A stretch of DNA of 64,000 nt from Frankia alni ACN14a. GTDB lineage: Bacteria; Actinomycetota; Actinomycetes; Frankiales; Frankiaceae. Both the position numbers and the translations under genes were made by a program. The notes below the pieces were generated by a model. The model was given only the letters and a program-made list of their open reading frames with translations, had not been told where the DNA came from and ran no database searches. Below, one piece after another: positions 1-64,000 of this stretch. How positions within the stretch are numbered: position 1 is the first letter of the stretch; each line of letters opens with the position of its first letter. The stretch is taken from positions 3,962,962 through 4,026,961 of the forward strand of contig NC_008278.1 of the NCBI RefSeq assembly GCF_000058485.1, written 5' to 3'.

Positions 1-548
1 GCGGCGAGCCTTGTGACCAGGGCACGCATGTCCCGGATGCCGGCGGGGTCCAGGCCGTTGGCCGGCTCGTCGAGAACGAGCAGCCGTGGGTCGCGCAGCA
101 GCGACGCGGCGACCCCGAGCCGTTGGCGCATCCCGAACGAGTAGCCCCCGACCTTGTCACCCGCCCGACCGGCGAGGTCGACGACGTCGAGCACCTCGTC
201 GATCCGGCTGTCCGCCCCGCCGCCGTCCAGGCCGGCGAGCAGGTTCAGGTTCCGCCGGCCGGACAGGTAGGGGTAGAACCTCGGACTCTCGATGAACCCG
301 GCGACCCCGTCCAACATCGACGGTCCCGCCTCGGCCCAGGTCCGGCCGAAGACCCGCAACGTCCCCGCGTCCGGCCGGATCAGCCCGAACAGCATCCGCA
401 GGAACGTCGTCTTCCCGGCGCCGTTCGGGCCGAGGATGCCGTACACCTCCCCGACATCCACCCGAAGATCCACCTGATCCACCGCGGTGAGACCACCGAA
501 CCGTTTGACCAGCCCGGTGGCCTCCACCGCCGGAACACCGACCGCCAC
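1..548 (-). CDS. ABC transporter ATP-binding protein (3' end outside window)
   Basis: Read on the minus strand, this encodes the nucleotide-binding subunit of an ABC exporter of the BcrA/DrrA type. The product starts VAVGVPAVEATGLVKRFGG and has a Walker A GPNGAGKTT at about residues 40-48, a variant signature SFGMRQRL in place of LSGGQ, and Walker B LLVLDEPANGLDP. The SFGMRQRL variant is usual in antibiotic-resistance-type ATPases. The GTG at 546-548 is chosen because GGGAGG lies four bases upstream and an in-frame stop precedes it. The C-terminus runs off the window. It is divergent from the BlaI/M56 pair, so a palindrome at 576-596 could place it under the same repressor. Function family is secure; substrate is unknown. 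Confidence 0.9.
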   Translation of the reverse strand, partial: MAVGVPAVEATGLVKRFGGLTAVDQVDLRVDVGEVYGILGPNGAGKTTFLRMLFGLIRPDAGTLRVFGRTWAEAGPSMLDGVAGFIESPRFYPYLSGRRNLNLLAGLDGGGADSRIDEVLDVVDLAGRAGDKVGGYSFGMRQRLGVAASLLRDPRLLVLDEPANGLDPAGIRDMRALVTRLA

Positions 549-575
549 ACGCCCTCCCGTCGAACATCCACAATT

Positions 576-596
576 CTACTACTCGATGAATAGTAG
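576..596. promoter_or_regulatory. Palindromic operator candidate (BlaI-type box 1)
   Basis: The sequence contains TACTA (577-581) and TAGTA (591-595) as inverted arms around a 9-base centre. BlaI/MecI repressors bind dyads built on TACTA/TGTAGTA half sites. The box lies 28 bases upstream of the ABC ATPase start and faces the blaI-like gene, so binding would be expected to repress the ATPase operon. The assignment is inferred from position and motif only. Confidence 0.5.
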
Positions 597-697
597 ACCG
601 TGGACACGGCGGGTGGCAGGGTCAGCACCGCCGAAGGGGGCGCCTCGACGGCCGCCACGGAGCCTTCGCGCGGCATGCTCGACCTCCAGACACCTTG

Positions 698-713
698 TAC
701 TGTCAATCCAGTA
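698..713. promoter_or_regulatory. Palindromic operator candidate (BlaI-type box 2)
   Basis: TACTG (698-702) and CAGTA (709-713) form a perfect dyad six bases apart, directly before the blaI-like gene. It shares the TACT/AGTA half-site with the box at 576-596. Together they look like paired autoregulatory operators in the divergent promoter region. Confidence 0.45.
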
Positions 714-724
714 GTAGCGAGGAG

Positions 725-1147
725 GTGAGAGCAGCGCGAAGACCCAGACGCGAACCGGGAGCACTCGAACGGGAGGTACTCGCCGCGATCGCGGCGGCCG
801 GCCGACCGCTCACCCCGGCCGAAACGCTCGCCGAGCTCGGCGAACCACTGGCCTACACCACGGTGATGACGACCCTCGCTCGCCTGCACGACAAGGGCGC
901 CCTGACCCGGACGCCCGCAGGCCGCTCTTACACCTACGCCCCTGCCGCCGACCCGGACACCCTCGACGCCGCGCTCACCGCCCGGCAGATGACCCGCCTG
1001 CTCGGCGCCGGCACCCACCGGGCCGAAACACTCGCCCGGTTCGTCGCGGATCTGCGACCGGAGGACGAACAGCTCCTCGCCGACCTCCTCGCCACCCACC
1101 AGCCGGACGCCGAGGCCGACAACATCGACGGCGGCCCCGGGCGATGA
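725..1147 (+). CDS. BlaI/MecI-family winged-helix repressor
   Basis: A dimeric winged-helix repressor that in this family is cleaved or released after signalling by a membrane M56 protease. The N-terminal region contains the helix-turn-helix (residues about 10-70, with LEREVLAAIAAAGRPLT and LAYTTVMTTLARLHDKG), and the C-terminal third is the helical dimer region. It overlaps the next gene by ATGA (1144-1147), the standard blaI-blaR1 arrangement. Start choice is uncertain: GTG 725 follows GAGGAG with no spacer, and an upstream TTG at 695 sits inside the operator dyad, so the mRNA may be translated unusually. Likely autoregulated through the two palindromes upstream. Confidence 0.88.
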   Translation: MRAARRPRREPGALEREVLAAIAAAGRPLTPAETLAELGEPLAYTTVMTTLARLHDKGALTRTPAGRSYTYAPAADPDTLDAALTARQMTRLLGAGTHRAETLARFVADLRPEDEQLLADLLATHQPDAEADNIDGGPGR

Positions 1148-2103
1148 CGGCCGTCGCGCTCGTCCCGTTCGTCACGAGCCTGCTGCTGGCCGCCGGCGGC
1201 GGCTGGCTCGGCCGGCGGCTCCCGCCCGCCGCCGCCACCCGGCTGCTCACCGCTGCCTGCCTGGTGACCGCGCTCGCCACCGGTTTCATCCTGTCGGTCG
1301 CAGCCTTCACCCTGCTCGCCCCGATGCCCATGCTCGCCGCGGTCGGGCACTGGTCGGCCACCGTCGTGCGCGGCCACGACCCGCTGCCCGTCACCGCCGG
1401 ACTGCTGCCGGCCGCCGTTGTGGCCGGGCTGCTCGCCGCCGCCACCCGCCGGGCCGTCGGTGTCGGCCGGGATCTCGCCGCGGCCGAACTCACCTGCCGC
1501 CGGCTCGGACCCGCCCCCACCGGTCTCGTCGTCGTCGACGACGACCGGGCCGACGCCTACACCCTGCCCGGACTCACCGGCCGGATCGTGGTATCCACCG
1601 CGATGCTGCGCGCGCTGCCCCCGGACGAACGCCGCGTGCTTCTCGCCCACGAACACTCCCACCTGCGCCACCGCCACCACGCCTACACCCAGCTCGCCGA
1701 CCTCGCCGCCGCCGCCAACCCACTGCTGCGGGCACCCGCCGCCGCCGTCCGGCTCGCCGTCGAACGCTGGGCCGACGAAGACGCCGCCGCGACCAGCGAC
1801 AACCGCGTTGTCGCCGTCCGGGCCCTCGCCCGCGCCGGCCTCGCCCGCGCCCGCGCCGGCGCAGCGACCGTGCCGACCGCGGCGCTCGGCGCCGTGCATA
1901 CCGACCTCGCCCATCGGGCACGGGCACTGCGGGAGCCACCGCCGAAACCGCGTCCTGTCCTGGCCCTCACGCTCACCGCGCTCATCCTGGCCACCGCAGC
2001 CGCCGCCCTCGACACCTCCCACGCGACCGAACGCCGGTTCGAGCGCGCGCAGGCGACGTTCGCGCACCAGACCCGACCTGTCTCAGGCCATCCTGACAGG
2101 TAG
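1144..2103 (+). CDS. M56-family membrane zinc metalloprotease (BlaR1/HtpX-like)
   Basis: A 319-residue integral membrane protease. Several hydrophobic segments occupy roughly the first 110 residues, and the zinc motif HEHSH (HExxH form) follows at about residues 168-172 inside LLAHEHSHLRHRHH. A further hydrophobic segment is near the C-terminus (LALTLTALILATAAAALDT). The gene overlaps the BlaI-like repressor by four bases, so the two are probably co-translated. There is no penicillin-binding sensor domain as in full BlaR1, so this is the short actinobacterial form whose signal is unknown. Proteolysis of the partner repressor is the family-based expectation. Confidence 0.88.
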   Translation: MTAVALVPFVTSLLLAAGGGWLGRRLPPAAATRLLTAACLVTALATGFILSVAAFTLLAPMPMLAAVGHWSATVVRGHDPLPVTAGLLPAAVVAGLLAAATRRAVGVGRDLAAAELTCRRLGPAPTGLVVVDDDRADAYTLPGLTGRIVVSTAMLRALPPDERRVLLAHEHSHLRHRHHAYTQLADLAAAANPLLRAPAAAVRLAVERWADEDAAATSDNRVVAVRALARAGLARARAGAATVPTAALGAVHTDLAHRARALREPPPKPRPVLALTLTALILATAAAALDTSHATERRFERAQATFAHQTRPVSGHPDR

Positions 2104-2404
2104 GGCGCGAGCCGAAGCGCGCGAACGCGGTACGCCCCTGCTGGTCCGCAACACGCGTAGCGTCGTACTGACCACGGCCGGTGCGGCTTTGGCGGAGTCC
2201 GCGCCGCCCGCGCTGGCGGCGCTGGACCGGGCATGGGACACCGCCCAGAGCGCGGCGGCCGGTGACCTGGGCACGCCGCGCATCGGATACAGCCTCAGCG
2301 CCGGGGCCGAGACGGCACCGGCCCTGGTGGACAGGCTGATTCGCGGCAACATCCGTGCCGTCGCCAAAACCCCGGCGGACGCGCTGCACTGGCTGTCGGA
2401 CTGA
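2104..2404 (+). pseudogene. LysR-family regulator fragment
   Basis: The stretch reads RARAEARERGTPLLVRNTRS, then SVVLTTAGAALAE, then GTPRIGYSLSAGAETAPAL. This matches the region just after the helix-turn-helix and the first part of the effector domain of LysR regulators. The recognition helix upstream is missing and the effector domain stops after about 40 residues at a TGA. It overlaps or abuts the M56 protease terminus. A relic truncated at both ends, not a working regulator. Confidence 0.7.
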
Positions 2405-2567
2405 CGGGCAGCAGGTCAGGCCAGGCGAACTTCCCAGGTGGCGAGGCCGAAGACCTTGCGGCACTCCCACGCCCCGCACTCTGCGCAGGTCGTCATCACC
2501 TTCCCAGCTTCACCCCCTGGGCGGGACTGCGGCGTGGTGACACACGCGAGCGCACCGGAAGGCGCAG
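2405..2567. other. Gap between two relics; weak minus-strand small ORF
   Basis: No confident gene. On the minus strand an ORF from ATG 2496 to TGA 2416 reads MTTCAECGAWECRKVFGLA and then TWEVRLA. It has three cysteines, two of them in CAEC, and a GGAAGG-like ribosome site directly before the start. It may be a fragment of a larger lost gene beside the transposase relic. Confidence 0.25.
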
Positions 2568-2757
2568 TCAGTCCAGGGCGTCGTCGTCCTCGTCCAGCTC
2601 GGGGGCGTCCGGGTCACCCAGCGGGCGCAGGCCCTGGCGCGGGGTGGAAGGGATGAAGCTGTAGCGGCCCAGGACGGTGAGGTTCTTGAACTTCAGCGGG
2701 GACGGCAATCCTCATCGCTGATCTCGTGGCCCTCGGCGCGCAGCCGGGCGCGGCGCA
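2568..2757 (-). pseudogene. Tn3-family transposase (TnpA) C-terminal relic
   Basis: On the minus strand two frames together give LRAEGHEISDED followed by PLKFKNLTVLGRYSF and then GLRPLGDPDAPELDEDDDA before a TGA at 2568-2570. This is the conserved end of actinobacterial Tn3-family transposases. About five residues (normally VARLS) are lost at the frame change near 2709, and everything upstream is missing. A matching N-terminal fragment on the same strand lies at 32506-32817. Confidence 0.75.
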
Positions 2758-2807
2758 CCGTGCGGTGTGGCTGTGGTCGGTGGATCGTGGCGTCCTATCC
2801 TGTCCGG

Positions 2808-3614
2808 ATGCAGGATTCCACGGCGGGTCACGAGCGTCCGGCGCGCGGCTTCGAGCTGATCTGCGAGATCGAGCCGCCGACCCGGCCGGACCTGACCCAC
2901 GCCCGCCACCAGATCGGCGTCCTGAGCCCCGTCACCGACGCGTTCCTGATCCCCGACAACCACATCGGACGAGCGACCGTGTCGAGCATCGCCGTCGCCC
3001 ACGAGGTGCAGGCGATGGGGGGACGCAGCATCGCCTGCGTGAACTCCCGCGACCGTAACCTGCTCGGCTTCCGCCGCGACCTGCTCACCGCCGCGGCCTA
3101 CGGCGTCGAGGAGTTCCTGTTCGTCCGCGGCGACAAACCCACCGCCGGGAACCGGACCAGCGACCTGACCGTGCGCGCGATGATGGACGAGGCCCGCGCG
3201 GCCAGCGAGGGTCCGGTCTTCGCGGACATGCCGGCGTTCCGGGTCGGCGCCGCGGCCGGCCTACGTCCACTGCCCGCGTGGAAACGAGCGGCCGACTTCC
3301 TGTTCGTACAGGTCAGCTACTCGGTGGACGCCCTGCTGCGCTGGCGCGACGCCCATCCGGTGGAACTGCCGGTCTACGCCGGCGTGATGGTCCTCGCGAG
3401 CGCCGGGATGGCCCGCCGCCTCGCCGCGACCATCCCCGACATCGACATCCCCGACGACCTCGTCCACGCGGTCGAACGGGACCAGGCGGCCGGGGTCGAG
3501 GCGGCCTGCGACCAGGTGCTACGGCTGCGCGACAGTGGCGCCTTCGCCGGTGTGCACCTCGTTCCGGTCAGCCGCTACCGCCAGGTCGCCACCCGACTTG
3601 AGGACCTTCTCTAA
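2808..3614 (+). CDS. Methylenetetrahydrofolate reductase-like protein
   Basis: A 268-residue TIM-barrel protein of the MTHFR superfamily, which use a flavin to reduce 5,10-methylenetetrahydrofolate or act on related C1-folate substrates. FELICEIEPPTRPDL near the N-terminus matches the first strand with its conserved Glu, and FLFVRGDKP, ADFLFVQVSYSVD and LPVYAGVMVLASAGMARR match later strands. It is shorter than MetF (about 290-300) and probably a paralogue. The ATG at 2808 is used because homology begins just after it. It stands alone between a transposase relic and a convergent coiled-coil gene, so its exact substrate is not shown. Confidence 0.8.
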   Translation: MQDSTAGHERPARGFELICEIEPPTRPDLTHARHQIGVLSPVTDAFLIPDNHIGRATVSSIAVAHEVQAMGGRSIACVNSRDRNLLGFRRDLLTAAAYGVEEFLFVRGDKPTAGNRTSDLTVRAMMDEARAASEGPVFADMPAFRVGAAAGLRPLPAWKRAADFLFVQVSYSVDALLRWRDAHPVELPVYAGVMVLASAGMARRLAATIPDIDIPDDLVHAVERDQAAGVEAACDQVLRLRDSGAFAGVHLVPVSRYRQVATRLEDLL

Positions 3615-3737
3615 CTCCCCGGGCCGTCTCTCGCAGGTCTTGTACCCCTACCGCCCGCGGACGACCTCTGGCGCTCAGCGGGTCCAGAGTGCGGGCCGAG
3701 CCTGCCGGCCGCTGGGTGCGGTGACGGCGGTGACGGC

Positions 3738-5291
3738 CTAGGTCCCGCGGGGGCCGGGGGTGCGCAGGGCGCGCAGTTCGGCGGCGAGGTCGTCGGCCTG
3801 GCGTTCGGCGCGTTCGGCGCGGGCGCGGGCCTCGGCGCGGGCCTCGCCGAGCACGGCGAGGCGTTCGGCGGCGGTGCGCCGTTCGGTGTCCAGGCGGGCC
3901 TCGGCCTCGGCGCGGATCCGCTCGGTCTCGGCGGCCGCGGCGGCGCGGGCGCGCTCGACGTCGGCGGCCGCCTCCGCGCGGATGCGGGTGATCTCCGCGG
4001 CCGTTTCGGCGCGTAGCCGGTCGAGGTCGGCGGTGGCCTCGGCGCGCAGGCGTTGGGTGTCGGCGTCGGCGGCCTGGCGCAGGCGCAGCGCTTCGGCGCG
4101 TTCGGCGCGGATGTCCTCGCGCAGCGCGTCGCGTTCGGCGCGCAGCTCGGTGCGCTGGCGGGCGTCGCGTTCGCCGTCGCGGCGCGCGGTGGCCAGGTCG
4201 GCCAGCGCCTGGTCGCGGGCGGCGGTGGCCTCGGCGAGGCGTGCCTCGGCGTCGGCGTGGGCCTCGGCGATGCGGGCGGTGGCGTCGCGGTGGGCGGCGT
4301 CGACGGCGGCCTGGGCCTGGGCGTCGGCGGCGGCCACCGCGGTGTCGGCGTCGGCGTGGGCGGCATCGGCGGCGGCGGTGGCGGCGCGCACGGCGGCGGC
4401 GGCCTCCTCGACGGCGTCGGCGCGGGCGGTCTCGGCGGCGCGCAGGCGCGCTTCGGCGTCGTCGAGGGCGGTGACGGCCTCGGCGGCGACCGCGTCGGCC
4501 TCGGCGCGGGCGGCGGTGGCGGCGCGGGCGTGCTGTTCGGCGCGCACCGCGCGGGCGACGGCCTCGGCGACGCGTTCGGCGGCGTCGGCCTCGGCGGCCT
4601 CGACCTGCGCCTCCGCGGCGGTGATGTCGCCGAGCAGCGCCATCTGGCGGCCGAAGGCCTCCAGGGTGGAGGTCAGTTCGCCGGCGAGGGCCTGCACCTG
4701 CCCGGCGAGCTCCTCGGCGCGGGCGCGCCCGGCGGCCAGGGGGCGGGGGATCGGCGCGGGCCGGGTGGTGCCGGTCGCCGGGGTGTTCGTCCCGGCGGGG
4801 CGGTGGGCCAGCTCGCGGCGGCGGCGGTAGGCGGCGAGGCGGTTGTGCGCCGGATCGTCGCAGTAGGCCGGCGGGCGCCCGGGGCCCTCGGCGGGGGCGG
4901 CCGGGCGCGTGCAACCTGGGTAGGCGCAGCGCGCCCCGCCTGCCGCGGCGGACGCCGGTGACGGCGCCTGCTCGGCCGCACCGTCCGCGGCGGCCGTGTC
5001 CGCGGCGGCACGGTCCCGGCTCACCCGGTCCGCGGCCACCCGGTCCGCGGCCACCTGGTGCACGGCGGCCATGTCCGCGGCCGCCGAGCCGGGGGCCGCG
5101 GCCGGGGTGCTCGGCCCGGCGGGGGAGGGGAGCTGCGGGGCCTCGGTGGCCGCGGGCGGCGCGCCCGGCTCCCCCTCGGACGCGGGCAGCTCGGGCGGTT
5201 CGACGGGCGGGCGGGGGGTCGGCGGTCGGAACGGCTCCTCGGGCTCGTCCGGCTCCTGGCGCTGCGCGGGGGGGCGGGGCACCCGACTCAT
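3738..5291 (-). CDS. Long coiled-coil protein with a Cys motif, KfrA-like
   Basis: About 517 residues in three parts. The first ~120 are Pro/Ala-rich and include repeats of AADR. Next comes a small Cys/His motif (CAYPGCTRPA, then YCDDPAHNRLAAYRRRREL) that could bind zinc or DNA. The rest, about 340 residues, is an uninterrupted Ala/Glu/Arg heptad-like coiled coil (for example AEEARLRAAE-type runs, RIRAEAEARLDTERR). The layout resembles plasmid KfrA-like or nucleoid-associated DNA-binding coiled coils. The ATG at 5291 is preferred over 5303 because GAGG lies six bases upstream. The palindromes at 5328-5343 and 5411-5445 upstream could be its operators. Function is not established. Confidence 0.75.
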   Translation of the reverse strand: MSRVPRPPAQRQEPDEPEEPFRPPTPRPPVEPPELPASEGEPGAPPAATEAPQLPSPAGPSTPAAAPGSAAADMAAVHQVAADRVAADRVSRDRAAADTAAADGAAEQAPSPASAAAGGARCAYPGCTRPAAPAEGPGRPPAYCDDPAHNRLAAYRRRRELAHRPAGTNTPATGTTRPAPIPRPLAAGRARAEELAGQVQALAGELTSTLEAFGRQMALLGDITAAEAQVEAAEADAAERVAEAVARAVRAEQHARAATAARAEADAVAAEAVTALDDAEARLRAAETARADAVEEAAAAVRAATAAADAAHADADTAVAAADAQAQAAVDAAHRDATARIAEAHADAEARLAEATAARDQALADLATARRDGERDARQRTELRAERDALREDIRAERAEALRLRQAADADTQRLRAEATADLDRLRAETAAEITRIRAEAAADVERARAAAAAETERIRAEAEARLDTERRTAAERLAVLGEARAEARARAERAERQADDLAAELRALRTPGPRGT

Positions 5292-5327
5292 CGCGATCCT
5301 CATCCCTCTCGTACCGTCATTTTCGTA

Positions 5328-5343
5328 TCATCGCACACGATGA
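5328..5343. promoter_or_regulatory. Inverted repeat near coiled-coil gene start
   Basis: TCATCG (5328-5333), CACA, CGATGA (5338-5343) form a perfect 6-bp dyad with a 4-base centre, 37 bases upstream of the coiled-coil gene start. It sits where a promoter or operator is expected. Confidence 0.4.
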
Positions 5344-5410
5344 AACGTTAACCAGCATCGTTATACCACGGAACGGAACGACGATACGGGACGCCCGCCG
5401 TGTCCCGATT

Positions 5411-5445
5411 CTGACGCCCGATAACCCCCCCTTATCGGGCGTCAG
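5411..5445. promoter_or_regulatory. Perfect 14-bp inverted repeat with C7 loop
   Basis: CTGACGCCCGATAA (5411-5424) and TTATCGGGCGTCAG (5432-5445) are perfect complements separated by seven Cs. No T-run follows on either side, so a simple terminator is unlikely. It lies about 120 bases upstream of the KfrA-like gene and about 180 upstream of the oxidoreductase. Candidate operator or structural DNA/RNA element. Confidence 0.55.
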
Positions 5446-5600
5446 GACCGAGGCCACCCGCAGGCCGCTCGCGGCGTGCGGGCGCGGTCAGCGCGGGTGA
5501 TCGTGGCGTAGGTTCCGATGCATCGGAGTAAAAACGTGCTGCGGGTGCCGAGCGGACAGCCGGCCAGGAGCACGCGCACACGCGGTATCGGACGATCCGT

Positions 5601-5622
5601 CACTCCTTCCGTCGAAGGAGTG
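5601..5622 (+). promoter_or_regulatory. Hairpin that hides the ribosome binding site of the oxidoreductase
   Basis: CACTCCTTC (5601-5609), CGTC, GAAGGAGTG (5614-5622) is a perfect 9-bp stem with a 4-base loop. Its 3' arm contains the Shine-Dalgarno AAGGAG of the gene that starts at GTG 5627. In RNA the stem would block ribosome access, so it may act as a thermometer or be opened by a factor. As DNA it could also be a regulator's operator. Confidence 0.6.
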
Positions 5623-5626
5623 CGTC

Positions 5627-6529
5627 GTGAAGGCAGTACAGTTCAGCCGGTTCGGTGGCCCGGAGGTCCTTCGGATCGTCGATCTGCCCGACCCGCATCC
5701 CCGCGCCGCAGAGATACGCATCCGGGTCCGTGCCGCGGGGATCACCGCCGGCGACTGGAAGAAGCGTCAGGGCCTGATGGACGAGGAACTGCCGCAGACT
5801 CTGGGCTACGAGGCGGCGGGCATCGTCGACGAGATCGGCGACGATGTCTGCGGCGTCGCGGTGGGCGACCGGGTCTTCGGAGCGTCACCCTACGGCGCCG
5901 CCCAGGCGGAGCTGGCTGTGCTGTCCCCCTGGGCCCCCATCCCGTACTCGCTTGACTATGTGAGAGCAGCAGCGATCCCCGCCGCAGCCGAGACCGCAGC
6001 ACGCTCCCTCGACCAGCTCGGCGTGACAGCGGGCAGCACCGTGCTCGTCAACGGGGCATCCGGCAGCGTCGGGAGTGCCGCTGTCCAGCTCGCCGTGGAG
6101 CGCGGCGCACGCGTCATCGGAGTGGGCAGCCCAGGCACGCACGACACGCTCCGTTCGCTCGGTGCCGAACCGGTGGCCTACGGCGAGGGGATGGCCGAAC
6201 GAGTCCGGGCGATCACACCGTCAGGCGTCGACGTTGCGCTGGACGTCGCTGGCAGCGGTGTTCTTCCCGAGCTCGTCGAGCTCGCGGGCGCACCCGAGCA
6301 CGTGATCACGGTCGCTGACTTCCGCGGCGCGCAGCAGACCGGCGTCCGCTTCAGCCGGGGCGACACCGGCCGCGCCACCTACGCGCTGGGGCAGGTTGCT
6401 CGCATGGCCGAAACAGGGCGATTCTCCGTCAAGATCGGCCGAACTTTCCCCTTGGCCGAGGTGGCCCAGGCGCACCGCGTCGGTCAGGCGGGGACCGTGC
6501 GCGGCAAACTCGTGCTATTCGTCGCCTGA
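5627..6529 (+). CDS. NADPH:quinone oxidoreductase-like MDR-family enzyme
   Basis: A 300-residue zinc-free medium-chain dehydrogenase/reductase. The N-terminal GroES-like fold shows LGYEAAGIVDEIGDDV and GDRVFGASPYG. The Rossmann motif is VLVNGASGSVGSAAVQLA (about residues 139-156), an AxxGxVG-type NADP site. No structural-zinc cysteine cluster is visible. The C-terminal IGRTFPLAEVAQAHR is typical of the family. Start GTG 5627 is set by AAGGAG within the hairpin. Likely reduces quinones or enones using NADPH; the physiological substrate is unknown. Probably monocistronic. Confidence 0.88.
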   Translation: MKAVQFSRFGGPEVLRIVDLPDPHPRAAEIRIRVRAAGITAGDWKKRQGLMDEELPQTLGYEAAGIVDEIGDDVCGVAVGDRVFGASPYGAAQAELAVLSPWAPIPYSLDYVRAAAIPAAAETAARSLDQLGVTAGSTVLVNGASGSVGSAAVQLAVERGARVIGVGSPGTHDTLRSLGAEPVAYGEGMAERVRAITPSGVDVALDVAGSGVLPELVELAGAPEHVITVADFRGAQQTGVRFSRGDTGRATYALGQVARMAETGRFSVKIGRTFPLAEVAQAHRVGQAGTVRGKLVLFVA

Positions 6530-7056
6530 CCCTGTCGTGGCGCGTGGTCCGCCGATCGACAGCGCATCCATTGCCGAAGACCGGCGCTCGCACGAACGAG
6601 CCGATGGACGCCTGGCGCTGCGACAGCTGCCCGCCACCGCTGGAATTCCCGACGCGCGAGCGGCGTCGCATCAGTTCCGCCAGCCGAGTGTCGGACGAGA
6701 ATCGTCCCTGCGTCCCTGCGTCCCTGAGTGCCTGCGTCACAGCCGTCCGTGTACTCCCTGGGGCGAGCGCCGCGGTCGCGCTGAGCGGCGCCTGCGCGGC
6801 TGCCTCCACGTGCATCGGCGCGAGGAAGCCCGCCGGAGCGGAGTGTGGGGAGAAGGGCCTCACGGCCACCGAGGCCGACATCGACGCCGTCTCGGTGGCT
6901 GTGCTTCGATCGTGTGGGAATGTCTCCGAACTGCGCTGCCAGGTGAAAGCGGGGGTTCGTCGTGGGTCGCCTGGGATCGGTCGGGACGCCGGGAGGGGCA
7001 TCCGCCATGGCAGAACTGAGGATGGACCGGCCGGGCGGCAGTGTCAGGGGGGTCCG
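6530..7056. other. Gene-poor 527-bp stretch
   Basis: No recognisable gene. An open plus frame from 6544 runs into the GNAT gene but its sequence (for example WRCDSCPPPLEFPTRERR) matches nothing I know. Four close copies of the octamer CGTCCCTG/AGTGCCTG lie at about 6702-6735. Probably decayed sequence. Confidence 0.4.
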
Positions 7057-7566
7057 TTGACCCGGCTGCGGGTGCTGGTGGCCGACGACTGGCCGGTGTG
7101 GCGCGCGTTGAGGCTGGCCGCGTTGGCCGACGCACCGCACGCCTTCGGCTCCTCGCTCGCGGACTGGCAGGGACCCGGCGACACGCAGCGACGGTGGCGA
7201 GCGCGACTCGAGACGGTCGCCGTCAACATCGTCGCCGACCTCGACGACCGGCCGGCCGGCATGGTCAGCGGTGACCGGACCGGCGTCGACACCGTCGAGC
7301 TGACATCGCTGTGGGTGGCGCCGGCGGCCCGCGGCCGCGGGGTCGGCGAGCTGCTCGTCGCGGCCGTGGTCGAGTGGGCCGAGCGGGCGGGCGCCGACAA
7401 GGCCGTGTTGAGGGTCTACCCGAGCAACCTCCACGCGATCCTGCTCTACCAGCGCAGCGGGTTCACCCGGACCAGCGTGGCAGAGGCGGTCCCTGGCGAT
7501 GACCGGCCGGAATGGGTGATGCAGCGACCGCTCGCCGGCCGGCGCATCCCGCGCGGCGACCAGTAA
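7057..7566 (+). CDS. GNAT-family N-acetyltransferase
   Basis: About 169 residues with the full GNAT core: an N-terminal strand LRVLVADDW, AFGSSLADW, the acetyl-CoA pyrophosphate loop VAPAARGRGVGELLVAAV (R/Q-x-x-G-x-G/A form), and YPSNLHAILLYQRSGF at the end of the fold. It transfers an acetyl group from acetyl-CoA to an amine; the acceptor is unknown. TTG 7057 is chosen because CAGGGGGG stands six bases upstream and the conserved fold begins directly after it; no ATG or GTG in frame nearby fits. Confidence 0.82.
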   Translation: MTRLRVLVADDWPVWRALRLAALADAPHAFGSSLADWQGPGDTQRRWRARLETVAVNIVADLDDRPAGMVSGDRTGVDTVELTSLWVAPAARGRGVGELLVAAVVEWAERAGADKAVLRVYPSNLHAILLYQRSGFTRTSVAEAVPGDDRPEWVMQRPLAGRRIPRGDQ

Positions 7567-7861
7567 GACGACCCGGTCGCGGCGCAACGGCTCGAGGTCG
7601 CGCAGCGACCGCTCACGGCCGGGCGAGCGTCCCCGCGACCGGCGCCGTCCACGCCGGCCACCTCGCCGACTGTCCTGGAATCCCCGTATGGACGGCGACA
7701 ATCAACGCTTTCCTGAAACCAGCATCCACAACAAAGTGTGCGGAACCGAGAGGACCCTGCTTCAAACCTCACAGCGCGTGCATCTGAAGGCACGTCGAAC
7801 CGTTTTCTTGGAGGGCGATCGGGAACGACATCACGACTGTGGAGGAGAGACGGAGACGATT
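7567..7861. other. Intergenic stretch without a clear gene
   Basis: An open frame from 7688 leads into the secreted-repeat gene, but its first 58 codons look non-native and lack a ribosome site. I see no RNA gene or hairpin here. Confidence 0.35.
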
Positions 7862-8086
7862 ATGAGAAGAGTGCTGAGTCCTGGAGTTCTGATATTCGCG
7901 GTCTTCACGATCGTCCTGGCAGGTACTGCGGCGCAGGCCGGGCCACCCGGTGCTCCGGAGGGTAGCGATCAGCAGAGCGGGACCTGGAGCGGCGGCGGGC
8001 AGACCGGCGCCTGGAACAGCGGCCCGCAGGGCGGCGCCTGGAGCGGCGGCGGCGAGAGCGGCACCTGGAACACCGGTCGCGGGTAG
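7862..8086 (+). CDS. Small secreted protein with four G-x-W repeats
   Basis: A 74-residue product. Residues 1-26 (MRRVLSPGVLIFAVFTIVLA, ending AQA) form a clear Sec signal peptide. The mature part is nearly all Gly, Trp, Ser and Thr and consists of four 9-residue units: GTWSGGGQT, GAWNSGPQG, GAWSGGGES, GTWNTGRG. The Trp is invariant. GGAG lies seven bases before ATG 7862. The mature protein has no Cys and few charges. I do not recognise the family; a surface-associated or matrix role is only a guess. Confidence 0.65.
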   Translation: MRRVLSPGVLIFAVFTIVLAGTAAQAGPPGAPEGSDQQSGTWSGGGQTGAWNSGPQGGAWSGGGESGTWNTGRG

Positions 8087-8289
8087 GACGACTCACCGCC
8101 GTCAGCGTCGAACGGGCGAACTTTCGACACCAGGCGGTGAGCCGCGGCGGATTCCTGCGCTGTGGGTACCCGGGCGGCCCGAGCGCGGCGGCGCGCGGGC
8201 CGCCCGTTTCCGCGGATCACCAGCCGCGGGCCGCCGGCGGGCAGAAGCAGGGTCTGGCAGGGAGTACTCCCAGAAGTGCTACACCTGGC

Positions 8290-8577
8290 ATGTGCAGCCG
8301 CGTACGTCTGGCTGAACGGCTGGGCCCTTTCGATGACCTCGGGATCGATGTCGACGGTGTCTTCGACGACCTGGTCGCCCGCGGATGGATGACGGAAGAC
8401 GCTGGGACTCTGACGCTGACCGAGGCCGGAGAGGCCGGTCGGCTCCGGGCAGGGGAACGCAACGCACGCGCGTACGAACAGATGCAGGAGGGCGTCGGGA
8501 CGGCCGAGTACGTGGCGGCGCTCAACGTTCCGAGGCGCGTGATCGCCAACCTGGGCGGCGACAGCGACCTTCCCTGA
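8290..8577 (+). pseudogene. MarR-like winged-helix regulator, 5'-truncated
   Basis: The product reads ERLGPFDDLGIDVDGVFDDL, then ARGWMTEDAGTLTLTEAGEA and ends VPRRVIANLGGDSDLP. This matches the wing and the C-terminal dimer helix of MarR-type regulators, but the first two helices of the DNA-binding domain are absent. The frame is open from 8137 without homology upstream. It could still be expressed from ATG 8290 as a 95-residue protein; a truncated relic is more likely. Confidence 0.5.
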
Positions 8578-8663
8578 GGTCGGATCTCCCGGATGGCCGG
8601 CCGCCCTGGGATATCTGGCTGTTCTTTGCGGCGCGGGGGTCATTCTGTCCCTACGCTGCGGCT

Positions 8664-9497
8664 ATGGGCGACGCCTGGGGCGGCACCATGCGCACGTTGA
8701 CCAGCCAGGGCGAGCGGGCGGTTGCGGACCTTTGCGCCAGGTACGCGGTGAGCACCGACGCCGTGTACGCCCTGCTGGAGGCGGTCCGGCGGGGCAACGG
8801 CACCATGGCGCAGTTCTCCCACCCCGAGTTCGGCGGCGCCGGGCAGTGGATGGCGGGCGGCATGACCATGATCGGCGACATGGGCAACCACGGCCTGCAG
8901 GCGACGGTCAGCGGCCTCGCGAGCGAACTGGCCGCCCTGCTGGCCGCCACGCCGCTGTACGCGCCTGCGGCCGCGGCCGGTCCGGTGTCGGCGGGCGAAC
9001 CCGGGTCGGTGCACCCGGCGAACCGCGGTATGGCCGAACCGGGTATCTGGTGGCCGGACGAGCTGGGGCGGCCCCGCGCGAGCGGCGGCCAGAACGACAC
9101 CCGCTACGCGGTGTTCCCCCAGCTCAGGAGGCTGGCCGTGCAGAGCGGCGGCGGGCCCGTGCGCGTCTACGACACCCTTGACCACAGCATCGGCGGCGTG
9201 CACCAGCAGCAGGGCGCCGCGCCGGGCACGCTGTCGTTCACCAGCCAGCACGGGACCGTCACCGTCGACAGCCTGCCGATGGCGAGCCCGCCCCCCACGA
9301 CGTCGCCCGGCGTCGAACCCCCTACCGGGCCGCCCGCGCCATCCACCGCACCCGTGTCACCCACCGCAAACGACCGCGAGCGGTTCACACACAGGCGGAC
9401 AGGAGTAGGGCGTGACGGGTGTGGGCGAGCAGCGGCCGTTTCGGGTGCGCTTCGGCTGGGGTGGGGAGGACCTGGCCGTTCTCGCACCGGACAGTGA
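8664..9497 (+). CDS. Conserved protein of the SHOCT-annotated family
   Basis: The N-terminal half (MRTLTSQGERAVADLCARYA, then NGTMAQFSHPEFGGAGQWM and GGMTMIGDMGNHGLQATV) and the later block (SGGQNDTRYAVFPQLRRLA, DTLDHSIGGVHQQQG) match a widespread bacterial family of unknown function usually annotated SHOCT-domain protein. Conserved sequence ends near residue 215 (TVTVDSLPM, about 9280); beyond that a Pro/Ser/Thr tail follows. The open frame continues 86 bases into comB, an unusually long overlap, so the true C-terminus may have been altered by a frameshift. Function unknown. Confidence 0.7.
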   Translation: MGDAWGGTMRTLTSQGERAVADLCARYAVSTDAVYALLEAVRRGNGTMAQFSHPEFGGAGQWMAGGMTMIGDMGNHGLQATVSGLASELAALLAATPLYAPAAAAGPVSAGEPGSVHPANRGMAEPGIWWPDELGRPRASGGQNDTRYAVFPQLRRLAVQSGGGPVRVYDTLDHSIGGVHQQQGAAPGTLSFTSQHGTVTVDSLPMASPPPTTSPGVEPPTGPPAPSTAPVSPTANDRERFTHRRTGVGRDGCGRAAAVSGALRLGWGGPGRSRTGQ

Positions 9498-10197
9498 CAC
9501 CGTCGTGATCGTCGACGTGCTGCGGTTCACAACGGCGGTCAGCGTCGCGGTCAGCCGCGGCGCGCAGGTGCTGCCGTGGCGATGGCGCGACGCCGCCGCC
9601 GTGTCCCTCGCCGCGCAGCAGGGGGCGGTGCTCGCCGGCCGGCGCGAGGATCCGACCAGCCCGTGGTCGCTGTCACCGGCTGCCCTCGCCCGCATCCCGG
9701 CGGGCACGCGCCTCGTGTTGCCCTCACCCAACGGCGCCACGCTGTCGGCTGCGGTGGCCGACAGCGGCGCGGCCCCCGTCGCCGGCTGCCTGCGCAACGC
9801 GGCGGCGGTGGGCACCGTGCTCGCGGCCGACCTCGCCGCCGGCCGGAGCGTCGTGGTGATCGCCGCCGGCGAACGGTGGCCGGACCCGGACGGACGCGAG
9901 CACCGCGGTCCGCTGCGTCCCGCCGTCGAGGACCTGCTCGGCGCCGGTGCGATCATCGCCCGCACCGTCGAGGCGGGCGCCCTGCCCCGAGCACGGCTCT
10001 CCCCGGAGGCGCGCGCCGCCCTGGCCGCCTTCCGTGCGGCCGAACCCGAGCTGCACGACGAGCTGCGCGCGTCCGTGTCCGGACGGGAGCTGCTGGCGCT
10101 GGGCTGGGACGACGACGTCGCCAGCGCCGCGCAGCTCGACGCCGACGCGGTCGTTCCCGTGCTGCGCGACGGCGCGTTCACCGCCCTCGGCGGGTGA
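9412..10197 (+). CDS. comB: 2-phosphosulfolactate phosphatase-family protein (ComB)
   Basis: A 261-residue member of the ComB family, which in methanogens dephosphorylates 2-phospho-3-sulfolactate in coenzyme M synthesis. The family signatures are present: VVIVDVLRFTTAVSVAVSRG near residue 28-47, RLVLPSPNGATLS and VIAAGERWPDPDG. Many bacteria that do not make coenzyme M carry homologues, so the in vivo substrate here is uncertain. GTG 9412 is preceded by GGAGTAGGG. It overlaps the 3' part of the upstream open frame. Confidence 0.85.
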   Translation: MTGVGEQRPFRVRFGWGGEDLAVLAPDSDTVVIVDVLRFTTAVSVAVSRGAQVLPWRWRDAAAVSLAAQQGAVLAGRREDPTSPWSLSPAALARIPAGTRLVLPSPNGATLSAAVADSGAAPVAGCLRNAAAVGTVLAADLAAGRSVVVIAAGERWPDPDGREHRGPLRPAVEDLLGAGAIIARTVEAGALPRARLSPEARAALAAFRAAEPELHDELRASVSGRELLALGWDDDVASAAQLDADAVVPVLRDGAFTALGG

Positions 10198-10302
10198 CCG
10201 GCCGCGGCGGGGCGGCGGGCGCGGGCATGACCGACCGGGGCCGACCGGAGCCGACCGGGGCCGACCGGGACGAGCTGCGCGACCGACCGCCACGAAAACG
10301 CG

Positions 10303-11028
10303 ATGACAGGGCACCACACTGCATGGTCGAGTGGTCGCATGCGAGCCCGTTACGACGACTTCGCCGACTGGTATGACGGTTTCGTGACCGGGGGAGCGGG
10401 CCAACCGGTCGCCCGATCGGCCGACCGTCTGCTGGCCCGGCTGCTCGGTCCCGGCCGCGGCCGGCTCTGCCTCGACCTCGGCTGCGGCGGCGGGGCGCAC
10501 GCCCCCGCGCTCGGCGCCCTGGGCTGGCGGGTGATCGGCGTCGACGTCTCCGCGCGCCAGGTCGACCTCGCCCGCCGCCGGGGCCTCAGCGCCGTCGTCG
10601 CCGGCGCCGAGGGGCTCCCGCTCGCCGACCGGTCCCTCGACGCCGTCGCCACGATCATGACCACCACCGACGTCGACGACCTGCAACCGATGTTCACCGA
10701 AGCCCACCGGGTGCTGCGCCCGGGTGGACGCCTGGTGGTCGTCGCCGCGCACCCGTGCTTCGGCGGCGTCTTCGTCGAACGCGACGACCACGGCTGCTGC
10801 ACCGTCCATCCCGGCTACCGCGACCACCGGCGCGTCGCCGAACACCCGCTGCTCGGCGACGGGATCCGCTCCCGTGTCGGGGTGGTCAACGTCCCCCTGC
10901 CGGTGCTGCTCAACGCGCTGACGGGCGCCGGGCTCGTCCTGCGGGAGACCGCCGAGGACGATGGCGACCATCCCGTCCCGAACCTGCTCGCGCTGGCCGC
11001 CACCCGGGCGGACCCCGGCGGCGTGTGA
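10303..11028 (+). CDS. Class I SAM-dependent methyltransferase
   Basis: A 241-residue UbiE-like methyltransferase. Motif I is LCLDLGCGGGAHAPAL, motif II ends VIGVDVSARQ, and motif post-II/III region is DAVATIMTTTDVDDL followed by HRVLRPGGRLVVVAAHP. The substrate is not indicated. Starts at ATG 10303 or possibly at ATG 10339. Several GACCGGGGCC-type decamers occur between ComB and this start (10228-10268). Confidence 0.85.
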   Translation: MTGHHTAWSSGRMRARYDDFADWYDGFVTGGAGQPVARSADRLLARLLGPGRGRLCLDLGCGGGAHAPALGALGWRVIGVDVSARQVDLARRRGLSAVVAGAEGLPLADRSLDAVATIMTTTDVDDLQPMFTEAHRVLRPGGRLVVVAAHPCFGGVFVERDDHGCCTVHPGYRDHRRVAEHPLLGDGIRSRVGVVNVPLPVLLNALTGAGLVLRETAEDDGDHPVPNLLALAATRADPGGV

Positions 11029-11067
11029 GCGCGCAGGCCCACCCGGCGCGGGCGGCGTCAGTCGGCG

Positions 11068-11712
11068 TCAGTCGTCGCGCCCGACACCGCGATCGGGGGC
11101 GGTCATGTCTCCCGTGGCGGGCGTGCCGTCGGCAAGCCCGTAGCGCAGGAACACGATGCCCTTCGGACTGGCCACCGGCGGTTCGAGGAGGGTGAGGTTC
11201 GTGGGCACCGCGCCACCGTCGAACACCTTCTTGCCCACGCCGAGCACGACCGGGTGCAGCCACAGGTCGAGACGGTCGAAGAGCTTCTCGCGCAGGAGGG
11301 TCTGCACCAGGTTCAGGCTCCCGACGACCTTCACCTGCTCGTGCCGGTCACGGATCTCGCGCACCGCGCCGGCCAGATCCGGGCCGAGCTGCGTGGACCC
11401 GGCCCACGACAGGGTGGGCCTGCCACGCGAAGCCACGTACTTCGGGACGTCGTTGAACAGTGTGGCGATCTCGTTGTCCTCGCCGCCCTCCTGCTGCGGC
11501 CAGTAGGCGGCGAAGATGTCATACGTCCGTCGGCCGAGCAGGAGGGCGTCCGTGCCCTCGTACGCGGCAGCGACCTGCGCCCCGCTGACCTCGTCCAGCA
11601 GGGGCGCCTGCCAGCCGCCGAACGGGAACCCCACCGGATCCTCCTGCGGGCCGCCGGGCGCCTGCCCGACAAGATCGAGGGTTGCGAACAGCTCGACGTG
11701 GATGAGGCCCAT
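11068..11712 (-). CDS. RibD C-terminal/DHFR-fold reductase
   Basis: A 214-residue dihydrofolate-reductase-fold protein of the RibD C-terminal type. Visible features are the first strand MGLIHVELFATLDL, DALLLGRRTYDIFAAYWP, VPKYVASRG, VKVVGSLNLVQTLLRE and LDLWLHPVVLGVGKKVFDGG. These NADPH-binding proteins are mostly uncharacterised in Actinobacteria. The ATG at 11712 is supported by GGGAGCAGGG upstream. It is divergent from a MerR regulator, and the 17-bp repeats lie between them, so MerR control is possible. Confidence 0.85.
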   Translation of the reverse strand: MGLIHVELFATLDLVGQAPGGPQEDPVGFPFGGWQAPLLDEVSGAQVAAAYEGTDALLLGRRTYDIFAAYWPQQEGGEDNEIATLFNDVPKYVASRGRPTLSWAGSTQLGPDLAGAVREIRDRHEQVKVVGSLNLVQTLLREKLFDRLDLWLHPVVLGVGKKVFDGGAVPTNLTLLEPPVASPKGIVFLRYGLADGTPATGDMTAPDRGVGRDD

Positions 11713-11726
11713 GCCCTGCTCCCGAT

Positions 11727-11791
11727 GCGTTGGTGCTCCCGATGCGCTGGTGGTCCCGCTGCGCTGGTGGTCCCGCTGCGCTGGTGGTGTC
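11727..11791. repeat. 17-bp tandem repeat array
   Basis: Units of the form GCGYTGGTGSTCCCGMT begin at 11727, 11744, 11761 and 11778; the last is partial. The second and third are identical except the final bases. The array starts 15 bases from the DHFR-like start codon, so it occupies that gene's promoter/leader region. Confidence 0.8.
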
Positions 11792-11938
11792 CCGTCGCAA
11801 GATAGACCCGCCGGCCGGCCCCGGCGGACTCCTCGCCGCGACGGCCCTCGGCGTCCGGTCGGCGCTCGCGTCGTCCAGGGGTTGCGGTCGCCGACGGTTG
11901 ACCCTGACACGGTGGCAGGCCGTAGACCGGTGGGTGTC

Positions 11939-12766
11939 ATGTTGAACATCGGAGCCTTCGCCCGCCGCGGGCTCGTGTCGGTCCGCATGCTGCGGCACTA
12001 CGACGCGATCGGACTGCTGCGGCCCGCCCACGTCGACCCGGTCAGCGGCTACCGCTTCTACCGGGCCGACCAGCTCGCCAGGCTCAACCGGATCATCGCC
12101 CTGAAGGACCTCGGTCTCACCCTGGTGCAGGTGCGGGCGATCCTCGACGAGCAGGTGGGCGTCGCCGAACTGCGCGGCATGCTGCGACTGCGCCAGGCCG
12201 AGCTCGCCGCCACGATCGCGGCCGACACCGCACGGCTGGCCCGGGTGCACGCGAGGCTCCGCGCGATCGAAGGCGAGGGACACATGCCCACCGACGACGT
12301 TCTCATCAAGCGCCTGACCGCGGTCCGGGTCGCGGAACTGGTCGCCACCGCCGCCAGCTACGCCCCCGAGGACGTCGGACCGGTCGTCAGCGCCCTGTTC
12401 GACGACCTGGTCGACCGGCTGGCCCGCGCCGGGGTGACGCCGACCGGACCCGCCGTCGCCTACTACACCGACGCCGCCCAGGGTGCCGGCACGATCAGCG
12501 TCCACGCGGCCCTGCCGGTCGCGGCCGGGCCCGACTCCCACCCGGACCTCACGTTCGTGGACCTGCCCGAGGTTCCCGCCGCGGCCACCCTCGTCCACCG
12601 CGGGTCGATGGACGAGGTGGCTCCCTGCGGTCAGGCCCTGGCCGCGTGGATCGACGCCCACGGCTACCAGGCCGTCGGCTACCCCCGCGAGCTCTACCTC
12701 GCCTGCCCCCCGCACGCCCCCGAGCGGTGGGTCACCGAACTGCAGGAGCCGATCCTGAAGAAATGA
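11939..12766 (+). CDS. MerR-family regulator with GyrI-like effector domain
   Basis: 275 residues. The N-terminal winged helix is NIGAFARRGLVSVRMLRHYD followed by IGLLRPAHVDPVSGYRFY, then the dimerisation helix (RLRQAELAATIAADTARLAR). Residues about 120-275 form a GyrI-like/AraC-effector domain (AYYTDAAQ, ATLVHRGSMDEV, YPRELYLACPP), the BmrR/SkgA layout of drug-sensing MerR proteins. ATG 11939 begins exactly at the HTH. Divergent from the DHFR-like gene, its most likely target. Confidence 0.88.
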   Translation: MLNIGAFARRGLVSVRMLRHYDAIGLLRPAHVDPVSGYRFYRADQLARLNRIIALKDLGLTLVQVRAILDEQVGVAELRGMLRLRQAELAATIAADTARLARVHARLRAIEGEGHMPTDDVLIKRLTAVRVAELVATAASYAPEDVGPVVSALFDDLVDRLARAGVTPTGPAVAYYTDAAQGAGTISVHAALPVAAGPDSHPDLTFVDLPEVPAAATLVHRGSMDEVAPCGQALAAWIDAHGYQAVGYPRELYLACPPHAPERWVTELQEPILKK

Positions 12767-12900
12767 CCCCATGCTGACGCTGACCCGACGCCGACCCGGT
12801 GATCCGGGCCGGAACCCGCCCCTGACGCGCTGCGTTGCGGCAGAGTTTCTCCCCGTGAGCTCCTTCGACCGGTGCGACCCGTGCCGTCGCGCGCGTCCCC

Positions 12901-12955
12901 GACCCGACGACACCCGACCCGACGACACCCGACCCGACGACACCCGACCCGATCG
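12901..12955. repeat. 15-bp tandem repeat
   Basis: GACCCGACGACACCC occurs three times perfectly at 12901, 12916 and 12931, with a partial fourth. It is about 65 bases upstream of the following methyltransferase. The unit length is a multiple of three, and the region is open in all forward frames. Confidence 0.85.
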
Positions 12956-13018
12956 CGCCTGTGCGCCCCGGCCCGCAGACGCGGCGGTACGCGCGAGGGC
13001 AGCGGCGGGGGCGCGGCG

Positions 13019-13828
13019 ATGACCGACACCGCGCCCCCGCCGCGGCGCTACGCCGACGACGTGCTCGGCGGCCCGACCGACACCGAACGTGCCCGCCTGG
13101 CCGCCATGGCCGCGGTCTGCGACCCGACGACGATCCGCGTCCTGGACGAACGCGGCGTCGGCGTCGGCTGGCGATGCCTGGAGGTGGGCGCCGGCGGGGG
13201 CTCGATCGCGGCCTGGCTCGCCGACCGCGTCACCGGGGCCGGCCATGTGGTCGCCACCGACGTCGACATCCGCCACCTCGACGTCCTCGCCGGCCCGGAC
13301 CTGACGGTCCTGCGTCACGACGTCACCCGCGACCCCGCACCCGCGGGCGGACCGTTCGACCTCATCCACGCCCGGTTCGTCCTGGAACACCTTCCCGACC
13401 GCGAGTACGTCCTGGACCGCCTGCGGGACTGGCTGCAACCCGGCGGCGTCCTCGTCGTCGAGTCGATCGTGAAGTTCCCCCTCGACTCCTCACCGCACCC
13501 GGCGTTCCGCCGGGCCATGCACAGCATCGACGAGGCGCTGGCGAGGACCATCGGCACCGACTCCGCCTGGGCGCGCGGGTTTCCCGCCCCGCTGCAGGCC
13601 CGCGGTCTGGTCGACGTCGGGGTGAGCGTGCACCTGCCGACCACGGGCGGTGCGGGTGCCTCCGCCCAGTGCTGGGCGCTGACCCTGACCCGGCTGCGCC
13701 CGCACATCCGCGAGCTGGGCCTCGCCGACGACGACACCCTCGACGAGGCCCTGGCCGCCCTCGCGGACCCGGCGTTCTTCGACCTGTCCTTCGCCACGGC
13801 CATCGCCTGGGGCCGCGCCCCCGGCTAG
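13019..13828 (+). CDS. Class I SAM-dependent methyltransferase
   Basis: A 269-residue methyltransferase. Motif I is CLEVGAGGGSIAAWLADRV, with VVATDVDIRHLD as the acidic strand end, then DLIHARFVLEHLPDRE and LQPGGVLVVES. N-terminal MTDTAPPPRRYADDVLGG and the helical insert after residue 150 resemble natural-product or small-molecule methyltransferases. Substrate unknown. ATG 13019 has only weak Shine-Dalgarno support (GGCGGGGGCGCGGCG). Confidence 0.85.
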   Translation: MTDTAPPPRRYADDVLGGPTDTERARLAAMAAVCDPTTIRVLDERGVGVGWRCLEVGAGGGSIAAWLADRVTGAGHVVATDVDIRHLDVLAGPDLTVLRHDVTRDPAPAGGPFDLIHARFVLEHLPDREYVLDRLRDWLQPGGVLVVESIVKFPLDSSPHPAFRRAMHSIDEALARTIGTDSAWARGFPAPLQARGLVDVGVSVHLPTTGGAGASAQCWALTLTRLRPHIRELGLADDDTLDEALAALADPAFFDLSFATAIAWGRAPG

Positions 13829-14081
13829 CACGGCGCCTCGAAGGCCCGCGCTCGAAGGCCCGTGCGGCCCGTGCGAGGGGTGCCCTGCCGCTACCAGCCT
13901 CCGCCCGGCCTTCCTGGCCCCCGCGGCGGCCCGCGAGAGTCGGAGAAGGCGTTCGGCGGCCGTCGAGCGCACCTCGTGTCGTGGGAGACGGCCATCAGTG
14001 GACCCCTCGCCGCCGGGTGTCGCCAGGCGGACTACCCGGGGTGCACGGTGGGCGACCAGTGCACCACCTAGAGTGCGAGTA
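13829..14081. other. Intergenic, no clear gene
   Basis: A 69-codon open frame at 13862-14071 has no ribosome site and no recognisable family. Nothing else is visible. Confidence 0.3.
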
Positions 14082-15431
14082 GTGAGGGAAATCTTCCGCG
14101 CGGCGTGTCTCGCCGTAGCGACTCTACTGCTCCCCGTCGCCGGCACTGCCGCGGCGGCCGGCCCCCCGCCGGCCCCACCGGCCCTGTCGCCCACGCAGGG
14201 CCCGGGGACGGTGGCGGCGCTGGCCCTGCCCCGGCCCACCGGGCCTCTCGCGGTCGGCCGGGACACGCTGCACCTGGTCGACCAGCACCGGCGCGACCCG
14301 TGGGTGCCCACCGTCGCCCGCGAGCTGATGGTCGACATCTACTACCCGGCGCGGCCCGCCACCGGCACCCCGGCCCGCTACGCCACGGCCGAGGAGATCC
14401 GCGCCTACCTGGCCGCACTCGGCCTGGCCGACGCCCTGCCCGTGCAGGCGCTGGCCGACACGCGCATCGCCAGCCGTGCCGGGGCGCTCCCGCTGCCCGG
14501 ACGCCGGCCGCTGGTGCTGCTGTCCCCGGGCCTGGGGGTGGGGCGCCGCTCGCTGACCGGGCTCGCCGAGGACCTCGCCAGCCGCGGTCTGGTCGCCGCG
14601 ACCGTCGACCACGCCTACGAGTCGGTCGCCACGGTGTTCCCCGGCGGGCGCACGCTGACCTGCGTGGCGTGCGACCGGATGCGCACCGACGCCGACTTCG
14701 CCGCCGCGAGCCGCGGGCGCGCCGCCGACCTGTCCTTCGTCCTGGACAGCCTCACCGGGGCGCACCCGGCGTGGCGCGACGCGGCCGTCATCGACCCGGC
14801 GCGCGTCGCCGCGGTCGGGCACTCCCTCGGCGGGTCGGCGGCGGCGTCGCTGCTGCTGCACGACCGGCGGGTGCGCGCCGGGGTCGACCTGGACGGCACC
14901 CTCGGTGAACCGCTCGGCGCCGGCGGGTTCGGCGGGCGGGCGTTTCTGCTGTTCGGCGCGACAGCGGACCACCCCGGCGCCACCCCGGCGGCAGGGGACG
15001 GCGCGGCGAAGAACCCCGCCGCGGCAGCCGGAGACGGCGCCTCGCGGGGAGGCGGCGCGGTGAAGGCAGACGGCGCAGCGCAGGAGGACGACGATCCGAC
15101 CTGGGCGCAGGCGTGGGCGCACCTGGGCCCGCCGCGGCTGTGGCTCGACGTCGACGGCGCCGACCACTTCAGCTTCACCGACGATCCCGTCCTCGCCGAC
15201 CAGATCCCGTTGCCCGCCGCGGTGCCCCCGGCGCCGGCGCCGGCGGGGGCGCTGACCGGACGGCAGGCGTTGGCGATCACCCGCGCCTACGTCGGGGCGT
15301 TCGTCGAACGGTGGCTGTGCGGGCGGGCGCAGCCGCTGCTCGACGCGCCGAGCCGGGCCTTCCCGCAGGTACGTGTCGTCGGCCGGGACCCTCAGCCCGG
15401 CCCCGGCGCCGGCGTCACCCGCCGGCGGTAG
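14082..15431 (+). CDS. Secreted alpha/beta hydrolase, PAF-acetylhydrolase-like
   Basis: About 449 residues. The N-terminus is a signal peptide (REIFRAACLAVATLLLPVAG, then TAAAAG). The hydrolase core contains the oxyanion-side strand PLVLLSPGLGVGRRS, the nucleophile elbow GHSLGG (Ser), VDLDGTLGE and a C-terminal His in DVDGADHFSF, as in platelet-activating-factor acetylhydrolase-type lipases. A low-complexity Gly/Ala/Asp insert lies between about residues 300 and 335. GTG 14082 is chosen, with GTG 14073 equally possible. It probably acts on an ester outside the cell. Its 3' end overlaps the convergent AraC gene by 40 bases. Confidence 0.82.
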   Translation: MREIFRAACLAVATLLLPVAGTAAAAGPPPAPPALSPTQGPGTVAALALPRPTGPLAVGRDTLHLVDQHRRDPWVPTVARELMVDIYYPARPATGTPARYATAEEIRAYLAALGLADALPVQALADTRIASRAGALPLPGRRPLVLLSPGLGVGRRSLTGLAEDLASRGLVAATVDHAYESVATVFPGGRTLTCVACDRMRTDADFAAASRGRAADLSFVLDSLTGAHPAWRDAAVIDPARVAAVGHSLGGSAAASLLLHDRRVRAGVDLDGTLGEPLGAGGFGGRAFLLFGATADHPGATPAAGDGAAKNPAAAAGDGASRGGGAVKADGAAQEDDDPTWAQAWAHLGPPRLWLDVDGADHFSFTDDPVLADQIPLPAAVPPAPAPAGALTGRQALAITRAYVGAFVERWLCGRAQPLLDAPSRAFPQVRVVGRDPQPGPGAGVTRRR

Positions 15432-16228
15432 GCGGTCGGGGTGTCGCCGGTGTGCTGACGGAAGGCACGGGTGAAGGCGCTGGCGCTGTCGAACCCGACG
15501 GCGATCGCGATGTCGAGCACGGTGGGCCCGGGTTCGCTCAGCAGCGCCGCCGCCCGGGCCATCCGGCTGTGCAGCAGGTACTCGCGCCAGGTCAGTCCGG
15601 TGGAGGCGACGAACCGCCGGCGCAGGGTGCGTTCGGAGACGCCCACCGCCCGGCACACCGCGCCGATGGTGGCGACCTGCGGGTGGCCCTCGGCGTGGCG
15701 CATGGCCGCGGCGACGATCGGGTCGCTGCTGGTCGGCAGGCACAGCGGGGTGGCGTTGTCGAGTCCTTCGACGAGCAGACCGGACAGGGCGGTGAAGAAG
15801 GTGTCGGCGAGCGGGTCACCGCCGCGGCGGCCGATCGGCCAGCGCACCGCGTGCAGGATCATCTCGCGGATCGGGGCCGCCGCGGCCAGGATCCGGGCGC
15901 GGTCGGGGGCGAGGCCCATCATCTGCGGGTCCAGGAACACCGACACCGTGCGGACCCGGTGCAGGGTCGTGCGGTGGGCCAGGCCCGCCGGGATCCACAG
16001 GGCGTGCCGCGGTGGGAGCAGGTGGTGGGTGGCGGCGGTCTCGACCTCGACGGTGCCCTGCCAGGCGTACTCGATCTGGTCGAGGTCGTGGACGTGCCAG
16101 CCGGAGCTGACCTGTTCGCCGTCATAGGCGTAGGTGCCGGCCCGGATCCGGTCGGCCGCCGCCGGATCCGTCATCGCGACGATGGCCGCAACGGGCGGAT
16201 TGTCGACCGGTCGCGCACAGACGGTCAT
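15392..16228 (-). CDS. AraC-family transcriptional regulator
   Basis: 278 residues. The N-terminal cupin-like sensor (SSGWHVHDLDQIEYAWQG, then LLPPRHALWIPAGLAHR) is followed by the double helix-turn-helix at about 180-270: ATIGAVCRAVGVSERTLRRR and DIAIAVGFDSASAFTRAFRQ, ending GDTPTAYRRR. The ATG at 16228 is near the divergent methyltransferase start at 16255, only 26 bases away, so a shared promoter must overlap both starts or lie within genes. Confidence 0.9.
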   Translation of the reverse strand: MTVCARPVDNPPVAAIVAMTDPAAADRIRAGTYAYDGEQVSSGWHVHDLDQIEYAWQGTVEVETAATHHLLPPRHALWIPAGLAHRTTLHRVRTVSVFLDPQMMGLAPDRARILAAAAPIREMILHAVRWPIGRRGGDPLADTFFTALSGLLVEGLDNATPLCLPTSSDPIVAAAMRHAEGHPQVATIGAVCRAVGVSERTLRRRFVASTGLTWREYLLHSRMARAAALLSEPGPTVLDIAIAVGFDSASAFTRAFRQHTGDTPTAYRRRVTPAPGPG

Positions 16229-16254
16229 ACCGGATCACACTACAAATAAGCGTT

Positions 16255-17067
16255 ATGGATGCGACCGATCACGATGCGACCGATCACGATGCGGCCGATC
16301 ACGATGCGACCGTGCGCCGCTCCTTCGCCCGCCAGACCCGACTGTTCACCGGGGACGACGCGCTGTTCGCCGAGCGTCGCACTCCGCCGCTGCCCTGGCT
16401 GGAATCCCTCGACCCGGACATGATCATCCTCGATGTCGCCTGCGGCGGCGGGCACGTCGCCGCCGCGGCCGCACCGCGGGTGCGTCAGGTCGTCGGCGTG
16501 GACCTGACGCCGACGATGCTGGGACTGGCCGCCGACCGCGTGCGCACCGCCGGCCTCACCAACGTGCTGCTCCAGCGGGGCCACGCCACCGCGCTGCCGT
16601 TCCTCGACGCCTCCTTCGACCTGGTCGTCTGCCGCGCCGCGCTGCACCACTTCGCCGAGCCGGGCGCCGCGATCGCCGAGATGGCCCGGGTCTGCCGGCC
16701 CGGCGGGCGGGTGGCCGTCGCCGACATGGTCCCCCCGGACGCGCGGCTGCGTGGGCCCTTCGACGAGCTGCACCGCACGATCGACCCGTCCCACGCCGGT
16801 GTCCTGCTCGCCGACGAGCTCGCCGCGCTGGTGCGCGCCGTGGTCGGACCGCTCACCCGGCACGACACCGAGACGCCCGCGCCGTTCGCGGTGGCGCAGA
16901 TGCTGACCGACGCCGGCGACCGGGACGGCGCCCTGGCCGTCCTCGCCGCCGAACTCGACGGCGGGCCGGCCACCGGCTTTGCTCCCCGGCGCGTCGACGG
17001 GCACATCCACGTCCAGATCCCCGCGGCCACCGTCGTGGCGACCCGCCGGCAGGAGGAGCCGAGCTGA
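16255..17067 (+). CDS. Class I SAM methyltransferase with repeat-encoded N-terminus
   Basis: 270 residues. The first 19 residues are MDATDHDATDHDAADHDAT, encoded by three 15-bp units (16261-16305), followed by an ordinary UbiE-like methyltransferase: MIILDVACGGGHVAAAAAP (motif I), VVGVDLTPTMLG, FDLVVCRAALHHFAEP, CRPGGRVAVADM. The His/Asp-rich leader looks acquired by repeat expansion and may bind metal. Divergent from AraC with 26 bases between start codons. If the native start lies after the repeats, the repeats would be the promoter/operator region. Confidence 0.82.
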   Translation: MDATDHDATDHDAADHDATVRRSFARQTRLFTGDDALFAERRTPPLPWLESLDPDMIILDVACGGGHVAAAAAPRVRQVVGVDLTPTMLGLAADRVRTAGLTNVLLQRGHATALPFLDASFDLVVCRAALHHFAEPGAAIAEMARVCRPGGRVAVADMVPPDARLRGPFDELHRTIDPSHAGVLLADELAALVRAVVGPLTRHDTETPAPFAVAQMLTDAGDRDGALAVLAAELDGGPATGFAPRRVDGHIHVQIPAATVVATRRQEEPS

Positions 17068-17289
17068 CCGGCCAACCGGGCTGGCCGATCAACCGGGCTG
17101 GCCGGCCAACCGGGCTGGCTCGGATGCTGTTCGCCGAAGGCGCCGGCCGGTAGCCCGAGGTCCGCCGCGAGGCCCGCCGGACCCGCCGGCCAGGGCGTGG
17201 CCGACCGGCCAGGGCGTGGCCGACCGGCCAGGGCGTGGCCGACCGGCCCAGGGGATGTCCGAGCAGTCCGGGGGGACGCCCGAGCGGTC
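17068..17289. repeat. Two tandem-repeat clusters between convergent methyltransferases
   Basis: The first cluster (about 17070-17122) has three copies of an 18-bp unit around AACCGGGCTGGCC. The second has three perfect 19-bp copies, CGGCCAGGGCGTGGCCGAC, at 17187, 17206 and 17225 plus a degenerate tail. Each second-cluster unit is partly self-complementary (GGCCA...TGGCC), so transcripts could fold into serial hairpins and end transcription from both sides. Confidence 0.75.
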
Positions 17290-17955
17290 TCAGGGGGCCG
17301 GCGGGCGGTGGGCGAGCAGGACGGCGCTGGGGAGCCGTTCGGTCGCGTCGGGTGCACGCAGCAGCCGGGCGGACTCGACGAACCCGGCCGGGCGCAGCAG
17401 CGCGGCGATCGCCTCCGGGGGCCAGCGGTGCGACGGGGTGACCTGGTGCGGATGCGGCTGGGGTGCGTCGGCGCCGGTGTCGGCGGCCTGGAAGCCCAGC
17501 AGTAGGTGGCCGCCGGGAGCGAGCACCCGGGCGAACTCGGCGAACAGCGCCGGCACCCGCACCGGCGGAGTGTGGATGATCGAATACCAGGCGACGATGC
17601 CGCCCAGGACACCGTCGGCAAGCGCGAGGCGGTGCATGTTTCCCACTGCGAAGCGCAGCCCGGGCCGGTCACGGCGAGCCAGCCTGATCATCTGCGGGGA
17701 CAGGTCGACGCCGAAGGCGTCCACGCCGAGCTCGCACAGGTGCGCGGTGACGTGGCCGGGGCCGCAGCCGAGGTCGGCGACGACGGCGGGTGCGCCGGTG
17801 GCCGTGCTGCGGGCGAGGACGAGTTCGGCGAACGCGCCGAGCAGCGCGCGGTCCAGCGGGCGGTGGGCCAGCACGCCGCTGAACAACTGCGCATACCGTT
17901 CGGCGACGCCGTCGTAGGCGTCGCGGGTGGCACGCAACTCCGGTTCGTTCCCCAC
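17290..17955 (-). CDS. Class I SAM-dependent methyltransferase
   Basis: 221 residues. The helix ATRDAYDGVAERYAQLFSG is typical of UbiE/CouO-like methyltransferases. Motif I is VVADLGCGPGHVTAHL, followed by AFGVDLSPQMIRLARR, VLGGIVAWYSIIHTPP and VLAPGGHLLLGFQ. GTG at 17955 is the start. Substrate unknown. It is transcribed away from the DUF4865/TetR operon's 3' end in the same direction. Confidence 0.87.
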   Translation of the reverse strand: MGNEPELRATRDAYDGVAERYAQLFSGVLAHRPLDRALLGAFAELVLARSTATGAPAVVADLGCGPGHVTAHLCELGVDAFGVDLSPQMIRLARRDRPGLRFAVGNMHRLALADGVLGGIVAWYSIIHTPPVRVPALFAEFARVLAPGGHLLLGFQAADTGADAPQPHPHQVTPSHRWPPEAIAALLRPAGFVESARLLRAPDATERLPSAVLLAHRPPAP

Positions 17956-18020
17956 AGCCGATGATCATAGTGTGGCGGGTGGCGTCGCCGATCCCGGGCG
18001 GGGGTGGCGGCCGGCGGCGG

Positions 18021-18758
18021 CTACCAGCCGCGGCCGCGGAGCGGCGGTGCCGAGCCCGGCGCGGACACGTGCAGCACCTCGTAGCGCTCGGTGGCCTCGA
18101 CGTCGCCGGCCGCGGCCGCGGCGTCGGCCCACAGCACGAACCGGGTCAGCTCCCAGCGGCGGGGATCCAGGGTGAGTGCGGCGGTGTGGACGCCGGGGCG
18201 GTCGGCCAGAGCCGCGAGGGCGTCGATCTCGCGGGCGACGTGCGCGGCGAGCCCCAGGCCCGAGCCTTCGCCGCTCGCGTCGGCGTCGGCGGGCAGGACG
18301 CCGACCCGACGCGAGGCCGCGCTCGGCGCCACGGCCGAGGCGACCGCGTCCCGGAGGACGGCCGGCCCGGTTTCCGATGCCCGGTCGGCCCCCGAGGCCC
18401 GACCGGCCCCCGACGCCGGGCCGGTTTCCGACGCCGGGCCGGTTTCCGACGCCGGGCCGGTGACGGCGGCCAGGACGGTGCCGTGGGCGACCGCCGGGCG
18501 GCCGAACGAGCGGATGATCCGGTCGAAGCCGCCGCCGCCGACGAGGAAGCCGCCCATCGCCCCGGCGTCGTGCCACAGGTAGAACGGCGCGTACTGGTTC
18601 ACCGCGGCACCCGCGACGCCGCGCTCGCGGATCGCGTACGCCTTCAGGGCAAGCCCGGCCCGGTCGTCGAGCGCGTGGCCGTTGTCGGCGACCCGACGCC
18701 GGATGATCGCCATGTCGTAGTCGGCGGGCAGGGTGATCTCGTACTGCATCGCGTACAT
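18021..18758 (-). CDS. DUF4865-family protein
   Basis: About 245 residues. The N-terminal 90 residues, MQYEITLPADYDMAIIRRRV, then GLALKAYAIRERG and NQYAPFYLWHDAGAM, match DUF4865, a small actinobacterial/proteobacterial family often next to TetR regulators. Residues about 103-155 are a low-complexity insert with repeated TGPASE and GASGAD-like units. It starts 22 bases after the TetR stop codon on the same strand, so the two form an operon. Function is not known. ATG 18758 or 18749 may be the start. Confidence 0.8.
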   Translation of the reverse strand: MYAMQYEITLPADYDMAIIRRRVADNGHALDDRAGLALKAYAIRERGVAGAAVNQYAPFYLWHDAGAMGGFLVGGGGFDRIIRSFGRPAVAHGTVLAAVTGPASETGPASETGPASGAGRASGADRASETGPAVLRDAVASAVAPSAASRRVGVLPADADASGEGSGLGLAAHVAREIDALAALADRPGVHTAALTLDPRRWELTRFVLWADAAAAAGDVEATERYEVLHVSAPGSAPPLRGRGW

Positions 18759-18780
18759 GTCGGCGTCCTCGTCCTGGTCG

Positions 18781-19383
18781 CTAGTCGGCGGGTCCGAGGG
18801 GTCCGGCGGGTGCGGCGTGGGCGGCGAGCAGGGCGAGCAGACCGTCGACGGCCTGGGCGAACGGCACACCGCTGCCGGCGGCACGGGCGAGCACGTACCC
18901 GCCCTGCAGCACCGCGACGATCGTGGCGGCCGTGACCGCCGCGTCGAGCCCGACGAGCTCGCCGGCGGCCACCCCCTCGGCGAGCACATCGCCCAGGCGG
19001 GCGCGCAGCCAGGTGAACGTCTGCTCGACCGGGCGGCGCAGCTCGGCGTCGGCCATCACGTCGGGGTCCTGGGTGAGCCGGCCGACCGGGCAGCCGCGCA
19101 GCACGTCACGCTCGCGGCGCAGGTAGGCCTCGACGCGGGCGAGCGCCGGGGCGTCGGCGCCGAGCTGGGCGTCGGCCGCCGCCCGCAGCTCGGCGGCGGT
19201 CCGCTCGATCGCCGCCCGAGCCAGCGCCGCCTTGCCGTCGAAGTGGTGGTACATGCTGCCCTGACCGACCCCGGCGTGCGCCTGGATCGCCCGCGGGCTC
19301 GTGCCCACGTACCCACGTTCCCACAGCAGCACCCGGGTGCTCTCGACCAGCCGCTCCGCCGCGTCCACCCCACCACTGTACAT
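18781..19383 (-). CDS. TetR-family regulator
   Basis: 200 residues. The N-terminal HTH is ERGYVGTSPRAIQAHAGVGQ followed by GSMYHHFDGKAALARAA, the standard TetR form. The C-terminal ligand domain matches the TetR_C_16/YcdC-like group (GCPVGRLTQDPDV). It is the first gene of an operon with DUF4865. The palindrome at 19377-19396 overlaps its start codon, so it should repress itself and DUF4865 by direct steric block. Confidence 0.9.
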   Translation of the reverse strand: MYSGGVDAAERLVESTRVLLWERGYVGTSPRAIQAHAGVGQGSMYHHFDGKAALARAAIERTAAELRAAADAQLGADAPALARVEAYLRRERDVLRGCPVGRLTQDPDVMADAELRRPVEQTFTWLRARLGDVLAEGVAAGELVGLDAAVTAATIVAVLQGGYVLARAAGSGVPFAQAVDGLLALLAAHAAPAGPLGPAD

Positions 19384-19396
19384 ACCAGTAGGTACA
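19377..19396. promoter_or_regulatory. TetR operator candidate
   Basis: TGTACATACCAGTAGGTACA is a 20-bp imperfect palindrome: outer arms TGTAC/GTACA are perfect and the inner TAC/GTA also pair. It covers the ATG (19381-19383) of the TetR gene on the minus strand. Length and position are standard for TetR autoregulation. Confidence 0.65.
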
Positions 19397-19501
19397 GGAG
19401 AGGTTTCCCTGCTCTTCCAGAGGCTTTCGTGTCCGTTTCGTCCCTCTGGATAGGCAGGGAGATGGGTCGGAGCGCGGGCGCGGGCGGGGGCCGCGGCGGG
19501 C

Positions 19502-20437
19502 TCAGGCGGGCAGGTCGAGGTCCAGGGTGCGCAGGCGGTCGGGGTCGGCGAGGATGTCGATCTCGGTGATGCGACCGCCGCTGATCGTGAAGCCCATGAC
19601 GGCGAACGGCCGCCCGGCGTTCATCGTCACCAGCCCGGCGGTGCCGTTGACCAACGCCGGACGGGCGGCGCGACCGAAGCGGCGAAACGACAGCGCCCGG
19701 GCGGCGACGGCGTGCGCCCCGCGGGTCGACCCGGAGCCCGCGGCCCCCATCCCCGCGGCGCCCCGGTCGGCGCGCAGCACGACGTCGGGGTCGAGCACGG
19801 CGACGAGCGCGTCGAAGTCCCCGCCACGGGCGGCGGCGAGGAAGGCGTCGACGACGGCGCGCTGGCGGACCAGGTCCACCTCGGAGGTGGCGGGCGCGCC
19901 CTGCACCCGGCGCCGGGCCCGGCTGGCGAGCTGGCGGGTCGCCGCCGGGGAGCGCCCGACGATCGGGGCGATGTCGTCGAAGGGGACGGCGAACATGTCG
20001 TGCAGGACGAACGCGAGCCGTTCGGCCGGCCCGAGGGTCTCCAGGACGACGAGCAGGGCCAGGCCGACCGCGTCGGCGATCAGCGCCTGCTGGGCGGGGT
20101 CGACGCCGTCGGCGTGGCTGACGACCGGGTCGGGTAGGCGGACGACGTCGTCGAGGGGGTCCTCGCGGCGCGCGGTGCGCGAGCGCAGCATGTCCAGGCA
20201 CACCCGCCCCACGACGGTCGTCAGCCAGCCGCCGAGGTTGGTCACGGCGTCGCTGTCGGCGCGGCTCAGCCGCAGCCACGCCTCCTGCACGGCGTCGTCG
20301 GCCTCGGTCAGCGAGCCGAGCATGCGGTAGGCGACCGCCCGCAGCTGGCCGCGGTGTGCCTCGAACCGGGCCGCGAGCAGCTCCTGGGCGCCGCCGCGTT
20401 CCTGCTCGTCGGCGCCGTCCCGCCTCCGCTCGTCCAT
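19502..20437 (-). CDS. ECF41-type RNA polymerase sigma factor (SigJ-like)
   Basis: 311 residues. Region 2 is FEAHRGQLRAVAYRMLGS then EADDAVQEAWLRLSR; region 4 is LGPAERLAFVLHDMFAVPF with DIAPIVGRSPAATRQLASRA. Residues about 190-311 are the SnoaL-like C-terminal domain that controls ECF41 activity (LDPDVVLRADRGA, VMGFTISGGRITEIDILADP). The ADPDRL near the end corresponds to the family's NPDKL region. ATG 20437 follows GGAGG. No COMD/oxidoreductase partner gene, usual for ECF41, is adjacent. Confidence 0.92.
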   Translation of the reverse strand: MDERRRDGADEQERGGAQELLAARFEAHRGQLRAVAYRMLGSLTEADDAVQEAWLRLSRADSDAVTNLGGWLTTVVGRVCLDMLRSRTARREDPLDDVVRLPDPVVSHADGVDPAQQALIADAVGLALLVVLETLGPAERLAFVLHDMFAVPFDDIAPIVGRSPAATRQLASRARRRVQGAPATSEVDLVRQRAVVDAFLAAARGGDFDALVAVLDPDVVLRADRGAAGMGAAGSGSTRGAHAVAARALSFRRFGRAARPALVNGTAGLVTMNAGRPFAVMGFTISGGRITEIDILADPDRLRTLDLDLPA

Positions 20438-20560
20438 GATCGTCCTCCGTCGTCGCGGTGTCGCGGTGTCGCAACCCTGACGGATCACCCGCCGCCGATG
20501 TGACGCCCCGGCGGGCTCCCGGCGGCGCGCCGTGGCACGGCGGGCCGGTGGACGCGCGGG

Positions 20561-21268
20561 TCAGGCGTGCTCGCCGGCGCCGGTGTGCCGGGGTGCGACG
20601 CCGTCGGGCCGGTAGACGCGGGCGGGCGGGCCGGCGGGGTCGGTACCCAGGGTGTTGCCGCAGCGGGTGGAGATCCACGTCGACATCGAGTTCGGGCGCA
20701 TCAGCGGCCGCCAGCTCTCCAGGTCGTAGGTGTCGCCGGTGGCGTAACCCCGGCCGCCGCCCAGCGCGGGGATCAGGGCCAGGTCCTGATGGCAGGTCAG
20801 TTGGGCGTGCAGGCTGTCGGTGACGTCGCGGCCGAGGGCGGGCAGCGTGGTCACGCAGCCGCCGATGGCCGTCCAGATCGCGTCGGTGGCCTCGCGGCGC
20901 TCGGCGTGGCGGGCGGCGGAGGTGGGCCGCACCGAGATCCGCAGCCGGCCGTCGGCCCACTGCTCGACGACGATCTCCTCGACGTAGCGGCTGGCCCCGC
21001 AGTACGGCGTCGTCGCGGCAGGCGCCGCGGCGGCGGGCCGCGTCGGGGCCGCGGCAGCCGCGGGGGTGGACGGCGCGGGGGTGGACGGCGCGGGAGTGGT
21101 GGCCGCCGGGGCGGGGCGGGCCGCGGCGTCCGCACGGGTGGGGCCGTCGGCGCCGGCGCCGGAATGGCAGCCGGCGAGCAGCCCGATCACCATGATCCCG
21201 GCCACGGCGATGATCACCGGCGTGTGCAGCCTCCGACGCCGCACGAGGCGTCCCGGGTGGCCTCGCAC
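20561..21268 (-). CDS. Putative lipoprotein, DUF2599-like C-terminus
   Basis: The N-terminus has several Arg, then PVIIAVAGIMVIGLLAGC, a clear lipobox (LLAGC) for lipid attachment. A Pro/Ala/Thr linker follows to about residue 80. The globular part contains ASRYVEEIVVEQWADGRLRI, LRISVRPTSAARH, a Cys at GGCVT, LTCHQDL, YDLESWRPLM and RCGNTLGTDP. The pattern of Cys, WRP and terminal Cys-Asn resembles DUF2599 of mycobacterial lipoproteins, but the match is partial. GTG 21268 is a choice among several GTGs. Probably anchored on the outer face of the membrane. Confidence 0.65.
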   Translation of the reverse strand: MRGHPGRLVRRRRLHTPVIIAVAGIMVIGLLAGCHSGAGADGPTRADAAARPAPAATTPAPSTPAPSTPAAAAAPTRPAAAAPAATTPYCGASRYVEEIVVEQWADGRLRISVRPTSAARHAERREATDAIWTAIGGCVTTLPALGRDVTDSLHAQLTCHQDLALIPALGGGRGYATGDTYDLESWRPLMRPNSMSTWISTRCGNTLGTDPAGPPARVYRPDGVAPRHTGAGEHA

Positions 21269-21497
21269 GGGGCGTCCCGGCCGATGGCCCGCGCGGGTGG
21301 CCGGGCGGGTGGCCGGGCGGCGGTGCGGGGTCGGCGGGACGCAGGTGGCGGGCCGCACGGCGCCGCGGGCGGAGGAGGTCGGCGTCTGCACGGGCAGAAG
21401 GGTAGGTCCGGGCGGGGCCGCGGGGCGCGACCGACCCCGCCGCTCGGATCGGCGGGTGCCGCGCCGGGGCCAGGGCGGGGGTGATGTCCGCTGTGGG

Positions 21498-21550
21498 GGG
21501 TGGGGAGACATGGGGGTGGGGAGGCATGGGGGGTGGGGAGGCGCGGGGGG
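21498..21550. repeat. G-rich degenerate repeat
   Basis: Three imperfect copies of a ~17-19-bp unit around GGGTGGGGAGGCATGG lie just beyond the 3' end of the crcB pair. The G-tracts on the plus strand could form a quadruplex; as C-tracts they would be in the mRNA 3' end of crcB. Confidence 0.55.
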
Positions 21551-21555
21551 CGCGG

Positions 21556-21930
21556 TCAGTCCCACAGGGCGCGGGCGAGAGCCACGCCGGCCGCGGCGGC
21601 GCCGACCCCGACGAGCAGGCTGGTGGCGACGGTGAACACGGCGAGGCGGCGCTGGCCGCCCTCGGCCAGGCGCAGGATCTCGTAGGACAGCGTCGAGTAG
21701 GTGCTCAGCGCCCCGCACAGCCCGGTGCCGACCAGCAGCGCCACCCGCGACGAGGCGGCGCCGGCGCCGACCGCGCCGGTCACCAGGCCGAGCACGGCGC
21801 TGGCGACCGTGTTCACCGTGATCGTGCCCCAGGGCGGCGGGCTGTCGTGGCGGGCCTGCACGGCCCGGTCGGTGAGGTAGCGCAGCGGGGCGCCCACCGC
21901 CGCGCCGAGGATCACCAGCAGCCAGCTCAC
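21556..21930 (-). CDS. crcB: CrcB/Fluc fluoride channel subunit
   Basis: 124 residues with four hydrophobic helices: [52 protein letters not shown] and [18 protein letters not shown]. GAxxRY, NTxAS and [11 protein letters not shown] are the Fluc signatures for the pore and the Phe/Thr tracks. GTG 21930 overlaps the stop of the upstream paralogue by GTGA, so translation is coupled. The pair should form a heterodimeric fluoride exporter in the plasma membrane. Confidence 0.92.
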
Positions 21931-22541
21931 CGCCGTCGCTGCCCGGGCCGCAGCAGCCGGCGGGTCGCGGCCGTGGCCGCCCACACCGCGGCGAGCGCCA
22001 CCGTCGGCGTCAGCACCAGGGCGGCCAGGGCCAGCAGCGGCCGACCGTCGTCGAGGAGCCCCTCGACGTCGACGGCGTAGGTGGAGAACGTGGTGAACCC
22101 GCCGAGGATCCCGGTGCCGAGGAACGGGCGGGCCAGCGGGTGGGCGAGGTGGCCGGCGGCCAGCAGGGCCATGAGCACGCCGATCGCCGCGCAGCCGACG
22201 GCGTTGACCGCCACGGTGGTCCAACCGAACGCCCCGGGCTGGGTCGGCCAGGCCAGCGCCGCGCCGTAGCGGGCGCAGGCGCCGAGGGCACCACCGGCAG
22301 CGATCACGCCCAGCAGCGGCACCGGGTGGGCGCGCAGTTCGGCGCGCTGCGCCGGCAGGTGCAGGTCGACGTCGGGATCGGCCGCGTCCGTGGCGTCCTC
22401 GGGATCGACTGTGGTCTCGGGATCCGTCGCGACCTCGGCTCTGGCTCCTGTGCCCGCTGGGGCCGCGGTGGCGGGGGCGGGGGCGGCGCAGACGGCGGGC
22501 CGCGCGCGGGGGGTGCGTCGCGGCGCGGGCCGCTCGGCCAT
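21927..22541 (-). CDS. crcB: CrcB/Fluc fluoride channel subunit with long N-terminal extension
   Basis: 204 residues. The Fluc core starts near residue 75 ([20 protein letters not shown]) with [20 protein letters not shown] and [20 protein letters not shown]. The first ~70 residues are an unusual Pro/Ala leader followed by an acidic run ([18 protein letters not shown]), not found in minimal Fluc proteins. ATG 22541 is preceded by GGGAGGAA. First gene of the crcB pair. I looked for a fluoride riboswitch upstream and could not recognise one. Confidence 0.9.
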
Positions 22542-22829
22542 GAGGTTCCTCCCTGCGTGGGCGGGCGACCGGCGGAGTCGGGCGCGGCGGTGTACACGCA
22601 GGGACCGTTGGCGGCGCGTCGCCGCGGTTCGACCACGGCGGGCCCCACCGCCGCCGGCAGCCGCCGCAGGGCGGGCACCGTCCGGGGCGACTCTACCGGT
22701 CGACGAGGCGGCCGCCGGCCTGCCCTCGCGGTCCGGTGTCACCGGGTTCGGGGTGGCGGCAGATCACGAGCGGATTCGCGGCCCGACCCCCGCCCCACCC
22801 TGTTAGATCGCCGTCGTACACTAGGGCGA

Positions 22830-22855
22830 ATGTGTTCGGTGTCCGTCGAACACAT
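22830..22855. promoter_or_regulatory. Perfect 9-bp dyad upstream of LLM oxidoreductase
   Basis: ATGTGTTCG (22830-22838) and CGAACACAT (22847-22855) are perfect complements around 8 bases. The dyad is 73 bases before the ATG of the F420-dependent enzyme and is probably an operator or a leader hairpin. Confidence 0.5.
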
Positions 22856-22928
22856 CGTGAGGGAGGTCCGGGCCGAGCGAGGGCCCGAGGCCGGCGCCGG
22901 CAGCGGCGCGGACGAGAGGAGAACCGTC

Positions 22929-23810
22929 ATGGCGGTGTTGTTGGGGCGGGTGGGCGTGTGGTCGCCGTCGTTTGCCTGGACCGAACCGGACGCCGTCGCC
23001 GCGGCGGCGGCGGAGCTGGACGCCCTCGGCTACGGCGCGCTGTGGCTCGGCGCCGCCGCGGCGGACCTGGCCCTGCCCGAGCAGGTGCTCGCCGCCAGCA
23101 GCCGGCTGGCCGTGGCCACCGGGATCGTCAACGTGTGGACGACCGAGCCGGCCCCGCTCGCCGCCGCCTACCATCGCCTCGACGCCGCCTACCCGGACCG
23201 GTTCCTGCTCGGACTCGGCATCAGTCACGCCCGGGTCGTGGCGGGACTCGGCCGCGAGTACACCCGGCCGCTGGCCCACCTCGGGCAGTTCCTCGACGGG
23301 CTGGACGGTGCCGACACGCCGGTGCCCGCCCAGGCGCGGGTCCTTGCGGCGTTGCGGCCCCGGGCACTCGAGCTGTCCGCGCGCCGTGCCCGCGGCGCCC
23401 ATCCCTACCTGGTCACCCCCGAGTACACCGTCGCCGCCCGCGCGGCCCTCGGCGACGGTGTACTGCTCGCCCCCGACCAGAAGGTCGTGCTGGCCACCGA
23501 TCCCGGCGACGCCCGCGCGCTGGCCCGGTCGAACCTGCAGTACTACCTCACCATGCCCAACTATGTCGCCAACCTGCAGACCCTGGGCTTCGACGCCGAC
23601 GACGTCGCCGGGTCCGGCAGCGACCGGCTCGTCGACGCCCTCTACGCCTGGGGCACCCCCGCACAGGCCGCACAGCGTGTGCGTGACCATCTCGACGCCG
23701 GCGCCGACCACGTCGCCGTGCAGGTCATCTCCGCCGACGTCGACCTGGCCGCCCGCACGGGCCGTCCCACCGTCGAGCAGTGGCGCGCACTGGCCGCCGA
23801 ACTGCTCTGA
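22929..23810 (+). CDS. LLM-class F420-dependent oxidoreductase
   Basis: 293 residues, luciferase-like TIM barrel. LGRVGVWSPSFAWTEPDAVA, GYGALWLGAAAADLALPEQV, VATGIVNVW, RFLLGLGISHARVV and GAHPYLVTPEYT match the actinobacterial TIGR03620-type F420 family. These enzymes transfer hydride from reduced F420 to an unknown substrate in the cytosol. ATG 22929 follows GAGAGGAG. The 9-bp dyad upstream suggests regulation. Confidence 0.9.
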   Translation: MAVLLGRVGVWSPSFAWTEPDAVAAAAAELDALGYGALWLGAAAADLALPEQVLAASSRLAVATGIVNVWTTEPAPLAAAYHRLDAAYPDRFLLGLGISHARVVAGLGREYTRPLAHLGQFLDGLDGADTPVPAQARVLAALRPRALELSARRARGAHPYLVTPEYTVAARAALGDGVLLAPDQKVVLATDPGDARALARSNLQYYLTMPNYVANLQTLGFDADDVAGSGSDRLVDALYAWGTPAQAAQRVRDHLDAGADHVAVQVISADVDLAARTGRPTVEQWRALAAELL

Positions 23811-23930
23811 TCCGCGCGGCCCGCCTGAACCGACGAGGCCCGGCGCCCCGGGAGCGGGGAGCCGGGCCTGGTGTCGTGGCCGGGACGCGGCGGGTCGGCG
23901 CAGATGCGGCGGGTCGCCGGGGGCGGGGGG

Positions 23931-24212
23931 TCAGCGGTGCAGCGCGTGGCGGCGTCCGCCCACCGCCCGCCAGACCAGCAGCACGACGATGGCGCCGAGG
24001 ATGGACCCGACGACGCCGGAGGGCTGCAACGCCCCTTCGCCGAAGTCCTTGTCGAACAGGACGTAGCCGAGGAAGCCGCCGACGAACGAGCCGACGACGC
24101 CCAGCAGGATCGTGGCGGGGATGCTCATCGGATCGGGTCCGGGCACGAGCAGGCGGGCCACGGCCCCCGCGATGAGACCGAGTACCACCCAGGTGATGAG
24201 GGTCCAGAGCAC
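23931..24212 (-). CDS. GlsB/YeaQ/YmgE-family membrane protein
   Basis: 93 residues with three hydrophobic segments: LITWVVLGLIAGAVARLLVP, TILLGVVGSFVGGFLGYVLF and GSILGAIVVLLVWRAV. The Gly-rich glycine-zipper pattern is that of the transglycosylase-associated family, a general-stress inner-membrane protein of unknown mechanism. GTG 24212 is set by GGAGG seven bases upstream. Confidence 0.88.
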   Translation of the reverse strand: MLWTLITWVVLGLIAGAVARLLVPGPDPMSIPATILLGVVGSFVGGFLGYVLFDKDFGEGALQPSGVVGSILGAIVVLLVWRAVGGRRHALHR

Positions 24213-24323
24213 AGCGGGCCTCCGACAGGTGAGGATCAGCGGCGGGGCTGCCGATGATCGGCGATGAGATCGACGCCGGTGTACCCGCCGCCGACGATCC
24301 GTCAAACATCACCGCTGTGGTCG

Positions 24324-24368
24324 GACGGGCGGGACGGGCGGGACGGGCGGGACGGGCGGGACGGGCGG
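24324..24368. repeat. 9-bp tandem repeat (five copies)
   Basis: GACGGGCGG is repeated perfectly from 24324 to 24368, about 95 bases upstream of tatA. A three-codon unit, open in all frames. Possible slip-strand hypervariable site in the tatA leader region. Confidence 0.85.
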
Positions 24369-24463
24369 CCGGATGCCCCCGCCCGTCGCCACGCCGGCGC
24401 GGCCGGCCGTAGCATGCCCTCGAGGCCGGCGGTGGGTCCGACCCCGTCCGTAGGATGGTTTTC

Positions 24464-24817
24464 GTGGGTGACATCGGTACGCCTGAGCTGCTCATCATCA
24501 TCGTCGTCGTCGTGGTGCTGTTCGGGGCGAAGAAGCTGCCCGACGCCGCCCGCTCCCTGGGCCGCTCGCTGCGAATCTTCAAGTCCGAGATCAAGGGTCT
24601 GCACGACGACGACCACCCCGCTGCGGTCGCCACAGCTCCCGGCGCGCCCGTGAACCCCGCCGTCGTGCACCCCGCCGCGCCGACGGTGACGGCGCCGGCC
24701 CCGGCCGTCGACACCGCCCCGCCGGTTCCCGCCGCTCCCGGTGCCGCCGCACCGGTCACCGGGCCGGCGTCGACCGCGGACAGCGCCGCGGACGGCCGGC
24801 CCACCGGGTCGCGCTGA
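24464..24817 (+). CDS. tatA: Sec-independent translocase subunit TatA/TatE
   Basis: 117 residues. The N-terminus [20 protein letters not shown] is the TatA transmembrane helix preceded by Gly-Asp, followed by the hinge [20 protein letters not shown] and a charged amphipathic helix. The remaining ~65 residues are a Pro/Ala/Thr tail, longer than usual. It forms the pore-like component of the twin-arginine pathway. GTG 24464 (AGGATGG upstream) or ATG 24455 is the start. No tatB or tatC lies nearby, as is common in Actinobacteria. Confidence 0.9.
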
Positions 24818-24825
24818 CGCCTGGC

Positions 24826-25040
24826 CGGTGGGCCCGACACCGATCCCGTACGCCAGGACCTGACCGCCGAGGCGATCCGGCTGACCCGGCTGCTCCGCGC
24901 CCTGCTGCCGGGCGACGGTGAGGTGGCCGGGTGGCCGATCTGTTGGCGCTGATGCTGCTCACCGCGGCCCGCCGTACCCTGCGCGTCGCGGCGAACGGCG
25001 AACGGGTCCCCCTCGGCGAGCAGGACCGGACTTCACGCCC
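24826..25040 (+). pseudogene. ECF sigma factor (SigJ/DUF6596-type) fragment
   Basis: One frame reads QDLTAEAIRLTRLLRALLPG and, after a frame change near 24930, another continues LLALMLLTAARRTLRVAANG followed by ERVPLGEQDR. This is the middle of the long C-terminal domain of DUF6596-type sigma factors (EAIRLxRLL...LLALMLLxxAR...GExVLLExQDR). Both ends are missing. A decayed remnant following tatA. Confidence 0.65.
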
Positions 25041-26041
25041 CCTTCGAACACACCCCTGCCACGCAGGGAGTGGGTCTGCGTAACCTCGCTCCCGGCGGTG
25101 CCGGTACCCCTCGGGATCGTCCAGCGCCTGGGCGTAACGGAATGGCCGATGCTGGTCGGGCGCCGCGGCCACCAGATCGGGCCCCGGGGCCCCGGGCGGA
25201 TGTGCCGGGCGGATGCGGCGGCCCGGTGCGGCGGCGGATGCGGCGGCCGGACGTGCCGGGCGGGCGCCGCCGGGGGGTGACCGGACGTGGCTCCCGGTCC
25301 GGGGTGGCATGGACGCACCGGTCCCGCGCGCCGCGGACCGCCCACCGGCACGAGCCGCTCCGGCTGCGGCACCGGGGCGTCCGCCCGTGCCGCGGGCGCC
25401 CACACCCCACCGGAAACACCGCGCATATGCATCGCCATTGGCGAGGGAATCGGCGACCGGCGCCGGGCGGGTGCCGATTGGCGCCGATTCCCGCCGTGGC
25501 CGGCGCACAGACGCCGCGGTGGACGCCGCCCGCGGCGGTTCGACCCGGCCCCATCGCCCTCGGTTCGCCGCCTGTGGGCTGACCTGCGCCGTCGCGCCGG
25601 CCCGCCGTCGGCGCCACCCGTCCGGGCGTCGGGCGCCGGGCGTGGCGGCGGCACACCCGGCCGGCCGCACCCCGGCGATGCGAACCGATCCCGCCCGATC
25701 CCGCCCGATCTCGCCGCCGCACGCGCACAGCACGGACCATGCCGCCGTCGGCCGTTCACCGCGCAGGATGGCGAACACGGGCCGCGGCGCACCCCGACCC
25801 GGGATCGACCCGGGATCGACCCGGGCCGGGTGGGCGGGGTCGTCGGCACGCGGCCCTGTCCGATGTGGGTTCCCGTGGGCGGTGTGCGCGGTTCATCAGT
25901 AGCGGGCAGGCCGCGGTGCAACGCCGGTGGTGTTCACTCGAACCGGTGGCGACGCCGAGGGTCCGCCGTGCTGCGGTGCACCGATCGTCGGAGCCTGGGA
26001 GCCGCGGACGAGACGCGGTGAGAAGAGGATGGTGATCCGCC
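25041..26041. other. About 1 kb without a gene
   Basis: Open frames exist on both strands because of the GC content, but none has a ribosome site or recognisable family. Visible structure: an 11-bp inverted repeat GGGAATCGGCG (25445-25455) with CGCCGATTCCC (25482-25492) and a 26-base loop; a triple of GGGATCGACCC-like units at about 25799-25826; and CCGATCCCGCC repeats at about 25684-25710. Composition near 25420-25460 (CATATGCATCGCCATTGG) is less GC-rich and could be a promoter. Confidence 0.45.
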
Positions 26042-26692
26042 GTGCGTGTGGACATCTGGAGTGACGTCGTCTGCCCGTGGTGCTACGTCGGCAAGGCCCG
26101 GTTCGACCGGGCGCTCGCCGCGTTCGCCCACCGCGACGAGGTGCAGGTGCGCTTCCACTCCTACGAGCTGAACCCGACCCTGCCCCGGGGCCGGTCCGAA
26201 TCGCTGCTCGTCGCCCTGGCCCGCAAGTTCAGCGACGTCCCGGCGGCCGAGATCGAGGGCATGGAGCACCGCGTCGCCGACGCCGCCCGCCAGGAGGGGC
26301 TGGCCTACCGCTCCGACCGGCGCAACGGCAACACCTTCGACCTGCACCGGGTCCTGCACCTGGCCGGCGAGGCGGGCCGGCAGGCCGAGGCGGTCACCGC
26401 CCTCAACCAGGCGCATTTCGGCGCCGGCCGGGACGTGTTCGACCACGACATCGCCGTCGAGGTGTTCACCTCCGCCGGTCTGCCGGCCGCCGAGGTGCGC
26501 CGGGTCCTGACCGGCGACGACTACGCCGAGCGGGTGTTCGCCGACGAACGTGCCGCCCACGACATGCGCGTCACCGGCGTGCCGTTCTTCGTCGTCGACC
26601 GCACCCTGGCGGTGTCCGGGGCGCGCCCGACGGACCTGTTCGCCCGCACCCTCGACCAGGCCTGGGCACGCCGCGCCCAACGGGTGGCGTGA
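26042..26692 (+). CDS. DsbA-family oxidoreductase, FrnE-like
   Basis: 216 residues, cytoplasmic (no signal peptide). VDIWSDVVCPWCYVGKARFD holds the CPWC active site at about residues 11-14, and the cis-Pro loop is TGVPFFVVDR. An all-helical insert (NTFDLHRVLHLAGEAGRQAE) is typical of FrnE/HCCA-isomerase-like thioredoxin-fold enzymes. GTG 26042 begins right at the first strand, with GAGAAGAGGA-like sequence upstream. Likely a thiol-disulfide isomerase for cytosolic substrates. Confidence 0.92.
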   Translation: MRVDIWSDVVCPWCYVGKARFDRALAAFAHRDEVQVRFHSYELNPTLPRGRSESLLVALARKFSDVPAAEIEGMEHRVADAARQEGLAYRSDRRNGNTFDLHRVLHLAGEAGRQAEAVTALNQAHFGAGRDVFDHDIAVEVFTSAGLPAAEVRRVLTGDDYAERVFADERAAHDMRVTGVPFFVVDRTLAVSGARPTDLFARTLDQAWARRAQRVA

Positions 26693-26733
26693 GGCCCGGT
26701 CCGCCGCGCCCCGCGCTCGGGTACCGTCCTGCC

Positions 26734-27357
26734 ATGGTCATCACGCCGCAGCCGTCGTGGGACGTCGCCGTGGACGCCGACGAGCTGCACCGCCGACACG
26801 CGCCGACGCAGCCGGCGTTCACCCTCGTGCACACCCACTGCCGCATCGTGTGGGACATCGCCGCCGGGCTGCTGGCCGCCGGCGCCGCGCCGGCGGCCGA
26901 CGCCGGGCTGGTGCGCACCGGGGCGCTGCTGCACGACATCGGCGTCTACCGGCTCTACGACGACGCCGGCCAGCTCGATCACGCCCAGTACCTGCGCCAC
27001 GGGGTGCTCGGCCACGAACTGCTCGCCGCCGACGGCCTGCCCGAGACCGTCTGCCGGTTCGCCTCCTGCCACACCGGCGTCGGGCTGACCCGCGCCGACA
27101 TCGCCGCCGGTGACCTGCCGCTGCCGCCGGGGGACTACCTCGCCCAGACCGTCGAGGAACGGCTGGTCATGTACGCCGACAAGTTCCACTCCAAGAGCCG
27201 TCCGACGAGCTTCCTGACGGTGGACGCCTACCGCGGCCACGTCCGCCGTTTCGGCGCGGACAAGGTGGCCCGGTTCGACGAGCTGACCGCCGAGTTCGGA
27301 GTGCCCGACCTCGCCGCCCTCGCCGCCCGCCACGGCATGACCGTCCACAGCGGCTGA
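26734..27357 (+). CDS. HD-domain phosphohydrolase
   Basis: 207 residues. Metal ligands are visible as FTLVHTHCRIVW (first His), LLHDIGVYRLYD (the HD pair), a His in YLRHGVLGHELL and a late Asp in VMYADKFHSKSRP. The layout is that of the uncharacterised HD/HDIG hydrolases (MTHPTGR-type), which cleave phosphate esters of nucleotides. ATG 26734 is 41 bases after the DsbA gene and may be in the same transcript. Confidence 0.85.
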   Translation: MVITPQPSWDVAVDADELHRRHAPTQPAFTLVHTHCRIVWDIAAGLLAAGAAPAADAGLVRTGALLHDIGVYRLYDDAGQLDHAQYLRHGVLGHELLAADGLPETVCRFASCHTGVGLTRADIAAGDLPLPPGDYLAQTVEERLVMYADKFHSKSRPTSFLTVDAYRGHVRRFGADKVARFDELTAEFGVPDLAALAARHGMTVHSG

Positions 27358-27457
27358 GCGGCGTTTCACCCCCCGTCGGCGCCCTGCCCGCCGGCCGCGG
27401 CCGGTTCCTGCGCCTGTGGGGCGAACCGCCGGGCGCGCCCGGGGCGCCGGCGACACG

Positions 27458-28771
27458 ATGACGGGCATGGACGCGGCCGGTGCGCCGAGCGTTCCCGGGC
27501 GGCTCGTGCGCCGCCTCGGGCCGGGTGACGCGGTGATGATCGGGCTCGGGGCGATGATCGGCGCCGGGGTGTTCACCGCCTTCGCCCCCGCGGCGCGCGC
27601 GGCCGGGTCGGGGGCGGGCCTGCTGGTGGCGCTGGGCCTGGCCGCGGTCGTCGCCTACTGCAACGCCACGTCGTCGGCGCGCCTCGCCGCGCGCTACCCG
27701 ACGTCGGGCGGCAGCTACGTCTACGGCCGCGAACGGCTCGGGGAGCTCTGGGGGTACCTCGCCGGCTGGGCGTTCGTGGTCGGCAAGACGGCGTCGTGCG
27801 CGGCGATGGCGCTCACCGTCGGCGAGTACGCCTGGCCGGCGCACCGGCATGCGGTGGCCGTCGTCGCGGTCGTCGCGCTGACCGCGGCGAACCTCGCCGG
27901 GGTGCATCGCAGCGCGCTGCTGACTCGGCTGATCGTCGCGGTGGTGCTCGCGGTGCTCGCCGCGGTCGTCGTGGCCTGCCTGGCCTCGGGCGCAGCGGAC
28001 CCGGGCCGCCTCGCAACGGACGCGGACGGTGGAGCGGTGAGGGCCGGCGGGGTGCTGCGCGCCGGCGGGCTGCTGTTCTTCGCCTTCGCCGGCTACGCCC
28101 GCGTCGCCACCCTCGGCGAGGAGGTCCGCGACCCGGCGCGCACGATCCCCCGCGCTGTCGCGACCGCGCTGACGATCACCCTCGTCGTCTACCTGCTGGT
28201 CGCCGTCGCGGTGCTGGCCGTGCTCGGTCCGCAGCGGCTGGCCGCGGCGGGCGCCCCGCTGGCCGACGCCGTGCGCGCCGCCGGTGCCGGGGGGCTCGAC
28301 GGGGTCGTGCGGGTCGGGGCGGTGCTGGCCGCCGCCGGGTCGCTGCTCGCGCTGATCCTCGGGGTGTCGCGCACGACGCTGGCCATGGCCCGCGACGGGC
28401 ATCTGCCCGCCACGCTGGCCGCGGTGGCCCCCCGCGTCGGCGTGCCGCATCACGCGGAGCTGGCCGTCGGCGCGGTCGTCGCCGTGCTGGCGGGGCTGGC
28501 CGACCTGCGGGCGGCCATCGGGCTGTCCTCCTTCGGGGTGCTGGTCTACTACGCGGTCGCCAACGCCAGCGCCTGGACGCTGCGCGCCGAGGAGGGCCGC
28601 CCGGCGCGGGTGGTACCCGCCGCCGGCCTGGTCGGCTGCGCGCTGTTGGCGTTCGCCCTGCCCGTCCCGGCGGTGCTCGGCGGGCTCGGGCTGCTCGCCG
28701 TCGGACTGGCCATCCACGGCCTGCGCCGCCTGGCCCGCCGGCGCGCCACGGGGGCACGGCGGGGTTCGTAG
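27458..28771 (+). CDS. APC-superfamily amino acid permease
   Basis: 437 residues with about 12 transmembrane segments. The first helix GDAVMIGLGAMIGAGVFTAF carries the APC substrate-binding GAMIGAG break; RYPTSGGSYVYGRERLGELW, FFAFAGYARVATLGEEVRDP and GVSRTTLAMARDGHLP are family signatures. It imports an amino acid or cation/polyamine-like substrate by proton symport or exchange. Starts at ATG 27458 or 27467. Confidence 0.9.
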   Translation: MTGMDAAGAPSVPGRLVRRLGPGDAVMIGLGAMIGAGVFTAFAPAARAAGSGAGLLVALGLAAVVAYCNATSSARLAARYPTSGGSYVYGRERLGELWGYLAGWAFVVGKTASCAAMALTVGEYAWPAHRHAVAVVAVVALTAANLAGVHRSALLTRLIVAVVLAVLAAVVVACLASGAADPGRLATDADGGAVRAGGVLRAGGLLFFAFAGYARVATLGEEVRDPARTIPRAVATALTITLVVYLLVAVAVLAVLGPQRLAAAGAPLADAVRAAGAGGLDGVVRVGAVLAAAGSLLALILGVSRTTLAMARDGHLPATLAAVAPRVGVPHHAELAVGAVVAVLAGLADLRAAIGLSSFGVLVYYAVANASAWTLRAEEGRPARVVPAAGLVGCALLAFALPVPAVLGGLGLLAVGLAIHGLRRLARRRATGARRGS

Positions 28772-28826
28772 CCTGCGCCGGGCCGATGGAGGGTGGCCGG
28801 CCCGGCGCAGGCTCCCGCCGGCGGGC

Positions 28827-29664
28827 TCAGCGCACGAGGGCGGCGAGGGTGTCGACCTGCGCGGGGTCGTCGGCATAGCAGTAGAGCACCAGCTCGTCGG
28901 CGCCGAAGTCGGCGTAGGCGGCGACCGTGTCGACGATCTCGCCGGGGTCGTGCAGCGGCTCGCCCCACCCCGGCCGGCCGGCGAAGGCGTAGTAGTCCGC
29001 GATGGCCCGCCGCGCACGGGTGAGCGTGTCCGGCCCGCCGACGGCCACGTTGACCTGGCAGACCAGCCGCGGCCGCCCGCCGCGCCCGGCGGCGGCCCAC
29101 TGCTCGCCCAGCGCGTGGACCAGCGGCCCGGCCCAGGCCAGCGGTGCCGCGCAGACGAAACCGTCGCCGTGGCGCGCGACGCGGCGCAGCGCCGCCGGGG
29201 CGAACCCGCCGACGAGGATCGGCGGCCCGCCCCGCCGTCGCGGGACGCGGCCCGATCGGGGCGCCGTGGTAGGGCTGGCCGGCCCAGATCGCGCGCAGCG
29301 CGACGAGCTGGTCGTCGAGGATCCGCCCACGGCGGTGCATCGGCGTTCCCGCCGCGCCATGGTCGTCGGCGCGGCCGCCGACGCCGACGCCGAGGACGAA
29401 CCGGCCCGGTGACATCCGGTCGACGGTGGCGACCTGCTTGGCCAGCAGCGCGGTGGCCCGCAGCGGGCCGAGCAGGACCTCGGTCTGCAGCCGGATGCTG
29501 GTGGTGGCACCGGCGAGGGTGGCCAGCGCGACGAGCGGCTCGGGATTGTCGAAGGCGAGCCGGTCGAGCAGCGCCAGGGAGTCGAAGCCGGCCGCCTGCG
29601 CGCGGACGGCCCAGTCGAGCAGGCGGGCGGGGTCACTGATGGGCAGGCCAAGACCGAGGTCCAT
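28827..29664 (-). pseudogene. LLM-class flavin/F420 oxidoreductase with a frameshift
   Basis: The first part (MDLGLGLPISDPARLLDWAV, RLQTEVLLGPLRATALLAKQ, GRFVLGVGVGGRADD, then AIWAGQPYHGAPIGPRP) is in one minus-strand frame, and the rest (RRRGGPPILVGGFAPAALRR, GDGFVCAAPLAWAGPL, LVCQVNVAVG, GADELVLYCYADDPAQVD) is in another. The frame change falls near 29235-29250. Both halves are well conserved, so this is a single recent indel or an assembly error in an otherwise intact ~279-residue enzyme. ATG 29664 has CGGAG six bases upstream. Confidence 0.8.
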
Positions 29665-29851
29665 GATGATCTCCGAAAGGTGGGCAGCCGACACTGCTGT
29701 CGCCACCTCCTGCTCGCCCGGGCGAGCAGCCGGCTCCCTCTGCGACGTGGTGCGCGGAGCACGGCAAGCGGAGTTCCACCACCAACCCTACCCGAGCGCC
29801 ACCTTCGGGGCACCCGCCCCGCCGGTCCGCCGGCCGCCGTCGCGGGCGGGG

Positions 29852-30346
29852 TCAGCGGGCCCACGGGTCCTGCACCGGCATGGGCACCCCGTGGCGTCCC
29901 GTCATCCGGGACACGGCGAACGCTGCGATCTCCTGCAACGCGACGTCACCGAGCCGGCGGATCCCGGCGACCCCCGCGGCGACGCGCTGCTCGCAGGCAC
30001 GGGCGCCGGCGTCGTCGCCGACCAGCCGGTAGGCGTCGGCGAGGTCACGCAGCAGCGTCGGATAGAACGCCGGCAGCGGCAGGGGCAGCCCGCGACGCGC
30101 TACCTGGAGCTCGCGCACGTGCTCCCCGGCGCGCAGCGCCCGCAGCAGCCAGGCGAGCCGGTCGTGCTGATCGTCCTGCAGGGCCGCCATCGCCAGGGCG
30201 CAGTCGGCGCGCAGGGGCGCGTCGTCGACCGGGCTGAGTTGCCGCCACACGGCGGCGAGCAGGCTGCGGGCAGCCTGCCGCCGCCCGCCGCGGGCCAGTT
30301 CGAGGCCACGTTCGATCTGCTCCGCCCGTGGATCCGCCTGATGCAT
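29852..30346 (-). CDS. Hypothetical helical protein (TPR-like)
   Basis: 164 residues, mostly helical: EQIERGLELARGGRRQAARS, RADCALAMAALQDDQHDRLA, FYPTLLRDLADAYRLVGDDA, RACEQRVAAGVAGIRRLGDV. The repeated helix pairs suggest tetratricopeptide-like packing. Strong start: GGGGAGGG before ATG 30346. I do not recognise a named family. Confidence 0.65.
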   Translation of the reverse strand: MHQADPRAEQIERGLELARGGRRQAARSLLAAVWRQLSPVDDAPLRADCALAMAALQDDQHDRLAWLLRALRAGEHVRELQVARRGLPLPLPAFYPTLLRDLADAYRLVGDDAGARACEQRVAAGVAGIRRLGDVALQEIAAFAVSRMTGRHGVPMPVQDPWAR

Positions 30347-30846
30347 GCGCCGCCCTCCCCTCTGCGGCCGCCACGGCGGCGGCCGGTGAACGCCGACGGC
30401 GCTGACGATAGGGCCGCCCTCCGACAGTTTTCGCCCCGTCGCGTCGGTGGAGCGGGCCGGGACGCTGGTGTGCTCGGGTGCAGGTCGCGTCCGGCCGGGT
30501 GGTGGCGGTCCGGTTTGATGAAGCTGCCCTGATGTTGATGCGAATCGTCGATGCAGGAAGGTCCCCGCGGGCAACAGGGGACCTTCTCTGTCCCGGTCGC
30601 TCGCCTGGACCAGCAGGACGGCTGTTTCGGGAAGTGCTGCACAGGCCTTACGGGTCTGACGAAACAGCATCTGGAACGAGCAAAGCCGACTGTCCGCCTC
30701 CGTGGATCGGCCTCGGACCCTCCCGGTGGGATCCGGACGACTTGCGGGCGGTCCGCCGCATCAACCGAAACCGGCGATCAGTGGTGGGTGTCACGGGGCG
30801 TGGGCCGGCGACGGCCCCGGGGGGCGGGGGATCGCGTCCTGGCCCG
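30347..30846. other. 500-bp gap with one strong hairpin
   Basis: No gene is evident. The only clear structure is the perfect stem at 30558-30585, listed separately. The rest shows no recognisable RNA or coding family. Confidence 0.4.
30558..30585. terminator. Hairpin, 9-bp perfect stem
   Basis: AAGGTCCCC (30558-30566) and GGGGACCTT (30577-30585) pair perfectly around a 10-base loop. A short pyrimidine run (CTCTGTCCC) follows on the plus strand. It could end transcripts or be a leader RNA structure. Confidence 0.45.
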
Positions 30847-31365
30847 TCACAGGGCTGTGGCGTAGATGCGTACCTGCTGGCCTGAGCGGGCTATGGCGTC
30901 GCGTTCGTGGGCGAGACCGGTCTTCTCGGCCACACGTTGGGAGGGCGTGTTGTCCGGGTGGATGATCGCAACGAGACGCCTGATCTCGAGGACGTCACGG
31001 GCGAGGTCTCGGCAGGCGGTGGCAGCTTCGGTGGCGTAGCCGTGGCCCTGGGCATCGATGCGGACGTGGTAGCCGATCTCGATGTCGGTGGTTCCTTCGA
31101 CTTCCTGGGGGGTCAGGCCACAGTCGCCGACGAACTCGCCGGTGGACCGCAGCGTGACCAGCCAGAGCCCGAAGCCTTCCTGCCGGTAGAGACGCTGGTT
31201 CCAGTCGATCCAGGCCAGGGCCTCGTCGCGGCCTTTGGTACGCGGGTAGTACCGCATCACGTCCGGGTCGCCGAGGAGCGCGGCCATGTCGTCGAGGTCG
31301 TCGGTGGTCATCGGGCGGAACGCGAGCCGCGAGGTCGGAGCCGGGATGCGCTGCTCGTGATTCAC
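30847..31365 (-). CDS. GNAT acetyltransferase, RimJ/RimL-like
   Basis: 172 residues. SRLAFRPMTTDDLDDMAALL, GFGLWLVTLRSTGEFVGDCG, IEIGYHVRIDAQGHGYATEA (acetyl-CoA loop, QGHGYAT) and RLVAIIHPDNTPSQRVAEKT then GL are the signature of N-terminal-amino-acid and small-molecule acetyltransferases of the RimJ/RimL group. The acceptor is unknown. ATG 31365. Confidence 0.88.
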   Translation of the reverse strand: MNHEQRIPAPTSRLAFRPMTTDDLDDMAALLGDPDVMRYYPRTKGRDEALAWIDWNQRLYRQEGFGLWLVTLRSTGEFVGDCGLTPQEVEGTTDIEIGYHVRIDAQGHGYATEAATACRDLARDVLEIRRLVAIIHPDNTPSQRVAEKTGLAHERDAIARSGQQVRIYATAL

Positions 31366-31399
31366 AAGGAAACCCGCTCTCTCGCCTCAATCACCTCCT

Positions 31400-31625
31400 C
31401 ATTGTCGCCTTTCTGCCGTATGCCGGTGGTCCCTGACGTCTCGGACCGGCAGGGCAAGGTGGCCATCCAGGACCACACCGCCCGCTTCCGGCTCGTGCCC
31501 CAGCTCGCCAAGGTGCTCAGCGTGCCGACGCCCGCCGCTCGTCGTCCACGAACACAAACGGCTCGGCCGCGGCATCGAACTCGCCATGCTCACCGAGGAG
31601 CGGAAAGCCTTCGACGTGCTCAGTG
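31400..31625 (+). pseudogene. Serine recombinase (resolvase/invertase) relic
   Basis: In one plus frame LVPQLAKVLS is followed, after a frame change near 31530, by VVHEHKRLGRGIELAMLTEE and RKAFDVL. The second block is the conserved VVHEHKRLGRGIELA region of actinobacterial serine recombinases, ahead of the F-LTG motif which is missing. The catalytic N-terminal Ser region is not visible. A small decayed fragment overlapping the 3' end of the next gene. Confidence 0.65.
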
Positions 31626-32480
31626 CGCCGTGCGCACCGCCGAGACCAGTGCGCCGGTGCCCTCGTCCTGCTGCGACGGGGTGAGCAGCGGACGCCCGTA
31701 GGCCGCGGCGCGATCACGCAGGGTGAAGGTCTCCGCCTGCCAGCCGAGGCCGTCCAGCCAGCCGACCGGGTCCTCCGGCATCTCCGAGACCCACATCGAC
31801 GCTGCCGATCCCGCAGCGGCGTCCCCGCGGAAGCGTTCGACCACACCGCGCGTGCCCAGTGTCAGGCCCATCCTGCTGCCTGCGGCGGACAGCGCGCCGA
31901 CCCGTTCCAGCAGCGACTGCACCGCGTCGGCGGGCAGATAGATCAGCAGTCCCTCGGCGATCCACACCGTCGGCTGCGCCGGATCGTGCCCGGCGGCGGC
32001 CAGGGCGCCGGGCCAGTCCTCGCGCAGGTCGACCGGGACGGTGATCCGCTCGCAGCGCGCAACGGCCCGCTCCTGACGCAGCACCGAGGCCTTGAAGCCC
32101 AGCGGTTCGGCCGTGTCGACCTCGAACAGCCGGGTCCCCGTAGGCCAGTCCATCCGGAAGGCCCTGCTGTCCATCCCGGCTCCGAGCAGCACGACCTGCC
32201 GGACGCCGGACGCGACCGCCCGGTTCAGCAGGTCGTCCAGGAACTTCGTCCGGATGACGATCGAAAGGGCCACCTCGAGCCAGCGGCGCCGCGCCGCCTC
32301 GTCCGCGCGCGGGGGCGACAGCGTCCCGGGGCCTCTTCCGCCGGCCGTGGCGAAGGCCAGCGCCAGCGGGTCCCGGAACAGCGGCTGCTCGCGTGCCGTC
32401 TCCATCGCCCTCACCCGGGCCACGCCCACGGCTGTGGCCCACACCCCGGACGGTTCGACCCGGCCCGCCGCATCAGTCAT
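31620..32480 (-). CDS. SAM methyltransferase, leucine-carboxyl-methyltransferase-like (TIGR00027)
   Basis: 286 residues. N-terminal VARVRAMETAREQPLFRDPL, then VRQVVLLGAGMDSRAFRMDW (motif I form with GAGMDSRA), RLFEVDTAEPLGFKASVL, TVWIAEGLLIYLPADAVQSL. These are diagnostic of the mycobacterial/actinobacterial Ppm1-like O-methyltransferase family. The methyl acceptor is unknown. ATG 32480 region agrees with homology. Confidence 0.9.
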   Translation of the reverse strand: MTDAAGRVEPSGVWATAVGVARVRAMETAREQPLFRDPLALAFATAGGRGPGTLSPPRADEAARRRWLEVALSIVIRTKFLDDLLNRAVASGVRQVVLLGAGMDSRAFRMDWPTGTRLFEVDTAEPLGFKASVLRQERAVARCERITVPVDLREDWPGALAAAGHDPAQPTVWIAEGLLIYLPADAVQSLLERVGALSAAGSRMGLTLGTRGVVERFRGDAAAGSAASMWVSEMPEDPVGWLDGLGWQAETFTLRDRAAAYGRPLLTPSQQDEGTGALVSAVRTAH

Positions 32481-32505
32481 GCGTTCACCCTAGGCCACCG
32501 GGGCG

Positions 32506-32817
32506 TCACACCGGCGCGGTGGGAAACAGCGCTCCGGGGGCCAGGTCCAACCTGATGGCGACGACGTCCGGCAGTCCCAGCGCGGTGCGGAGATGACCGG
32601 CCACCGCGTCGGGATCCTCGTCCAGGCCAGGGAAACAGCGCATCCGCTGACAGCACTTCAGCCCTATCACCAGCACGAGGAAGGTCTGGTCAGCGGTCGT
32701 CCTCCCTCGCGCCCAGCCGACCTCGCCCACCGTGGGTGTGAACGGCTCAACCAGCTCCCGCGCCGCGACGGTTCCGCGGAACCTCGGGTAGGCGGTGCGG
32801 TCGATCGATGCCAACAC
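32506..32817 (-). pseudogene. Tn3-family transposase (TnpA) N-terminal relic
   Basis: The product reads MLASIDRTAYPRFRGTVAAR, then ELVEPFTPTVGEVGWARGRT and LDEDPDAVAGHLRTALGLPD. This is the DUF4158-type N-terminal region of actinobacterial Tn3-family transposases. It stops after about 100 residues, whereas full TnpA has about 1000. The fragment lies on the same strand as the C-terminal relic at 2568-2757. Confidence 0.72.
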
Positions 32818-33252
32818 ACACCTCGACGATCACGGGGCCAGGATGACGGAATCCCAACGATCCCTCTCAAGGCAACCCCCGCTGGTTTCTACCAGCGGGG
32901 AAACAAGGACGCGGCACGTCTCGTTCGTATTCCGGCCCCACCCCGCCGACGCGGCCGCGTTCACGGGCGGCGGCCAGGGGCCACTCGGGGCGACCGTGAC
33001 CGGCACGAGCCCGCAAGCCCGCGCAGGTCCGCGACCGCATGGGCGAGTGCGCCCACGGGCCCATGCCTTGTTCCAGCGTCACCTGGCCGGCCACACAGCC
33101 GTTTCCGCGGGCCGATCGACGCCGTCCGTGGCACCAGGGGCCCACACAACAGCTCCTGGCTCCACCGCCACCAGCGTCGTCGCCGGGGCGAACGCGGCCG
33201 ACGCGGCACTAGGGTGGGTCGTGATGACGCTGCACCGCCGGTCCGTGCCCCG
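32818..33252. other. 435-bp gap before the integrase
   Basis: No gene recognised. Composition is slightly less GC-rich near 32820-32940 (for example GGAAACAAGGACGC). No att-like direct repeat is visible against the other end of the island. Confidence 0.35.
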
Positions 33253-34341
33253 GTGAACGACGAGAACGGGCGGTCCACCGCCACCGACATCGCCGGCACG
33301 GTCGGCGCGGGCCCGGTCGACGCCGACATCGACGACGTGGCGCGGCCGCTGCCCGTGCCGATGCCGGGCGGATCGACCGCCGGAGGCGCCGCGCCGCTCG
33401 CGCTGCCCGCCGAACTGGCCGCGCGCGTCGGCGACTACGCCCGCGCGTCACGGTCGGCGTCGACGTGGCGCGCCTACGACAGCGACCTGCGCCAGTTCCG
33501 CGCCTGGTGCGCCCGCCGGCCGGCCGCGCCCAGCGCCCTGCCGGCGACGGCGGCCACCGTCGCCGGCTACCTGGCCACGCTTGCCGACGCCGGCTACAAG
33601 CCCTCGACGATCCGTCGCCGCCTCGCCGCGATCTCCGTGGCCCACCAGCTCGCCCAGCATCCCAACCCGGCCGCCGCCCCCGAGGTCGGCGCCGTCTGGG
33701 ACGGCATCCGACGCACCCGCGGGGTGCGCCCCACCCGCAAGACCGCACTGGACACCGACCTGCTCACCCGGGTCGTGGCGGGCCTGCGCGACGACGACCT
33801 CGCCGACATCCGCGACCGGGCCCTGCTGCTCGTCGGTTTCGCCGGCTGCCTGCGCCGCAGCGAACTGGTCGGCCTCGACGTCGCCGACCTGGTGGAGACA
33901 GCCGACGGTCTCATCCTCACCGTCCGCCGGTCCAAGACCGACCAGGAGGGCGAAGGAGCACTCGTCGGCATCGCCTACGGCTCCTACCGGCCGACCTGCC
34001 CGGTGCGGGCGTGGCGGGCCTGGGCGCAGGCGGCCGACCTGCGCCAGGGCCCGGCGTTTCGCGCGGTCAGCCGGCACGGCCACGTCGGCGCGACGAGGCT
34101 CTACCCCGGGTCGGTGGCCCGCGTGGTGCAGCGCCGCGTCGCCGCCGCGGGCCTCGACCCCGCCGACTTCGCCGGCCACTCGCTGCGCTCGGGATTCGCC
34201 ACCGCCGCCGCCCGCGCCGGCGTCGCCGACCGCTCCATCATGCGCCAGGGCCGCTGGCGTTCCTCGGCGTCGCTGGACGGCTACGTCCGCGCCGGGCGCC
34301 TGTTCGACCGCGACAACCCCTCCGGCCGCGTCGGCCTGTAG
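33253..34341 (+). CDS. Tyrosine recombinase / integrase
   Basis: About 362 residues. The N-terminal core-binding domain is ASRSASTWRAYDSDLRQFRA then PATAATVAGYLATLADAGYK. The catalytic domain shows RDRALLLVGFAGCLRRSELV (Arg), VRRSKTDQEGEG (Lys), HSLRSGFATAAARAG (His-Arg) and a terminal Tyr in SSASLDGYVRAGRLF. All catalytic residues are present, so it should be active. GTG 33253 or GTG 33214 may be the start; neither has a strong ribosome site. No partner excisionase or tRNA target is visible. It probably mobilised part of the surrounding DNA. Confidence 0.88.
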   Translation: MNDENGRSTATDIAGTVGAGPVDADIDDVARPLPVPMPGGSTAGGAAPLALPAELAARVGDYARASRSASTWRAYDSDLRQFRAWCARRPAAPSALPATAATVAGYLATLADAGYKPSTIRRRLAAISVAHQLAQHPNPAAAPEVGAVWDGIRRTRGVRPTRKTALDTDLLTRVVAGLRDDDLADIRDRALLLVGFAGCLRRSELVGLDVADLVETADGLILTVRRSKTDQEGEGALVGIAYGSYRPTCPVRAWRAWAQAADLRQGPAFRAVSRHGHVGATRLYPGSVARVVQRRVAAAGLDPADFAGHSLRSGFATAAARAGVADRSIMRQGRWRSSASLDGYVRAGRLFDRDNPSGRVGL

Positions 34342-34420
34342 AACCCGGGGGCGGTAGGGCCCAGGGCGGTAGGGCCCCTGGGGCGCAGGGCCGTCGGGGC
34401 CTGCTCACCCGGCGGGCGTG

Positions 34421-34849
34421 TCAGCGCCGCCGGAACCTCTCGACGGCGCAGGCGACACCGACACCCCAGAGCTGGAGGACGACGGCGCCGAGATCGGCCA
34501 GCCCCGTGCGGACCAGCCCGACCGCGGCCACGGACGACGCGACGATCATCACGCCGCCGCACCAGCCACCCCCACCCGGCCCGCCCGGCCCGGTGCGGAC
34601 CCGACTGTCGCCGCCGCCGCGACGCGTACGTGCGGCGACCACCCGCGCCGACCGACGACCCCCGACGGTGACGCAGCGTCGCGCCGTGGAGGGCCGATCG
34701 TGGGCCCGGGGGAGTGCGGTACGGCTGCGGACGGTGACGGCAAGCCGGCAGGTGCGGGGAGCGCGGCCGCAGCGCGCGCGAGGGTGGCGCGACGGGCGGG
34801 GGCCACGCGGGCGAGTGCGCGAACGGGTACGCGGGCGGCGGCGTGTCAT
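34421..34849 (-). CDS. Hypothetical basic protein with C-terminal membrane segments
   Basis: 142 residues. The first ~85 are extremely Arg-rich and low in complexity, then GGWCGGVMIVASSVAAVGLV and ADLGAVVLQLWGVGVACAVE give one or two hydrophobic helices before a basic end RFRRR. A good ribosome site, GAGGAG eight bases before ATG 34849, argues that it is real. The Arg-rich part could also be GC-driven noise and the true protein may be shorter. Unknown function. Confidence 0.4.
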   Translation of the reverse strand: MTRRRPRTRSRTRPRGPRPSRHPRARCGRAPRTCRLAVTVRSRTALPRAHDRPSTARRCVTVGGRRSARVVAARTRRGGGDSRVRTGPGGPGGGGWCGGVMIVASSVAAVGLVRTGLADLGAVVLQLWGVGVACAVERFRRR

Positions 34850-35181
34850 GAGGGCTGCTCCTCGCTCGGGCGCGTCCGGCGGGTTCCGACCCGACCGGGT
34901 GGGTCAGGGCTGGCCGGGTCACCGACGACACCGTCGACAACGTCGGCGTCGATTCCGGCTGTGCGTACCCTTCTTATCGAGCGGCACGAATGCATGGCAA
35001 GACGCCGCATCAACCGTCGGAGAGGACGTCCGTGGCGCCGGGGAATGCGACATCGAATGTTGCATTCAGCCTGCCGTGCCGTATGCGGCCGGTCGATCAC
35101 ACCAGCCCGATACGGCACCGCGTGCCATATCGGATGTCGGGGCCTGCGTGCCCGGGAACGAACGGAGAGTGAGGAAGGCGC
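34850..35181. other. Gap upstream of the HTH-like gene
   Basis: No gene recognised. Base composition is unusually AT-rich for this window around 34975-35170 (for example CCTTCTTATCGAGCGGCACG), which suggests promoter DNA or foreign origin. Confidence 0.4.
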
Positions 35182-36219
35182 ATGTCGGGTCAACCGCAGC
35201 AGGAGCCGGTCACGCAGGCAGGATCCCCGCTCGCGCTGCTGCTGCAGGATCGTTACGAACGGTACAAGCGCCACGGAGTGTCACTGGGTGCGATCGCTCG
35301 CTACCTGCAACGCCAGGGAACAACAGCGGAACAACGAAATCTGGCGGCCAAAATCGGCCGCTTCTTCCGCGACGGTTCGGGCGCGCCGTCGCAGCGCTGG
35401 TCCTACCTGGCGGCAGAGATACGACTCGGATATCCCGAGGAGGAACAACAGGCGCAACTCGAGGCCTGCGCCGAGCTGTATCACAGAGCTTTTCCGGCCG
35501 CGACGGACTGCCCGTACGGAGGTTCCCCCGAGTTGTCCTTCGAGGACTATGTCCGGCGCAACATCGAGGAGTCGATGCGGATACTGGGGCGGTCCGGCGG
35601 CGCCGAGGACCTTTCCGACGAGGACCTGCGCCTGGTGGCCGAGCGGCTCATGCCGCTGCTCGACGGCGCCAGTCTGTTCAACCCCTGCCTGCACTGGATG
35701 TCCACACTACGTGACAATCCAGAACGTGGACGTCACCCAGAGGACCTCCTGGCCATCACACAGTGCGACGAACAGCTGGCCGCCTTCGACCGACAGCTCG
35801 CCACGGTGACGCGCGGCGCGGCCGACCGGCTGCGTCTGGCCATCCGCGAGCATCGCGCCGCGCACCGCCGGGCCCTGGCCCGTCCCGACGCCCCTGCCGG
35901 TCTCGCCGGCGCCGATCCGACGACCGGCCTGGACGCGTCGACCGGCGCCAGCGGGCCAGGTCCCGCCGGCGCCACCCTGCCAGCCCCCCACGCCCTGCCA
36001 GCCCCCCATACTCCGCCGGCTCCCCACCTCCCGCCCGCCCTGCCGGACCCGGTGACCCCGCCGGCGCCGGCGTCTGCCTGGCGGTGGCTGCGCACCTCGC
36101 CGCCACCGACCCACCCGAAGCTCGGCCCCGGCCCGGGCACGGACCGTGCCCCAGCGGTCGCGGGTGAGCAGGGCATCGGTGACGCCGACTCGTCGGGAGG
36201 TGAACCCGCCCAGAGCTGA
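35182..36219 (+). CDS. Unknown protein with HTH-like N-terminus, upstream of TIR-WD40
   Basis: 345 residues. Residues about 18-60 (LALLLQDRYERYKRHGVSLG, IARYLQRQGTTAEQRNLAAK) look like a helix-turn-helix followed by SQRWSYLAAEIRLGYPEEEQ, a pattern also seen in actinobacterial regulators that begin with an XRE-like domain. Residues 110-215 form a conserved-looking helical part (FEDYVRRNIEESMRILGR, HPEDLLAITQCDEQLAAFDR), and the last 120 are Pro-rich with HALPAPHTPPAPH repeats. Start ATG 35182 follows GAGGAAGG. Codon use is less GC-biased at the 5' end. I do not recognise the family; it is 126 bases before the TIR-WD40 gene. Confidence 0.6.
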   Translation: MSGQPQQEPVTQAGSPLALLLQDRYERYKRHGVSLGAIARYLQRQGTTAEQRNLAAKIGRFFRDGSGAPSQRWSYLAAEIRLGYPEEEQQAQLEACAELYHRAFPAATDCPYGGSPELSFEDYVRRNIEESMRILGRSGGAEDLSDEDLRLVAERLMPLLDGASLFNPCLHWMSTLRDNPERGRHPEDLLAITQCDEQLAAFDRQLATVTRGAADRLRLAIREHRAAHRRALARPDAPAGLAGADPTTGLDASTGASGPGPAGATLPAPHALPAPHTPPAPHLPPALPDPVTPPAPASAWRWLRTSPPPTHPKLGPGPGTDRAPAVAGEQGIGDADSSGGEPAQS

Positions 36220-36345
36220 GGCCGACCAGCACCCGCGGCCGCCGTCGCGGCGGGACGGCCGGCCGATCGCCCCGGGACGACCCCTGGGAGACCTGCAGCA
36301 TGGTCATGTTCTCGTTGCCGGGGTGGGCGTGGCAGGCTGCCAGGT

Positions 36346-38412
36346 GTGAACAGTGGCGCCGCGGCGGAACCGGGCCCCGGGACGGGCGCGGACGCCGCCG
36401 CGCCCGGCGGTCGGGGCGGCCCCGGCGAGCTGGACGGTTCACCGGGAGGCGACGCACGGGCGGCCTCGGCGGGGCCGTCGTGGGACCTCATCGTCTCCCA
36501 CGCCGTCGCCGAGCCGGACGCGGCCTGGGCGCGCTGGCTGTGCTGGCAGCTCGCCCACGCCGGCTACCGCGTGCTCAGCCACCCGATAGTCGCCCCCGGA
36601 CCGCCGGCGACGGTGGCGGGGACGGCGGCGGGACCCGCGCCGGTCGATCTCGACCGCCATCTCGCCCTCGGCGGGGAGATCCTCATCATCTGGTCGGCGG
36701 CGTATCGGGCGCAGACGACACGATCGGCCCCCGCGGGAGGCGGCCTGACCGTGCTGAGTGCCCCGGCGACGACGGGCGGCCGTCCCGCCGGGCAGGGACG
36801 ACCACTGGCCGGCGCCGGGACCGCGATGGGACCGTCCCCGCGGGCGGCCTCGACGGCGACGCCCGACGTGGCCGTCGGCTCGGAACCGGCGGCGACGACT
36901 GCGGGCACGGCGACGACTGCGGGGGCGCATCCGCCGACCCGGTCCGGGCACGACGCCGGGCCGCCACACACCGCCGGGACGCCAAACACCGCCGGGACGG
37001 CCGGGGCCCGCGCGAGCGGCAGCGGCAGCGGCAGCGGCAGCGGCAGCGGGCGGATCATCCTGGTGCGGATCGAGGACTGCTCGCGGCCCGCGCCGTTCGC
37101 CGGCCTGCTCGCCTTCGACCTGTTCGGCCTGGACGCGACGCTGGCACGCGACTGGCTGCTGCGCCAGATCACCGTCGTCGCCCCCCGGCCCGCGGCCGGC
37201 CTCACCCCACCGCCGTTTCCCCCCACCTCGTTCGCCGGTACCGACACCGAGCCCACCCCACACCCCGGCGACGCCGGCGGACACCCGCCGTCCGGCCCAC
37301 CGCCGTCCGGCGGCGCGGCGGCCGGCAGCGGCCGCCGCGTTGTCGGCGGTGGCGGTGGCGGTGGCGGTGGCGCGATGTTCGCCGGCGCCGGTGCCCGCCG
37401 CGAACGCGGCGCCGGGCGCGACCTGACTGCCGCCCGCCGCCTGGCCGTGCTGCCCGAGGAACGCGGCCATCCGATGAGCGTCAGCTTCAGCCCGACCGCG
37501 GCGCTGGTCGCCACCGGCGGCACCGACACCACCGTCCGGCTGTGGCAGGCGGCGTTCCCCGACCCCCCGCGGCTGGTCGCCGCCGTCGGCTACGGCCGGC
37601 GGATCAACCAGGAGTGGGCGCGGGCGGTGACGTTCAGCCCGGACGGGCGCATCCTCGCCGCCGCCGGCGACGCGGGCACCACCGTGCTGTGGCAGGTCGC
37701 CGACCCGAGCCGACCGGTGCCGCTGATGACGCTGACCGGCCACCGCGGCTACCTGCACGACCTCGGCTTCAGCCCCGGCGGCACCCTGCTGGCCACCGCC
37801 GGCGACGACCGGGCGGTGCTGCTGTGGGACCTCGCCGAGCCGGGGGTGCCACGGCGCGCGGCGATCCTCGCCGGGCATCGCAGCGCCGTGCGGGCGGTGG
37901 CGTTCAGCCCCGACGGCACCCTGCTGGCCACCGGCGCCGAGGACCGCACGGTCACCCTGTGGGATCTCGCCGACCCCACCCACCCGAGCGCCACCGTGAC
38001 CCTGTCCGGCGCCCGCGGAGCCGTGTTCACCGTGGCGTTCAGCCCCGACGGGGACCTGCTCGCCGTCGCCGGCAAGGACCGCACCGTGCGGGTCTACTCG
38101 GTGGCCGACCCCACCACCGAGACCGTCCTCGCCGAGATCGCCGACCATCGCCGCGCCGTGCACGCCGTCGCCTTCAGCCCCGACGGCACCCTGCTGGCCA
38201 CCGCCAGTGCCGACCGCACCGCGACGGTGCGCGACATCACCGACCCCGAACGTCCCGGTCCCGGCCACCGCCTACCGGCCCACGCCGGCCCCGTCCAGGA
38301 CGTCGCCTTCGCCCCCGACAGCCGCCTGCTGGCCACCGCCGCCGCCGACCGCCTCACCATCCTCTGGGACCTGTTCCCCCCGGCGCCCCCCGAAGGCGCC
38401 CCGTCCGGTTGA
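36346..38412 (+). CDS. TIR-domain protein fused to a seven-bladed WD40 propeller
   Basis: 688 residues. Residues 46-120 carry a TIR-like start: SWDLIVSHAVAEPDAAWARW, CWQLAHAGYRVLSHPIVAPG, LGGEILIIWSAAYRAQ. A ~110-residue Pro/Ala/Thr insert ending in a (GS)n run follows, then the TIR end RIILVRIEDCSRPAPFAGLL and FDLFGLDATLARDWLLRQI. Residues 370-685 are seven WD40 repeats, such as HPMSVSFSPTAALVATGGTD and RAVAFSPDGTLLATGAEDRT. The insert replaces the segment where the NADase Glu (WxxxE helix) normally lies, so enzymatic activity is doubtful. Probably a sensor/scaffold with TIR signalling. Starts at GTG 36346. Confidence 0.78.
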   Translation: MNSGAAAEPGPGTGADAAAPGGRGGPGELDGSPGGDARAASAGPSWDLIVSHAVAEPDAAWARWLCWQLAHAGYRVLSHPIVAPGPPATVAGTAAGPAPVDLDRHLALGGEILIIWSAAYRAQTTRSAPAGGGLTVLSAPATTGGRPAGQGRPLAGAGTAMGPSPRAASTATPDVAVGSEPAATTAGTATTAGAHPPTRSGHDAGPPHTAGTPNTAGTAGARASGSGSGSGSGSGRIILVRIEDCSRPAPFAGLLAFDLFGLDATLARDWLLRQITVVAPRPAAGLTPPPFPPTSFAGTDTEPTPHPGDAGGHPPSGPPPSGGAAAGSGRRVVGGGGGGGGGAMFAGAGARRERGAGRDLTAARRLAVLPEERGHPMSVSFSPTAALVATGGTDTTVRLWQAAFPDPPRLVAAVGYGRRINQEWARAVTFSPDGRILAAAGDAGTTVLWQVADPSRPVPLMTLTGHRGYLHDLGFSPGGTLLATAGDDRAVLLWDLAEPGVPRRAAILAGHRSAVRAVAFSPDGTLLATGAEDRTVTLWDLADPTHPSATVTLSGARGAVFTVAFSPDGDLLAVAGKDRTVRVYSVADPTTETVLAEIADHRRAVHAVAFSPDGTLLATASADRTATVRDITDPERPGPGHRLPAHAGPVQDVAFAPDSRLLATAAADRLTILWDLFPPAPPEGAPSG

Positions 38413-38451
38413 CCCGCCGACGGCCCCGGCGGCGGTGGATACGATCATCGG

Positions 38452-39243
38452 ATGTGGCGGCGACGGCGTCCCCCGGTGATCGCGTTACTCGGCGTCGACG
38501 GGGTGGGCAAGACCACCCAGGCGCGGCGGCTCGCCCGCACCCTGACCGCCGCCGGGCAGCCGGCCAGCTATTTCGAAAACGGCGGCGGCCGGCCGCTGCT
38601 CGATCCGCTCGCCCGCAGGCTGGGCCGCCGCGACGGCCCGGACCTGCTCGGCCGCCGCGTCCACGTCGCCGTCGAGGCGACCTACCGTGGCCTGGCGATC
38701 ACCCGGGCGCTGGCGCTGTCCCGGCTCACCGGCCGCATCGCGGTCATGGACCGCTACACCTACTGCCAGTACGCGGTCATGGGACTGCGCGGCGACGGCA
38801 CCGGCGACGACGACGGCGCCCGGCGGGTGCGCGCCGCCTACCGTCGCTTTCCCCTCCCCGACCTGGTGGTGCTGTTCACCGCCCCGGCCACGCTCGCCCA
38901 GCAGCGGGTCGAACGCCGCGGCCGCGACCACGAGGACCTCGACCGGCTGACCGCCTTCGCCGAGGCCTACCGCGACCTGCCCGAGGCCGCCGCGTTCCAC
39001 GAACTGCCCGCCTCCGGCACTCCCGACGAGGTCCACGCCGTTCTGTACCCGCTGGTGACCGAGGCCCTCGGCCGCCGACTCGACCGTCCTGCGGTGCGGG
39101 CGCGGGCCACTCACCTGCTCAGGGAACGCGCGACGCGCAGGCCCACGTCATCGAGGCGCAACGTCGGATGGCTGCGGCGGCGCACCGAGGCCCGGCAGCT
39201 CCACGGCTCGTCGAACCACCCGCCGCCGCGCAGCACCCGGTAG
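38452..39243 (+). CDS. Thymidylate-kinase-like P-loop protein
   Basis: 263 residues as read. PVIALLGVDGVGKTTQARRL is a Walker A (GVDGVGKTT), then IAVMDRYTYCQYAVMG (DRY motif of TMP kinases), LPDLVVLFTAPATLAQQRVE and RRGRDHEDLDRLTAFAEAYR. It should phosphorylate a nucleoside monophosphate or related molecule, but it lacks obvious TMP-specific arginine context and could be a divergent kinase. The last ~45 codons overlap the convergent FGE-like gene; conserved sequence ends near EALGRRLDRP, so the true end may be earlier in evolution. ATG 38452 is 39 bases after the TIR-WD40 stop, probably the same operon. Confidence 0.78.
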   Translation: MWRRRRPPVIALLGVDGVGKTTQARRLARTLTAAGQPASYFENGGGRPLLDPLARRLGRRDGPDLLGRRVHVAVEATYRGLAITRALALSRLTGRIAVMDRYTYCQYAVMGLRGDGTGDDDGARRVRAAYRRFPLPDLVVLFTAPATLAQQRVERRGRDHEDLDRLTAFAEAYRDLPEAAAFHELPASGTPDEVHAVLYPLVTEALGRRLDRPAVRARATHLLRERATRRPTSSRRNVGWLRRRTEARQLHGSSNHPPPRSTR

Positions 39244-39829
39244 CTGCCGTAGACCTCGGCGTCGTAGACGTCCCAGCACCATTCCCACACGTTGCCGAGC
39301 ATGTCGTGCAGCCCCCACGCGTTGGGCGCCCGGCCGCCGACGTCCCGCGGCCGCTCGCCGGCGTTGGCGCGATACCAGGCGATGTCGTCGAGCCGGCCGT
39401 AGCGCGCCCCCGCCGTCCCGGCCCGGCAGGCGTGCTCCCACTCCGCCTCGGTCGGGAGCCGGTACCCGTCGGCACCGGCATCCCACGCGACCTGCTCGCC
39501 CCCGCCCCGCCGTCGCCGTCGTCGCCGAGGTGGGCGTCGCCGACGTCGATGGACAACCGGTACGCCGGCGTCAGACCCTCGCAGCGGGACAGCGCGTTGC
39601 AGAACCGGACGGCGTCCCACCAGCACACGCCCTCGACCGGCAGCTGATCACCCTGGATGCTGCTGGGCCGCTGGCCGGTGATCCGCGCGTACTGCGCCTG
39701 GGTGACGGGGCAGGCCGCCAGCCGGAACGCGGCGAGATCCACCGTCCAGCGGCGCCGCGTACGCCGATCCGACAACGTCACCCGCCCGGCCGGGACGGTG
39801 ATCATCTCGACGGGCGTGCCTGGCTGCAT
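39111..39829 (-). pseudogene. Formylglycine-generating-enzyme-like (SUMF1) protein with a frameshift
   Basis: The 5' part (MITVPAGRVTLSDRRTRRRW, LAACPVTQAQYARITGQRPS, VEGVCWWDAVRFCNALSRCE, GLTPAYRLSIDVGD) and the 3' part (GYRLPTEAEWEHACRAGTAG, NAWGLHDMLGNVWEWCWDVY, VLRGGGWFDEPWSCRASVRR) are in different frames, joined at a G-rich stretch near 39500-39512. LPTEAEWE and GNVWEWCWD are the SUMF1/FGE signature; the fold makes formylglycine or, in EgtB/PvdO relatives, does other chemistry. Without the indel it would be ~238 residues. Real decay or a sequence error in a G-run. Confidence 0.75.
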
Positions 39830-39936
39830 GCGACGACGATCTCACCGCTGGCCGCCCCCGGCTGTTCACCGTCTCGGCGACGCAGGCCCACCAGCGAGTC
39901 GAACGCCGCGGGGCCGCCCTGGCGCGCGGAGCAGTG

Positions 39937-40520
39937 TCAGCGGTCGTGTCCGGGCACGAAGGCGAGGGCCGCGCGAAGGTTGTGCTCGGCGATACCGGCC
40001 ATGAGGGCACGGTCGGGGAAGTCTCCGTCGAGTAGCCGCAACGGTCCGGCGACGAGGGACAGGTGCATCGCCACCGTGTAGGACGTCAGACGCCGCTCGT
40101 CGAGGTCGCCGCGCCCCAGCCACCGGTAGTGCCCACCGAAGCGCCCCGGTGGCGCGCCATCGCTCGGAGCGTCTCGCCGAGGCGAGCCATGGTCGCCTGC
40201 ACGCTGCGCGGGTCCCGGCGCAGCCGTTGTTCCAGGGTTCCGCCGGGCACGTCCTCGACCACGGCGATGTCCGCCGGGTAGTGGCGTCCGCTGCGGCCGG
40301 TCAGCCGGATCCGGGGCGTGCGGATTCCCAGGGCGTCCAGCTGCCGGTGGGCGGCCTCGAACAGCTCGAGGCCGCAGGCGGGGGAGAACGGCGGTGCCGG
40401 GTGCCGAAGGCCGCGGCCGCGACGGCTTCCAGGTGGTCCCGCGAGACAACTCTGCGTACTGCATGCACGTTCCGTCTCCTCCAGGTGCCGGCCTGGACGC
40501 GCCGGGCATCGGCGCGGCCC
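39937..40520 (-). pseudogene. Phosphotransferase (APH-like) relic, multiple frameshifts
   Basis: Three frames are needed: HAVRRVVSRDHLEAVAAAAF (to about 40400), then LELFEAAHRQLDALGIRTPR and DIAVVEDVPGGTLEQRLRRD (to about 40145), then GGHYRWLGRGDLDERRLTSY and LVAGPLRLLDGDFPDRALMA. The middle part has the hinge-like DIAVVEDVPGG of aminoglycoside-phosphotransferase-fold proteins, but the catalytic HxDxxxxN is not visible. Decayed gene beside the frameshifted FGE-like gene. Confidence 0.55.
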
Positions 40521-40554
40521 GCCCTGCCGGCCGAACCACACACCCCGCCGCGAC

Positions 40555-41631
40555 TCACGACAACGACGACGACGAGCCGGAGCCGGACCCGGAGCGACCG
40601 GCTCGCCCACGACGCCTGCCCGCCCGCATCGCCGGCTTGCCGGTCGCCGCTGGGGTCGCCGCTGGGGTCGCCGAGGTGGGGGTTGCCGGGATGGGGGGCG
40701 CCGGGGCGGGGGGCGCCGGGGTGGGGGGCGCCGCCCAGTGCACGGGGCGGGTCAGGGGCGCCGGCGCAGTGGTGGTCGCGTCGCCGCGGGCGGCGTCGAG
40801 CTGGGCCTGCACGACGAACAGCGCCCCGCGCAGGTCCGCCCCGCGCAGGTCGGCGCCCCGCAGATCCGCCCCGCGCAGGTCCGCGCCCCGCAGCTCGGCG
40901 CCGCGCAGGTCCGCCTCGATCAGCAGGCGGCCGGCCAGCTCCGCGCCGCGCAGATCGGCGCCGGCCAGGCGCGCGCCGACCAGGTCGACGCCGAGGGTGC
41001 GCGACCGCGGCGCGCCGATGAGCCCGGCGCGCAGCAGGGCGCTGGCGCGGGTCAGCAGGCCGTGGACGGCGCGGCGGTGGGCGGGCAGATCCGCGGCGAG
41101 CAGGGTGTCGGCGTCGGCTCCGGTCAGGGTGACCGTCACCGCCGTGGTGGCATCGAGCTCGGCGAGCAGACCGGCGCGGTCCGCGTCGGCGAGCCGGGCG
41201 TGGGCCTCACCGAGCCGCGCACGGGCCTCACCGAGGTGGTGCAGGGATTCGTGCAGGGTGCGCATGACCGTGAACGTGTCGAACATCCGCGCCGCGTCGG
41301 CGGGATGGGTGCGCCAGTCCCGGCCGGCGAAGGTGACCTGGCTGACCTGCTGGCCGGCGCCGAAACAGTCGAACACCGCGCAGCCGCGAAACCCGCGGGG
41401 GCGCAGCTCGTCGTGCACGGAGCAGTCGAGCCGTGCGCTCAGATGCCGGCACGGCGTCCCCGGAGGCTTGCTGATCGGGAAGTCCGCCGAGGTGGCGAAG
41501 CCCGGGGCGACGCAGCACAGCGCGAAGCAGCTGCCGCAGTCGGCCGCCAGCCGCGGGTGGGCGGGGGTCAGCCCCAGCTCGGCAGGGCCGCCGGGCCGGC
41601 CCGGCGCGGGCGGGTGGGGCTCGTCGCTCAC
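40555..41631 (-). CDS. Cys-rich (YkgJ-like) plus pentapeptide-repeat protein
   Basis: 358 residues. The N-terminal part has a Cys pattern [32 protein letters not shown], like the YkgJ/UPF0153 Zn/Fe-binding proteins. After a helical middle ([20 protein letters not shown]), residues about 210-275 are pentapeptide repeats: [16 protein letters not shown], then five near-identical ADLRG units, forming a right-handed quadrilateral beta-helix. A Pro/Thr/Ala tail with [13 protein letters not shown]-type repeats closes it. Diverges from the cobalamin riboswitch and operon. Role unknown. Confidence 0.82.
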
Positions 41632-41659
41632 CGCGTGGGCCTCCTCGACTCGATGGATA

Positions 41660-41925
41660 TGTCATGCTGGCGGACGCGACGGCTTCGGGAGGAAGCCGGT
41701 GCGAATCCGGCGCGGTCCCGCCACTGTCACCGGGAAGTGCGTCTTCCTGGATGGGCCCACCGGCGCGACGCGGCGCGGGAGGACACATCCGGTGATCGTC
41801 GCGCCCGGGCCGGGAATGATCTCCCGATGCCGGGTGGGGCGACGGGTCACGGCCGCGTCAGGCGGCTGGAAGGCCGAGGGCGCGCGCCGATCCGGGAGCC
41901 AGGATACTCCGGCCGTCGCAGGGTG
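41660..41925 (+). promoter_or_regulatory. Cobalamin (B12) riboswitch
   Basis: The conserved core is clear: GGAAGCCGGTGCGAATCCGG at 41691-41710, then GCGGTCCCGCCACTGT at 41712-41727 and ACCGGGAAG. The B12 box variant GAGCCAGGATACTCC lies at 41896-41910. The region between is longer than in many B12 riboswitches (extra stem near 41745-41880). It precedes the ChlD-like cobaltochelatase, cobO, cobB and cobE-like genes, so adenosylcobalamin should switch the operon off. Confidence 0.9.
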
Positions 41926-41962
41926 ATCACCAAGGGCGAGGACCCTCCGGGAGGACATCGGC

Positions 41963-42034
41963 ATGCCTGCACCACCGTCCCACCGGCCCGAGCGGCCGCA
42001 GCGGCACGTCGTCGCGGCGGCGCGGGCGTGGTGA
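41963..42034 (+). CDS. Leader peptide ORF coupled to the cobaltochelatase start
   Basis: ATG 41963 has a strong ribosome site (GGGAGG nine bases upstream) and opens a 23-residue ORF: MPAPPSHRPERPQRHVVAAA, then RAW, stop TGA 42032-42034. The stop overlaps the chelatase start region GTGGTGA (42028-42034), which has no ribosome site of its own. This is the standard geometry for translational coupling. It could also be the displaced first exon-like part of the chelatase if one base is missing. Confidence 0.55.
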   Translation: MPAPPSHRPERPQRHVVAAARAW

Positions 42035-44601
42035 GCTTCCCGCTGTCCGCCGTCGTGGGCATGGACGACCTGCGCCTGGCGCTGCTGCTCAACGCGGTCA
42101 GCCCGACGCTCGGCGGCGTGCTCGTGCGCGGGGAGAAGGGCACCGCCAAGTCCACCGCGGTGCGGGGGCTGGCCGCCGTGCTGCCACCGGTGCAGGTGGT
42201 CGACGGCTGCCGGTTCGCCTGCGCGCCGCAGGCGCCGAACCCGGACTGCCCCGACGGGCCGCATCCGGCCGCCGCGGTGGGGGTCAGCCGCCCGGCGCGG
42301 CTCGTCGAGCTTCCCGTCGGCGCCTCCGAGGACCGGGTGACCGGCTCGCTCGACCTCGACCGGGCCCTGGCCGACGGCGTCAGCGTGCTGCGCCCGGGGC
42401 TGTTGGCCGCCGCCCACCGCGGCGTGCTCTACGTCGACGAGGTCAACCTGCTCGGCGATCATCTCGTCGATCTGCTGCTCGACGCCGCCGCGCTCGGCGT
42501 CGCCCACGTCGAACGCGACGGGGTCTCGGTGCGTCACCCGGCGTCGTTCCTGCTGGTGGGGACGATGAACCCGGAGGAGGGGGAGCTGCGCCCGCAGCTG
42601 CTCGACCGGTTCGCGTTGACCGTGCAGGTCGCCGCCAGCCGCGATCCGGCGCTGCGCGCGCAGGTGGTGCGCCGCCGGCTGGCGTTCGAGGCCGACCCCG
42701 ACGGGTTCGCCGCCGCCTGGGCGCCGGCCGAGGCGCGCCTCGCCGCCCAGGTCGCCGACGCCCGCACCCGCCTGCGGGCGGTCACCCTGACCGACGCGGC
42801 GCTGCGCGCGGTGACCGCGGTCTGCGCCGGGTTGGACGTCGACGGGATGCGCGCGGACGTCGTCCTGGCGAAGACGGCGATGGCGCTGGCCGCCTGGTCC
42901 GGGCACGGCACGGTCCGCGCCGCGGACATCCGCGCCGGCGCGCGCCTGGCCCTGCCGCATCGGCGCCGCCGGGGCCCGTTCGACGCCCCCGACCTCGACG
43001 ACGCCACCCTCGACGCCGTCCTCGACGCCGCGCTCGACGGCCTCGACGCCACCGCCGACGCCGAACTCGCCGACGCGGCCACCGCCGGCACGGCCGACGG
43101 CGACACCGCCGGCACGGCCGGTGACGGCGGACGGTCACGCCAGGACGCAACCGGCGACGGAACCGGCCCCGACAACCGTGGACCGGACGGCTTCGGCCCG
43201 GACGGCCGGGGCCCGCACCCGGACGACGACCCCGACGGCGACGGTCCGCACCGCGACGGTCCGCACCGCGGCGGCCCGGACGGCGGCGGCCCCGGCAGCG
43301 GCGGCTCGGACGGCGACGACGACCGCACCGGCCCCGGCGGCTCACTCGGTGCCGGGGCCGGGCTCGACGGACAGGGACCGGCGCACGGAGCCGACCCGGC
43401 GACGGGCCCGGACGCACCGCCCGGCGCCGACGATCCGCGCCTGCCCGCCGCGCCGCACCGCGCTCCCACCGGCGCGTTCGGTGCCAGCGCCGATGCCGAG
43501 GGGCGCGGGCACCGGGCGGGCGGGGGACACCTCACCCTCCCGCCGGGGATGCGCCCTGCGTTCGCGGACCGTCCGACCATCACCGCCGGATCCGCCCGAA
43601 GCGGCGCCCCGCCCGACCCGGCCGCCGCCGGAGCGGGGGTCGCGGGGGCGCCCGGGGCGGCGTTTCGACCCCGGCTGCTCGCCGTCGCCGGCCTGGGCAG
43701 CGCCGCCGGGGCCGCCGGGCGCCGCTCCCTGGCCCGCGGCAACCGCGGGGCGGTGGTCACCACCGCCGCCGACGCCCCCGGGATGCACCTGCCCGCCACC
43801 CTGCTGGCCGCCGCCCCCCACCAGCACGCCCGCGGCCGACGCGGGCCCGCCCCGATCCTGCTGCCCGCCGACCGGCGCGGCGCGGTGCGGGTCGGCCGCG
43901 AGGGCAACCTGGTGCTGTTCGTCGTCGACGCCAGCGGATCGATGGCCGCCCAGGCGCGGATGACCCTGGTCACCACCGCCGTGCTGGCCCTGCTCACCGA
44001 CGCCTACCAGCGCCGCGACCGCATCGGCATGATCACCTTTCGGGGGTCCGGTGCCGAGGTCGTGCTCGCCCCCACCGCCAGCGTCGAGGTCGGCGCCGCC
44101 CGGCTGCGCGCGCTGCCGACCGGCGGGCGTACCCCGCTGGCCGCCGGGCTCACCCGCGCCGGGCAGGTGCTGCGCGCCGAACGCCGCCGGGACCCGGCCC
44201 GGCGCGCCCTGCTCGTCGTCGTCACCGACGGGCGCGCCACCGCCGGCGCCGACCCGCTGCCGGTGGCCCGCGCCCTGGTCCGCGCCGCCGGTGGCGCGGG
44301 GGGACCGGCCACCAGTCGGCCCCGCGGCGGGCGCGGCCCGGGTGGCACCGCGGGCCGCGGCGGGCTGGCCAGCGTCGTCGTCGACTGCGAAAGCGGCTTC
44401 CTGCGCCTGGGGCTGGCCGGCCGGCTCGCCCACGCCCTCGGCGGGATCACGATCGGACTCGACGCCCTGCCGCTGCTGACCCCACCGCCGCCGACAACCC
44501 CACCGCCGCCGACAACCCCACCGCCGCCGACAACCCCACCGCCGCCGACGACCCGGCCGACGCCGCCGACCCCGCGCCCACACGCCAGAAAGGCGGCCTG
44601 A
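42028..44601 (+). CDS. Putative cobaltochelatase, ChlD/ChlI-like fusion (AAA+ and VWA domains)
   Basis: 857 residues. The AAA+ ATPase part (1-330) has Walker A GEKGTAKST (about 36-44), Walker B VLYVDEVNLL and the LVGTMNPEEGELRPQLLDRF sensor motif. Residues ~350-560 are an Asp/Gly/His-rich linker (DPDGDGPHRDGPHRGGPDGG). The VWA domain holds MIDAS VVDASGSMAAQ near residue 630 and TDGRATAG. The C-terminus is five TPPPPT repeats. With the CobN-like subunit (not in this window) such proteins insert cobalt into hydrogenobyrinic diamide. Longer than usual (650-720). First gene of the B12-riboswitch operon. Confidence 0.88.
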   Translation: MVSFPLSAVVGMDDLRLALLLNAVSPTLGGVLVRGEKGTAKSTAVRGLAAVLPPVQVVDGCRFACAPQAPNPDCPDGPHPAAAVGVSRPARLVELPVGASEDRVTGSLDLDRALADGVSVLRPGLLAAAHRGVLYVDEVNLLGDHLVDLLLDAAALGVAHVERDGVSVRHPASFLLVGTMNPEEGELRPQLLDRFALTVQVAASRDPALRAQVVRRRLAFEADPDGFAAAWAPAEARLAAQVADARTRLRAVTLTDAALRAVTAVCAGLDVDGMRADVVLAKTAMALAAWSGHGTVRAADIRAGARLALPHRRRRGPFDAPDLDDATLDAVLDAALDGLDATADAELADAATAGTADGDTAGTAGDGGRSRQDATGDGTGPDNRGPDGFGPDGRGPHPDDDPDGDGPHRDGPHRGGPDGGGPGSGGSDGDDDRTGPGGSLGAGAGLDGQGPAHGADPATGPDAPPGADDPRLPAAPHRAPTGAFGASADAEGRGHRAGGGHLTLPPGMRPAFADRPTITAGSARSGAPPDPAAAGAGVAGAPGAAFRPRLLAVAGLGSAAGAAGRRSLARGNRGAVVTTAADAPGMHLPATLLAAAPHQHARGRRGPAPILLPADRRGAVRVGREGNLVLFVVDASGSMAAQARMTLVTTAVLALLTDAYQRRDRIGMITFRGSGAEVVLAPTASVEVGAARLRALPTGGRTPLAAGLTRAGQVLRAERRRDPARRALLVVVTDGRATAGADPLPVARALVRAAGGAGGPATSRPRGGRGPGGTAGRGGLASVVVDCESGFLRLGLAGRLAHALGGITIGLDALPLLTPPPPTTPPPPTTPPPPTTPPPPTTRPTPPTPRPHARKAA

Positions 44602-44602
44602 G

Positions 44603-45211
44603 ATGGCGCCGCAGGGGCAGCCGGCCAGCGTCCCCGACGACGGACTGACCACCCGCGAACGCCGCGACCGACCGCTACTGATCGTGCACACCGGCGACGG
44701 CAAGGGCAAGTCGACCGCCGCGTTCGGGCTGGCGTTGCGCGCCTGGTCGCAGGGCTGGCCGGTCGGGGTGTTCCAGTTCGTCAAGTCCGCCAAGTGGCGC
44801 ATCGGCGAGGAACGCGCCCTGCGGGTGCTCGCCGACTCCGGCGCCGGCGGCACCGTCGACTGGCACAAGATGGGCTCGGGCTGGAGCTGGGTGCAGGGCC
44901 GCGTCGACCCCGACGGCGACCCCGCCGCCGCCGCGGCCGAAGGCTGGGCGCAGATCCGCCGCGACCTGGCCGCCGAGACCTACCGGCTCCTCGTCCTCGA
45001 CGAGATGACCTACCCGATGGGCTGGGGCTGGCTCGACGTCGACGAGGTCGTCGACACCCTGCGTGCCCGTCCCGGCCGCCAGCACGTCGTCGTCACCGGC
45101 CGGCGCGCCCCGCAGGAGCTGCTCGACGCCGCCGACCTCGTCACCGAGATGACCAAGATCCGTCATCCGATGGACGCCGGGCAGAAGGGGCAGCGGGGGA
45201 TCGAATGGTGA
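44603..45211 (+). CDS. cobO: Cob(I)yrinic acid a,c-diamide adenosyltransferase
   Basis: 202 residues. LLIVHTGDGKGKSTAAFGLA is the P-loop (GDGKGKST), followed by VGVFQFVKSAKWRIGEERAL, LLVLDEMTYPMGWGWLD and VVVTGRRAPQELLDAADLVT, the BtuR/CobO/CobA signature. It transfers adenosyl from ATP to cobalt(I) corrinoid. Begins one base after the chelatase stop and overlaps cobB (ATGGTGA), so all three are translated together. Confidence 0.95.
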   Translation: MAPQGQPASVPDDGLTTRERRDRPLLIVHTGDGKGKSTAAFGLALRAWSQGWPVGVFQFVKSAKWRIGEERALRVLADSGAGGTVDWHKMGSGWSWVQGRVDPDGDPAAAAAEGWAQIRRDLAAETYRLLVLDEMTYPMGWGWLDVDEVVDTLRARPGRQHVVVTGRRAPQELLDAADLVTEMTKIRHPMDAGQKGQRGIEW

Positions 45212-46956
45212 GCGCGCCGCTCACCCTGCCCCGCCTCGTGCTGGCCGCCCCGACCAGCGGCGCCGGCAAGACCACGGTGACCACCGGGCTGATGGCCGCC
45301 CTGTGCGCCCGCGGGCTGCGCGTCTCCCCGCACAAGGTCGGCCCCGACTACATCGACCCCGGCTACCACGCCCTGGCCACCGGCCGGCCCGGACGCAACC
45401 TCGACGCGGTGCTGTGCGGCGAGGCACGCCTGGCCCCCCTGTTCGCCCACGGCGCGGCCGGCGCCGACGTCGCCGTCGTCGAGGGGGTGATGGGCCTGTT
45501 CGACGGCGTCGCCCGCCCGCAGCCCGGCGAGGCCGCCGACCACGCCTCCACCGCGCATGTCGCCCGGCTGCTCGACGCTCCGGTCATCCTCGTCGTCGAC
45601 GTCTCCGGCGCGGCCCGGTCCATCGCCGCGCTCGTCGCCGGGTTCCGCGCGTTCGACCGGCGCATCCACCTGGCCGGGGTGATCCTCAACCGGGTCGGTT
45701 CGCCGCGCCACCGCGCACTGCTCACCGAGGCGCTGGCCGACATCGGGATGGCGGTGTTCGGCGCCGTCCCCCGCGAACAGTCCGTGCACACCCCGTCGCG
45801 TCACCTGGGCCTCGTGCCCGCCGCCGAACGCCGCCCGGCCGCCCTCGACGCCGTCGACCGCCTCGGCGCCCTCGTCGCCGCCTCCTGCGACCTCGACGGC
45901 CTGCTGCGGGTCGCCCGCGCCGCCCCCCCGCTGCACACCGAGGCCTGGAATCCGGCCACAGCCCTCGCCACCGACACGGCCCTCGCCACCGACACGGCCC
46001 TCGCCACCGACACAGCCCTCGCCACGTCCACCGCCACCGCCACGTCCACCGTGATCGGGGAAGGCGGGCAGGGGCGAGGCGCCGGGGCCGGCCGGCCGCC
46101 GCGGATCGCCGTCGCCGGCGGGGCGGCGTTCACCTTCGGCTACGCCGAGCACGTCGAGCTGCTCACCGCCGCCGGCGCGCAGGTCGTCGCCGTCGACCCG
46201 CTGCACGACGACACGCTGCCCGCCGGCACCGACGCGCTGATCATCGGCGGGGGCTTCCCCGAGGAACACGTCGGCGCGCTCACCGCCAACACCCGGCTGC
46301 GCGGCGAGATCGCCGCGTTCGCCGCCCGCGGCGGGCCCGTCGCCGCCGAATGCGCCGGGCTGCTGTATCTGGCCCGCAGCCTCGACGGCGCGCCGATGTG
46401 CGCCGTCCTCGACGTCGACGCGGTGATGGGCCCGCGGCTCACCCTCGGCTACCGCCGGGCCGTCGCCGCCACGCCCAGCCCGCTGGTCCCGGCCGGCAGC
46501 GTCCTGGCCGCCCACGAGTTCCACCGCACCGTCCTGCTGCCCCCGCCCGCCGGCGCCCCCCCGCCCGCCTGGTGGCTGCCCGTCGTCGACCCCGCCGCCC
46601 CCGCCTCCGCCGGCGCGGCGACCCCGCCGCCGCAAGCGCCACCCGGGACGCCGCCGGCGGCCGTCGAGCCCCCGGTGGCCGGCCCGATCGAGGCGCCGTC
46701 ACGCTGGCTGGCCGAGGGCTTCGTCCACCGCCGGGTGCACGCCTCCTACCTGCACCTGCACTGGGCCGGATCGCCCCGGATCGCCACCGGCCTGCTCGCC
46801 GCCGCCCGCGCATCCCGCCGCGACCCCGCCTCCGCCACCCGCCACGACAACCCCGCCGGTACCCACCGCGACCCCGCCTCCGCCACCCGCTACGGCGATC
46901 CGCCCGCCCGCCACGGCATTCCCGGCACCGGCGGCCGCCGGCCCGGCGCGGCCTGA
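45205..46956 (+). CDS. cobB: Hydrogenobyrinic/cobyrinic acid a,c-diamide synthase
   Basis: 583 residues. The N-terminal ATP domain is PTSGAGKTTVTTGLMAALCA then VSPHKVGPDYIDPGYHALAT and VVEGVMGLFDG; the C-terminal glutamine amidotransferase domain has DALIIGGGFPEEHVGALTAN and the nucleophile Cys in VAAECAGLLYLARS. It amidates the a and c side chains using glutamine and ATP. A linker of repeats ALATDT (x3 at about 45961-46030) sits between the domains and the C-terminus is extended by SATR-type repeats. ATG 45205 overlaps the cobO stop. Confidence 0.94.
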   Translation: MVSAPLTLPRLVLAAPTSGAGKTTVTTGLMAALCARGLRVSPHKVGPDYIDPGYHALATGRPGRNLDAVLCGEARLAPLFAHGAAGADVAVVEGVMGLFDGVARPQPGEAADHASTAHVARLLDAPVILVVDVSGAARSIAALVAGFRAFDRRIHLAGVILNRVGSPRHRALLTEALADIGMAVFGAVPREQSVHTPSRHLGLVPAAERRPAALDAVDRLGALVAASCDLDGLLRVARAAPPLHTEAWNPATALATDTALATDTALATDTALATSTATATSTVIGEGGQGRGAGAGRPPRIAVAGGAAFTFGYAEHVELLTAAGAQVVAVDPLHDDTLPAGTDALIIGGGFPEEHVGALTANTRLRGEIAAFAARGGPVAAECAGLLYLARSLDGAPMCAVLDVDAVMGPRLTLGYRRAVAATPSPLVPAGSVLAAHEFHRTVLLPPPAGAPPPAWWLPVVDPAAPASAGAATPPPQAPPGTPPAAVEPPVAGPIEAPSRWLAEGFVHRRVHASYLHLHWAGSPRIATGLLAAARASRRDPASATRHDNPAGTHRDPASATRYGDPPARHGIPGTGGRRPGAA

Positions 46957-46962
46957 CCCCCG

Positions 46963-47385
46963 ATGGCCACCGCCCGGACCGCGGCCGAGCTGGTCGTCGG
47001 CGTCGGCGCGCGCCCCGGGGTCGACGCCGCGGAGATCCTCGCGCTCATCGACACGGCGCTACGCGCACTCGCCGTGCCGGCGGACGCCGTGCGCCTGCTG
47101 GCCACCGTCGACGCCCGCCGCGACGAGCCGGGCATCGTCGCCGCCGCCGACCACCACCGCTGGCCCATCGCGGCCTACCCCCCGCACCGCCTGGCCACCG
47201 TCGACGTCCCCCACCCCGGCGCCGCGCCGCAGGCCGCCCTCGGCACCCCGAGCGTCGCCGAGGCAGCCTGCCTGCTCCCCCTCGACCCGAACCCGGCCGC
47301 GCCGCGACCGGTCCTGCTCCTACCCAAACGCACCAGTCGCCGCGCCACCCTCGCCGTCGCCCGCCACCGCCCGCCACCTCGGTGA
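46963..47385 (+). CDS. CobE/CbiG-C-like cobalamin biosynthesis protein
   Basis: 140 residues. ELVVGVGARPGVDAAEILAL, LLATVDARRDEPGIVAAADH and PSVAEAACLLPL match the C-terminal domain of CbiG, also called CobE. In the anaerobic route CbiG opens the ring; in aerobic bacteria CobE is accessory and may hold intermediates. Begins six bases after cobB. It is the last gene of the riboswitch operon visible before the frameshifted epimerase. Confidence 0.8.
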   Translation: MATARTAAELVVGVGARPGVDAAEILALIDTALRALAVPADAVRLLATVDARRDEPGIVAAADHHRWPIAAYPPHRLATVDVPHPGAAPQAALGTPSVAEAACLLPLDPNPAAPRPVLLLPKRTSRRATLAVARHRPPPR

Positions 47386-47509
47386 TCTCATCGCGCCCAG
47401 ACTCCCCTGAACCAGCCCGTCCCCTCGCGGGCACGGCAGGCAGGACACGGTCCTCGCCGACGAAAAACGACTCGCCGACAACGGGGGCGGGCTGGTTGGC
47501 TGTCGGGCT

Positions 47510-48384
47510 GTGCGTGTTCTGGTGACCGGAGACCGGGGGCTGGTGGGCCGGGCCGTAACAGCGGCGCTGACATCCGCCGGACACCGGACGGTGGGATTCG
47601 ATCTGATGGACGGGCACGACGTGTGCGACGCTGCCGGTCTCGAGCGGATGTCCGCGGGCTGCGGGGGGATCGTGCACCTGGCCGCCCTCGACGAGCCGGT
47701 CGACGATCCGGGCCTGGCGGCGTTTGGACCGGTCACGACCGGCACGGACACGCGGGTGTTCGAGACCAATGTGGTCGGGACGAGCAACGTGCTGCGGGCG
47801 GCCGAACGCCGCGGTGTGCCCCGGGTGGTCGTCATGAGCAGCGTGGACGTGTTGGGGTGTTTCGGCGGCCGCGGCCGCCCGGCCTACCTTCCCCTCGACG
47901 ACCGCCATCCCGCCCGCCCGGCGGGTGCGTACGCGATGTCGAAGTGGCTGGCCGAGCAGATGTGCCAGGTGGCCACCGCCGCGACCGGCCTCTGCACGGT
48001 GTGCCTGCGCCCACCCGGGGGGTGTTCGCCGAGCAGACCTACGCCGGGATACGGCGGGCCCGCCGCGACGAGCCCACCTTCGAATGGGCGCCGATCTGGG
48101 AGTACGGCGCCTTCCTCGACGTGAGTGACCTCGCCTCGGCGGTCGAACGGGCGCTGACCGCTCCGCTTGCCGGGCACCATCGGCTGCTGCTGTGCGCGGC
48201 AGACATCTCCTCCGCCCACGACGACGCCCGCGCCCTGGTGACGCGGCTGCTCCCCGACGTCACCTGGCGCGGGGGAGCGGAGTATCTCCAGGATCCGTAC
48301 CGGGCACTGATCGACACCTCGGGCGCACGCACGCTGCTGGGCTGGGCGCCGCGGCACCGCTGGCGACCTTCCCGCGTGGAGTAG
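47510..48384 (+). pseudogene. NAD-dependent epimerase/dehydratase with a frameshift at G6
   Basis: Two frames join at a G6 run near 48018-48023. The first gives MRVLVTGDRGLVGRAVTAAL (Rossmann GxxGxxG), FETNVVGTSNVLRAAERRGV, VVVMSSVDVLG and AYAMSKWLAEQMCQVA (the YxxxK catalytic pair). The second gives GVFAEQTYAGIRRARRDEPT, FLDVSDLASAVERALTAPLA, GARTLLGWAPRHRW. One extra G would restore a ~291-residue extended-SDR protein. It separates the cobalamin operon from cobH. Confidence 0.8.
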
Positions 48385-48453
48385 ACCCTGGGATCGGCGC
48401 AGAGGGCGCCCGTGCCGTCCGCGGCGCGCGGACCGGCGGTGACGACCCGCGGC

Positions 48454-48483
48454 GGGAGGGATCGTGACGGGAGGGATCGTGAC
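48454..48483. repeat. Perfect 15-bp tandem duplication of RBS plus start codon
   Basis: GGGAGGGATCGTGAC occurs twice head to tail (48454-48468 and 48469-48483). Each copy holds a Shine-Dalgarno GGGAGGG and a GTG start of cobH, in the same frame. Confidence 0.9.
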
Positions 48484-49195
48484 GAGGCGGGAGCCGACCG
48501 GCGCGGTCGATCCGGTGGAGCGGATGTCCTACGCGGTCGTGCGCGCCCGCCTGGACACCTCCGGGCTGCCCCGGCTGACCCGGGCGGTGCTGGAACGGGT
48601 CGTGCACGCCAGCGCCGACGTGCGCTACGCCGACGACCTGGTCTGCCGGGAGGACGATCTACGCGCAGGGGTGGCGGCGCTGCGCTCGGGGGTCGCGCTG
48701 GTCACCGACGTGGCGATGACCGCCCTCGGCCTTGCCGACGACCCCCGCCGCCCGCCCGACCCCGACCCCCACGCCCACCCACCTCCGCACACCCATGCCG
48801 ATAGCGCCGGTGACGCCGGTGGCGGGGCCGGGGCTCACCTGGCCGGTCGGCCGGTGGTGTGCAGCGTCGGACGCGCCGATCCCGCCGTCGCCCGCCGCGA
48901 CGACCTCAGCCGCCCGGCGGTGGGCATGGCGCTGTCCGTCGACGAGGTCGGCCCGGGCGCCGTCTACGTGATCGGGGCGGCGCCGAGCGCGCTGGAGGAG
49001 CTGCTGTCGCTGGCCGACGTGGCCCGCCCGGCGTTCGTGGTCGGGCTGCCCGTCGGTTTCGTCGGCTCGGTGGAGGCCAAGATGGGCCTGCGTGACAGCG
49101 GCATCCCCGCGGTGTCGAACCGCTCCGCGCGGGGCGGCCCGGCCGTCGCCGCCGCGGCCGTCCATGCCCTGCTGCACACCCTCGTCCCCGACTGA
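48464..49195 (+). CDS. cobH: Precorrin-8X methylmutase
   Basis: 243 residues. VVHASADVRYADDLVCRE holds the catalytic His; ALRSGVALVTDVAMTALGL, GPGAVYVIGAAPSALEELL, FVVGLPVGFVGSVEAKMGL and AVSNRSARGGPAVAAAAVH are the CobH/CbiC family blocks. It moves the methyl group from C-11 to C-12 to give hydrogenobyrinic acid, upstream of cobB. A His/Pro insert PDPDPHAHPPPHTHADS is unusual. The ribosome site and start are duplicated (48454-48483), so translation may begin at GTG 48464 or 48479. Confidence 0.92.
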   Translation: MTGGIVTRREPTGAVDPVERMSYAVVRARLDTSGLPRLTRAVLERVVHASADVRYADDLVCREDDLRAGVAALRSGVALVTDVAMTALGLADDPRRPPDPDPHAHPPPHTHADSAGDAGGGAGAHLAGRPVVCSVGRADPAVARRDDLSRPAVGMALSVDEVGPGAVYVIGAAPSALEELLSLADVARPAFVVGLPVGFVGSVEAKMGLRDSGIPAVSNRSARGGPAVAAAAVHALLHTLVPD

Positions 49196-49254
49196 CCAAG
49201 CCGCCCGACTGACGCGCGGCCGGCGGACGGTCAGTCCGAGGGGACGCTCAGTCT

Positions 49255-49266
49255 GGGGGGGGGGGG
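49255..49266. repeat. Homopolymer of twelve G
   Basis: Twelve Gs in a row lie between cobH and the end of the YCII gene, set in a triplicated CGCTCAGTC-like context (49230-49280). Such runs change length by slippage and are also prone to sequencing error. Confidence 0.85.
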
Positions 49267-49270
49267 ACGC

Positions 49271-49573
49271 TCAGTCCGGGGGCGCGGGCAGGAACCGGGC
49301 GAGGTCGGGATGGGACCGCCCGACGGGGGTGAACGCGATGACGTCCGTGGCGGTCACGCCCGCCTGCTGGAAGGGGTCCTCGGCGAGGATGCGGTCCAGC
49401 GTCGCGCGCTCGACGCCGTCGGCGAGGATGACCCCGCCGGTGCGCGGCGTGCGCGGGCCGGAGAGCAGGAACACGCCCTGGTCGTAGTAGCGGGCCAGGT
49501 AGGCGCGGTGCTCGGCCAGCAGCCGGTCGACCTCCTCGATCGGGCGAAGGTAACGAAGCACGATCACGAACAT
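49271..49573 (-). CDS. YCII-family small protein
   Basis: 100 residues. MFVIVLRYLRPIEEVDRLLA, then EHRAYLARYYDQGVFLLSG, TGGVILADGVERATLDRILA and EDPFQQAGVTATDVIAFTP are typical of the YciI dimeric alpha/beta-barrel fold with its conserved His-Asp pair. Such proteins are small enzymes or binding proteins of unknown substrate. The ATG at 49573 begins at the first strand. Confidence 0.87.
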   Translation of the reverse strand: MFVIVLRYLRPIEEVDRLLAEHRAYLARYYDQGVFLLSGPRTPRTGGVILADGVERATLDRILAEDPFQQAGVTATDVIAFTPVGRSHPDLARFLPAPPD

Positions 49574-49694
49574 CGGCGGGAGGCACCCTTCTGCGGGGAA
49601 CGCGCCGTGCGCCCGCGGTGACGAGCCCGGCGGCGGGGTCGGGGGCACATCAGTACCCATCCGCGGACATCTTCCGACATCCTTGCGACGTCCT

Positions 49695-50051
49695 TCAGGC
49701 GTCCTCGTGCAGGACGAGGTCGAGCAGCCCGGGGAAGCGACGGTCGAACTCCGCCCGGCGCAGCCGGTTGAACCGGCGGGGGCCGGTGTCACGCTGCTCG
49801 AGCAGCCCGGTCGCGCGCAGCACCGCGAAGTGGTGGCTGCGGGTCGCCGCGCTGACGGGCACCTCGAAGCTGCCACACGGCAGCGTCCAGTCCGGATGGT
49901 CGGCCAGCATGCGCAGGATGGCGCGGCGCACCGGGTCCCCGAGGGCGTCGAGGGCCTCCTGCAGGCTGACCTGCGCCGGGTCGCGGTGGGTCAGGCTCTG
50001 CGTGCGCGCCGGCGTCCTGGCCGGCCCGCCGGCGGCCGTCGGCTGCGTCAT
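49695..50051 (-). CDS. ArsR-like winged-helix regulator
   Basis: 118 residues. SLQEALDALGDPVRRAILRM, then LPCGSFEVPVSAATRSHHFA and VLRATGLLEQRDTGPRRF form an ArsR/SmtB-type DNA-binding domain. No metal-binding Cys pair (ELCVCDL) is seen, so it senses something else. ATG 50051 follows GGGAGG. It starts 111 bases from the divergent DUF6817 gene. Confidence 0.85.
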   Translation of the reverse strand: MTQPTAAGGPARTPARTQSLTHRDPAQVSLQEALDALGDPVRRAILRMLADHPDWTLPCGSFEVPVSAATRSHHFAVLRATGLLEQRDTGPRRFNRLRRAEFDRRFPGLLDLVLHEDA

Positions 50052-50162
50052 GGCCACCTCCCTGCGGCGCGCAACGGCGACCGGCAACCCGCCCGCGGGC
50101 GACCGTCGCGCCGTTGCCGGTCCTGCCGTCATGGTAAGTCCGCGGCTGGGAGGATCGTGCCC

Positions 50163-50728
50163 GTGATCGGCGACTGTCTCGGCGACGACGACCCGACGGC
50201 CATCAGAGCTCAAGGTCTTCTGCTGTCCTGGGGGGCGGACAGGATCGACCATCCCGGCGGCACCCTGTTCGACCATCTGCTGCGCGTGCGCGACCTGCTC
50301 GCACGGTGGCGGGCCGCCAGCGTGCTGCAGGTGGCGGGTCTGTGCCACGCCGTCTACGGCACCGACGGGTTCGCCCCGCACCTGGTGGACCTCTCCCGGC
50401 GCCGCGAGGTGGCCACGATGGCGGGAACAGATGTCGAGAAGGTGATTACCGGTATGCCAGCTGCGATCGCGCCTGGGTCTACCCTCGCCTGTCCGCCGCG
50501 GCGCAGGTCGAGTTCCGCGACCGGTTCACCGGCCAGGTGCAGCCGGTCCGCGGTGGCGAGCTACGGGCGTTCCTGGAACTCACCGCCGCCAACGAACTCG
50601 ACCTCGCCCGGCACAACCCGACGTTCGCCGCGCAGGTCGGTCCCCGTCTGCGCGCCCTGTTCGCCCGCACGCGTCCGCTCCTGAGCGCCGCGGCATGGCG
50701 GGACTGCGCCGCGACTGTTCGGACCTGA
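50163..50728 (+). pseudogene. DUF6817-family protein with a frameshift
   Basis: The first frame gives GLLLSWGADRIDHPGGTLFD, then HLLRVRDLLARWRAAS, VAGLCHAVYGTDGFAPHLVD; after about 50445 the sequence continues in another frame as YRYASCDRAWVYPRLSAAAQ, FRDRFTGQVQPV and FLELTAANELDLARHNPTF. Together they match DUF6817, an HD-like conserved family of unknown function. One missing base separates the halves. GGGAGG lies nine bases before GTG 50163. Confidence 0.75.
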
Positions 50729-51028
50729 CCGGTCGGGACGCACGCCCCCGGCCGGTCCGGCGCCTTCAGAGCGCGCGGACGGCTGTGCGGCGCACTGAGG
50801 GCGCCAGGCTGTCGGCGGCAGGGCGGTGAAGGGCACGGTGCCACCCTGCCACGCAGCCCATCCAACGACGCAGCCCCTCCACGGCCCCCGCACTGCCCGC
50901 GCTCCCTCGGCGGCGTCGACGGCGCACACTGAGCGGGCGGGCCTACTGCCGTTGCTCCCCACCCGCCGTCACCAGCGCAGACCCCGACCGGCATCTCGCC
51001 GCCGGGGCCCGTCCCACCAGGGAGACAC
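50729..51028. other. 300-bp gap, no gene recognised
   Basis: Only short open frames without ribosome sites. CCTTCAGAGCGCGCGGACGG-type sequence has no recognisable structure. Confidence 0.35.
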
Positions 51029-51238
51029 ATGGCCACCCCGCAGGAGCGCCGCGCCGCCGACCAGCAGGACCGCTACGCCGAGCACCGTCGCGCCCAGGTG
51101 ACGATCCTCGCCGCCGCCGAGCACCTGGACCCCGCCGACCTCAGCCTGCGCGCCCGCCAACTGCGCGACACCGCCCAGGCGATCCTGCGTCGCCGCCTCA
51201 GCGTCAGACTCCCCGTCGACGCCGTCCCGGGCACGTAG
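51029..51238 (+). CDS. Small helical hypothetical protein
   Basis: 69 residues: MATPQERRAADQQDRYAEHR, then ILAAAEHLDPADLSLRARQL. It is charged and helical with no membrane segment or Cys. CAGGGAGACAC precedes ATG 51029, a good ribosome site. Unknown family. Confidence 0.55.
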   Translation: MATPQERRAADQQDRYAEHRRAQVTILAAAEHLDPADLSLRARQLRDTAQAILRRRLSVRLPVDAVPGT

Positions 51239-51339
51239 GCCGCGTAGGTGCACGCGACCGTGGGAGCCTGCGGCGTTCCTTGATCCTCACCGTCGAGGTG
51301 GGGCAGGATCGTGGAGGTCGAGGTCCTGCCCGGCGCCCT

Positions 51340-51363
51340 GGCGCGGTTCCGCGGAACCGCGCC
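51340..51363. repeat. 24-bp perfect palindrome around GTTCCGCGGAAC
   Basis: The site is self-complementary over 24 bases centred on GTTCCGCGGAAC. The same 12-bp core recurs near 54173-54184 between epoxide hydrolase and GNAT genes. Intergenic in both places; possible repeated protein-binding element or terminator hairpin. Confidence 0.6.
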
Positions 51364-51453
51364 GCGTCGGCCTCGGTCCCAGTCCCGGTACCCACAGGCC
51401 ATGGTGCCTTCGTGTCTTTCTGTGCCTGCCTGCGTTCGGCGGATCGCCGCCGG

Positions 51454-51861
51454 TCATCGCGACGGCGTCAGCGGTACCCGATCGCGCTGGCGGGCGTTCG
51501 AGGCGGCCAGCGGCGGTGCGCCGGCCGGTCTGGACATCGCCGCCACCCTGGAGTGACCGTGCTCGCGGGTGGTGTCGGGGGCGGGGACGGCGGGTCCGGG
51601 GTCCAGGGCGCCGAGCGCCGCCGGGTCGCAGGCGTCGGCGAGCAGGTCCAGGGACAGGCCGAGGACCCCGGCAAGTGCGGCGACGGTGAAGAACGCCGGC
51701 GTCGCGATGCGGCCGGCCTCGATCTTGCGCAGCGTCTCCGGGGACACCCCGGCCGCGGCGGCGACCTCGACCATGCTGCGCTCGCCGCGCGCGGCCCGCA
51801 GCAGCCCGCCCAGCCGCTCGCCACGTTCCCGTTCCGCCCTCGTCAACGGCGCCCGTACCAT
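51454..51861 (-). CDS. XRE-family transcriptional regulator
   Basis: 135 residues. RGERLGGLLRAARGERSMVE, then AAAAGVSPETLRKIEAGRIA form a Cro/C1-type HTH (residues about 12-70). The C-terminal part (LGLSLDLLADACDPA) is a short helical tail. ATG 51861. It diverges from map; the ~95-base spacer holds the most AT-rich stretch of this region (TACCGTTATAGTTATTGGG near 51878-51896), which should contain promoters for both. Confidence 0.88.
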   Translation of the reverse strand: MVRAPLTRAERERGERLGGLLRAARGERSMVEVAAAAGVSPETLRKIEAGRIATPAFFTVAALAGVLGLSLDLLADACDPAALGALDPGPAVPAPDTTREHGHSRVAAMSRPAGAPPLAASNARQRDRVPLTPSR

Positions 51862-51956
51862 ACCCGTGATACTAATACCGTTATAGTTATTGGGTTCGGT
51901 GGGTGCCGACGCGGCGCAGGCGCGGCGTCGGCGCACGCGGGGAAAGGATGGTCGGG

Positions 51957-52757
51957 ATGGTGGAGCTGAAGTCGGCCGCTGCGATCGAGGCGATGGCCGC
52001 GGCCGGGGAGGTCGTCGCCCGTGCGCTGGGCGCCACCCGCGACGCTGCCGCCGTCGGGGTCACCCCCCGCGAGCTGGACGCGGTCGCGCACGCGGTCATC
52101 CGCGACGCCGGGGCCATCCCGGTCTTCCTGGACTACCAGCCCGGTTTCGCCCCGACGCCGTTCCCCGCGGTCATCTGCGCCTCGGTCAACGACGTCATCG
52201 TCCACGGCATCCCCGGCGACACCCCGCTGCGCGACGGCGACCTGGTCAGCATCGACTGCGGCGCCGAGCTCGACGGCTGGGTCGGCGACGCCGCGATCAG
52301 CTTCACCGTCGGCGCCGGACGCCCCGACGACGCCGCTCTCATCGACACCACCGCCGCGGCGCTGGCCGCCGGCATCGCCGCCGCCGTCCCCGGCGGCCGC
52401 CTCGGCGACATCGCCGCCGCCATCGGCGCCGTCGGGCGCGCCGCCGGCTACGGCATCCCCCGCGACTTCGGCGGGCACGGCATCGGCCGGCACATGCACG
52501 AGGATCCCAGCGTGCCCAACGACGGCCGGCCCGGACGGGGCATGCCGCTGCGCGCCGGGCTGGTCCTCGCGCTGGAACCGATGTTCTGCGCCGGGGGCCG
52601 CGACAGCTACCGCACCGCCGCCGACGGCTGGGCCCTGCACACCATCGACGGCAGCCGCGCCGCCCACGTCGAGCACACCGTCGCCATCACCGCCGACGGT
52701 CCGCGCATCCTCACCACCACCGCCTCGGCCACCACCGCCTCGGCCACCACCGTCTGA
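51957..52757 (+). CDS. map: Methionine aminopeptidase, type I
   Basis: 266 residues. The fold begins MVELKSAAAIEAMAAAGEVV. Metal ligands are visible in VSIDCGAELDGWVGDAAISF (two Asp), GGHGIGRHMHEDP (His), VLALEPMFCAG (Glu) and HVEHTVAIT (Glu). It removes the initiator Met. No N-terminal zinc/SH3 extension. A repeat ASATTASATT ends the protein. Two ATGs (51948 and 51957) are possible. It is probably a second copy, as the main map usually sits in the ribosomal operon. Confidence 0.9.
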   Translation: MVELKSAAAIEAMAAAGEVVARALGATRDAAAVGVTPRELDAVAHAVIRDAGAIPVFLDYQPGFAPTPFPAVICASVNDVIVHGIPGDTPLRDGDLVSIDCGAELDGWVGDAAISFTVGAGRPDDAALIDTTAAALAAGIAAAVPGGRLGDIAAAIGAVGRAAGYGIPRDFGGHGIGRHMHEDPSVPNDGRPGRGMPLRAGLVLALEPMFCAGGRDSYRTAADGWALHTIDGSRAAHVEHTVAITADGPRILTTTASATTASATTV

Positions 52758-52978
52758 GCACCAGCGTCGGAGCCAGCGCTGCCAACCGCCACCGGTCGGC
52801 AGCACCTCGCGTCGCTCCGCCCGCACCCCGAGCGGATCGCGCCCCTGCTCGGCGCGGGTGGCGCCCGGTCCGTTGCGGGTCGCCGCCGCGGCGGTCGATA
52901 GTCGGAGCTGACCGTCCCGGCACCCGCCGCCGGGCTGGTGGCCACCCCAACCCGACCCCGGACCCCTCGGAGCGTGCC

Positions 52979-54142
52979 GTGACGTCGCCGTCAACCGCCC
53001 TGCAGCCCTTCACGATCGACGTCCCCGACGCGGTCCTCGACGATCTGCGCCACCGGCTGCGCCGGACCCGGTGGACCGAGCAGATCCCCGGCACGGGCTG
53101 GGACCTGGGCACCGACGTGGACTACCTGCGCGGGCTGTGCGCCTACTGGGCGGACGGGTACGACTGGCGCGCCGCCGAGGCCCGCCTCAACCGCTGGCCG
53201 CACCTGCGCACCGTCATCGACGGCACCACCGTGCACGCCCTGCACGCCCGCTCGCCGCACCCGGGAGCCGTGCCGCTGCTGCTCACCCACGGCTGGCCCG
53301 GGTCGATCGTGGAGTTCGGCGGGGTCATCGACCGCCTCGTCGACCCGCCGTCCTACGGCGGCGACGCCGCCGACGCCTTCCACGTCATCTGCCCGTCCCT
53401 GCCCGGCTACGGCTGGTCCGGGCCGACGGTCGAACGCGGCTGGCACGTGCGGCGCATCGCCGACGCCTGGGCGCAGCTCATGACCCGCCTGGGCTACGAC
53501 CGCTTCGCCGCCCAGGGCGGCGACTGGGGCGGGGCCATCACCGCCCACCTGGGCGCCTACCACCCCGACCGACTGATCGGCATCCACCTCAACCTGGTCC
53601 CGCCGCCGCCGATGACCCGCGAGGAACGCGCCAACCTCACCCCCGAGGAGATCGCCGACCTCGACTTCGCCCGCCACTTCGCCCAGTACGAGACCGGCTA
53701 CCAGGCCATCCAGGGCACCAAGCCGCAGACGCTCGCCCACGCCCTGGCCGACTCCCCGGCGGGGCTGGCGGGCTGGATCGTGGAGAAGTTCCGCACCTGG
53801 TCGGACTGCGACGGCGACGTGGAGAAGGCGATCAGCCGCGACGACATCCTCACCAACATCACGACCTACTGGGTGACGGAGACGATCGGCTCGTCGATCC
53901 GGCTGTACTACGAAACCCGCGCCGCGGGCCTGCTCGGCGCCCCCGAACGGCAGATCAGCACCCCCACCGGTGCGGCGATCTTCCCGAAGGAGATCTACCG
54001 GCCGGCACGCGCCGTCATCGCCCGCCACTACAACCTGCGGCGCTGGACCGTGCAACCCCACGGCGGCCACTTCGCCGCCCTCGAACAGCCCGAGCTGTTC
54101 ACCGCCGACGTCACCGCCTTCTTCCGCACCCTGCGCCCCTGA
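52979..54142 (+). CDS. Epoxide hydrolase (EHN-type alpha/beta hydrolase)
   Basis: 387 residues. The N-terminal EHN domain is PFTIDVPDAVLDDLRHRLRR then TRWTEQIPGTGWDLGTDVDY. The hydrolase has the oxyanion motif HGWPGS, the nucleophile Asp in GGDWGGAIT, a cap with Tyr, and a His in PHGGHFAALE near the end. It opens epoxides to diols through an alkyl-enzyme ester. GTG 52979 is the start just before PSTALQPFTID. Substrate unknown. Confidence 0.9.
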   Translation: MTSPSTALQPFTIDVPDAVLDDLRHRLRRTRWTEQIPGTGWDLGTDVDYLRGLCAYWADGYDWRAAEARLNRWPHLRTVIDGTTVHALHARSPHPGAVPLLLTHGWPGSIVEFGGVIDRLVDPPSYGGDAADAFHVICPSLPGYGWSGPTVERGWHVRRIADAWAQLMTRLGYDRFAAQGGDWGGAITAHLGAYHPDRLIGIHLNLVPPPPMTREERANLTPEEIADLDFARHFAQYETGYQAIQGTKPQTLAHALADSPAGLAGWIVEKFRTWSDCDGDVEKAISRDDILTNITTYWVTETIGSSIRLYYETRAAGLLGAPERQISTPTGAAIFPKEIYRPARAVIARHYNLRRWTVQPHGGHFAALEQPELFTADVTAFFRTLRP

Positions 54143-54269
54143 CCCACACCCCCAGGCCGACCGACGACGCGGTTCCGCGGAACACCATGATCGTCGAAGT
54201 CGCAGCGTGGCCGGATGCGGCGGCGGAAAAGGGGGTGACGGATCGCGGCGGGGCCGGCAGCCTGACCGG

Positions 54270-54905
54270 ATGATCCGCACCCCCGACGGCCCCGACCCGG
54301 CGCCGACCCCCAGCCCCGACCACCCCGCCTCGTCCGATCACCCCGCCTCGTCCGACCACCCCGCGCTGCCCGGCGAGTTGCGTTGGCGGCGGCCGGGCGG
54401 CGCCGACCAGGCGCGGGTGCTCGCCGTGCTGGACGACTGGTGGGGCGCCCTCGGCGGTGAGGCCGGTTCCCGGCAGCGGGCCCTGCTGCTGCCCCGGCTG
54501 TTCTTCCAGCACTTCGCCGACACCTCCCTGCTCGGCGAGGCCACCGACGGCCGGCTGACGGCCTTCCTGATCGGTTTCCGTTCCGCCGCGCAGCCCGACG
54601 CCGCCTACATCCACTTCGTCGGCGTCGACCCGGCCCTGCGCCGCCGCGGCGTGGCCGCCGGACTGTACCGGTGGTTCTTCGCCCAGGCCGCCGCCGGCGG
54701 CGCCCGGCGCGTCGATGCGATCACCAGCCCGGGCAACGCCACCTCCGTGGCCTTCCACACCGCGATCGGCTTCCGGATCATCCCGGGGCGGCGCACGGTC
54801 GACGGCGTCGACGTCCAGGTCGACTACGACGGGCCGGGGCTGCACCGCATCGCCTTCACCCGCCCCCTCACTCCCGCCGACACGGCACGGGCGTCGGAGT
54901 CCTGA
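54270..54905 (+). CDS. GNAT-family acetyltransferase with DHPASS repeats at N-terminus
   Basis: 211 residues. The first ~35 residues include three DHPASS/DHPALP units encoded by a 15-bp tandem repeat (about 54316-54362). The GNAT core is LTAFLIGFRSAAQPDAAYIH, VGVDPALRRRGVAAGLYRWF (acetyl-CoA loop RRRGVA) and NATSVAFHTAIGFRIIPG. Acceptor unknown. ATG 54270 or a downstream start are possible. Confidence 0.82.
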   Translation: MIRTPDGPDPAPTPSPDHPASSDHPASSDHPALPGELRWRRPGGADQARVLAVLDDWWGALGGEAGSRQRALLLPRLFFQHFADTSLLGEATDGRLTAFLIGFRSAAQPDAAYIHFVGVDPALRRRGVAAGLYRWFFAQAAAGGARRVDAITSPGNATSVAFHTAIGFRIIPGRRTVDGVDVQVDYDGPGLHRIAFTRPLTPADTARASES

Positions 54906-55058
54906 ACCGCTGCGCGCGGCTGCGGGGGTCGACGGGGGCCGCCGGGTGCGGTTGCGCCGACGACCCCACTGTCCACGGCCACGACCGAAAACCGGCGGCG
55001 GTCCCTCGGTCACAGCGGACGAGCCGCGTGTACCCCGGGCGGACGGACCGGGGTTCTG

Positions 55059-55380
55059 TCAGGACAGGCGGCGGGTCCGCCAGAAGCAGGACCCGGTCAG
55101 GAGCAGGGCGAGGGCGAGGAAGAGGCGCTGTTTCGGATCCTTGCAGGGCCCAGTCACGAGGTCTTCCAGGATGAGCAGGCGGGGCGTTCGGCGATCCCGA
55201 GGGTGAGGGCGAGCTGGGCCCGTTGGCCACCCGAGAGGGTCGCGGCCCGCGCAGTCGGGTCCAGCCCGAGCTGGCGAATCCGCGCGCGGGCCAGCTCGTC
55301 GTCCCAGCCCGGGTTGAGCCGGGCGCCCAGGCGCAGATGATCGGCGACGCTCAGCCCGGCGTACACCGGGGGCCTGCAGG
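55059..55380 (-). pseudogene. Decayed ABC ATPase and permease end
   Basis: Read on minus: GVYAGLSVADHLRLGARLNP, then RIRQLGLDPTARAATLSGGQ, RAQLALTLGIAERP, the middle of an ABC ATPase with LSGGQ. Walker A and the start are missing, and the Walker B region is scrambled. Close to the end (55059-55130) QRLFLALALLLTGSCFWRTR, LS, stop, looks like the last helix of a permease. Remnant of a GntR-ATPase-permease operon like the intact one at 55716-57675. Confidence 0.65.
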
Positions 55381-55387
55381 ACGGCGC

Positions 55388-55663
55388 TCACGCTATGTCC
55401 TGCGCCGCGGCGGACCGGAAGGTGGTCGTGAACAGGGCCTCGATGCTCTCGTCGTCGAGGCCGGCCCGGCGGGCCCTGGCCAGCCAGCGTTGCAGGTCCG
55501 CCCGCAGCAGCCCGTGCGCGGCGAGCGTGGAGTCGGTCAGCGTCCGCGTCACGAACGTGCCGATCCCGGGCCGGGCGGCCACCAGACCGTCGCGCTCCAG
55601 TTCCCGTCGATGCATCCCCAGCCGCAGCGTCCCGCCTTGACGGGCACAACTTCCTCGGTACAT
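55388..55663 (-). pseudogene. GntR-family regulator relic
   Basis: The product reads RRELERDGLVAARPGIGTFV, then TRTLTDSTLAAHGLLRADLQ and ARRAGLDDESIEALFTTTF. This is the second half of a YtrA-type GntR regulator's winged helix plus its C-terminal helices. The first helices are missing, replaced by an unrelated start MYRGSCARQGG. It is divergent from the intact GntR gene, separated by the dyad at 55663-55678. Confidence 0.65.
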
Positions 55664-55678
55664 TAGTCAAGTAACTAA
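55663..55678. promoter_or_regulatory. GntR (YtrA-type) operator candidate
   Basis: TTAGT (55663-55667) and ACTAA (55674-55678) form a dyad six bases apart between the divergent relic and intact GntR genes. YtrA-type regulators bind TTAGT...ACTAA-like sites. It overlaps the relic's start codon and is 37 bases before the intact gene. Confidence 0.6.
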
Positions 55679-55715
55679 CCGACGAACATGGGTCGCCGAC
55701 GATGGGGGAGTCAAT

Positions 55716-56093
55716 GTGCTCGATGACGCCACACCACTGTTCACCCAGATCGCCCAACGACTCACCGAGGAGATCGCCGACGGCACCCTCGCCGAGGGTG
55801 CACGGGTGCCCTCGACCAACGAGCTGGCCGCCTACTACCGGATCAACCCGGCCACCGCGGCCAGGGGCCTGGGCGTGCTGACCGACGACGGGCTGCTGGA
55901 GAAGCGCCGCGGCATCGGCATGTTCGTCGCGCCCGGCGCCCGGGCGCGGCTGCTCGACGAGCGCCGCCGCCAGTTCGCCGAGCGCTACGTGCAGCCGCTG
56001 GTCGCCGAGGCCGGCCGGCTCGGCATCGACCCCGACGAGCTGGTGGCACTGATCCGCCAGGCCAGCCCCACCCAGACAGGCATCGCCCGGTGA
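55716..56093 (+). CDS. GntR-family (YtrA subfamily) repressor
   Basis: 125 residues. TPLFTQIAQRLTEEIADGTL, then GARVPSTNELAAYYRINPAT and LTDDGLLEKRRGIGMFV form a GntR winged helix; the short C-terminal helix pair (RRRQFAERYVQPLVAEAGRL) is YtrA-like, without a ligand domain. GTG 55716 follows GGGGGAG. Overlaps the ATPase start by GTGA. Expected to repress its own ABC operon through the dyad upstream. Confidence 0.9.
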   Translation: MLDDATPLFTQIAQRLTEEIADGTLAEGARVPSTNELAAYYRINPATAARGLGVLTDDGLLEKRRGIGMFVAPGARARLLDERRRQFAERYVQPLVAEAGRLGIDPDELVALIRQASPTQTGIAR

Positions 56094-56986
56094 CCGCCAC
56101 GATCTCGGTGCGCGGCCTGACCCGCCGCTACCGCCACCACCTCGCCCTCGACGATGTCGGACTCACCGTCGACGGGCCGTCCATCACCGGCCTGGTCGGC
56201 CGCAACGGCGCCGGCAAGACCACACTGCTGCGCATCCTCGCCGCCCACGAGCTGCCCACCGCCGGGCAGGTGCGCGTGCTCGGCGCCAACCCGATCGAGA
56301 ACGACGCCGTCCTGCGCCGCATGGTCTTCGTGCGCGAGGACCAGAGCTTCCCCGACATCCGGGTCCGCGACGCGCTGAAGGCGGCGTCGTGGTCGCATCC
56401 GGGCTGGTGCGCCGAGCTGGCCGAGACCCTCGTCGGCGAGTTCGAGCTGCCGACCGACCGGCCGATCAAACGGCTGTCCCGGGGCATGCGTTCGGCCCTG
56501 AGCATCGTCATCGGCCTGGCCGCCCGCGCCGAGGTCACCCTGTTCGACGAGCCCTACGCCGGCCTCGACGCCGTCGCCCGCCAGCTGTTCTACGACCGGC
56601 TGCTCGCCGAGTACGCCGAACACCCCCGCACGATGCTGCTGTCCACCCACCTCGTCGACGAGGTCGCCGGGCTGCTGGAACGGGTGGTGATGATCGACCG
56701 CGGACGGATCGTGCTCGACTGCGCCGCCGACGACATCCGCGGCGGCTGGACGATGGTCAGCGGCCCGAGCGCCGCCGTGCAGCGCCTCGTCGCCGGACGC
56801 CCCACCCGCGGCCGGCGCACGATCGCCTCCCAGGAGTCCGTCGTCGTCGCGCAGGCCCTCGACGACACCGACCGCCTGCGCGCCCGCGAGCTGCGCCTGC
56901 GGGTGGAACCCCTGTCGCTGCAGCAGGTCGTCGTCCAGGCCTCGGCGCTGGCCACCGAGCAACCGACCGAGGAGAGCCGCCCATGA
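56090..56986 (+). CDS. ABC transporter ATP-binding protein
   Basis: 298 residues. Walker A GRNGAGKTTLLRILAAHELP, signature LSRGMRSALSIVIGLA (variant LSRGM), Walker B VTLFDEPYAGLDAVAR and a switch His in STHLVDEVAGLLE. It is the YtrB-like subunit of a GntR-controlled exporter. Overlaps GntR (GTGA) and the permease (ATGA), so all three are coupled. Confidence 0.92.
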   Translation: MTATISVRGLTRRYRHHLALDDVGLTVDGPSITGLVGRNGAGKTTLLRILAAHELPTAGQVRVLGANPIENDAVLRRMVFVREDQSFPDIRVRDALKAASWSHPGWCAELAETLVGEFELPTDRPIKRLSRGMRSALSIVIGLAARAEVTLFDEPYAGLDAVARQLFYDRLLAEYAEHPRTMLLSTHLVDEVAGLLERVVMIDRGRIVLDCAADDIRGGWTMVSGPSAAVQRLVAGRPTRGRRTIASQESVVVAQALDDTDRLRARELRLRVEPLSLQQVVVQASALATEQPTEESRP

Positions 56987-57675
56987 CCACCGGGCGCACC
57001 ATGCTCACCATCGCCCGCTTCCATCTGCTGCAGCGTTTCCTCTACCTGGTGCTGCCCTGGGCGATCCTGGCGTTCAGCTTCGCCGTGAACCTCGTCGTCT
57101 CCGCCGAGCTGCCGGCGGATGCCAACCACTCCGGCGGGCTGGCCACGATCTACATCTACGTGTTCGCCGGCGGGCTGCTGGCGACCTTCCGCTCCCTGCC
57201 GTTCGGGCTCGCGCTCGGGGTCAGCCGCCGCTCCTACTACCTGGGGACCGCCGGGCTGGGGATCGCGCTGGCCGCCGTGTTCGCCCTCGCCCTCACCGCG
57301 GCGCAGGCCGTCGAGCGGGCCACCGGCGGCTGGGGGGTCACCCTGCACTTCTTCGACCTGGCCTACCTGCTCACCGGGCCGTGGTACCAGACCTGGCTGA
57401 CGTCGTTCGTGGGCCTGGTGCTGATGTTCGTCTACGGGATGTGGTGGGGGCTGGTGTACCGGCGCTGGAATCTGCCCGGCCTGGTCGCCTTCCTCGCCGG
57501 GCACCTGGTCGGGCTGCTCGCCGCCGCGCTCGCCGTCACCTGGACCCACACCTGGGCCGGTGTCGGGGACTTCTTCACCGCCCTGAGCGCCGTGGGTCTC
57601 ACCGGGGTGCTCGCCGTCCTCGCCGCCGCGCTGCTCGCCGGCGGGTTCACCACGATCCGCCGGGTCACCGTCTGA
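56983..57675 (+). CDS. ABC transporter permease
   Basis: 230 residues with six hydrophobic segments, including FLYLVLPWAILAFSFAVNLV, IYIYVFAGGLLATFRSLPFG, GTAGLGIALAAVFALALTAA, LTSFVGLVLMFVYGMWWGLV and AVGLTGVLAVLAAALLAGGF. No ATP-binding or binding-protein features. It forms the membrane part of the GntR-regulated exporter. The substrate is unknown; in YtrA systems such operons respond to cell-wall antibiotics. Confidence 0.87.
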   Translation: MTTGRTMLTIARFHLLQRFLYLVLPWAILAFSFAVNLVVSAELPADANHSGGLATIYIYVFAGGLLATFRSLPFGLALGVSRRSYYLGTAGLGIALAAVFALALTAAQAVERATGGWGVTLHFFDLAYLLTGPWYQTWLTSFVGLVLMFVYGMWWGLVYRRWNLPGLVAFLAGHLVGLLAAALAVTWTHTWAGVGDFFTALSAVGLTGVLAVLAAALLAGGFTTIRRVTV

Positions 57676-57785
57676 GAAACCCGGGGGCCCCGACGGCGCT
57701 GTCGCGGGTCCCGACGACGTCGAAGAACGGCGTCTCGGTGGCACCCGGGCACAGCGCCAGCACCCGCACTCCCGCCGGGCGCGTC
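57665..57785 (-). pseudogene. Short-chain dehydrogenase (SDR) C-terminal relic
   Basis: The minus strand reads GVRVLALCPGATETPFFDVV then GTRDSAVGAPGFLRR, stop at 57665. LCPGxxxTxFF is the conserved loop after the SDR catalytic Tyr/Lys. The Rossmann and catalytic parts are absent, so this is only the tail of a lost gene. It overlaps the last 11 bases of the permease gene. Confidence 0.65.
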
Positions 57786-57857
57786 TGCGCCCACGACGGT
57801 GACGCCGGCCGCCTCCCCGGCCTCGCCCGGGGCCCGAAGCCGGGGTAGCTTTCTGCG

Positions 57858-58628
57858 ATGTACGTACCGGTGCCCTTCTCGGCCGACGCCGCGACCATCG
57901 CCGAGATCCTCGCGCACCCCGGGGCGGCCGACCTCGTCACCGTCACCGACACCGGGCCACTCGCCTCGGTCGTGCCGTTCGTCCTGGACCCCACCCGGGG
58001 TCCGCGCGGAGCGCTGCTGGGCCACCTCGCCCGCGGCAACGACCAGTGGCGCACCGGCCGCGACGGGCCGGCCCTGGTCATCGTGGGCGGCCCCGACGCC
58101 TACATCTCCCCGTCCTGGTATGCGGCCAAGGCCGAGCACGGCCGCGTCGTACCCACCTGGGACTACATCCGGGTTCACGTCCACGGCCGGCTGCGCGTGC
58201 ACGACGACCCCACCTGGCTCGCCGACGTGCTGCGCCGGCTCACCGACACCCACGAGGCCGCCCACGCCGAGCCCTGGTCCGTCGACGACGCCCCACCCGA
58301 CTACCTCGCCGGGATGCTGCGCGCGGTCGTCGGCGTCGAGGTGGTCATCGACCGGGTCGAGGCGGCGGTGAAACTCAGCCAGAACCGCCCGCCCGCCGAC
58401 GTCGAGGGGATCCTCGCCGGGCTGCGCGCCCGCGGGGAGCACGCCACCGCCGACGCCGTCGCCCACCACCGCCCCCCGACCCCGCCCACCGGGCCACGCC
58501 AGCCAGGCCAGCCACGCCAGCCACGCCAGCCACGCCGGCCAGACCGGTCAATCCAGCCAAGCCAGGCGACTGCGCAGGACGCCCAGGACGCGCCCATCAC
58601 GCCGACGCCGCCGGCCGCCGACGGGTGA
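57858..58628 (+). CDS. PaiB-like FMN-binding negative regulator
   Basis: 256 residues. MYVPVPFSADAATIAEILAH, GALLGHLARGNDQWRT, ALVIVGGPDAYISPSWYAAK and VVPTWDYIRVHVHGRLRVHD match PaiB, a split-barrel FMN-binding protein that represses protease and sporulation genes in Bacillus. The last ~60 residues are a tail with PRQPGQPRQPRQPRRP-type repeats. ATG 57858. No partner paiA lies beside it. Confidence 0.88.
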   Translation: MYVPVPFSADAATIAEILAHPGAADLVTVTDTGPLASVVPFVLDPTRGPRGALLGHLARGNDQWRTGRDGPALVIVGGPDAYISPSWYAAKAEHGRVVPTWDYIRVHVHGRLRVHDDPTWLADVLRRLTDTHEAAHAEPWSVDDAPPDYLAGMLRAVVGVEVVIDRVEAAVKLSQNRPPADVEGILAGLRARGEHATADAVAHHRPPTPPTGPRQPGQPRQPRQPRRPDRSIQPSQATAQDAQDAPITPTPPAADG

Positions 58629-59303
58629 CCCCCACGCGGGGGAGGCGCCGGGCGCCCACCGCCGCCGGTAGGCCCACGCGGCCGGGTCCGCCCCCGCGCC
58701 CCGCCGACCCCGCAGGCCCGCGCGGCCCCGAGACGCCCCGAGACGCCCTCGGCGCGCCCCCCACCCGGACTCCCGCCCGCCCTGACCAGGCCCGCGGCAC
58801 GGGCCCGCCCGGCAGCGGGGCACCCGGCCCGATCGGGCCATCAGGGCCCATTACACGCCTCACGTTCCACCTACAAGAGGAGGAATGTCCCGAATGGACA
58901 ACGCGGGGGCGGTGTGGAGTTCGTCGAACCTCTGTACAGACCCCCCCGGGGGCGCGGTAGCGTGCCCACCGTCACGTCGTCCACCGATCCGGCTACACAC
59001 CGGTAGGACCGTCGCCGTGGACGGCTCGCCGCGTACCCGACGTCAAAGCCCAGCTCCGGCACCCGCAGCGGGCCCGCCGGGGCGAGGCGGGCGCGGCGGG
59101 CGGCAGCCCACGACCACCCGACGGTGACACGACGTGACGGACAGGGGTGGGCGTGCCCGCGGCCCGCGCCGCCGCGGCAGCCGGCCGCGCCGACGCCGGT
59201 GCGCCCGGCCCGCCCGGGCCCCGGTCCAGCCCGGACGTGACAGCGGGCGCGAAAACGGGCGGTCCGGCCGGCGGTGTGCGCCGCCGGCCGGGAGGTGGAG
59301 GGG
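58629..59303. other. 675-bp gap; one possible small ORF
   Basis: No confident gene. ATG 58894 has AGGAGG nine bases upstream and opens a 77-residue frame (MDNAGAVWSSSNLCTDPPGG, then Pro/Arg-rich sequence) ending at 59127. The first residues look protein-like, the rest composition-driven. No hairpin or RNA is evident. Confidence 0.35.
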
Positions 59304-60266
59304 ATGCAGGGCATGGACGCGGTGGAACTGCCGGGCGCGCAGGTGCCGGACCGCTTCGGCCTGTCCGCCGCCGCCCGCGCCGCGGCGATGATCTCCCGGG
59401 AGATCGCCTACGCCGACCCCGACCCGCTCGCACTCAGCGAGTTCGACGACCGCCTCTACCGCTACGCCACCACCCTGCTCAGCGTGTCCCCCACCAGCCT
59501 GCTCGGCCCGATCGTCGGCGACTGGCGCCGCGTGCAGGCCGCCCTGGCGCGGCGGCTGTCGCCCGCGGTGCACATCGAGCTGACCCGCGTCGCCGGCTAC
59601 CTGTCGTTCTACCTGGGGGTGCTGTCCGCGGACACCGGCGCGGACACCTCCGCCCGCCGCTTCGCCACCCTCACCGAACAGTTCGCCGCCCAGCTCGACG
59701 ACCGGCTGCTCACCGGCACCTCCCGCAGCCTGGACGCCGCGATCGCCTTCGCCGACGGACGCCTCGACGCCGCCCGCGCCGCCGCCGCCCGGGCCGCCGC
59801 CGTCGAGCATCCCTACCTGCACGGCTGGGCCGCGGCCGCCGAGGTCACCCTCGCCGCGGCCGCCGGGGACGAATCCGGCGTCGACGCCGCGCTGACCCGC
59901 CTGCGCGACCGCCCGGTCGTGCGCGGCCTGCGTCATCCGGGCTGGCCCGCCTTCGACGACGTCCGCGAGGCGTGCGTCGTCGCCGACGCGATGGCCCGGC
60001 TGCAGGTGCCCGGAGCCCGTTCCGCGGCGTGGCGTGCCGTGGCGATCACCACCCCGGGCACCCTCGAACGCGGCTGGGCGCTGGCCGCGCTGGCCACCAC
60101 GCTGGTCAACCACGACCCCGCCACCGCCGGCGGTGTCCTCGACGAGATGGTCGCCATCCTCGACGCCCGCCCGTCGCGGCTGCTGGCCACCCGGGTGCAC
60201 GAGGTCCTGCTGCTGATCTCCTCGCCCCCGGTCGACCGCGCCCCCCGCACCGCCGGCGCCTCCTGA
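59304..60266 (+). CDS. Hypothetical helical protein (regulator-like, no HTH)
   Basis: 320 residues, nearly all helical. Recurring helix pairs (LSEFDDRLYRYATTLLSVSP, RRVQAALARRLSPAVHIELT, TSARRFATLTEQFAAQLDDR, SLDAAIAFADGRLDAARAAA) suggest a tetratricopeptide-like array. The pattern resembles the C-terminal part of actinobacterial XRE/TPR regulators without their N-terminal DNA-binding domain. GGAGGGG before ATG 59304 supports the start. I do not know its role. Confidence 0.7.
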   Translation: MQGMDAVELPGAQVPDRFGLSAAARAAAMISREIAYADPDPLALSEFDDRLYRYATTLLSVSPTSLLGPIVGDWRRVQAALARRLSPAVHIELTRVAGYLSFYLGVLSADTGADTSARRFATLTEQFAAQLDDRLLTGTSRSLDAAIAFADGRLDAARAAAARAAAVEHPYLHGWAAAAEVTLAAAAGDESGVDAALTRLRDRPVVRGLRHPGWPAFDDVREACVVADAMARLQVPGARSAAWRAVAITTPGTLERGWALAALATTLVNHDPATAGGVLDEMVAILDARPSRLLATRVHEVLLLISSPPVDRAPRTAGAS

Positions 60267-60306
60267 GGGGAGCCCGGCCGGGTCGGGTCAGCGCGGCGGG
60301 GTCGGA

Positions 60307-60732
60307 TCAGTCAGCGACGTCGGCGAGGGCGACGACCTGGGCGGGGGACAGGCGCACGAGCAGCTCGCCGGGCACGCCGTTGCGCGCGCCGTACTCCTCG
60401 GCCCGCTGCGCACCCATGTAGCGGGCGGCGATGCGCGTGGCCCAGTGGCGCACCTCGGCCAGGTCCTCGGACAGCGCCACCGGCCCGGTCAGGGTGACGA
60501 ACGAGTACGGCGGCCGCTCGTCGTCGACGCAGAGCGTCGCGACCCCGGTGCGCCGCAGCGCCCGGCCCTTCACCGACTCCGCCCCGGTGTTGAACACGAT
60601 GTCGCCGCCGTCGAGGAGGAACCAGATCGGCACCACATGCGGCCGCCCGTCGGCACGGACGGTGCCGAGCTTGCCGGTACGCGTGCCCGCCGAGACGAAC
60701 TCCCGCCACTGCACCTCGGTCATCGTCGCCAT
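60307..60732 (-). CDS. PPOX-class F420-dependent oxidoreductase
   Basis: 141 residues, split beta-barrel. EVQWREFVSAGTRTGKLGTV, VRADGRPHVVPIWFLLDGGD and VKGRALRRTGVATLCVDDER, then GPVALSEDLAEVRHWATRIA are typical of the F420/FMN-binding PPOX family. It reduces an unknown substrate with F420H2 or binds heme/flavin. ATG 60732. Ends before the hypothetical helical protein in convergent orientation. Confidence 0.88.
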   Translation of the reverse strand: MATMTEVQWREFVSAGTRTGKLGTVRADGRPHVVPIWFLLDGGDIVFNTGAESVKGRALRRTGVATLCVDDERPPYSFVTLTGPVALSEDLAEVRHWATRIAARYMGAQRAEEYGARNGVPGELLVRLSPAQVVALADVAD

Positions 60733-60956
60733 ACGGGCACCCTATGCCGCCCACGACGCCGCCCGGCCAGGCCACGCCCGCCGCGGACTCCACGGTGCCC
60801 AGGGCACCTGTCGCCGGAGGGTCTCGACGCTTCCCGGCGCCGCCGGGGCGCGCACAACCTGCGGCAGCGGGCCCGCCGACTGCCGGCAACGGGCCCGCCG
60901 ACTGCGGCAACCCGCATGCCGAGCCCGACCGGTGGGCGGTCCCGGCTTCGGCCGTC

Positions 60957-61676
60957 TCAGGCCGACGCCCGGTACGCCTGCTCGCCCGACCCGCTGGGAT
61001 CCACGACGAACGAGTCCGCCGAGTCCGCGGCGGTCCCAGCGCTGCGGCCCGAGCCACCGCGAGGCAGACCACCGCCAGGCAGACCACCGCCAGGCAGAGC
61101 GCTGCCGGCCAGGGCGCTGCCGGCCAGACCGGTCGTGCTCGAAACGGCGGTGCCCGGGGCAGCGCCGGTCTGCGCGCCACGCGCACCGGTGGCGCGCAGA
61201 CGACGGCCTCGACGGACCAGCAGCCGCTCGGCGAGGGCGTCGGCCCGTTCGATGTCGTCCAGGGTGGCGCGGGTCCGCCGTTCGACCTCCAGGATCGCGG
61301 CGAGCAGCTCGGCGGACAGCCGGGTGCGTGCGGCAACCCGGGCCACACTCGGTGGCAGCGACGCCGTCGCACCCCCCGGCCCGGCCGTCCCCCCCGGTGA
61401 CCCGCCCGCGCCCCCCGCCTCCGAACGGTCAGCGTCGAACCGGCCAGCGTCGGGATCGGCACGGCCCGGACCCGGCCCGCCCGGACGGCCGCTGTCCAGC
61501 CGCGCCCGGGCGGGCGAACGGCCGTGCGCTCGGCCGGGCGCGGGGGGAGCCCCGACCTGGACGGGCCGCGCCGCCGTCGATCGCGCCGCCGTCGGGCGGG
61601 CGGACTCGGGCTGGCGGGCGGGTGCCGGCGGGCGGGCGGACGGAGTGGACCGGGCGGTGAGGTGCAGCAGAGCCAT
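60957..61676 (-). CDS. Hypothetical protein with repeat-rich tail
   Basis: 239 residues. Most of it is Ala/Pro/Gly-rich, but residues about 105-155 (PSVARVAARTRLSAELLAAI, LEVERRTRATLDDIERADAL) form a well-defined helical core. Near the end is the repeat LAGSALPGGGLPGGGLPRG. ATG 61676. Unknown family; may be a Frankia-type lineage protein. The DnaA-box-like cluster lies upstream of it. Confidence 0.5.
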   Translation of the reverse strand: MALLHLTARSTPSARPPAPARQPESARPTAARSTAARPVQVGAPPAPGRAHGRSPARARLDSGRPGGPGPGRADPDAGRFDADRSEAGGAGGSPGGTAGPGGATASLPPSVARVAARTRLSAELLAAILEVERRTRATLDDIERADALAERLLVRRGRRLRATGARGAQTGAAPGTAVSSTTGLAGSALAGSALPGGGLPGGGLPRGGSGRSAGTAADSADSFVVDPSGSGEQAYRASA

Positions 61677-61745
61677 GCCTCAGTGATACCGCGCCAGATA
61701 CGCACCGCAACGCCTTGACTTCTCCGCGCCGCGCGGGATCACCCT

Positions 61746-61811
61746 TTTCCCACAGGACATCCACAGGGTCACGTCGAGTTACCCACCGGCCCGTCGACAG
61801 GGTTGTCCACA
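61746..61811. promoter_or_regulatory. Cluster of four DnaA-box-like sites
   Basis: TTTCCCACA (61746-61754), ACATCCACA (61757-61765), TTACCCACC (61779-61787) and TTGTCCACA (61803-61811) lie on one strand. The last matches the actinobacterial DnaA box exactly; the others differ by one to three bases. Starts are 11, 22 and 24 bases apart, close to one or two helical turns. There is no dnaA or dnaN nearby, so this is more likely a DnaA-binding regulatory site than oriC. Confidence 0.5.
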
Positions 61812-61823
61812 TCCCGATCATCG

Positions 61824-61839
61824 TGTGATGAACATCACA
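61824..61839. promoter_or_regulatory. CRP/GlxR-type binding site
   Basis: TGTGATGAACATCACA fits the CRP consensus TGTGA-N6-TCACA perfectly. It sits 13 bases beyond the DnaA-box-like cluster and about 190 upstream of the phosphotransferase gene. Actinobacterial CRP (GlxR) proteins bind such sites with cAMP. Confidence 0.65.
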
Positions 61840-62014
61840 GATCGCCGGGTCGGGCGAGGATCCGCCGACGCTCGGCGCCGTCCACCCGCGACGGGGGGTC
61901 GGATCGGCGAGCATGGACCCATGACCCGGACACGCCGATGACCGGTGACGCGGAGGACCGGTGACGCGGTGGACCGACGGGGCGGACCGACGGGCGGATG
62001 ACCCTGGCACGCCC

Positions 62015-62872
62015 ATGACAGCGACACCGCTGCCCGGGGGGCGCGTCAACACGGTCGTCCGGATCGGGGACACCGTGCGTCGATGCATGCCGGACCGCGC
62101 CGAGTTCGTCCACCGTCTCCTTCGCCTGCTGGCGGACCGCGGCTTCGAGGCAGCGCCGCGGCTGCTCGGCGTCGACGGCCAGGGCCGCGAGATCCTCACC
62201 TACCTGCCCGGCCATGTCGCCTGGCAGGACGACCAGCCGGCCGCCGTCACCGCCGACGACAGCCTTGCCCGCCTCGCCGAGCTGGTTCGCCGGCTCCACG
62301 ACCTGACCGCGTCGACGGCGCTGGCGCACGGCGGCGAGGTCGTCTGCCACAACGACCTGGCGCCGCGCAACACCGTCTACCGGCCGGTGGCCGGGGCGCT
62401 GCGCCCGGTGGCACTGCTGGACTGGGATCTGGCGGCGCCCGGCCGACGCATCGACGACGTCGCCCACGTCTGCTGGCAGTTCCTCGGACTCGGCCCGTCG
62501 GCGACCGACCTGACCGAGGTGATCCGGCGGATCGCGGTGATCTGCGACGCCTACGGGCTGCGTCACCGTGACCGCCTGATCGCGACGATCCTGTGGTGGC
62601 AGGACCGATGCTGGCGCGGCATCGAGCGCGGTGCGCGGGCCGGGCAGCCCGGCGCCCTGCGCCTGCGCGAGGCCGGCGCCGTCGAGGAGGTGCGCGCCGC
62701 GCACCGCTGGGTCGCCGCCCATCGCGGCCGCCTGCAGGCCGGGCTCGTCGGGCGCCGCCCGCCCGGGGACGGCGGCGGTGGGGGCAGGCACCGGGGCCGG
62801 GAGGGTGACGCGGTTGCGCGGAACCCGGGTCACGTACACGGAAAGGATATCGATCACGACGTAGGGTGGTGA
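62015..62872 (+). CDS. Aminoglycoside-phosphotransferase-fold protein
   Basis: 285 residues. ILTYLPGHVAWQDDQPAAVT, then VVCHNDLAPRNTVYRP (catalytic HNDxxxxN) and VALLDWDLAAPGRRIDDVAH (metal-binding Asp, DxD form) are the APH kinase signature. Substrate is not shown; most such chromosomal copies phosphorylate metabolites rather than drugs. ATG 62015. Repeats of GACCGGTGACGCGG lie just upstream (61940-61980). Confidence 0.87.
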   Translation: MTATPLPGGRVNTVVRIGDTVRRCMPDRAEFVHRLLRLLADRGFEAAPRLLGVDGQGREILTYLPGHVAWQDDQPAAVTADDSLARLAELVRRLHDLTASTALAHGGEVVCHNDLAPRNTVYRPVAGALRPVALLDWDLAAPGRRIDDVAHVCWQFLGLGPSATDLTEVIRRIAVICDAYGLRHRDRLIATILWWQDRCWRGIERGARAGQPGALRLREAGAVEEVRAAHRWVAAHRGRLQAGLVGRRPPGDGGGGGRHRGREGDAVARNPGHVHGKDIDHDVGW

Positions 62873-62999
62873 TGATCTTCCGGGGTGGTGGTGCGCAGGA
62901 GCTGGAGCCGCGGCGGGAAGGCCGGCCGCGGCCTGTCACCAAGCCGTTCACGAAGCCGAAGCACCCTGTTACAGTGTGCCCCAACGATCGGGGGATCGC

Positions 63000-63539
63000 A
63001 TGACGGAACGGGATGACCCGCGCGCCCAGCCGGACGGCGGCGACCCACAGCCACAGCCCTTCTACGGTCAGCCGCAACCTCCCTACCCTGCGTACGGGGA
63101 CGCCGGCGCGCCGGGCGGCTACGACGGCCCCTACGGCCAGCCGGCCGGCGGGCCGGTCGCACCCTGGCAGGGCCAGCCCTACGGCGGGGCGTATCCGCCC
63201 ACCGGCGGCGCCTATCCACCACCGGGCGGCTACCCGATCGGCCCGCCGCAGCCGTTCCCCACCACCGGCGCCCCGGGGCCGCTCGCCCCGCAGAAGTCCG
63301 TCGCCGTCGCGCTGCTGCTGACCTTCCTGTGGTTGGGCGCGGGGCACCTCTACGCGGGCCGGACCACCACCGGCGTCATCCTCCTCGTCGTCGACCTGTT
63401 CCTGTGGATGCTGTCGTTCTTCATCATCACGTTGATCCTCACCATCCCGGTGTGGCTCATCCTGTGGGTAATCGCCATGGTCACCTCGGCGACGGCGGTC
63501 AACGACTACAACACCAGGATCGGCTACCCGCGGGCCTGA
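63000..63539 (+). CDS. TM2-domain membrane protein
   Basis: 179 residues. A Gly/Pro/Tyr-rich N-terminal tail (QPQPPYPAYGDAGAPGGYDG, YGGAYPPTGGAYPPPGGYP) is followed by two helices, AVALLLTFLWLGAGHLYAGR and ILLVVDLFLWMLSFFIITLI with ILTIPVWLILWVIAMV. GxGHxYxG is the TM2 motif. Function unknown; the tail resembles those that bind surface or cytoskeletal partners. ATG 63000. Confidence 0.9.
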   Translation: MTERDDPRAQPDGGDPQPQPFYGQPQPPYPAYGDAGAPGGYDGPYGQPAGGPVAPWQGQPYGGAYPPTGGAYPPPGGYPIGPPQPFPTTGAPGPLAPQKSVAVALLLTFLWLGAGHLYAGRTTTGVILLVVDLFLWMLSFFIITLILTIPVWLILWVIAMVTSATAVNDYNTRIGYPRA

Positions 63540-63685
63540 GCGACGCCCACCGCCGCGGGCGGTCGGGCCCGGCGCGCGGCCGGGGTGGCGGCGCAGGTCA
63601 GCCGGCCGGGTGCGCGCCGCTCGGCGCGGGTGCGCGGGCGAGGTCGCCTCGACGAGGCGGGTGGCGTCGGCGTCACCCTGCTCGG

Positions 63686-63733
63686 CGGCATGTTGTGCAC
63701 GGTCCATCAGCTCAGACCGTGCACAACGTGCCG
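63686..63733. terminator. Long hairpin with 18-bp arms
   Basis: CGGCATGTTGTGCACGGT (63686-63703) pairs with ACCGTGCACAACGTGCCG (63716-63733), one G-U pair, around a 12-base loop. It lies between the TM2 gene and the convergent GrpB-like gene and could stop transcription from both sides; there is no T-run. Confidence 0.6.
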
Positions 63734-63756
63734 CCCTGCAAACGTGCCGCCCTGCA
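63725..63756. repeat. 16-bp direct repeat
   Basis: AACGTGCCGCCCTGCA occurs twice in tandem, at 63725-63740 and 63741-63756, beginning inside the 3' arm of the hairpin. Confidence 0.85.
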
Positions 63757-63763
63757 AAGAGGT

Positions 63764-64000
63764 CTACTCCGGCAGAACAGTGCGTGGCGGTGGGTCGACA
63801 CCGATACCGCGCAGCGCCTCGTCGACGAAGGCGCCCTTGGCGTTGGTGTAGGCGTTGCGGTTGTCGCGGTGCGCCATGGCCAGGCGCTGTTTGAGCCGGG
63901 CGTACCGCCCGCGCAGGTCCGCGTCGGCGCGCAGCGCGTCGCGGAAGGCGAGCAGCGCGCGAGCGTGCGGATCGGCAGCGGCGAGCACGTGCAGGTGATG
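63764..64000 (-). CDS. GrpB-family protein, C-terminal part (N-terminus outside window)
   Basis: Minus strand: HHLHVLAAADPHARALLAFR, then DALRADADLRGRYARLKQRL and AHRDNRNAYTNAKGAFVDEA match the C-terminal part of GrpB/UPF0157 proteins, a nucleotidyltransferase-like fold. The frame is open to the window end, so the protein continues beyond 64000. It ends at 63764. Confidence 0.8.
   Translation of the reverse strand, partial: HHLHVLAAADPHARALLAFRDALRADADLRGRYARLKQRLAMAHRDNRNAYTNAKGAFVDEALRGIGVDPPPRTVLPE

Follow-up and report, generated by a model that had tools for sequence, protein, structure and literature searches.

A cobalamin riboswitch ahead of a putative cobaltochelatase operon in Frankia and its candidate relay through an overlapping upstream open reading frame

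Which start codon does a B12 riboswitch control when a short open reading frame (ORF) lies between it and the first gene of the operon? We studied this question at a locus of Frankia alni ACN14a within a window of 64,000 nucleotides (contig NC_008278.1, positions 3,962,962 to 4,026,961), which is part of a single-contig genome of 7,497,934 bp. All coordinates below count from the first letter of the window, and those of the features are collected in Table 1. A preliminary description had placed a 23-residue ORF between the B12 box and a chelatase gene and had noted that its TGA overlaps the GTGGTGA of the chelatase; both statements are borne out by the sequence, where the leader TGA lies inside a tandem pair of GTG codons and the base that follows. 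The same description had credited the leader with the only good Shine-Dalgarno (SD) sequence, which is not strictly so. Inside the aptamer, a second GGAGG stands ahead of the GTG at 41792, which opens a 44-codon ORF that ends before the leader; in relatives, the SD-preceded ORFs listed for this place vary from locus to locus. The chelatase start of the window had no SD of at least 4 bases among the SD-preceded starts listed.

Table 1. Features of the riboswitch, the leader, and the downstream operon in window coordinates
Feature	Position	Strand	Remarks
Cobalamin riboswitch aptamer, long insert in peripheral arm	41676..41919	+	RF00174 match, element coordinates, relatives
P1	41676-41682 with 41913-41919	+	Perfect 7-bp helix, from sequence
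L5 GUCC	41715-41718	+	From sequence
GCCACTG	41720-41726	+	From sequence
B12 box	41897-41907	+	From sequence
P13 hairpin AGGG(CGAGGA)CCCT	41933..41946	+	Pair-type changes and L5/L13 complementarity over 57 loci
L13 GGAC	41940-41943	+	Complementary to L5 GUCC; proposed kissing loop
SD GGAGG of leader uORF	41950..41954	+	3 nt 3' of P13; 8 nt upstream of the ORF
Leader uORF, 23 codons	41963..42034	+	ATG 41963; TGA 42032-42034, overlapping the chelatase start
GTGGTGA stop/start overlap	42028..42034	+	Tandem GTG GTG 42028-42033; chelatase GTG is 42028 or 42031
Putative cobaltochelatase, fused ChlI/ChlD-type, AAA + VWA	42031..44601	+	TIGR02442, 698 bits; VWA and Mg_chelatase Pfam domains
cobO, corrinoid adenosyltransferase	44603..45211	+	NF004637/TIGR00708 above cut-off
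cobB, (hydrogeno)cobyrinic acid a,c-diamide synthase	45205..46956	+	NF002204, 482 bits, above cut-off
CbiG C-terminal domain protein	46963..47385	+	PF01890

Anatomy of the riboswitch

The B12 riboswitch proposed upstream of the chelatase was recovered as a match to RF00174 (positions 41695-41808, plus strand) with 31.6 bits, a value that barely exceeds the gathering score of 31.5, and GCCACTG, the B12 box, and the closing P1 are all present in the window. The match stops within a long insert, and the aptamer is larger than the match: its true 3' half, as read from the sequence, is GGAAGGC...AGCCAGGATAC, with P1 closing at 41919. Eight relatives with short inserts scored 72 to 83 bits and were aligned up to model positions 168 to 189, and the alignment extended through the B12 box in all four cases for which it was printed. 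The Rfam coordinates were rejected as the full extent of the aptamer because the 3' half and P1 reach 41919 and the short-insert relatives align further. The long insert leads Rfam to truncate, underscore, or miss the riboswitch.

The distance from GCCACTG to the B12 box is 177 nt in the window, corresponding to a large peripheral arm. The insert (41727-41868 in the window) is variable, with 95 to 185 nt between the two elements in the 10 loci of the window's genus and 84 to 87 nt in the other nine Frankiaceae loci with a leader upstream ORF (uORF) or a fused leader.

Survey of related loci

The chelatase was searched for in 35 Frankiaceae genomes (31 with a hit at an E value of 1e-40) and in a wider sample of the class (134 of 296 genomes at 1e-60), from which the upstream DNA of 60 further loci was taken; at least 80 named contigs contributed to the survey, which was not exhaustive. 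The final set comprised 57 loci, related to each other, with a riboswitch-like leader and a platform ahead of the chelatase. We left out one genome with only N upstream (G029), G018 and all loci without a GCCACTG-like pattern, a 39% match (G008), chance matches to the pattern (L078, L176, and L197), and two loci with a riboswitch-like leader of another form and a direct start (L198 and L210). Second copies were also removed (L002, L138, L140, L141, L127-L136, L106, and L068); two of these, Frankia torreyi CpI1 (L068) and Protofrankia coriariae (L106), are close relatives of the window.

All 57 loci were scanned with Rfam, 17 of them at the gathering threshold only. Forty-one were above the cut-off (40 with RF00174 and one with RF01482), seven gave weaker matches, and nine had no match. 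Among the loci with a uORF, 20 of 22 were above the cut-off; the exceptions, L005 (28.0 bits) and L042 (no match), are close relatives of the window that share its long insert, and GCCACTG, the B12 box, and the platform are present in their sequences.

Ten Frankiaceae (L028-L033, L039-L041, and L043) carry a different, more compact leader resembling a B12 riboswitch, with a direct GTG start. They are all eight members of one genus (g6) plus G013 and G028, and none of the 10 reaches the Rfam cut-off.

The platform hairpin and its Shine-Dalgarno sequence

Downstream of the aptamer, the hairpin P13 stands directly before the SD of the leader. P13 was sought by its pairing (the hairpin being required within 40 nt of the regulated start), so that the pairing itself is no test and only changes of pair type are informative. 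Such changes were found over the 57 loci: pair 3 occurs as GC, AT, or GT and pair 4 as CG, AT, GC, TA, or TG, and pairs 5 and 6 also switch type. Complementarity of 4 bp between L5 and L13 was found in 43 of the 57 loci, the window included, as GUCC:GGAC in 41 and as UCGG:CCGA in two loci of Saccharopolyspora; it was weak (3 bp) in 11 loci and, by the same rule, lacking in three. Earlier automatic assignments of P13 had picked wrong hairpins in several loci, including that of the window (L004), and were not used. When the window platform was folded alone, P13 was not the lowest-energy form predicted, an isolated fold being uninformative here. A pairing of CCUC with GAGG, a candidate for SD masking, is possible in the window and, by eye, is not conserved.

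Loci in which the chelatase is started directly carry the same unit of P13 hairpin and SD. For this reason, we read the leader start as the regulated start of the riboswitch.

Start architecture across relatives

We classified the regulated start in the 57 loci by its relation to the chelatase, taking as direct those starts in frame and no more than 30 nt from the chelatase start and as fused those in frame through a longer extension. By this classification, 22 loci had an overlapping uORF, 31 a direct start, and four a fused one, with none in the third frame. The starts had first been picked by eye; a mechanical rule (the best SD 3' of P13, with ATG preferred to GTG and GTG to TTG), anchored on hairpins no more than 40 nt from the eye-chosen starts, gave the same split of 22 overlapping uORFs, 35 starts in frame, and no others. 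In all 22 uORF loci, including the window, the uORF stop overlaps the start codon of the chelatase.

By our reading, the 31 Frankiaceae with a chelatase comprise 16 with a riboswitch, an SD-ATG, and an overlapping uORF, three with the SD-ATG fused to the gene, the 10 with a riboswitch-like leader and a direct GTG, the one with N upstream, and one (G018) in which no riboswitch-like leader was seen upstream of the chelatase. Outside the family, six loci have uORFs of 6 to 15 codons, namely, L022 (family f10), L065 (Modestobacter), L069 (Blastococcus), and L146, L149, and L151 (family f28). Those of L065 and L069 begin with GTG and are less certain, with an alternative third-frame start (TTG and GTG) near the SD.

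In the four fused loci (L009, L021, L015, and L056), variable N-terminal extensions of the chelatase of 16 to 49 residues run from the riboswitch-controlled start. The three Frankiaceae extensions (L009, L021, and L015) have 16, 27, and 49 codons, and all of them have lost the chelatase start codon at the homologous place; within the extension, no further in-frame start occurs in L009 or L021, and L015 has an in-frame GTG without an SD core 18 nt before the homologous place. The fourth, from Kribbella (L056), has kept a GTG there. In a tree of 32 rows, the 16 uORF loci and three fused loci of the Frankiaceae clustered together (99/97), and the distribution of fusion among them takes two changes or more to explain. 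Fusion of the same ATG to the chelatase in three of these 19 loci does not speak against a coupled leader but points to this ATG as the regulated start of the operon.

The preliminary description had advised looking for the leader in related B12 operons, and nonconservation would have counted against it. What is conserved is the start, its SD, and the frame relation to the chelatase; the peptide is not.

Reading frame between leader and chelatase

The leader stop itself belongs to the start sequence of the chelatase, which makes the frame the proper test of a link between the two. Among the 16 Frankiaceae uORFs, linkers of 14 different lengths occur (47 to 161 nt), every one of which leaves a remainder of 2 on division by 3, and the 22 uORFs together have 18 distinct lengths in one residue class. 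Two neighboring intervals served as controls in the 19 Frankiaceae loci (16 uORF plus three fused): the distance from the B12 box to the ATG had five distinct lengths (62 to 67 nt, 65 nt in 10 of 19) and that from GCCACTG to the B12 box had 11, and both occupied all three residue classes. The probability of keeping the frame by chance would be ca. 6e-7, given at least 13 length changes at one-third each and assuming independence, an estimate that is weakened by in-frame tandem repeats seen by eye in some linkers.

The openness of the uORF alone proves nothing, because open frames are cheap in high-GC DNA, where random ORFs meet few stops: stop-free spans in other frames were found for 17 to 18 of 21 uORFs.

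A base error, without which the leader would be fused with the chelatase, was raised earlier as a possible artifact; it is unlikely and was rejected: the same overlap is seen in 16 Frankiaceae genomes whose linkers have 14 different lengths, and in L011 and L013, the linker contains a stop in the chelatase frame.

Leader peptide and initiation signals

Over the 22 loci, uORF length ranges from 6 to 55 codons, and nothing in the peptide is conserved beyond an initial MP (in Frankiaceae) and the end dictated by the overlap. GC contents at the three codon positions were 0.82, 0.73, and 0.76 in the uORFs (21 of 22 loci) versus 0.82, 0.49, and 0.94 in the chelatase. The uORFs thus do not have the coding GC pattern of the chelatase, and the peptide level gives no argument for translation. 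With a peptide that is unconserved and without this pattern, selection seems to act on the frame rather than on the product, and a functional leader peptide was rejected on the same grounds.

Initiation signals were compared by their pairing with the anti-SD. In 17 coupled loci, the energies averaged −10.8 kcal/mol for the start of the uORF and −6.5 kcal/mol for that of the chelatase; the median in 96 other orthologue loci was −9.45, taken at the best nearby in-frame start, a choice that favors strong values. Against these orthologues, the chelatase starts were weaker (Mann-Whitney P of 0.004) and the uORF starts stronger (P of 2e-6), with rows that are related to each other. Three loci (L016, L020, and L019) are exceptions, with a purine-rich stretch before the chelatase start and anti-SD values of −12.4 to −13.1.

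Proposed mechanism and alternatives

We think it probable that the locus is a translational B12 switch in which the regulated start belongs to a landing-pad uORF that passes ribosomes on by termination-reinitiation. Comparison of the loci shows the anatomy of aptamer and P13, the conservation of the SD-ATG, and a frame kept in lock together with its stop/start overlap; we infer uORF translation, reinitiation, SD masking, and an OFF response to B12. Without B12, the leader SD would be exposed and ribosomes would translate the uORF, terminate at the TGA within GTGGTGA, reinitiate on the overlapping chelatase start, and continue into cobO and cobB, which follow at close spacing. With B12, docking of L5 with L13 would stabilize P13 beside the SD and might mask it, so that the uORF would not be entered and the operon would be silent. 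The uORF would be a landing pad and its peptide would have no role of its own. The earlier suggestion that the riboswitch acts on leader translation and, by coupling, on the operon gains comparative support from the platform, the SD-ATG, the 22 of 22 overlaps, and the frame-locked linkers.

It seems rather unlikely to us that the chelatase start is recognized independently, with an incidental upstream ORF and a riboswitch acting via mRNA level or general 5' accessibility. Such a start would agree with the G-rich stretches before the chelatase in some loci, which are strongest in the three exceptions just named. It would not account for 14 linker lengths locked in frame beside control intervals in all residue classes, and it is at odds with the fused Frankiaceae, which have lost the inner start at the homologous place, and with a window chelatase that has no listed SD of at least 4 bases. 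The frame also bears on a second alternative, in which the SD is a distant standby or loading site from which ribosomes slide to the chelatase start, leaving the ORF untranslated. Sliding has been proposed for the S. meliloti SAM-II metA riboswitch (PMC9373788). It needs no reading frame, yet neither the frame nor the stop overlap has been lost in 22 loci with linkers of 18 different lengths, and we hold it to be very unlikely here.

Programmed frameshifting could join the uORF to the chelatase, in which case the fused proteins of relatives would be the real product everywhere. To the eye, the overlaps GTGGTGA, ATGACG, and GTGACC have no repetitive slip site in common and the extension sequences appear unrelated, which makes this highly improbable despite the three Frankiaceae relatives that encode a fused N-terminal extension and the minor fusion product reported for uPPE2-PPE2 (PMC11260477). 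We consider it extremely unlikely that the leader works as an attenuator, a sensing peptide that depends on its amino acid sequence: a short ORF does sit in the leader of a biosynthetic operon, but its length and sequence vary as described above, and no terminator-like site was found in 41500-42150, by a scan that is uninformative for such a high-GC genome.

Relation to known systems

The closest parallel to the proposed relay through a uORF is uPPE2-ppe2 of M. tuberculosis, where a uORF behind a B12 riboswitch was shown experimentally to act mainly by termination-reinitiation (Kipkorir et al. 2024, PMC11260477), a case repeated in a 2025 review (PMC12713380). As reported there, ppe2 and our loci share a B12 riboswitch with a proposed L5-L13 loop pairing adjoining the SD, an SD that belongs to an out-of-frame uORF in or beside the platform hairpin, a uORF stop that overlaps the downstream start (by 4 nt in ppe2), and a downstream gene without an obvious SD (PMC11260477). 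They differ in the target, which here is the cobaltochelatase-cobO-cobB operon, and in the aptamer: that of ppe2 is described as compact and class IIb-like, without a P8-P12 extension (PMC11260477), whereas the peripheral arm here is large; compactness is a trait of ppe2 itself that the relay does not require. Unlike that of ppe2, the uORF here occurs in more than one family, is free in length, and is fused to the gene in some relatives. In the literature covered, which leaves most subscription journals outside, the ppe2 work and its review were the only direct parallel found, and no report of the Frankia leader uORF was found.

Chelatase loci with a direct start, such as those of Nocardiopsis, Saccharopolyspora, and Amycolatopsis, resemble the window in the type of aptamer, the P13-L13 platform, and the position of the SD; they differ in that this SD is the chelatase's own. 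The S. meliloti SAM-II metA riboswitch requires an SD in the riboswitch with the start 74 nt downstream, and so resembles our loci in having its SD apart from the real start; it differs in its ligand and its in-frame second AUG start, and its abstract mentions no overlapping uORF (PMC9373788). Overlapping gene pairs that work by termination-reinitiation were reported to be strictly coupled in 13 of 14 cases tested (Huber et al. 2019, PMC6728339); the ATGA-type stop/start overlap is alike, but the upstream partner there is a gene and here a throw-away ORF. Upstream ORFs with ribosome delivery as their sole function are noted in a review (PMC12548453).

What is new here is conservation beyond one family, a B12 biosynthesis operon as the target, and a natural series of direct, fused, and uORF starts. 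The comparison suggests that a uORF relay after a B12 riboswitch is selectively maintained on a cobalamin operon in several actinobacterial genera, with relatives that amount to natural experiments in which the reading frame is conserved and the peptide is not. Where a uORF owns the regulated SD, gene starts and riboswitch targets can be miscalled. We offer more tentatively, as an idea that may well prove wrong, that in this actinobacterial lineage the riboswitch drives an interchangeable adaptor: the SD and start are fixed, and the stretch from there to the operon drifts freely, taking the form now of a direct start, now of an N-terminal extension fused to the protein, now of an overlapping uORF. 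On this view, the relay would insulate the structured RNA switch from the gene that it governs in a way that is neutral and evolvable, and passing a B12 signal through a uORF would be widespread, with ppe2 no special case.

Operon and genomic neighborhood

The name cobaltochelatase expresses family resemblance rather than a formal assignment, the TIGR02442 score of 698 being below the model cut-off of 779. The chelatase stop and cobO are 1 nt apart (44599-44605), and the cobO stop overlaps the ATGGTGA of cobB (45205-45211) in the same kind of overlap as that between leader and chelatase; throughout the operon, each start may therefore be coupled to the gene before it, with the leader feeding the first.

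On the other side of the riboswitch lies a divergent gene for a pentapeptide-repeat protein (PF00805; 40555-41631, minus strand) whose N-terminal part is rich in cysteine. This leaves only the short gap at 41632-41675, or the interior of the divergent gene, for the riboswitch promoter; a promoter and terminator scan of 41500-42150, uninformative at this GC content, found none.

Two other places in the same genome carry B12 riboswitches, L001 and L003, the latter at 29 bits, below the cut-off. They precede what we take to be genes for a BluB-like nitroreductase and a small CbtB-like protein. In a brief reading of both, no leader-type overlap was seen, and their starts are apparently direct.
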